Source: a virus
Direction: 5' to 3' (one strand)
Virus record (IMG/VR): IMGVR_UViG_3300046001_002852
Coordinates: 1 to 20,073 of that record
Length of the DNA stretch: 20,073 bases
Within the stretch, counting starts at the first letter, position 1. Each line of letters begins with the position of its first letter. The position numbers were made by a program, and so were the translations under genes. Of the stretch, positions 1 through 20,073 are shown piece by piece. The notes under the pieces were generated by a model. It was not told the DNA's origin. It saw only the letters and a list, made by a program, of their open reading frames with translations, and ran no database searches.

Positions 1-12
1 TCAAGCATAAGT

Positions 13-225
13 ATGACCAATAAGAAGTGGGACGGAGAACTGGACGCTTACCGCAGTGCGAGGGCAGAAGGCATTCAACCTGCTGGAACCAGCATGAAGG
101 CAGTTCAGGAGGCCAGAAGGGCCTCTGAGGCCTTAGGAACGGCATATAACGCCAATACTATGGTCGACTCTAAGATAATCCAGAAGAAAACAGTATCCAA
201 ACTCAAGGAAGTAGGAGCAGTATAA
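13..225 (+). CDS. Small hypothetical phage protein
   Basis: A 70-aa protein, mostly helical in composition, with an Ala/Arg/Glu-rich middle and a basic C-terminus. I do not recognise a named domain, and no catalytic motif or membrane segment is visible. It opens a run of small genes that leads into the neck and tail genes, so a virion or assembly role is likely by position only. The chosen ATG has no Shine-Dalgarno sequence in the 12 bases visible before it, and the frame stays open to the window edge, so the true start could lie upstream. Its TAA overlaps the next ATG (TAATG), which suggests coupled translation. Confidence 0.6.
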   Translation: MTNKKWDGELDAYRSARAEGIQPAGTSMKAVQEARRASEALGTAYNANTMVDSKIIQKKTVSKLKEVGAV

Positions 226-374
226 TGCCAAAAGTAGGAAAGAAAGAATTCCCATACACCGCTAAGGGTATGGCTATGGCCAAGATGGAAGCCAAGAAGA
301 CTGGCAAGAAGGTAGCCAAGAAGAAGACTGCTAAGAAGAAGCCCGCCAAACGCGGACTATTTGGTGGTAAGTAA
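225..374 (+). CDS. Very basic 49-aa Lys/Ala-rich protein
   Basis: The ATG sits in a TAATG overlap with the preceding stop, with AGGAG at 213-217 seven bases upstream, so the start is well supported. The product begins MPKVGKKEFPYTAKGM and continues into AKK-type repeats resembling histone H1 tails, ending in RGLFGGK. About a third of its residues are Lys. Short proteins of this type are common in environmental phage genomes near head and neck genes, but no function is established. DNA binding or a place inside the virion is inferred from charge only. Confidence 0.7.
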   Translation: MPKVGKKEFPYTAKGMAMAKMEAKKTGKKVAKKKTAKKKPAKRGLFGGK

Positions 375-376
375 TC

Positions 377-712
377 ATGCCAGGCATGAAGAAGAAGGCA
401 ACCCCACGTGCTGGCTCTAACAAGGCAGCCGCAGCATTTGCTAAGACAACAGGAGTAGGAAAGACTGCTCAGGCATCAAGAGGTATGAACATCTATGCTA
501 AAGAAAATATACCTAAGGGATACACAGTTGAGAGAGTTAAACTAAGCGGCGGTAAAACTGTTGCTCTTGTAGGAAAGACTGCTAAGCCAAAGCCTAAGCC
601 AACTCCATCAACTTGGGCTCAGCGACAGAAGAAAGCAGAAGCAGATCTTCTCAAGAAGCGCAAGGCTGAATCTAAGCGCACTGGAACTTGGCCTAACTAC
701 GGAACTAACTAA
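377..712 (+). CDS. Lys-rich hypothetical protein
   Basis: A 111-aa basic protein. Residues 1-35 are Ala/Lys-rich. Residues about 36-70 form a short less charged segment (NIYAKENIPKGYTVERVKL) that could fold as a small beta unit. The C-terminal third is a KPKPKPTP linker followed by a Lys/Arg-rich helix. The start is two bases after the previous stop; Met4 is an alternative. No recognised domain. Its neighbours are other small basic proteins, so I infer a shared role in the virion or in packaged DNA, without direct evidence. Confidence 0.65.
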   Translation: MPGMKKKATPRAGSNKAAAAFAKTTGVGKTAQASRGMNIYAKENIPKGYTVERVKLSGGKTVALVGKTAKPKPKPTPSTWAQRQKKAEADLLKKRKAESKRTGTWPNYGTN

Positions 713-723
713 GAGAAAAGCAC

Positions 724-1119
724 ATGACCTATACAAAGCCTGAATTAAGAGAACGTATTAAGAAACGCATTATGGCGGGTTCTCAGGGTGGTAAGCCAGG
801 TCAGTGGTCTGCTCGTAAAGCACAGTTAGTCGCACAGGCTTATAAGAAGGCTGGTGGTGGCTACTCTGGTAGCAAGACCACCAAACAGAAGTCCTTGTCT
901 AAATGGACAAAGGAAGAGTGGGGAACCAAATCTGGTAAACCCAGCACTCAAGGATCCAAGGCAACAGGAGAACGATACCTTCCCAAGAAGGCGCGTCAGG
1001 CTCTATCCGCCAAGGAGTACGCAAGAACAACTGCAGCCAAACGCAAGGGTACAAGCCAAGGCAGGCAGTTTGTAAAACAACCAAAAGCGATAGCAAAAAA
1101 AACCTCAAAATACAGATAA
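724..1119 (+). CDS. DUF5872-like basic protein
   Basis: A 131-aa, strongly basic protein. The segments KPGQWSARKAQLVAQAYKKA, SLSKWTKEEWGTKSGKPSTQ and GERYLPKKA, and the C-terminal KQPKAIAKKTSKYR, match what I remember of DUF5872, a family of unknown function found in many phages and some large eukaryotic viruses. Conserved aromatic and Gly positions (WTKEEWGTKSG) imply a folded domain rather than a disordered tail. An AGAGAAAAG tract precedes the ATG. The biochemical role is unknown. The family name is from memory and should be confirmed by a profile search. Confidence 0.75.
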   Translation: MTYTKPELRERIKKRIMAGSQGGKPGQWSARKAQLVAQAYKKAGGGYSGSKTTKQKSLSKWTKEEWGTKSGKPSTQGSKATGERYLPKKARQALSAKEYARTTAAKRKGTSQGRQFVKQPKAIAKKTSKYR

Positions 1120-1134
1120 AGGGAAGGTAATAAC

Positions 1135-1455
1135 ATGGCAAGACAAACAGGCGGCGGACAACCTTCGGGATACCGCAACTACACAGCACCAGCATCAAAG
1201 CCAAAGGCAGCACCTATGAAGGTAAGCCAGGCAACAATTGATCGCATCAAGGCAGACGGAATGACAGCCGCTCTCAAGAAGGCTGTTATGGGCAAGGCAA
1301 GTGCTTCATACGTCGAAGGCGTAAAGCGCATGTACGGTGCATCCCGTCTAACAAAGTCAAAGACAAAAGCACCAGGCTACTACGAGGGATCAACATTTAC
1401 CCCAGGTAAGAAGCCAAGCAAGGCTGGCGCATCAAACCGTAAGAACGTAATGTAA
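1135..1455 (+). CDS. Basic small phage protein with KVSQATIDRIK motif
   Basis: A 106-aa basic protein preceded by a GGAAGG ribosome-binding site in the 15-base gap. Residues about 30-70 form a predicted helical segment (KVSQATIDRIKADGMTAALK, then YVEGVKRMYGASRL). The N-terminus is Gly/Ser/Ala-rich, and the C-terminus ends in KPSKAGASNRKNVM. I recall similar short proteins in environmental phages beside head genes, but I know of no named function. It lies between two conserved basic families, which supports a real gene in one module. Confidence 0.65.
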   Translation: MARQTGGGQPSGYRNYTAPASKPKAAPMKVSQATIDRIKADGMTAALKKAVMGKASASYVEGVKRMYGASRLTKSKTKAPGYYEGSTFTPGKKPSKAGASNRKNVM

Positions 1456-1457
1456 TT

Positions 1458-1736
1458 ATGCAAGACCCTAGACTAAAGCGGGTAGGAGTATCTGGCTATA
1501 ACAAGCCAAAGCGTACACCTAACCATCCTAAGAAGTCACACGTAGTTGTGGCTAAAGAGGGCGGTAAGGTCAAGACTATCCGCTTTGGTCAACAGGGAGT
1601 TAGCGGATCTCCTCGTAAAACAGGAGAGTCTGCATCTTATGCAGCACGACGTAAGTCATTTAAGGCACGTCATGCAAGAAACATATCAAAAGGGAAAATG
1701 AGTGCCGCGTATTGGGCGGACAAGGTTAAGTGGTAA
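1458..1736 (+). CDS. Conserved basic phage protein, DUF6321-like
   Basis: A 92-aa protein with a highly recognisable layout: GVSGYNKPKRTPNHPKKSHV, then KVKTIRFGQQGVSGSP, then RRKSFKARHARNISKGKMSA and AAYWADKVKW at the C-terminus. This is a widespread phage family that I associate with DUF6321; I am sure of the family resemblance and less sure of the accession. The compact pattern of conserved Arg, His and Trp residues suggests a folded nucleic-acid-binding or virion protein, but its activity is unknown. It starts two bases after the previous stop and ends the run of basic genes. Confidence 0.75.
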   Translation: MQDPRLKRVGVSGYNKPKRTPNHPKKSHVVVAKEGGKVKTIRFGQQGVSGSPRKTGESASYAARRKSFKARHARNISKGKMSAAYWADKVKW

Positions 1737-1737
1737 C

Positions 1738-1788
1738 ATGATAACCCAAGCCCAAATAAGTAATCTAAAATTAAGGGACGTTAAATGA
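1738..1788 (+). CDS. Possible 16-codon leader ORF
   Basis: A tiny reading frame (MITQAQISNLKLRDVK) occupies the 48-base gap before the adaptor gene. Its TGA overlaps the adaptor ATG as ATGA. If translated, it would couple ribosomes into the adaptor gene. There is no convincing ribosome-binding site of its own, so it may be a chance ORF. Confidence 0.2.
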   Translation: MITQAQISNLKLRDVK

Positions 1789-2690
1789 CAACCACCTATA
1801 CCAGCATGATAGATGAGGTTCTACTCAATCTATCTGGTTATACGATGAGGCAGGATCGCAGTACCCACCTTACGCAGGATATAACATCATCTGGCCTAAC
1901 TCTTAACTTGGCTGATGTGTCAAATATTGGTAAAGGTGTTGTCGAAATTGATGACGAACTACTCTGGATTGATAGTTATGATCGTGTGTCGAATACTGCT
2001 ACTATAGCACCTTATGGCCGTGGCTATAACGGTACTGTAGCAGAAGCACACACTATCAATAGTCGAGTAGTTGTTGCTCCTACCTTCCCGAAGGCAATAG
2101 CAAAGAAAGCCATCAACGATACAATTGACGCAGTATTTCCTCAACTATTTGCAGTTGGGGTTCACGTCTTTAACTTTAACTCTGCTAAGACAACCTACAG
2201 CCTACCAGCAGAGGCTGAGACAATCCTCTACGTGTCATGGCAACCAACAGGATCTACCGAAGAATGGATGCCACTTCGTAACTGGCGTCACGATCCTCTT
2301 GCAAACGCAACATCCTTTGCATCAGGTAACACCATTTCAGTCTATGACAATGTTCAATCAGGTCGCAAGATCCAGGTTTACTATACAAAGAAGCCATCTA
2401 CTCTCACAGCATCTGCAGGTTCTGCAGTATTTGAGACTGTCACAGGGCTTCCATCATCTTGCAAAGATGTCATCCTTTACGGAGCATCATACCGCCTGTC
2501 GTCATTCATTGACCCAGGCCGACTCAACTATTCATCTGCAGAAGCAGATAACGCAGATACAAAGATCCAGTATGGCTCTGGTGCTTCAACAGCACGATTC
2601 ATGCTTGGACTCTACCAGCAACGCTTAAACGAAGAAGCAGGAAAACTTCGTGATGTTTACCCAACCCGAATCCATTATACGAGGTACTAA
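1785..2690 (+). CDS. Virion structural protein, probable head-tail adaptor
   Basis: A 301-aa protein starting after AAGGGA. Residues 28-100 are a beta-rich module (LTLNLADVSNIGKGVVEIDD, then TATIAPYGRGYNGT and a final VVVAP). Residues 101-125 form a helix (KAIAKKAINDTIDAVFPQL) typical of small neck or adaptor proteins that bind the portal ring. Residues 125-240 look beta-rich, and the C-terminus has a long helix (FMLGLYQQRLNEEAGKLRDV). This helix-beta-helix layout and the position just before the fibre gene support a head-tail connector or adaptor. The family assignment is inference. The beta module recurs in the next gene's N-terminus, which is unusual for a pure adaptor. Confidence 0.6.
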   Translation: MTTTYTSMIDEVLLNLSGYTMRQDRSTHLTQDITSSGLTLNLADVSNIGKGVVEIDDELLWIDSYDRVSNTATIAPYGRGYNGTVAEAHTINSRVVVAPTFPKAIAKKAINDTIDAVFPQLFAVGVHVFNFNSAKTTYSLPAEAETILYVSWQPTGSTEEWMPLRNWRHDPLANATSFASGNTISVYDNVQSGRKIQVYYTKKPSTLTASAGSAVFETVTGLPSSCKDVILYGASYRLSSFIDPGRLNYSSAEADNADTKIQYGSGASTARFMLGLYQQRLNEEAGKLRDVYPTRIHYTRY

Positions 2691-2693
2691 TCA

Positions 2694-4421
2694 ATGACAG
2701 TCCGCAGATACTCCTCCATCTCCCAAGAAACATCACTTACAGCACCGCTAAATGCAACTGCTACCACAATGGTAGTAAACTCAGCAGCGGTACTAGGAAG
2801 CATCACACCTGGTTCTGGTGAGCGCTTTACTCTTGTTATTGACCCAGATACAGCCCTTGAAGAAATTGTCTATGCCACATCGCCTAGTTCTCCTTCCAGC
2901 ACAACGATAACCATTATCCGTGGTGTTGATGGAACTGGTACAGAAGGTGTTTCCGGTGTAGCCCACTCAGCAGGAGCCAAGGTTCGTCACATGGCTATCG
3001 GTGTTGACTTCCGTGAGGCTAACAACCACATCAAGAATGAAACGACTGCACACGGGTTGACAATTGCTGATGTAATTACAACTACAAATACAAAAACAAT
3101 TACTAATAAAACAATTAGTGCAGCAGATAATACCCTTACTGGTGTAGCAACCTTAACAGGATCACAGACCCTAACTAACAAGACTCTTACTACTCCAACA
3201 ATTACCAGCCCAACCATTACTGGTACTGGCACTATCGCTGGTACTTTCACAGGCAACCTCACTGGCAACGTCACTGGTAACGTATCAGGAACCTCTGGTT
3301 CAACCACAGGTAATGCTGCTACAGCCACAGCCCTAGCCACTGCTCGTACATTCCAATTGACTGGAGATGTAGAAGCAAGCGGAGTAACCTTCGATGGAAC
3401 TGGCAACGTAAGCCTTACAACTGTAATTGGTACTGGAGCAATTGTTAATGCTGATGTTAATAGTTCTGCTCAGATTGCTTACAGTAAGTTAAATCTTACT
3501 AACACTATTCTAGATGCAGATGTTAACGCCTCTGCTGCTATTGCTTGGACAAAGATTGCTCCATCATCTACAGTATCTGCCACAGAACTTGGATACCTTG
3601 ATGGTGTAACTTCTGCAATCCAGACTCAATTGGATGCTAAGTTGGCTACAGCCACAGCGGCAAGCACATATGCTCCGCTTGCTAGCCCTGCTCTTACTGG
3701 CGTACCTACTGCTCCAACAGCGGCTGCTAATACCAATACAACACAGGTTGCTACAACTGCATATGTTCAGACAGAACTTGCTGACCTTATCGGCGGTGCT
3801 CCAGGAGCACTTGATACCCTTAATGAGTTGGCTACTGCACTTGCTAATGATGCTAGTTATTCAACAACAATAACTACTGCACTAGCAACCAAGTTGCCAC
3901 TAGCAGGTGGCACTATGACTGGTTCTATTGCTATGGGAACCAACAAGATTACAGGTCTTGGTGACCCAACTAATGCACAGGATGCAGCAACTAAGAACTA
4001 TATTGACACAGCATCAATTGCTCCAAGCAACTTGACTGGTCCTATTACCTCTGTCGGTCCTGCAACATCTGTAGCATCACAGACAGGTACTGGCAGCAAG
4101 TTCGTAATGGACAATACTCCAACACTTATTACCCCTGTGCTTGGTGTGGCTACTGCTACGTCTATCAACGGTACAACTATTCCAACTAGCAAGACTCTTG
4201 TGGCTACAGACTCTACAGAATATGTAGTACCTAGCCAGACTGGTAACTCAGGCAAGTACCTGACTACAAATGGAACTGTATCTTCTTGGGGTGTCGTAGA
4301 TGCTTTGCCAAGTCAGACAGGAAATGCAGGAAAGTATTTAACCACAAACGGAACAGCCGCTTCGTGGGAAACAGTGACAACCGACCCAACAGCCGACATC
4401 TTTATGATGATGGGCGCCTAA
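2694..4421 (+). CDS. Repetitive phage tail fibre protein
   Basis: A 575-aa fibre. Residues 1-100 carry an attachment-type beta module also found in the preceding protein. The rest is the low-complexity Thr/Ala/Gly/Asn shaft typical of phage fibres: LTNKTLTTPTITSPTITGTG, GNLTGNVTGNVSG, ATELGYLDGVTSAIQTQLDA, LASPALTGVPTAPTA and GGTMTGSIAMGTNKITGLGD. These are recurrent motifs of long fibre and collar proteins. The last ~50 residues hold two 26-aa repeats (PSQTGNxGKYLTTNGT). It would trimerise and project from the tail; the host receptor cannot be inferred. No chaperone or peptidase domain is visible. The start lies three bases after the adaptor stop, downstream of GAGG. Confidence 0.85.
   Translation: MTVRRYSSISQETSLTAPLNATATTMVVNSAAVLGSITPGSGERFTLVIDPDTALEEIVYATSPSSPSSTTITIIRGVDGTGTEGVSGVAHSAGAKVRHMAIGVDFREANNHIKNETTAHGLTIADVITTTNTKTITNKTISAADNTLTGVATLTGSQTLTNKTLTTPTITSPTITGTGTIAGTFTGNLTGNVTGNVSGTSGSTTGNAATATALATARTFQLTGDVEASGVTFDGTGNVSLTTVIGTGAIVNADVNSSAQIAYSKLNLTNTILDADVNASAAIAWTKIAPSSTVSATELGYLDGVTSAIQTQLDAKLATATAASTYAPLASPALTGVPTAPTAAANTNTTQVATTAYVQTELADLIGGAPGALDTLNELATALANDASYSTTITTALATKLPLAGGTMTGSIAMGTNKITGLGDPTNAQDAATKNYIDTASIAPSNLTGPITSVGPATSVASQTGTGSKFVMDNTPTLITPVLGVATATSINGTTIPTSKTLVATDSTEYVVPSQTGNSGKYLTTNGTVSSWGVVDALPSQTGNAGKYLTTNGTAASWETVTTDPTADIFMMMGA
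3252..3287 (+). repeat. 12-bp tandem repeat in fibre shaft
   Basis: Three imperfect 12-base units of the form GGCAACxTCACT encode GNLTGNVTGNVS. They sit in the most repetitive part of the fibre shaft and could expand or contract by slippage. Confidence 0.6.
4230..4385 (+). repeat. Two 78-bp in-frame repeats at the fibre C-terminus
   Basis: Two 26-codon units begin at 4230 and 4308. Both encode PSQTGNxGKYLTTNGTxxSW, differing mainly in third positions and in the last few residues. The protein repeat is clearer than the DNA repeat, which suggests an old duplication kept by selection on the protein. Confidence 0.75.
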
Positions 4422-4441
4422 GAAACTAAGGAGAAATACAA

Positions 4442-4762
4442 ATGGCAAAGAAAGTACTTGGGCAAGTAAACCCATCTGCAACAACCGCAACAACGCTATA
4501 CACAGTACCATCTGCTAAGAGTGCAGTTATCTCATCTCTTACAGTGTGCAACCAGGCATCAACCTCTGCTACCTTCCGTATTGCAGTACGTCCTGCTGGT
4601 GCTACTCTGGCTGCTGTTCACTATGTAGCCTATGACGTTGCAGTCGGTGCTGCTGATACAACTTGTCTTACATTGGGCATCACACTTGCTACAACAGATG
4701 TAGTAACTGTCTACGCTTCAACAGCAAACATCTCTTTCCACGCCTACGGCGACGAGTCCTAA
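4442..4762 (+). CDS. Small beta-rich virion-like protein
   Basis: A 106-aa protein with a good ribosome-binding site (AAGGAG, in CTAAGGAGAAATAC before the ATG). It begins MAKKVLGQVNPSATTATTLY and continues with alternating hydrophobic strands (AVISSLTVCNQ, FRIAVRPAGATL, HYVAYDVAV, GITLATTDVVTVYAST), ending ISFHAYGDES. This is a single jelly-roll-like or beta-sandwich domain of the kind seen in tail-associated or decoration proteins of environmental phages. There is one Cys in each half and no signal peptide. Function is inferred from fold style and position between the fibre and the paralogue cassette. The stop overlaps the next ATG (TAATG). Confidence 0.65.
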   Translation: MAKKVLGQVNPSATTATTLYTVPSAKSAVISSLTVCNQASTSATFRIAVRPAGATLAAVHYVAYDVAVGAADTTCLTLGITLATTDVVTVYASTANISFHAYGDES

Positions 4763-5349
4763 TGGCAATCACTAGAGCAAGAACCTCTAGTGTTGCACAG
4801 GGGCCTTCAACTAGAAAGACTGTACTAGGTGGCAATGATGTCATCCTAGGTGGAAGTTATGATTATATAGACCACGCAGTTGTTGGTGCTGGTGGGGCTA
4901 CTTCTGTTTCCTTCACTTCAATCCCTGGAACCTATAAGCATTTGCAGATTAGAGGAATTATGCGTTCAGCAAATTCTGCAAATAATCCTTTGCGCTTTAA
5001 TTCTGATTCTGGCAGTAATTATACTTGGCATCAACTTCAAGGAGATGGAAGTGGTGCTTCGAGTTATGCGAATGCTCCAGTCAACGGCGTTCGGTGGGGC
5101 TTGAATAGCGGGAATTCAAGTTATCCTTTTGCAACCATCATTGACATTTTAGATTATGCTAATACTAATAAATACAAAACAGTTAGAGCATTATCGGGCA
5201 ACGATGGAACTGGTGATACAAGTAGCCGCATAGGTCTTTATAGTGGCGTATGGATGAATACTGCAAACGCTATCACAAGTATAACCATAACAAATGATGG
5301 AAACACAATGCTTCAACACTCGCACTTTGCCCTATACGGAATTAAATAA
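4762..5349 (+). CDS. Paralogue cassette member A: beta-rich tail/adhesin-type protein
   Basis: A 195-aa protein whose ATG is in a TAATG overlap with the preceding stop; the frame is open upstream but that extension lies inside the previous gene. A short N-terminal tail (residues 1-35) precedes the domain shared by the next five genes: VSFTSIPGTYKHLQIR, a sugar-binding-protein-like NSDSGSNYTWHQLQGDGSG, FATIIDILDYANTNKYKT, AITSITITND, and a C-terminal LYGIK. The set is not a family I can name. The beta-rich, Ser/Thr/Asn-rich composition and location after the fibre suggest a virion surface or receptor-binding protein. Its closest relative is the gene at 6355. Confidence 0.7.
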   Translation: MAITRARTSSVAQGPSTRKTVLGGNDVILGGSYDYIDHAVVGAGGATSVSFTSIPGTYKHLQIRGIMRSANSANNPLRFNSDSGSNYTWHQLQGDGSGASSYANAPVNGVRWGLNSGNSSYPFATIIDILDYANTNKYKTVRALSGNDGTGDTSSRIGLYSGVWMNTANAITSITITNDGNTMLQHSHFALYGIK

Positions 5350-5358
5350 GGAGAAACA

Positions 5359-5832
5359 ATGCCAACACAGACATACACTCCTATTGCAACTAATACACTT
5401 ACTGCAGGAACTACAACGGTTTCATTTACTTCAATTCCTGCTACTTATACTGATTTAGTATTAGTTATAAATGCAGGCACTAACGTAGGTTACGCAGTAA
5501 GACTAAATGGGGACAGCGGTAGCAATTATTCCTTCACTCGTTTATATGGTAACGGTTCTAGTGCAGTTTCAGACCGAGGCACTAATACAACAGACTTGAC
5601 CAGTAACTGGGGTGGTGGCACTAACAACATAATTACTGTACAAGTTATGAATTATTCAAACACTACTACATACAAAACAGCATTAACGCGTATTGGCGAT
5701 AATACTTATGCAGTTGGTATGACTGGTTTATGGCGTAATACAGCCGCAGTTAACCAAGTTAGTATTACTGCTTCGGCAAACTACGGCGTTGGCTCTACCT
5801 TCACCCTGTACGGTATTAAGGCTGGTTCATAA
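5359..5832 (+). CDS. Paralogue cassette member B: beta-rich tail/adhesin-type protein
   Basis: A 157-aa member of the cassette with an AAGGAG ribosome-binding site in the 9-base gap. It carries VSFTSIPATYTDLVLVINAG, NGDSGSNYSFTRLYGNGSS, QVMNYSNTTTYKTALTRIGD, GLWRNTAAVNQVSI and the terminal STFTLYGIKAGS. The DLVLV strand, the NYSNTTTxKT turn and the -IxAG- ending place it closest to the gene at 6913. It has no N-terminal tail beyond a dozen residues, so it is nearly all domain. Role as for its neighbours: inferred surface-exposed virion component, not a recognised enzyme. Confidence 0.7.
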   Translation: MPTQTYTPIATNTLTAGTTTVSFTSIPATYTDLVLVINAGTNVGYAVRLNGDSGSNYSFTRLYGNGSSAVSDRGTNTTDLTSNWGGGTNNIITVQVMNYSNTTTYKTALTRIGDNTYAVGMTGLWRNTAAVNQVSITASANYGVGSTFTLYGIKAGS

Positions 5833-6353
5833 TGGCATTTACATATAGCAAACTAGCCGAGGTAACTGTTGGTTCTGGTGGTGCTGCCACTATTGTCTTT
5901 AATAATATACCTCAGAACTACAATGATTTAATTGTAAAAATATCTGGTCGCTCTGCAAGTGGAGGAGCCGTAGGAACCGAAGGTATTACTTTGGAAATAA
6001 ATGGTTCTGCATCCAATTTTAGCAGTAGGCAATTATACGGAGATGGCGCTACTACTGGGTCAAGTTCAAAAACAACCACCTATACTGGAGCAAACTTAGT
6101 TACGGGTTCAGGAACTGCGTCTACTTTTAATAATACAGAAATTTATTTTCCTAATTATACAAGTTCTTCTAACAAAAGTTTTTCTATAGATAATGCTCTT
6201 GAAAATAACGCTACATCGTCAGAACTAGATATGACAGCAAATCTTTGGTCAAATGTAACCGCTATTACTTCTTTAACTTTTAAGACAATTAGTGGTTCAA
6301 ACTATGTCCAACACTCAACTGCCACACTATATGGCGTGAAAGCAGAGGTATAA
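5832..6353 (+). CDS. Paralogue cassette member C: beta-rich tail/adhesin-type protein
   Basis: A 173-aa cassette member. Its ATG overlaps the previous TAA (TAATG), with AAGG upstream. Key stretches are IVFNNIPQNYNDLIVKISG, NFSSRQLYGDGATT, TASTFNNTEIYFPNYTSSSN, DNALENNATSS, AITSLTFKTISG and the terminal TLYGVKAEV. The YxPNYTSS and ENNAT segments are shared only with the gene at 7455, which marks those two as a pair. The middle third differs strongly from members A and B, as expected for diversified loops on a shared scaffold. Confidence 0.7.
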   Translation: MAFTYSKLAEVTVGSGGAATIVFNNIPQNYNDLIVKISGRSASGGAVGTEGITLEINGSASNFSSRQLYGDGATTGSSSKTTTYTGANLVTGSGTASTFNNTEIYFPNYTSSSNKSFSIDNALENNATSSELDMTANLWSNVTAITSLTFKTISGSNYVQHSTATLYGVKAEV

Positions 6354-6354
6354 G

Positions 6355-6909
6355 ATGGCTGTTACTAGACTAACTACCAATGGTTTAACTGGTACTAAGT
6401 ACGACATTGCATCTGCTGACAACTACTATATGGAGCCTATTGCTACCACGCTACTAGGGTCTACTGCTACCACCATTACCTTTAGCAATATCCCACAGGG
6501 ATACAAAAACCTACAGATTCGTGCTATTGCAAAAGCAAGTGGTTCAAACTTTAACCCTAAAATGCAGTTTAATGGGGATACAACTAGCAGTTATTCTTGG
6601 CACTACATCTACGGTGATGGCAGCACTGCAATAGCAGGAGCAGGTGCAACTCAATCATTTATTTACAACAGCATTATTTCTACAAATGCAAGTATGTACA
6701 ATGGATTTGTAATTGATATTTTAGATTACACCAATATTTCAAAATTCAAAACTACTAAAGAACTTAGCGGACAAGATAGAAACGGTAGCGGAGAGATTGC
6801 CTTGTGGTCTGGTAACTGGCGCAACACTAGTCCAATTACAAGCATTACATTTTCCAATGGAACATTTGACACCAACTCACGCTTCTCACTATATGGAATT
6901 AAGGGGTAA
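6355..6909 (+). CDS. Paralogue cassette member A': beta-rich tail/adhesin-type protein
   Basis: A 184-aa protein starting one base after the previous stop, behind AGAGG. Like member A it begins MAxTR and has an N-terminal tail of about 25 residues. It then shows ITFSNIPQGYKNLQIRAIAK, NGDTTSSYSWHYIYGDGS, FVIDILDYTNISKFKT, LSGQDRNGSG, PITSITFSNG and RFSLYGIKG. The LQIR, YxWH, IDILDY and LSGxD motifs are shared with the gene at 4762 and not with B, C, B' or C'. This identifies it as the second copy of the A gene. Confidence 0.7.
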   Translation: MAVTRLTTNGLTGTKYDIASADNYYMEPIATTLLGSTATTITFSNIPQGYKNLQIRAIAKASGSNFNPKMQFNGDTTSSYSWHYIYGDGSTAIAGAGATQSFIYNSIISTNASMYNGFVIDILDYTNISKFKTTKELSGQDRNGSGEIALWSGNWRNTSPITSITFSNGTFDTNSRFSLYGIKG

Positions 6910-6912
6910 CAA

Positions 6913-7455
6913 ATGTCTAAGACTGCTACCTATGCTTTGATTGAAAGCCAAGTTCTTGGTTCCACTACAGCATCAGTTACCTTTAGTTCAATTTCATCAA
7001 GTTATACAGATTTAGTTTTAGTAGTTAATTTTAGAAGCGCTTCAACAGGCGATACTAGATGCAGTGTTAGAGTAGGTAACGGTTCAGTTGATACTGGAAA
7101 TAATTACTCAGTCACTGCTCTTGTAGGTTCTGGTACTACTGCATATTCTGGCCGTGACTCTAATCGTTCTAATTTTGACTCCTATATAAACGAAGCAGAA
7201 AGTACTAGTTCAGAATTTTCTCTAAACATTTTTCAGTTTATGGATTATTCAAATACTACTACTAACAAAACAGTACTCATTAGAGAAAATACACTTAATG
7301 TTGGTTCTGGAATGAACCCTGGAACTGCCGCTGTTGTAGGCTTATATAGGTCTACCGTTGCTCTTAATACTATTCAAGTATTTGATTTAACGGGTAAAAG
7401 CATTGCTTCTGGCTCAACCTTTAGGCTCTACGGAATCCAGGCAGGTAACGCATAA
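6913..7455 (+). CDS. Paralogue cassette member B': beta-rich tail/adhesin-type protein
   Basis: A 180-aa protein with AAGGGG upstream and a three-base gap. It carries VTFSSISSSYTDLVLVVNFR, VDTGNNYSVTALVGSG, FQFMDYSNTTTNKTVLIREN, VVGLYRSTVALNTIQVFD and STFRLYGIQAGNA. The DLVLVVN, DYSNTTTxKT and -GIxAG- segments tie it to the gene at 5359; it is longer because of an inserted loop around residues 85-110. Its stop overlaps the next ATG as TAATG, exactly as B overlaps C. This matching junction supports duplication of the whole block. Confidence 0.7.
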   Translation: MSKTATYALIESQVLGSTTASVTFSSISSSYTDLVLVVNFRSASTGDTRCSVRVGNGSVDTGNNYSVTALVGSGTTAYSGRDSNRSNFDSYINEAESTSSEFSLNIFQFMDYSNTTTNKTVLIRENTLNVGSGMNPGTAAVVGLYRSTVALNTIQVFDLTGKSIASGSTFRLYGIQAGNA

Positions 7456-7967
7456 TGCCATTACAACTATACAAGATAGCGTCAAATGATTTAACAGCAT
7501 CTACTGCAAGCGTTACCTTTAGTTCTATACCGCAGGGTTATACTGACTTGAAGGTTGTTATATCATCCAGAACCAATCGTGCAAACGCAGTTGATTCTTT
7601 AGGATTTTATTTTAATGGCGATGCAACCGTTGCACGTTACACAACCAAGGTTTTATACGGTACGGGTACGGCTGTTGCTAGTAATTCACCAAGCACTGTA
7701 AATGATGAAGCAATGTTTACTTCTGGTGATAGTGCAACTGCAAGTACCTTCGGAAATTCTGAACTCTATATTCCAAACTACACAAGTAGCAATCAAAAAT
7801 CTGCATCTGTAGATAGTGTTGGCGAAAACAATGCCACTACTGCTCGTATGAATATAGCGGCAATTTTGTATAATCAAACAACAGCAATTTCTTCAATAAC
7901 ATTTATACCAATTACTGGTACTACAATTCTAGCCAACTCAACATTCACTCTCTACGGCATACTATAA
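7455..7967 (+). CDS. Paralogue cassette member C': beta-rich tail/adhesin-type protein
   Basis: A 170-aa protein, the last of the six. It shows VTFSSIPQGYTDLKVVISSR, FNGDATVARYTTKVLYGTG, TASTFGNSELYIPNYTSS, DSVGENNATTAR, AISSITFIPITG and STFTLYGIL. It pairs with the gene at 5832 through TASTFxNxE, PNYTSS and ENNAT. The C-terminus is two to four residues shorter than in the other members. It probably ends the cassette, because the next gene has a different composition and its own ribosome-binding site. Confidence 0.7.
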   Translation: MPLQLYKIASNDLTASTASVTFSSIPQGYTDLKVVISSRTNRANAVDSLGFYFNGDATVARYTTKVLYGTGTAVASNSPSTVNDEAMFTSGDSATASTFGNSELYIPNYTSSNQKSASVDSVGENNATTARMNIAAILYNQTTAISSITFIPITGTTILANSTFTLYGIL

Positions 7968-7982
7968 AGAAAAGGAAACACA

Positions 7983-8216
7983 ATGACAACACCAACAGCA
8001 ATCGAAGTTAACTGCGCTACAGGCGAAGTTACAGAACGCGAACTAACAGCAGAAGAAATCGCACAGCGTGAGGCAGATGCAGCAGCATATGCTACCCAAA
8101 AGGCAGCAGAAGATGCAGCAGCAGAAGCACTCGCTGCACTCAAAGTATCTGCTCGTGCAAAACTGGTAGCAGGTACACCTCTTACCGAAGAAGAAGCAGC
8201 AACACTCGTTCTCTAA
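7983..8216 (+). CDS. Small Ala/Glu-rich helical protein, possible fibre accessory
   Basis: A 77-aa protein with AAAGGA upstream. It begins MTTPTAIEVNCATGEVTERE followed by LTAEEIAQREADAAAYA, a highly charged Ala/Glu helix that probably forms a coiled coil over residues 22-58, and ends VAGTPLTEEEAATLVL. The opening, a short beta hairpin followed by an acidic helix with AAxxA repeats, is typical of small proteins encoded next to phage tail fibres, some of which act as fibre assembly factors. No specific family is claimed. Confidence 0.6.
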   Translation: MTTPTAIEVNCATGEVTERELTAEEIAQREADAAAYATQKAAEDAAAEALAALKVSARAKLVAGTPLTEEEAATLVL

Positions 8217-8236
8217 TTTTATTTCTTTCTAGTAGT

Positions 8237-8241
8237 GGAGG
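8237..8241 (+). promoter_or_regulatory. Ribosome-binding site that fixes a TTG start
   Basis: GGAGG lies six bases before the TTG at 8248. The frame has a TAG at 8233-8235, so no upstream start exists. This makes TTG the best start for the large tail protein. Confidence 0.75.
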
Positions 8242-8247
8242 TACGCC

Positions 8248-10224
8248 TTGGCTGGCCAAGATATTACCGAGGGTTTACCCCTCAACGTAGGTAATCCTGG
8301 AACAAGTGGATTCTGGACCAACAGAGCAGAGGACTATGACGTAGCCTTTGGTGGTATCCCATTCTTCATGGCTCCAACGGATCAGAATCCGTATCAGCGT
8401 GAAACTGCACCATACCGCAAGGAACAGTTTGACAACTCAAGAGAACCAGGCGAGCAGTCCTTAACAGGCTGGTGGATTCGTTCTCAGTCATCTTTCCACG
8501 GTGGAGCAGGAATCAAGTTCTATGACCCATCAGCAGGTGAGTCTATTGGCTACCGCTACTTTGATTCACAAGGTGTTAATCCTTGGGTAAAGGGTCAAGT
8601 AACCCTGCTTAAAGATACCACTAATGTGCATGCAACAACTGGTGCAGTAACTGGAACCGATCACCAACACCCAAATCAGCATGTTCGCTCTATTCAATGG
8701 AGTAGCACCAATGGTGTATTAGTTCACGATGAGTTTCATGTAGATAAAATTGCTGCTGATGGAACAGTAACTGCCTTTGTTGAGTATACAAGTGGCACAG
8801 ATGAAAAGGTTTATGCTATCTGTGATGATGGTGTTTTTGCCTATTGGGTAACTAATAAGGTTGCTGGCGGTGCTAATAAACTTCACATGTATAAAAAAGC
8901 ACTAACCGATAACACAACAACTATTCCATCTCCTGTGATTACAGCAACTGGCGTCGTTATTGTGTATGCTGCTATGGAGTTCGTTAAGGACCGTATTATC
9001 TTATGCGTTAACAACTCAGTCTATGAACTATCTACGGCTTCAACAACATTACCCTCAGCAATCTATACTAACCCCAACACAAACTATCACTACACTTCTG
9101 TTGCCGCATCTGGCCCTGCTATCTACACCGCAGGTCATTCAGGTATTTATTCAACTATTCAGAAATATACTTTAGGAACTAACGGCGCTATGCCAGTCCT
9201 TACGCAGGCTGTAGTTGCCGCTGAGTTCCCACCAGGGGAAATAGTCGAAAAAGTCTACTACTACCTAGGTTACATGCTTATCGGAACCAGCAAGGGTCTG
9301 CGCGTTGCCAATGTTAACGATCAAGATGGTTCTCTTGAGTATGGTCCTCTTCTCTTTGAATCAACCCAGCCAGTCTATGACGTAGCATGTGCTGATCGTT
9401 TTGCATGGGCTACTACAGGTGTAGGTTCTAACGCTGGTCTTACCCGTGTAGATCTCAGCCAACTTATTGAAGGTGAGCCACTTCGTTTTGCTTATGCAAA
9501 TGACATAATAGGAGTCCAAACAGGAACACGCTTTACTACAGGTGTTTCCTTTATTGGAACAACTAATCGCTTAGCCTTTGCTAGCGCTCATCAAACTACT
9601 AATGGAGCAGTCTATTTAGAGTCAGCATCTACTTTGACAACAAGTGGATACCTGCAAACAGGTGCTATTCGTTATGGCACACTAGAGCCAAAGAACTTTA
9701 AGTTAATCCGTGCTAGAGGTGAGTTCACCAATGGTGCTATGGACATCCAAACAGTGGAAGAAAACGGCGATATCAACAACGTTATCTCTTACAATGTTTC
9801 AGTCGGCACACCAGAGGCAGCAACTACCCAGCCAGAAGAGTCACAAGAATTCCTATCCTACAGATTTACGCTCTCACGTAGCGCAAGCGATACCAGTAAA
9901 GGACCCGTGTTTAAGGGCTTCCAAGCAAAAGCGCTTCCTGCAACTAAGCGCCAACGGTTGATTCAGTTCCCCGTATGGTGCTTTGACGTTGAGAAAGACC
10001 GTTATAACGTAACGACTGGATATGAAGGCCGTGCGTGGGAGCGTATTCAACTATTAGAAACTATCGAAGCAGAGGGCGATATTGTCAACGTCCAAGACTT
10101 CACAACAGGAGAACGTGTGCAAGCAATTATTGAGCAAGTGCAGTTCTCTCGCAAGACACCACCTAGTGGAAACTTCTCTGGGTTTGGTGGTTTGCTCACA
10201 GTAACAGTCAGGACTGTCTTATGA
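8248..10224 (+). CDS. Large minor tail / baseplate-type structural protein
   Basis: A 658-aa protein initiated at TTG. Residues 1-120 contain FFMAPTDQNPYQRETAPYRK and QSLTGWWIRSQSSFHGGAGI, a segment I associate with actinophage minor tail proteins. Residues 140-450 contain repeated short strand units (VYAICDDGVFAYWVTN, AIYTAGHSGIYST, MLIGTSKGLRVANVND, FAWATTGVGSNAGLTRVDL, NRLAFASAHQ) that look like beta-propeller blades. Residues 450-658 form a beta-rich C-terminal region ending [10 protein letters not shown]. It probably forms part of the tail tip or side fibre. The propeller is inferred from strand spacing. The stop overlaps the next ATG (ATGA). Confidence 0.7.
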   Translation: MAGQDITEGLPLNVGNPGTSGFWTNRAEDYDVAFGGIPFFMAPTDQNPYQRETAPYRKEQFDNSREPGEQSLTGWWIRSQSSFHGGAGIKFYDPSAGESIGYRYFDSQGVNPWVKGQVTLLKDTTNVHATTGAVTGTDHQHPNQHVRSIQWSSTNGVLVHDEFHVDKIAADGTVTAFVEYTSGTDEKVYAICDDGVFAYWVTNKVAGGANKLHMYKKALTDNTTTIPSPVITATGVVIVYAAMEFVKDRIILCVNNSVYELSTASTTLPSAIYTNPNTNYHYTSVAASGPAIYTAGHSGIYSTIQKYTLGTNGAMPVLTQAVVAAEFPPGEIVEKVYYYLGYMLIGTSKGLRVANVNDQDGSLEYGPLLFESTQPVYDVACADRFAWATTGVGSNAGLTRVDLSQLIEGEPLRFAYANDIIGVQTGTRFTTGVSFIGTTNRLAFASAHQTTNGAVYLESASTLTTSGYLQTGAIRYGTLEPKNFKLIRARGEFTNGAMDIQTVEENGDINNVISYNVSVGTPEAATTQPEESQEFLSYRFTLSRSASDTSKGPVFKGFQAKALPATKRQRLIQFPVWCFDVEKDRYNVTTGYEGRAWERIQLLETIEAEGDIVNVQDFTTGERVQAIIEQVQFSRKTPPSGNFSGFGGLLTVTVRTVL

Positions 10225-10424
10225 CAATTACTGAGTGGGCTGGTTTTTTCGTAGCGCTGATGACCCTGATCGTAGGGTTTACAGGTTTTGTTCGATGGTT
10301 AGTTAAGCACTATCTATCAGAATTGAAACCAAATGGGGGTAGTTCCGTGAAAGATCAAGTAAACCGATTGGAAACACGCGTTGACCAAATCTATCTCCTC
10401 CTCTGTGAAAAGGAAAGCAAGTAG
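10221..10424 (+). CDS. Small membrane protein, holin-like
   Basis: A 67-aa protein with one clear transmembrane segment at residues 6-30 ([20 protein letters not shown]), a short basic stretch, and then a cytoplasmic-type amphipathic coiled-coil helix at residues 43-63 ([19 protein letters not shown]). This is the layout of many small phage lysis-cassette membrane proteins. It overlaps the tail gene as ATGA and opens the lysis region. One membrane pass plus a coiled coil could be a class III holin or an antiholin. This cannot be settled from sequence. Confidence 0.6.
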
Positions 10425-11721
10425 ACTAGGAGTTCTTCTTCTAGCAGTAGGAACATCGTTCCTCTTCCCAGCACTAGCAAACGGTGTTATGGTCTCAAAT
10501 GTACAGATTACCTGTACCACTGCCGACGGCGGCGAGACTAGAACTTCTAACACTGGCTGGGATAATAGTAATAGTTTTTTTGATGGTAAGGGTAGTATTC
10601 CCCGACTGTATTGTGAGGGAGGATTCAATGGACGATTCACTGTTTATATTAGTGACAGTCTTTCTGATGATTCTTTTCGTTACTATAATGGTGTAATCCC
10701 TACCCCTGCTGTAGATCCCAGTTCTGAGACTGGAACCGTTGTCTCTGAAACTCAAACTGTAAATTCTGAGACTCCAACTGTTGAGTCAGAAACTTCAACT
10801 GCTCCCGAGCCTCAACCAAGTCCCTCTCCGAGTCCTTCAATAGAAGATTCTCAGACTGTAGTTGTTGCACCTGCTGACACAGTAACTGCAACTGAGAGTG
10901 CAACCGTTGAAACGCAGACTCCAGTTTCCGATACTTCAACTCCTGTACTACCAGTAGAAACATCAACGGTAGATACCCAAACAGCAGAATCAAATCCAAC
11001 ACCTGTGGTTACTCCTCTTCCCGAGCCAACGCCAATAGTACAACCAGAGCCAATAGTGGTATCGCCACCAAGACCAGAACCTGAGCCACAGCCTCAGCCA
11101 GAGCCACAACCTGAACCATTACCTGAACCTACTCCAGAGCCTGTTGAACCTGAGCCTGAGCCAGAACCTGAGGTGGTTGAACCAGAGCCAGAGGAACCCG
11201 AAGTTCCTGTAGAGCCAGAGCCTGAAATTGACGAACCAGTAGATGAACCAGAGATCGTAGAGCCTGAGGTTCCTGCGGAACCAGAGGAGCCTATTGAGGA
11301 ACCTGAAATTACGGAGCCTGAGATCGTTGAAGAACCAAAGCCACTTGAGCCTGAACCTGTTCAACCTGAGCCTCCTGTAGTTACACCTGAACCCACAGTA
11401 CCAGAGGTTGTTGTACTAAGTGAGTCGACAGACCTTAGCGTGTTGCCCCCTGATACGCCCGTAGAACTGCCTAACGGCGTCGTTCTTACGGCTGAGGTGG
11501 TAATCGCTTTAACCCTATTAGAAAATCCTGCAGAACTCCTTGCAGAACTATTTACTGACCCAGCGCAAGTCCTCACCGCCCTATCAAACATTGGTGCTGA
11601 CATGTCACCTGAGGTCAGAGAAGAATCAGAAAAGGTTATAATTGCAGCAGTTATTGCTGGAAACATAGCCACCCAAGCAGCAGCCGCTGCCTCTCTAGCC
11701 GCATATAGAAGGAATCCCTAA
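10381..11721 (+). CDS. Secreted Pro/Glu-rich stalk-like protein in the lysis cassette
   Basis: A 446-aa protein if read from TTG 10381; GTG at 10405 (438 aa) is an equally plausible start, and neither has a strong ribosome-binding site. Residues 9-34 are a signal peptide (basic KRKASR, a hydrophobic core, then PALANG). Residues 35-105 form a small domain with two Cys (45 and 78) that could form a disulfide. Residues 110-230 are Thr/Ser/Glu-rich. Residues 231-340 are PEPEP-type repeats expected to be extended and acidic. Residues 345-446 are helical and end in a hydrophobic segment ([20 protein letters not shown]) followed by YRRNP. I know no family match. A wall-spanning or surface stalk role is inferred. 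The 5' end overlaps the preceding holin-like gene. Confidence 0.65.
11071..11400 (+). repeat. Pro-Glu codon repeat region
   Basis: About 110 codons made mostly of CCx GAx dipeptide repeats (EPEPEP, VEPE, EEPE). The units are degenerate at the third base. The region encodes an extended acidic stalk and also creates several long but spurious antisense ORFs. Confidence 0.8.
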
Positions 11722-11891
11722 TGAAGAAATGGTTCTCAGACTTTTTTAATCAACTCTGGACAATCCTAGGCATGTTCACAGCCTGGGTGGTGCTGGAAGG
11801 TTCTGCAAAGACCATAGTTGGTTATGCAATCATGGTAACCCTTGTGGTCTGGGTAGTAACCCTCAACATCCGAAACATGAAGGACGAATAA
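11721..11891 (+). CDS. Small two-pass membrane protein, holin-like
   Basis: A 56-aa reading frame with TAATG overlaps at both ends, with the stalk gene before it and the next holin-like gene after it. It starts [20 protein letters not shown]. Hydrophobic segments lie at about residues 11-26 and 31-50 (TIVGYAIMVTLVVWVVTLNI), and the tail is charged (RNMKDE). The short loop and two membrane passes fit a class II holin or a holin partner. No sequence family is recognised. The tight coupling on both sides strongly supports a translated gene despite its length. Confidence 0.65.
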   Translation: MKKWFSDFFNQLWTILGMFTAWVVLEGSAKTIVGYAIMVTLVVWVVTLNIRNMKDE

Positions 11892-12133
11892 TGGATACAT
11901 TAAAAAATGTAATGATGAGAATTTTTGCTGTAATCGCAGCAGAATCTCTAGGAGTAATCGGTGCTGGCTCATTGGTTGGCATCGAAGTATGGCAGGCAGC
12001 AGTACTGGCTGGTGCACTAGGTGCAGCACGAGTACTTGAAGCCCTTGCCCGTTTCTACCTAGCAGACGGAAGCCTGACATCAGAAGAAATCAATGCAGCC
12101 TTTGCTAAGGTTGACAAGAAAGCGGGAGAATAA
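11891..12133 (+). CDS. Putative phage holin (r1t-like layout)
   Basis: An 80-aa protein, placed directly before the endolysin with a TAATG junction. It has a short amphipathic N-terminus (MDTLKNVMMRIFAVIAAESL), two hydrophobic Gly/Ala-rich segments at residues about 10-32 and 34-52 (VWQAAVLAGALGAARVLEAL), and a charged C-terminus (TSEEINAAFAKVDKKAGE). This layout resembles small actinophage holins and the r1t-type group, whose members let the endolysin reach the wall. Position makes it the leading holin candidate. The family assignment is from pattern only. Confidence 0.65.
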   Translation: MDTLKNVMMRIFAVIAAESLGVIGAGSLVGIEVWQAAVLAGALGAARVLEALARFYLADGSLTSEEINAAFAKVDKKAGE

Positions 12134-12642
12134 TGGGACAAAGATTAAACTTTATTGCAGTAGCCCGAGGAGAACTCGGCGTTGTTGAAGGTCCAAAAGA
12201 AAACGAAACTAAGTATGGTGCTTTCACTAAGGCTAACTTCCAGCCTTGGTGTGGCTCTTTTGTAAACTGGTGTGCTAATGAGGTTGGGCTAAAGATCCCT
12301 AACTGCGTATACACACCTGCAGGCGCATCTGCCTTCATGAAGAAGGATCAGTGGGAAAAGGCTGAGGAAGCAATTCCTCTACCAGGAGATATCGTATTCT
12401 TCGATTTCCCAGGAGATGGCGTCGACAGAATCTCACATGTTGGCATTGTCGTTAAAGATAACGGCGATGGCACAGTCACCTGTATCGAGGGCAACACCGC
12501 TCCAGATAAGAAGGGTGACCAGCGAAACGGCGGAGAAGTTTGCCGCAAGATTCGCGCCTACAAGAAAAAGAATGGCTCTAAACTCCGTAGGTCACAGGTC
12601 GTGTCCATCGTCGGATTTGGTAAGCCAGTCTTCAAGTCATAA
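12133..12642 (+). CDS. Endolysin with CHAP-type amidase/peptidase domain
   Basis: A 169-aa peptidoglycan hydrolase. The CHAP (NlpC/P60-like) catalytic signature is clear: Cys40 in PWCGSFVNWC, the turn LPGDIVFFDF at 83-92, His102 in ISHVGIVV, and a polar third residue at Glu119 or Asn121 in CIEGNT. It would cleave stem-peptide or cross-bridge amide bonds in the host wall at the end of infection. No signal peptide is seen, so release should depend on a holin. The basic C-terminus (RAYKKKNGSKLRRSQ) may help wall binding, but no separate binding domain is recognised. It starts in a TAATG overlap with the putative holin. Confidence 0.9.
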   Translation: MGQRLNFIAVARGELGVVEGPKENETKYGAFTKANFQPWCGSFVNWCANEVGLKIPNCVYTPAGASAFMKKDQWEKAEEAIPLPGDIVFFDFPGDGVDRISHVGIVVKDNGDGTVTCIEGNTAPDKKGDQRNGGEVCRKIRAYKKKNGSKLRRSQVVSIVGFGKPVFKS

Positions 12643-12650
12643 GGAGAAAC

Positions 12651-12842
12651 ATGACAAAAGATAAACTCGTTGCTATCGTAACGACATACGCACGTGCTGC
12701 AGTACCTGCAGTGACAGCACTTTACATGTCAGGTGTCACAGACCCAAAGACATTGGCTTACGCATTTATAACAGCCTTCATTGCACCAGTATGGAAGGCT
12801 TTAGATCCTAAGTCGCCTGAGTTCGGCAAGGGTTCTAAGTAG
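12651..12842 (+). CDS. Small membrane protein after the endolysin, holin-like
   Basis: A 63-aa protein with an AAGGAG ribosome-binding site in the 8-base gap after the endolysin. Residues 8-28 and 33-50 are hydrophobic (IVTTYARAAVPAVTALYM; TLAYAFITAFIAPVWKAL), and it ends in the conserved-looking DPKSPEFGKGSK. That LDPxxxEFGxG ending is one I associate with actinophage holin-like proteins. It may be a second holin or an antiholin. It is the last gene before the terminator. Confidence 0.65.
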   Translation: MTKDKLVAIVTTYARAAVPAVTALYMSGVTDPKTLAYAFITAFIAPVWKALDPKSPEFGKGSK

Positions 12843-12865
12843 TCCCTATTCCCCTCAAAACAATC

Positions 12866-12907
12866 AGCCCCTCATCCGAGTAGAAATACTCTGGTGGGGG
12901 GCTTTTT
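12866..12907 (+). terminator. Strong rho-independent terminator of the late operon
   Basis: A near-continuous 16-pair stem (12866-12882 with 12887-12903) has one C/T mismatch and two G-T wobbles, is capped by a GAAA tetraloop and is followed by TTTTT. It lies 24 bases after the last lysis gene. In the other direction the hairpin is followed by GATTGTTTTG, so it could also slow or stop leftward transcripts from the convergent small operon. Confidence 0.9.
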
Positions 12908-12914
12908 GTCGTTC

Positions 12915-13022
12915 CTACAATGCCCCAAACAGCCCGGAAAGATGGCGAGTTGCGCCTAGTTTTTGGCTTCCGAGGGTGATTGTATGGGTAGCCTCATCAA
13001 ATCGTCCCAACTCGAAGTGCAT
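12915..13022 (-). CDS. Possible 35-aa ORF at the end of the leftward operon
   Basis: A reading frame on the minus strand begins with MHFELGRFDEATHTITLGSQ and ends LSGLFGAL, 19 bases after the stop of the zinc-ribbon gene. It has only a weak AGAG before the ATG and no recognised motif. It fills most of the space up to the terminator, which fits an operon, but a chance ORF is quite possible. No tRNA or other RNA gene is visible in this stretch. Confidence 0.3.
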   Translation of the reverse strand: MHFELGRFDEATHTITLGSQKLGATRHLSGLFGAL

Positions 13023-13041
13023 TTACTCTGATTAACTTCTG

Positions 13042-13209
13042 TTAGCCACCTGTGGAATAGAATCCTGAGCCGTTAAACTTCACTGGCACAGCCGTGAAAA
13101 CACGCCTCATAGTGTCACCACAGGGGCATAGAGGGGCTTCATGGTTGAAGGGTAGGGTGAACTCTATGATCTCCCCGTCCCCAGGGCATTCGTAGTCGTA
13201 GGTCGGCAT
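13042..13209 (-). CDS. FmdB-type CxxC zinc-ribbon protein
   Basis: A 55-aa leftward gene. The frame is open for five more codons, but the start at 13209 is chosen because GGAGG lies eight bases before it and because family members start MPTYxYxC. Key features are MPTYDYECPGDGEIIEF, CPCG at residues 28-31, MRRVFTAVPVKF and GSGFYSTGG. The CxxC and RVF..V.F.GSGFYSTG pattern matches the FmdB/putative regulatory zinc-ribbon family. The second knuckle is reduced: Cys8 is followed by PGDGE instead of xxC, so only three Cys are present. Function in the family is poorly defined; DNA- or protein-binding regulation is likely. Its ATG overlaps the upstream gene's TGA. Confidence 0.8.
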   Translation of the reverse strand: MPTYDYECPGDGEIIEFTLPFNHEAPLCPCGDTMRRVFTAVPVKFNGSGFYSTGG

Positions 13210-13334
13210 CAGACATTCCTCCAACAGTCGTAGCAGTAGTATACTTTGTCGACAATTACGAAGGTATCATTCTCAGTGTTGATCGTCTTGCGACACTCGT
13301 CGCATAGGGTTATCTCTATCATGCGGAAGATCAT
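13209..13334 (-). CDS. Small CxxC/CxxC zinc-finger protein
   Basis: A 41-aa leftward ORF (37 aa from the internal Met5 at 13322) containing CDECRKT and YYCYDCWRNV. The two CxxC pairs are separated by 19 residues, a compact treble-clef or zinc-ribbon layout. Its TGA overlaps the FmdB-type ATG (TGATG), so the two are probably translated together. No ribosome-binding site precedes either Met. A TATGAT hexamer ends seven bases before Met5, which would give a leaderless message starting near 13322. I see no named family. The clean Cys spacing and the coupled junction argue for a real gene. Confidence 0.65.
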   Translation of the reverse strand: MIFRMIEITLCDECRKTINTENDTFVIVDKVYYCYDCWRNV

Positions 13335-13335
13335 A
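13330..13335 (-). promoter_or_regulatory. Candidate -10 element for the leftward operon
   Basis: TATGAT on the minus strand, seven bases before the ATG at 13322. No good -35 is seen at 16-18 bases. Actinobacterial leaderless genes typically have only a TANNNT at this distance. A second hexamer, TATCAT, lies five bases before the ATG at 13334. Confidence 0.4.
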
Positions 13336-13413
13336 TCACATGATATTCTCTTTGGGCGGGTAACCGTGGGGCAGAAACTTCAAATGACGGACGACGGCAA
13401 AGCCTAGTTCATC

Positions 13414-13454
13414 GCCTCCCTGAACCACCAAATTTTTTTGGGGGGTAGGGGGGC
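13414..13454 (+). other. Long hairpin with a T-run apex in the control region
   Basis: GCCTCCCT at 13414-13421 pairs with AGGGGGGC at 13447-13454 (one G-T wobble). An inner stem of ACCACC against GGGGGGT and a short AAA/TTT at the apex continue it. The loop is a run of T. No T-tract follows on the plus strand beyond ATTTCTT, so it is not a typical terminator. It may be an RNA element, a binding site or a partial terminator between divergent operons. Confidence 0.5.
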
Positions 13455-13495
13455 ATTTCTTAAAATCAGGACTCAGGCAGGAGGTTAAGAAATGC
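13453..13495 (+). promoter_or_regulatory. 11-bp perfect inverted repeat around a start codon
   Basis: GCATTTCTTAA (13453-13463) and TTAAGAAATGC (13485-13495) are exact reverse complements, 21 bases apart. The loop carries AGGAGG (13479-13484) and a direct repeat TCAGG. The right arm contains the ATG (13492) of the following small ORF. In RNA the stem would hide the start codon; in DNA it could be an operator for a dimeric repressor. Confidence 0.65.
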
Positions 13496-13614
13496 GGAGA
13501 TGTAACGTCATGGGGAGTTCGTCAGAACTCTGGATAGACATCGAATCGGATATCGACGACGCGATGGACTTCGTAGAGGATTCAATCTTCCTAAAACATA
13601 ATCGTCTGTTATAG
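13492..13614 (+). CDS. 40-aa acidic ORF, first gene of the rightward early operon
   Basis: A reading frame beginning MRRCNVMGSSSELWIDIESD and continuing IDDAMDFVEDSIFLKHNRLL. It has a textbook ribosome-binding site: AGGAGG at 13479-13484, seven bases before the ATG. The basic first residues give way to an acidic amphipathic stretch (residues 15-32), the kind of surface that binds host proteins or mimics nucleic acid. No family is recognised. It sits at the head of the replication operon, where phages often place small host-takeover proteins, and its start codon lies in an inverted repeat. Too short for homology by eye. Confidence 0.55.
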   Translation: MRRCNVMGSSSELWIDIESDIDDAMDFVEDSIFLKHNRLL

Positions 13615-13615
13615 T
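13610..13615 (+). promoter_or_regulatory. Candidate -10 element for a leaderless nuclease gene
   Basis: TATAGT ends exactly six bases before the ATG at 13622, so transcription would start at or next to the A of ATG. The nuclease gene has no Shine-Dalgarno sequence, which fits a leaderless message. No clear -35 is present. Confidence 0.5.
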
Positions 13616-13621
13616 ACTTTC

Positions 13622-14377
13622 ATGAGCGATTTACCAAAGCATATTTCCTATTCATCACTAACCACGTGGCAAGAGTGTGGCTGGAAGTACTATCTCACCA
13701 AAGTCGAGAAGGTACAAGAAGCGCATGCAGTCTGGTTCACAGGTGGTACAGCCGTACATAAGGCTACAGAAGTCTATGATCTTGAGGGTGGAGATTTAGA
13801 AACCATCTGGAACAAGGTCTGGTTTGAACAAGTCAAAGAAGATGAAGAACTCCATGGCGACATGAATGAGTGGCAGTATGCCAAGCGTGAAGATATGTCG
13901 TGGTGGTATGGCGAAGGCATCTGGATGCTTGAGCGCTGGATTAAGTTCCGCAACAATGGCTGGAATGTCTACGAAGATTTTATAGAAAAAGAGTATGAGA
14001 TTCCTATCGAGGATACTGTCGTCAAGATGGCAATCGATAGAGTCATGACCGATTTCGATGGGAATAGGGTACTCATCGATATCAAAACTGGTGCGTCATC
14101 CCAGAGGCATCCTTTGCAACTTGCAGTGTATGCATGGGCATTGGGTAAGCATGGGATTACTGTCGATAGGGCAGGTTTCTGGGATGCACGTACTGGTACT
14201 GTTTCACAATGGAACCTAGAATTCTTACACGCAGAGCGTGTCGAAGACATACTCAACACCTTTGACACTGCTCGCAAGAACACGATCTTCCTGCCTAACT
14301 TTTCTAACTGTGGCAGATGTGGTGTAATATCATCATGCAAGTTTCTTCACTCAACGAAAAAAGGAGATAAGAGATGA
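13622..14377 (+). CDS. Cas4/RecB-like PD-(D/E)XK exonuclease
   Basis: A 251-aa nuclease of the RecB/Cas4 type (PDDEXK_1 style). Visible in order: SYSSLTTWQECGWKYYL with Cys19, GGTAVHKATE with His46, MAIDRVM with Asp139, VLIDIKTG with Asp153 and Lys155, QLAVYAWAL with Gln166 and Tyr170, and a C-terminal CGRCGVISSC with Cys230, Cys233 and Cys239. These four Cys match the iron-sulfur cluster ligands of Cas4 and AddB-like enzymes. It should process DNA ends in phage recombination or replication. No Cas1, Cas2 or repeat array is nearby, so a CRISPR role is not supported. It lacks a ribosome-binding site and is probably leaderless. Its end overlaps the next gene's ATG. Confidence 0.88.
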   Translation: MSDLPKHISYSSLTTWQECGWKYYLTKVEKVQEAHAVWFTGGTAVHKATEVYDLEGGDLETIWNKVWFEQVKEDEELHGDMNEWQYAKREDMSWWYGEGIWMLERWIKFRNNGWNVYEDFIEKEYEIPIEDTVVKMAIDRVMTDFDGNRVLIDIKTGASSQRHPLQLAVYAWALGKHGITVDRAGFWDARTGTVSQWNLEFLHAERVEDILNTFDTARKNTIFLPNFSNCGRCGVISSCKFLHSTKKGDKR

Positions 14378-14799
14378 CTGGAAACTTCCAAGTCAGCAGT
14401 AAACTACCCGATGGACGTATCTTCGTGGTAGCATCGGAAACCTATGCAGGTTTCTGTGAAGCACTAGAGAGTGCTGTCGGCATCGAAGAGTCACAAGATG
14501 TACTCAAGATCATGGCAGTATCTCTAACAGGAGCACCTACCAATGGTGTTCAAGCAGTGACGAATGTCGCAGCAGCATTTCCAGGGGCTGAGGTAATTCA
14601 CACTGCACATCCAACCAATTCGGCTGGTAATGTAGGACCAACATCAAAGAGTTGTTCTCACGGTGTAATGACCAAGAGAACTGGTGCTGGTGCTAAAGGT
14701 CCTTGGAAGGCATACATGTGTCCTTCACCTAAGGGAACACCAGATCAGTGCGAGCCTGTATGGGTACGCAGAAATGATGCAGATTGGAATAGTTTCTAA
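14374..14799 (+). CDS. Zinc-binding phage protein next to the nuclease
   Basis: A 141-aa protein with GGAG before an ATG that overlaps the nuclease stop. Residues 1-70 form an alpha/beta part (DGRIFVVASETYAGFCEALE). Residues 94-130 carry a Cys/His set: Cys94-Ser-His96 in SCSHGVM, then GPWKAYMCPSPKGTPDQC with Cys116 and Cys126. This CxH-C-C arrangement looks like a zinc ribbon. I recall similar C-termini in actinophage proteins of unknown function located among replication genes. Position between a nuclease and an ATPase suggests a single-strand-DNA-binding or recombination partner. That role is inferred and the family is unnamed here. Confidence 0.6.
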   Translation: MTGNFQVSSKLPDGRIFVVASETYAGFCEALESAVGIEESQDVLKIMAVSLTGAPTNGVQAVTNVAAAFPGAEVIHTAHPTNSAGNVGPTSKSCSHGVMTKRTGAGAKGPWKAYMCPSPKGTPDQCEPVWVRRNDADWNSF

Positions 14800-14802
14800 G
14801 AG

Positions 14803-15597
14803 ATGAGAACCCTAGCCCGTGCAGTTGGTGGAAAGGACATTGGTGGTGAACCATTACCATCAGTGTTCCGCACGTTTGACGTCAACAAAATAGTCATACG
14901 CAGATCCGAAGTGTCGATGATTGCTGGTACTCCAGGTGCTGGTAAGTCAACGCTTGCATTGGCTATTGCGTTACGGGCTAAGGTTCCTACTCTGTATGTA
15001 TCTGCCGACACAAACGCCCACACAATGGCTATGCGTCTGCTATCTATGATTACTGGCAAACCCCAATCCGAGGCTGAGCGTATGCTTGAGCAGGATGTTG
15101 AAGGTAGTCGTAAAACAATTAATGATTCCTCGGGACATATCTTCTGGTCGTTTGAGTCAGCACCTACGCTGGCAGATCTCGATCAAGAGGTAGAAGCATT
15201 CGAGGAATTGTGGGGATGTTCGCCGACTCTCATAGTTGTTGATAACCTTATGGATATCTCCAATGACGGGGGAGAAGAGTTTGCGAACATGCGTTCTACA
15301 ATCAAAGAGTTGAAGTATCTTGCAAGAGATACCAACGCTGCTGTACTAATACTGCACCACACCAAGGAGTCGTATACGGGGAACCCATGTCAACCACGCT
15401 CTGCTTTGCAGGGTATGGTGGCGCAGTTGCCTGCACTTATCTGTACAGTGGGGACTAACGCACCAGGCTACATCGCTGTAGCAGCCGTTAAGAACCGCTA
15501 TGGTAAGGCAGATCCAACTGGGGATACGGCTTTTTGGTTGCAGTTTAACCCAGAGTATATGGATGTTTCAGACATCCCAGAACGTGTTGTCACATGA
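14803..15597 (+). CDS. RecA/DnaB-like ATPase (replicative helicase or loader type)
   Basis: A 264-aa single-domain P-loop ATPase. Walker A is GTPGAGKST at residues 42-50, followed by LYVSADTNAHTMAMRLL. Walker B is LIVVDNLM with Asp147. A His pair in ILHHTKE (185-186) stands where RecA/DnaB enzymes have a nucleotide-sensing residue, and KNRYG near residue 231 resembles the DnaB C-terminal arginine region. This matches short AAA_25/RepA-like or DnaB-C-like proteins. It lacks the N-terminal primase-binding domain of full DnaB. It probably acts as phage helicase or recombinase with the primase encoded downstream. Its end overlaps the next gene as ATGA. Confidence 0.82.
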   Translation: MRTLARAVGGKDIGGEPLPSVFRTFDVNKIVIRRSEVSMIAGTPGAGKSTLALAIALRAKVPTLYVSADTNAHTMAMRLLSMITGKPQSEAERMLEQDVEGSRKTINDSSGHIFWSFESAPTLADLDQEVEAFEELWGCSPTLIVVDNLMDISNDGGEEFANMRSTIKELKYLARDTNAAVLILHHTKESYTGNPCQPRSALQGMVAQLPALICTVGTNAPGYIAVAAVKNRYGKADPTGDTAFWLQFNPEYMDVSDIPERVVT

Positions 15598-15794
15598 AAG
15601 ATATAAATGAATTAAGACCTGACTACACCAAGGCTATGGACATCAGAGGTGAGCCCACCCGTGTCTGTGTATGTGGATGTTTCGTCTGGAATCTTAAAGT
15701 AACATTCGATGAAGATAATACGATAGGAATGTATTTCAGAGATATGGAGTGCGCTGACTGTGGAACGCAGGCAACCGCCCCAATTGAGGAGTAA
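15594..15794 (+). CDS. Small CxCxC...CxxC zinc-binding protein
   Basis: A 66-aa protein coupled to the ATPase gene by an ATGA overlap. It has a helical N-terminus (INELRPDYTKAMDIRGEPTR), then CVCGC at residues 25-29, two predicted strands (VWNLKVTFDEDN, IGMYFRDME) and CADCGTQATAP with Cys53 and Cys56. This resembles a single rubredoxin-like or zinc-ribbon knuckle pair. I recall near-identical small proteins beside helicase genes in actinophages, without known function. It may bind DNA or assist the replication proteins. Confidence 0.65.
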   Translation: MKDINELRPDYTKAMDIRGEPTRVCVCGCFVWNLKVTFDEDNTIGMYFRDMECADCGTQATAPIEE

Positions 15795-15796
15795 AG

Positions 15797-16228
15797 ATGA
15801 AACTAAAGAACTATATATTCTTGATGGTGCTTGTAGTCTTTGTGGGTACACTTCCCCACACTGTGGGTGCGCTGTTTATCCAGCAAAAAATTATAGAAAT
15901 TGAAAGAGAAATCTTTTACCATTGCTCATCTCCAGCCATGTCTGAGATGAAGTTAGCAGCCCGAGAAGTAGCCAAAATCAAGGTTTCTGTGATGTATAAC
16001 AGTAAGCGTCAATGGGAAGCACTAGAAGAGTTGTGGGATAGAGAGTCACGCTGGGATTACACAGCAGACAATCCAAGATCTACAGCCTATGGTATTCCGC
16101 AGTTGCTCAAGATGGATCCGCGTACACCTATGGTGAAGCAGATCGACTTAGGGCTCAAATATATTAAGCACCGCTACAAGACGCCTGTGAAGGCGTTAGA
16201 GTTCCACGATAAGAATGGGTGGTACTGA
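15797..16228 (+). CDS. Secreted or membrane-anchored lytic transglycosylase-like protein
   Basis: A 143-aa protein with GAGGAG five bases before its ATG. Residues 4-25 are a signal peptide or anchor (NYIFLMVLVVFVGTLPHTVG). Residues 73-143 match the short SLT/resuscitation-type muramidase domain of Actinobacteria: WEALEELWDRESRW with candidate catalytic Glu83, NPRSTAYGIPQLL, GLKYIKHRYKTP and the terminal FHDKNGWY. Such domains cleave the glycan backbone. It is compact, with a shortened loop between IPQLL and the GLKYI helix. Its place among replication genes, away from the endolysin, suggests early wall remodelling or exclusion of other phages. The last codons overlap the resolvase start. Confidence 0.78.
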   Translation: MKLKNYIFLMVLVVFVGTLPHTVGALFIQQKIIEIEREIFYHCSSPAMSEMKLAAREVAKIKVSVMYNSKRQWEALEELWDRESRWDYTADNPRSTAYGIPQLLKMDPRTPMVKQIDLGLKYIKHRYKTPVKALEFHDKNGWY

Positions 16229-16572
16229 TGAGCAGTGCAGCGAAAGCAAAAGGCTCCAAAGCCGAAAGAGATGTAGTCACTTATCTGATTGAGAACGGAT
16301 ACCCATACGCTGAAAGGCGTTTAGCAGGGGCGCAAGAAGATAAGGGCGACATCGCTGGTGTTAATGGTGTGTGCATTGAGGTTAAAGATCACAAGAGCAT
16401 GGCACTATCTGGATGGATAGAAGAACTTATTGTTGAGATCAAACATGCTAAAGCATGGACTGGTGTTGTATGGCACAAGCGCAAAGGTAAATCATCTCCT
16501 GGCGATTGGTATGCTACAATGCCTGGGTCAGTGTATTTAGATCTACTAAAGAAGGCGATGAAGAATGAATGA
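16228..16572 (+). CDS. Holliday-junction-resolvase-like PD-(D/E)XK nuclease
   Basis: A 114-aa protein from the ATG at 16228, which overlaps the previous TGA (TGATG); a GTG at 16219 would add three residues and is less likely. Motifs: KGSKAERDVVTYLIENGY with Glu13, RRLAGAQEDKGDIAG with Asp41, and VCIEVKDHK with Glu51 and Lys53. This E-D-ExK pattern is that of small archaeal-type resolvases and related phage nucleases, which cut branched DNA. WHKRKGKSSPGDWYATM forms the final strands. It probably resolves replication or recombination intermediates before packaging. A related simple restriction-type nuclease is possible. Confidence 0.78.
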   Translation: MSSAAKAKGSKAERDVVTYLIENGYPYAERRLAGAQEDKGDIAGVNGVCIEVKDHKSMALSGWIEELIVEIKHAKAWTGVVWHKRKGKSSPGDWYATMPGSVYLDLLKKAMKNE

Positions 16573-16942
16573 TGCGCCAGATATAACAACAATACTTGAA
16601 TACTATGGTGCTGTTGTACCTACCCGTAGTGGTTGGGCTAAACTTAAATGCCCATTCCACGATGATTCACATGCATCTGCAGCAGTCAACTTGAGAGATA
16701 ACATCTTTAAGTGTCATGGTTGCCAGTACAAAGGCGATGCATATGCTATCATTATGTTAAAAGAAGGAGTTGGTTTTCGTGAAGCAATCACACTTGCAAA
16801 AGGAATCTTTGACCAGAGCGGCAAAGTATTACCACAGCGCCCTGCACGAAGCGGAGGACTACCTCGCAGAACGGGGTATAACGATGGAACACGCCCTGAA
16901 AATGCGCTTGGGCGTCGTGCTAGAACCGCTCACGGGTCATGA
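16565..16942 (+). CDS. DNA primase zinc-finger (CHC2) part of a split primase
   Basis: A 125-aa ORF overlapping the resolvase by 8 bases. Residues 26-82 are a CHC2-type primase zinc domain: CPFHDDSHASAAVN with Cys29 and His32, then FKCHGCQYKGDAYAIIM with Cys50 and Cys53, then GFREAITLAKGIF. This domain helps recognise template sites. The last ~40 residues are Arg/Gly-rich, match nothing and overlap the next ORF, so they look like out-of-frame reading. The natural product may end in these residues, be joined to the next ORF by a +1 shift, or be split by a base error. Confidence 0.8.
   Translation: MNDAPDITTILEYYGAVVPTRSGWAKLKCPFHDDSHASAAVNLRDNIFKCHGCQYKGDAYAIIMLKEGVGFREAITLAKGIFDQSGKVLPQRPARSGGLPRRTGYNDGTRPENALGRRARTAHGS
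16764..16769 (+). promoter_or_regulatory. Internal ribosome-binding site for the Toprim ORF
   Basis: AAGGAG inside the zinc-finger ORF, nine bases before the GTG at 16779. It supports separate translation of the second primase ORF. The TTG at 16770 directly abuts the motif and is too close to be used. Confidence 0.55.
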
Positions 16943-17399
16943 AGCCTATATCAATCGCTTGGCGATTCCGTATCTTACGCGTTCGGGGGTGGTTGACCTT
17001 CGATTCAGGTCCATGGACCACTCAGAGCCAAAGTACATGGGAATCAGTGGGGCGACTACCCATCTCTATAACGTGGGTTCGTTTTTCAAAGCGTCCTCAT
17101 ACATTTCTATCTGTGAAGGCGAGATTGACACCATCACGCTTGATACAGTTTGCGGGATACCTGCGGTGGGGGTCCCTGGAGTGAACAACTGGAAAAAGCA
17201 TTACACCAGACTACTTTCAGACTTCGAGAGAGTGTTCCTCTTTGCCGATGGTGACAACGCTGGGGCTGAGTTTGGCAAGATGTTAGCAAAGGAACTGCCT
17301 AATCTGACCATTGTCGCCATGCCTGACGGCGAGGATGTGAACAGCATATATCGGACAAATGGTGTAGAATATTTCCAACAGAAGATTGCGAGTGCATAA
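16779..17399 (+). CDS. DNA primase Toprim (catalytic) part of a split primase
   Basis: A 206-aa protein from GTG 16779. Residues 22-105 match the linker and N-terminal primase region (EAEDYLAERGITMEHALKMR, LGVVLEPLTGHEAYINR, RLAIPYLTRSGVVDLRFR). Residues 108-190 are a Toprim domain: SICEGEIDTITL with Glu113, VGVPGVNNW, VFLFADGDNAG with Asp157 and Asp159, and MPDGEDVNSIY. Toprim binds metal for RNA primer synthesis. It has no zinc domain of its own, which lies in the preceding, overlapping ORF in a +1-related frame. The two overlap by about 164 bases. Its stop overlaps the next ATG (TAATG). Confidence 0.82.
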   Translation: MKQSHLQKESLTRAAKYYHSALHEAEDYLAERGITMEHALKMRLGVVLEPLTGHEAYINRLAIPYLTRSGVVDLRFRSMDHSEPKYMGISGATTHLYNVGSFFKASSYISICEGEIDTITLDTVCGIPAVGVPGVNNWKKHYTRLLSDFERVFLFADGDNAGAEFGKMLAKELPNLTIVAMPDGEDVNSIYRTNGVEYFQQKIASA

Positions 17400-17755
17400 T
17401 GTTAGTACCGAATAAAGATGGCATCCTCAAGTGTGATGATGACTGTGGCTTTCGTACCTCAGATATATTCGAGTTCCTACAGCATTGTAACATCGACTTT
17501 GAGTGGGGTGTGCGCCTCAATAAGAGATTCTCATTTGATCTATTTACTTTCCTTAGTCTTATCAATGATCTTGCTAACGATGGTGATCTTGATGGTGTAT
17601 GGGATGCTGTTCAGAGTGCAACCTTGATGATGGTCAATGTCAGTGATGGCGACCTAGAGGAGTTCGTAGAAGAGATTGTCGTTGCTGGTGAGATGGATGA
17701 CATGATAAGCGACATAGAAAAACTACTCAAGAAAGATGGAAATGAAAAAGATTAA
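17399..17755 (+). CDS. Acidic hypothetical protein
   Basis: A 118-aa acidic, helical protein coupled to the primase gene (TAATG). It begins MLVPNKDGILKCDDDCGFRT, with CxxxC at residues 12-16 and Cys30, and continues FSFDLFTFLSLINDLANDGD and GDLEEFVEEIVVAGEMDDMI. No domain is recognised. The charge and helices suggest a protein-protein or DNA-mimic role. Only its location in the replication operon bears on function. Confidence 0.6.
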   Translation: MLVPNKDGILKCDDDCGFRTSDIFEFLQHCNIDFEWGVRLNKRFSFDLFTFLSLINDLANDGDLDGVWDAVQSATLMMVNVSDGDLEEFVEEIVVAGEMDDMISDIEKLLKKDGNEKD

Positions 17756-18122
17756 AACAGTTAAAGAAATAATTAAGAGTAATGAATACAAGTGGGAACC
17801 ACCACACAAGGTGGGTGAGTATCGCTTTGATATACCTGATCCTAACCAGTTTGAGTTAGATCTGTGGGAGATCAGTGATGAACTCACTAACTTGCTACTC
17901 AAGAAGCATAAGGATTACGGTCCAAAGAACATCTCAGGTAGCCCAGGTGGTCCACTCAATGGCTTGCGTGTGCGTATGTGGGACAAGATGGCACGTATCA
18001 ATCATTTACTAGACAATGATTTTAATGCAGTCAATGAACCTCTCGAAGATTCCTTTGCTGATCTAGCGAACTATTCAATCATCGCACTCATGGTAATGAA
18101 AGGGAAATGGCCAACAGAATGA
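17736..18122 (+). CDS. DUF1599 / nucleotide-modification-associated (Nmad1)-like protein
   Basis: A 128-aa protein overlapping the previous gene by 20 bases; Met3 at 17742 is an alternative start. Residues 45-128 carry the family pattern: TNLLLKKHKDYGPKNI, GGPLNGLRVRMWDKMARINH and EPLEDSFADLANYSIIALMV. The KxKDYG, RxWDKxxR and EDxxxDxANY motifs are those of DUF1599, which has been proposed in comparative genomics as nucleotide-modification-associated domain 1 and resembles MazG-type helical nucleotide enzymes. It may act on phage or host nucleotide pools. Activity in this phage is not shown, and no base-modifying partner is recognised nearby. Confidence 0.78.
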   Translation: MEMKKIKTVKEIIKSNEYKWEPPHKVGEYRFDIPDPNQFELDLWEISDELTNLLLKKHKDYGPKNISGSPGGPLNGLRVRMWDKMARINHLLDNDFNAVNEPLEDSFADLANYSIIALMVMKGKWPTE

Positions 18123-18454
18123 AAAAGTCAATCAAAAAAACAATCAAAAAGATGTTCGGACCGTATAAAGGTAGCGAACAAAACGGTGGACGACCAATCT
18201 ATGTATTCAAAAGGAAGACTAAAGATGGCAAAGTGGTTACAACTTCTAGCAATAAGGCTCGCGTTGATTACGAGAAAGCCACAGGAAAAACCCTACCAAG
18301 AAAAACAGAAGTAGATCATAAGAACCACAAGGGTAGAGCAGGCGACGATAGAATGTCTAACCTGACCACTATCTCCAAGAGCAAGAATGTTGCTAAAGAA
18401 AATAAGCGCCGTGCTAAGAAAACAACAGCGAAGAAGGCGACCAAGAAGAAATGA
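18107..18454 (+). CDS. HNH-type endonuclease-like basic protein
   Basis: A 115-aa basic protein; ATG 18107 is taken, and ATG 18119 (ATGA overlap with the previous stop) is an equal alternative. Residues 25-60 are a beta part (GGRPIYVFKRKTKDGKVVTT). Residues 67-97 hold an HNH-like core: VDHKNHKGRAGDDRMSNLTT with an Asp-His pair, Asn, and a later Asn in SKSKNVAKEN. The tail is Lys/Ala repeats (KKTTAKKATKKK) like histone H1. It could be a free-standing homing nuclease or a packaging-linked nicking enzyme. The HNH call rests on the DH..N..DDR.SNL pattern. Confidence 0.7.
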   Translation: MANRMKKSIKKTIKKMFGPYKGSEQNGGRPIYVFKRKTKDGKVVTTSSNKARVDYEKATGKTLPRKTEVDHKNHKGRAGDDRMSNLTTISKSKNVAKENKRRAKKTTAKKATKKK

Positions 18455-19191
18455 AAAACATAGTTTGCATATCTGATTTGCAGGTTCCATATCACGATGT
18501 AGAAGCCACGAAGGCAGTGGCAAAGTTCATTCAGTGGTATCAACCTGAAACTGTAGTATCCTGCGGTGATGAAATGGATATGCAGACGATATCGAAATGG
18601 AGTAAGGGGACTGAACTAGAGTTTGAACGCTCTATTGGTCGTGACCGTGATCTTACACGTCAGGTTCTCTATGACTTAACCGTTGAGCATATGATTCGTA
18701 GCAACCATACTGATAGATTGTTTAACACAGTTGCTATGCGAGCACCAGGATTGCTTGGACTTCCTGAGTTGCAATTAGAAAACTTCCTTGGACTCAATGA
18801 ACTTGAGATTAAGTATCACACTGATCCATACGAACTAGCCCCAGGCTGGTTGCTTATGCACGGCGATGAGGGCAACGTACAACCCACAGCAGGAGCCACT
18901 GCGTTGGGTTTAGCCAAGCGCTCAGGCATGTCCGTAGTCTGTGGTCACACGCATCGCATGGGTCTGACACATCAGACTCAGACATATCGTGGCGGTAAGC
19001 CTAAGACTATCTGGGGTATGGAACTTGGTAACCTCATGGATTATCGTAATGCAAAATACATCAAGGCTGGGCTATTCACATGGCAACAAGGCTTTGGTAT
19101 CCTACATGTTGATGGGAAGAACGTAACCCCACAACTTGTACCAATCATCAATCAATCATTCACCGTGGACGGCAAAACATTCAAATGGTAG
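18451..19191 (+). CDS. Calcineurin-like metallophosphoesterase
   Basis: A 246-aa enzyme of the metallophosphoesterase superfamily, coupled to the HNH gene by ATGA. Motifs in order: ISDLQVPYHD with Asp9 and His15, VVSCGDEMDM with Asp40, IRSNHTDRL with Asn85 and His86, LLMHGDEG with His137, and VCGHTHRMG with His166 and His168. These are the metal ligands of the family. The usual GNH(D/E) motif is SNHT here. Phage members hydrolyse phosphodiesters in nucleic acid or nucleotides; the substrate cannot be told from sequence. The C-terminal part forms the expected closing strands. Confidence 0.85.
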   Translation: MKNIVCISDLQVPYHDVEATKAVAKFIQWYQPETVVSCGDEMDMQTISKWSKGTELEFERSIGRDRDLTRQVLYDLTVEHMIRSNHTDRLFNTVAMRAPGLLGLPELQLENFLGLNELEIKYHTDPYELAPGWLLMHGDEGNVQPTAGATALGLAKRSGMSVVCGHTHRMGLTHQTQTYRGGKPKTIWGMELGNLMDYRNAKYIKAGLFTWQQGFGILHVDGKNVTPQLVPIINQSFTVDGKTFKW

Positions 19192-19886
19192 TAGAAAAAT
19201 ACGACGGGCTCGTGGGCGCTATTGCCTACGAGTACTCTCGTAAGTATCACATTGTAGATGCTGACGATGTACGACAAGAACTGTGGGTATGGTTCCTTGA
19301 GCATCCTAACAAGGTTAAGACATGGGAAGCGTTAGATGGTAAGCAGTCTATTAAACTGATTGCTAAGTCACTACGCAACGCAGCAAAGGATTATTGCCAG
19401 AAGCAGAAGGCTCAGATCGGTGGGTATCGTGTAGAAGATAACTACTACTACGATAGAGAACTGGTTGAAGCGTTGCTACCATCAGTCATTAGAGGTGACG
19501 TAGTAGCACCATCAATCGTTGATCTAGGGTTCATCTCAGGCAAGAAGGTAGCCTCTGAGGGAGGCAATTGGTTTGCCATGATGGCTGATATTGCCTGGGG
19601 ACTTGAGAAACTCACCAATGAGCAGAAGAGTATAGTTTTTTTAAGATTCGGTGATGGCTGTGATAATAGAACCTTCGCTAAGGAACTAGGTATCACCGAA
19701 GATGCAGCACGTATGAGAGTGAACAGAGCAGTAAACAATTTGATTAACTTCCTCGGTGGCACTAAGCCACGCAAGGAAAATGACTACACAGAAGAGGAAG
19801 CAAATGTCAAGATCAATGCAGATAGACGAAGTGATGGAGATCTTTCAGAAGTTGGAGACGAACTTAGCGAACAAGAGTTGGACTGA
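19185..19886 (+). CDS. Sigma-70-like transcription factor
   Basis: A 233-aa protein whose start overlaps the phosphoesterase stop. Residues 1-75 resemble sigma region 2 (YDGLVGAIAYEYSRKYHIVD, ADDVRQELWVWFLEHP, IKLIAKSLRNAAKDY). Residues 135-190 form a region-4 helix-turn-helix (LEKLTNEQKSIVFLRFGDG, TFAKELGITEDAARMRVNRA). The acidic tail after residue 195 is dispensable-looking. Between them lies a divergent, probably flexible linker. It would direct host RNA polymerase to phage promoters, perhaps late ones. It lacks the full -10-binding features of primary sigma factors. Its last 83 bases overlap the next gene in another frame. Confidence 0.75.
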   Translation: MVVEKYDGLVGAIAYEYSRKYHIVDADDVRQELWVWFLEHPNKVKTWEALDGKQSIKLIAKSLRNAAKDYCQKQKAQIGGYRVEDNYYYDRELVEALLPSVIRGDVVAPSIVDLGFISGKKVASEGGNWFAMMADIAWGLEKLTNEQKSIVFLRFGDGCDNRTFAKELGITEDAARMRVNRAVNNLINFLGGTKPRKENDYTEEEANVKINADRRSDGDLSEVGDELSEQELD

Positions 19887-20073
19887 TAAGCACTCAGAAG
19901 ACGATGTTAAATTCTTCAATGACATGAGGGATATGTCTCAGAATCTTATCAGCCAGATATATGTTTTCATAGACTACTTCCATCAGTACGTCGATGCTAT
20001 ACAGGAGTCTGCTGTTTTCGCAGCAACCAAAGTTGGGGAAATTCCAGAAGACGGCAAGGTCTATCCAACCTTT
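19804..20073 (+). CDS. Hypothetical helical protein, cut by the window end
   Basis: A reading frame open from ATG 19804 to the last base (90 codons seen), with GAGG six bases before it, in a frame different from the sigma-like gene. It begins MSRSMQIDEVMEIFQKLETN and continues FFNDMRDMSQNLISQIYVFI, then QYVDAIQESAVFAATK. It looks mostly helical and amphipathic. No family is recognised. The good ribosome-binding site supports it as real despite the 83-base overlap. Confidence 0.6.
   Translation, partial: MSRSMQIDEVMEIFQKLETNLANKSWTDKHSEDDVKFFNDMRDMSQNLISQIYVFIDYFHQYVDAIQESAVFAATKVGEIPEDGKVYPTF

Follow-up and report, generated by a model that had tools for sequence, protein, structure and literature searches.

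Three-gene cassettes at the tail-fibre locus of a freshwater phage as candidate hetero-oligomeric receptor-binding tips

The receptor-binding tip of a phage is, as a rule, a homotrimer or a single adhesin. The tailspikes of the Ackermannviridae are homotrimers that branch via N-terminal adaptor domains, and in the C1q A, B and C chains three paralogous beta-sandwich heads make up one heterotrimer. We invoke C1q as a works-like parallel only and claim no relationship; C1QL2 does occur among the weak fold matches obtained here (Z 6.2). A heterotrimeric tail is known from the virophage DSLV2, with a reported 1:1:1 composition and a receptor-binding head (PMC12724248). Like the genes described below, the DSLV2 tripartite tail proteins are three consecutive related genes kept as a set, but they are T4 gp37-like and belong to a virophage, whereas ours belong to tailed phages and are predicted to be of another fold class (PMC12724248). 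The main text of that paper uses neither "paralog" nor "tandem" (PMC12724248). Unlike DSLV2, the present locus has tagged slots, interchange with Gly-rich adhesins and one to three cassettes, and its complex is proposed from the genes. In phages of the T2/S16/PP01 type, gp38 is an adhesin encoded by one gene, which docks on the fibre through its N-terminus and recognises the receptor through a Gly-rich part with variable loops (PMC12892980); the likeness lies in the slot-mates of our cassette, which are PF21722 proteins, whereas the A, B and C proteins of the window have no Gly-rich domain and are three genes for one. The branched Ackermannviridae complex likewise displays several exchangeable receptor-binding proteins together, but with one gene per tailspike, where we find tags of about 25-35 aa and putative three-gene tips (PMC11414711). 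Pam3 gp24/gp25 also combine beta-sandwich (TNF-like) and Gly-rich receptor domains, an N-terminal docking part and a dedicated small chaperone, but gp24, unlike the cassette, is a one-gene homotrimer (PMC9608196). New here are an N-terminal tag confined to A and specific to array position, and slots and tags common to single Gly-rich adhesins in relatives.

The window is the whole 20,073-nucleotide stretch that was analysed, positions 1-20,073 of IMG/VR record IMGVR_UViG_3300046001_002852, from a freshwater phage. A sequence-only reading had placed a block of six paralogous surface-type genes at 4762-7967. The six open reading frames stand, and the functional block is wider, taking in 4442-4762 upstream and 7983-8216 downstream. 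The relevant features are as follows:

2694-4421, + strand: tail fibre stalk, 575 aa, with PHROG tail-fibre matches to 1e-25; the A tags may dock at its C-terminal end, ...DPTADIFMMMGA
4442-4762, + strand: sp106, small fibre-associated protein (106 aa) encoded immediately ahead of slot 1 and possible partner for tag docking; PHROG tail-fibre matches
4762-5349, + strand: A1, type-A subunit of cassette 1; type-A HMM margin 91 bits, pairs with A2 at 95% bootstrap
4762-4857, + strand: A1 N-terminal address tag MAITRARTSSVAQGPSTRKTVLGGNDVILGGS, position 1 of 2; the same tag elsewhere only on position-1 A of two-cassette arrays
5359-5832, + strand: B1, type-B subunit without tag, domain from residue 1; by pairing, subfamily typing and array survey
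5832-6353, + strand: C1, type-C subunit without tag; by pairing, subfamily typing and array survey
6355-6909, + strand: A2, type-A subunit of cassette 2, predicted lectin/galectin-like beta-sandwich; by subfamily typing, AlphaFold and fold matches
6355-6432, + strand: A2 N-terminal address tag MAVTRLTTNGLTGTKYDIASADNYYM, position 2 of 2; the same tag, at 57-100% identity, on position-2 A of other arrays
6913-7455, + strand: B2, type-B subunit without tag; by pairing, subfamily typing and bootstrap
7455-7967, + strand: C2, type-C subunit, predicted lectin/galectin-like beta-sandwich; by subfamily typing and AlphaFold, fold neighbours as for A
7983-8216, + strand: s77, small protein linked to the cassette and putative assembly chaperone for ABC; by linkage to ABC
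12133-12642: CHAP endolysin

The six proteins are genuine paralogues, with homology far above chance in 15 of 15 pairs (shuffle Z 8-39). Reciprocal best BLAST partners are genes 1 and 4 (46% identity), 2 and 5 (40%), and 3 and 6 (41%), while the remaining pairs lie at 26-35%; the six-protein tree recovers this cross-array pairing, as had been proposed from motifs, at 95, 94 and 99.5% bootstrap. Grouping of neighbours (1-2, 2-3, 4-5, 5-6), named beforehand as the outcome at odds with that pairing, received 0% in every case. The common scaffold VxFxxIPxxYxDL ... LYGI is a general pattern and is not invariant, with SIS instead of SIP in gene 5 and an LYGV ending in gene 3. The TAATG noted at the B/C junctions of both cassettes is present, but without diagnostic value; it also lies between the 106-aa gene and A (4762) and is frequent in every junction type, and we discarded it as a sign of cassette duplication.

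The three types extend well beyond this phage. Across 256 related loci, A, B and C domains number 181, 181 and 179, with 541 of 542 split cleanly, and each type forms a pure clade in a FastTree phylogeny (support 1.0, 0.91 and 0.94), by which A, B and C are three ancient subfamilies. Deduplicated neighbour steps comprise 180 AB, 185 BC and 24 CA, plus one bA that involves a weakly typed domain; complete arrays after deduplication are single (ABC)1 in 127 cases, double (ABC)2 in 12 and triple (ABC)3 in four. A search for the same order and copy number in relatives, as had been suggested, thus finds strict A-B-C in some 150 other viral contigs, in one to three copies. Three consecutive related genes are conserved as a set throughout the 256-locus survey, a complete array is virtually never without one of the types, and the order is also kept in 80 loci retrieved solely through a neighbouring gene. 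The cultured 'Ca. Planktophila' phages E7 and F5 carry the cassette, E7 (OX376640, with A-B-C at 25320-26913) in the layout GLY-GLY-ABC-s77 (PMC10202952). A search of genome contigs with B1 returned one contig only, in a Polynucleobacter MAG.

An N-terminal extension is found in A only and is position-specific, and throughout the array survey B and C are without any docking extension. The A2 tag is of low confidence (flexible) in the AlphaFold model, with pLDDT below 50 at residues 1-5, 7-10 and 17-21. The tags here are some 25-35 aa long. In related phages, equivalent slots with equivalent tags hold a single Gly-rich adhesin (GLY; PF21722, Gly_rich_2, 1e-17 to 4e-21), and three-slot phages are arranged GLY-GLY-GLY (nine), GLY-GLY-ABC (18) or ABC-ABC-ABC (six). 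The first 22 aa suffice to call the slot correctly in 97 of 99 cases, and in 74 of 99 when matches are limited to the other effector type (null mean 33, maximum 47). Sharing is weak at slot 1, where GLY tags match the slot-1 A tag in 3 of 27 only; between effector types it is seen in three-slot phages and in one other two-slot pair (L060/L019), and no Gly-rich counterpart of the window's own two tags was found among related loci. Because cassettes in relatives share both slot and N-terminal tag with Gly-rich adhesins, one A-B-C cassette replaces one adhesin gene, taking over the place, and sometimes also the tag, of one single-gene tail adhesin. Moreover, variant A proteins bear an N-terminal fn3 domain and variant B/C proteins a C-terminal Gly_rich_2 domain, which suggests that A is proximal and B/C distal. 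By Pfam, Gly_rich_2 is absent from the window's six proteins, and only the slot-mates and the extended B/C variants have one; a sequence search for solved relatives of these slot-mates gave none that was convincing.

The genes that flank the slots are associated with the arrays as well. The C-terminal 60 aa of the fibre follow the two-slot/three-slot class (0.85/0.78 within, 0.67 between), which its N-terminus does not, and sp106 is kept ahead of the slots in relatives with class-specific identity (0.92/0.81 within, 0.68 between); this slot-class association may be linkage. Downstream, s77 is present in all 20 anchor loci that carry ABC vs 7 of the 60 that lack it, at a median of 15 nt 3' of C.

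We regard it as fairly probable that A-B-C constitutes a hetero-oligomeric receptor-binding tip docked by the tag of A, and that this phage has two. Each cassette, we infer, would yield one physical hetero-oligomer, most likely 1:1:1, of three paralogous lectin-like beta-sandwich subunits, in which docking would fall to A, whose flexible N-terminal tag would address the tip to a defined tail-fibre site (candidates are the fibre C-terminus and/or sp106), and the untagged B and C would join through A. Probably s77 aids ABC folding, and the putative receptor is probably a surface glycan. The window phage would have two addresses, both with A-B-C tips, whose equivalents relatives fill with single-gene Gly-rich adhesins. 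Subunit cores change when whole genes recombine precisely at conserved junctions, in some cases probably with HNH endonucleases as the drivers, and recombining A, B and C would let phages alter receptor specificity. More tentatively, and somewhat short of probable, we propose a combinatorial addressable adhesin system in phages of abundant freshwater bacteria, with heterotrimeric lectin-like tips, three independently exchangeable genes, numbered sites, tags common to unrelated single-gene adhesins and HNH-dependent precise swaps. If true, phages of dominant freshwater Actinobacteriota could assemble and reshuffle their specificity out of three parts, numbered peptide addresses would be common to unrelated tip types, three paralogous subunits would replace one adhesin, and a defined natural plug-in docking system would be on offer. 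The proposal is directly testable, as the host 'Ca. Planktophila' LanE-43 is in culture together with its phages E7 and F5, both of which have the cassette.

Alternatively, A, B and C might each form a homotrimer of their own, giving three heads per cassette that are held together by the need for all receptors or by assembly order. The domain is indeed found alone at the C-terminus of stalk-type, normally homotrimeric fibres (L201, L205, L223, L245), and Pam3 gp24, with its TNF-like and Gly-rich domains, is a homotrimer (PMC9608196). Separate homotrimers are nevertheless rather unlikely given that B and C have no docking extension, that at a tagged slot one A-B-C set substitutes for one single-gene adhesin, and that one type is virtually never missing from complete arrays.

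The hetero-oligomeric tip also has to be weighed against the way in which these genes recombine. In a gene-precise swap, B is 99% identical across 555 nt against an 84% background; DNA homology between cassettes peaks at the junctions (960-1699 HSPs vs 11-22 at core minima), and HNH_3 is present in 10 of 10 junction insertions tested. Such sequence comparisons show that individual subunit genes are swapped between conserved junctions, and we infer that HNH endonucleases lodged in some of these probably drive exchange at times. Strict order could then result from recombination guided by homology at type-specific junctions, with no physical complex behind it, as the precise single-gene swaps and the junctions being the main DNA common to cassettes would allow; this is improbable, however, since it leaves unexplained the equal numbers of A, B and C, their persistence across different phage backbones, the A-only tags and the equivalence with one adhesin gene. 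Subunit distances are correlated (0.35-0.41, above permutations). Within two-cassette arrays, pairs from the same cassette show no clear gain in correlation over pairs from different cassettes, and subunit co-evolution was therefore set aside as proof of contact.

Sequence searches of Pfam, NCBIfam and solved structures gave no significant match for A, B or C, and the only PHROG match is a weak one of A2 to the phrog_35103 C-terminus (2.6e-8). Single-chain structure prediction, one of the checks proposed at the outset, gave A2 and C2 models (pLDDT 88.3 and 91.8) with common lectin-type fold neighbours. A2 matches VIA best (Z 7.5), with galectins at 6-7; for the A/C models together the best Z is 7.5-7.6, reaching 7.6 to GH32 C-terminal modules, with galectins and legume lectins at Z 6-7 and no Foldseek E below 1e-3. 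A and C are accordingly predicted to be lectin/galectin-like beta-sandwiches, a fold-class statement given these middling matches. Phage proteins that contain fibre-repeat, collagen and Gly-rich parts show the same fold as well; the absence of phage tail families from the fold-match lists was not counted as exclusion. Small beta proteins are typical decoration folds and no catalytic or receptor motif was recognised, as would suit structural or decoration proteins of the capsid or tail tube without a receptor-binding role, but this is very improbable for a locus that occupies a hypervariable slot, with the tail fibre on one side and lysis genes on the other, and that can be exchanged for Gly_rich_2 adhesins. 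Of the initial proposal of three subunits of a receptor-binding or decoration complex, what survives is the set of three distinct types, in two versions, at a probable receptor-binding locus; the tail-fibre/lysis context and the interchange with adhesins disfavour capsid decoration.

Duplication of the whole cassette followed by divergence, as the sequence-only reading had it, is not borne out in this genome, as the two copies are no closer than cassettes of unrelated phages. With identities of 46, 41 and 40% for genes A, B and C, their distance lies at the 59th, 90th and 85th percentile among all cassette pairs, the nearest relatives of each window gene sit in other phages, and the copies are not each other's closest relatives as recent tandem duplicates would be. 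A recent tandem duplication in this lineage, which would have left two near-redundant versions with the same gene order and paralogues pairing across them, is hardly credible given copies no more alike than the cassettes of other phages, distinct tags and old lineages at the two positions. Between phages, cassette-1 and cassette-2 genes resemble their positional counterparts more than expected (p<=0.001); this positional kinship and the position-specific A tag indicate that positions 1 and 2 are old, separate lineages, whose subunits are also shuffled singly between phages.

The six genes at positions 4762-7967 (+), which we name A1-B1-C1-A2-B2-C2 (genes 1-6), lie where the sequence-only reading had placed them, and their proteins are homologous to one another throughout (shuffle Z 8-39 for every pair). 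The common scaffold proposed there is not invariant: gene 5 has SIS and gene 3 terminates in LYGV. The TAATG joints that it described recur between the preceding 106-aa gene (sp106) and gene 1. Its claim that the genes pair across the array is upheld: the reciprocal best pairs are 1-4 (46%), 2-5 (40%) and 3-6 (41%), against 26-35% for the remaining pairs, and a tree of the six recovers them at 95, 94 and 99.5% bootstrap, and the four pairings of neighbours that were tested each score 0%. The window comes from IMG/VR as a linear virus fragment, and its remaining genes are of tailed-phage type, including a tail fibre (PHROG matches down to 1e-25), a CHAP endolysin, a PD-(D/E)XK nuclease, a DnaB-like ATPase, a Toprim protein and a sigma-70-like factor. 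Positions 8248-10224 encode a 658-aa phrog_11667 protein of no assigned function that is kept in Streptomyces phages (33-35%) and often adjoins the variable slot, and positions 10381-11721 a 446-aa protein that includes a long stretch of Pro/Glu repeats and lies immediately upstream of the lysis genes.

Scans of viral contigs yielded relatives by the hundred. Together with the window's six, 542 distinct domains from 256 loci resolve into three clades (181 A, 181 B, 179 C and 1 ambiguous), each of them pure (support 1.0, 0.91 and 0.94). After deduplication, 171 contigs carry arrays, comprising 127 complete single A-B-C cassettes, 12 (ABC)2 and 4 (ABC)3, the others being mostly cut at contig ends. 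Steps from gene to gene are A-B (180), B-C (185) and C-A (24), and no other order occurs in these 171 contigs, barring one weakly typed domain preceding A. Array genes always share a strand, mostly with intergenic gaps of about 0, and the order is kept too in the loci fetched solely through the downstream 658-aa neighbour (L177-L256). The A-B-C-A'-B'-C' arrangement first noticed in the window is therefore the doubled version of a module that is widespread.

One such cassette is equivalent to one adhesin. Relatives without ABC encode Gly-rich proteins at the same place (GLY; PF21722 Gly_rich_2, 1e-17 to 4e-21), and phages with three such slots carry GLY-GLY-GLY (9), GLY-GLY-ABC (18) or ABC-ABC-ABC (6). 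In B and C the domain begins at residue 1; in A it is preceded by an extension of 20-35 aa, the tag, which is specific to array position. The tag reads MAITRxKTSSVAQGPSTxKxLLxGNxVILGGS at position 1 of 2 and M(A/S)(V/I)T(R/K)LTTNGLTG(T/S)KYDxxSADNYYMEPIA at position 2 of 2; (ABC)3 arrays have three further, different tags. Many of the Gly-rich proteins share their tags with A proteins. When the opening 22 residues encoded by the leading gene of each slot were assigned by their nearest neighbour from another genome, the slot was correctly named in 97 of 99 cases, and in 74 of 99 when the neighbour was limited to the other effector type (null mean 33, maximum 47; 500 permutations). In slots 2 and 3 nearly all tags matched across effectors; in slot 1, all 6 A tags matched slot-1 GLY tags and only 3 of 27 GLY tags matched A tags of that slot. 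A tag common to both effectors also occurs in one other two-slot pair (L060 slot 2 GLY, L019 slot 2 A). Database searches with the window's own two tags returned only two-cassette arrays of the same kind, and no Gly-rich counterpart. A third, unrelated effector type with a GNAxDFGDL motif stands behind an LVGN-kind tag in L188 (266-1216 and 1219-2145). The small gene downstream of the cassette, s77 (window 7983-8216), is present in all 20 anchor loci that have ABC and in 7 of the 60 that lack it; Gly-rich slots are accompanied by another gene, of about 123 aa (phrog_7759).

Duplication of the whole cassette followed by divergence, which the sequence-only reading saw as fitting, is not supported as the history of the window's two cassettes. 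The copies are 46/41/40% identical (A/B/C), which places them at the 59th/90th/85th percentile of distances among all cassettes, and the closest relatives of each gene belong to other phages: A2 is 78% identical to L126, B1 73% to L087 and C2 70% to L167, and both A1 and C1 reach 56-58% with cassette 1 of L171. Since same-position cassettes are closer across arrays than different-position ones (13 two-cassette arrays, p<=0.001), the two positions represent old lineages.

Single subunits are also exchanged between phages. In 27 cassette pairs one gene is at least 75% identical and another below 55%. L136 and L140 share a B that is 99.1% identical over 555 nt (B and about 40 nt either side; background 84%) and differ in their A and C cores; L037 has its A in common with L136 and its C with L140. 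In a comparison of 133 cassettes, different cassettes match one another in DNA mostly at the joints, with peaks of 960 HSPs at A/B, 1366 at B/C and 1699 at C/end, and hardly at all in the cores, where counts fall to 22, 19 and 11. Functional conservation of gene ends may add to the peaks. A free-standing ORF lies inside a joint in about a dozen contigs; all 10 that were tested score above the Pfam cut-off as HNH_3 endonucleases.

HNH-type ORFs in A/B, B/C or C/A joints
L007, 5483-5938: joint ORF
L007, 6441-6875: joint ORF
L035 and L132: joint ORFs at two joints each
L027, L028, L058, L101, L107, L130, L156, L212 and L234: joint ORFs at further loci

These genes are candidate drivers of subunit exchange, and their HNH_3 assignment suggests intronless homing as one driver.

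AlphaFold models of A2 and C2, built from 92-sequence alignments, are all-beta (pLDDT 88.3 and 91.8). Solved neighbours common to both are GH32 enzyme C-terminal modules (Z to 7.6) and galectins (6-7), followed by legume and ERGIC-53 lectins (about 6); C2 also matches the Pgp3 C-terminal domain (7.0) and C1QL2 (6.2). With every match below Z 8, the lectin-like sandwich denotes a fold class rather than a family. A search of predicted viral proteins meets the fold frequently in phage proteins whose annotations list Stf repeats, collagen, fn3 or Gly-rich parts. In variant A proteins an fn3 domain lies at the N-terminus, and in variants of B and C a Gly_rich_2 domain lies at the C-terminus, which argues that A faces the phage and B and C the host. 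The larger phages of L025 (86.9-kb contig) and L034 (129.5-kb contig) carry the additional C-terminal Gly_rich_2 on B and C. In L201, L205, L223 (second A) and L245 a lone A- or B-type domain forms the C-terminus of stalk-type fibre proteins, an arrangement that may be ancestral. The domain is also found inside large fibres, as in the 1909-aa tail protein of Erythrobacter phage XM05 (L346, 62-5788; residues 1297-1457).

On the simplest reading of these sequences, A, B and C would assemble into one hetero-oligomeric tip that would dock via the tag of A. The tag is the low-confidence part of the A2 model, as expected for a docking peptide. Candidate docking partners are sp106 (window 4442-4762) and the C-terminal end of the fibre (2694-4421). 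Both sp106 and the fibre's C-terminal 60 aa differ between two-slot and three-slot phages, and other neighbours do not; linkage could account for this difference. Gp38-type adhesins dock on the fibre tip by their N-terminus (PMC12892980), and gp24 of Pam3, which has a dedicated chaperone, contains both a TNF-like and a Gly-rich domain (PMC9608196). In the virophage DSLV2, three tail proteins encoded consecutively are reported to form a heterotrimer (PMC12724248). What is new is the combination, in tailed phages, of a strict three-paralogue set, numbered tags common to unrelated adhesins and gene-precise remixing.

In annotated phage collections, A, B and C were found solely in LanE43-AprE7 and LanE43-AprF5, cultured phages of 'Ca. 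Planktophila' (PMC10202952). The former reads fibre, sp106, GLY, GLY, A-B-C, s77; the latter has B, C and s77 of equal lengths and scores, its A being cut by the record end. By synteny, the host of the window phage is most likely a related actinobacterium. ABC and s77 also occur on a Polynucleobacter MAG contig (L343), a bin that implies a non-actinobacterial host; its A gene is split between frames and holds an ambiguous residue, which may reflect an assembly error.
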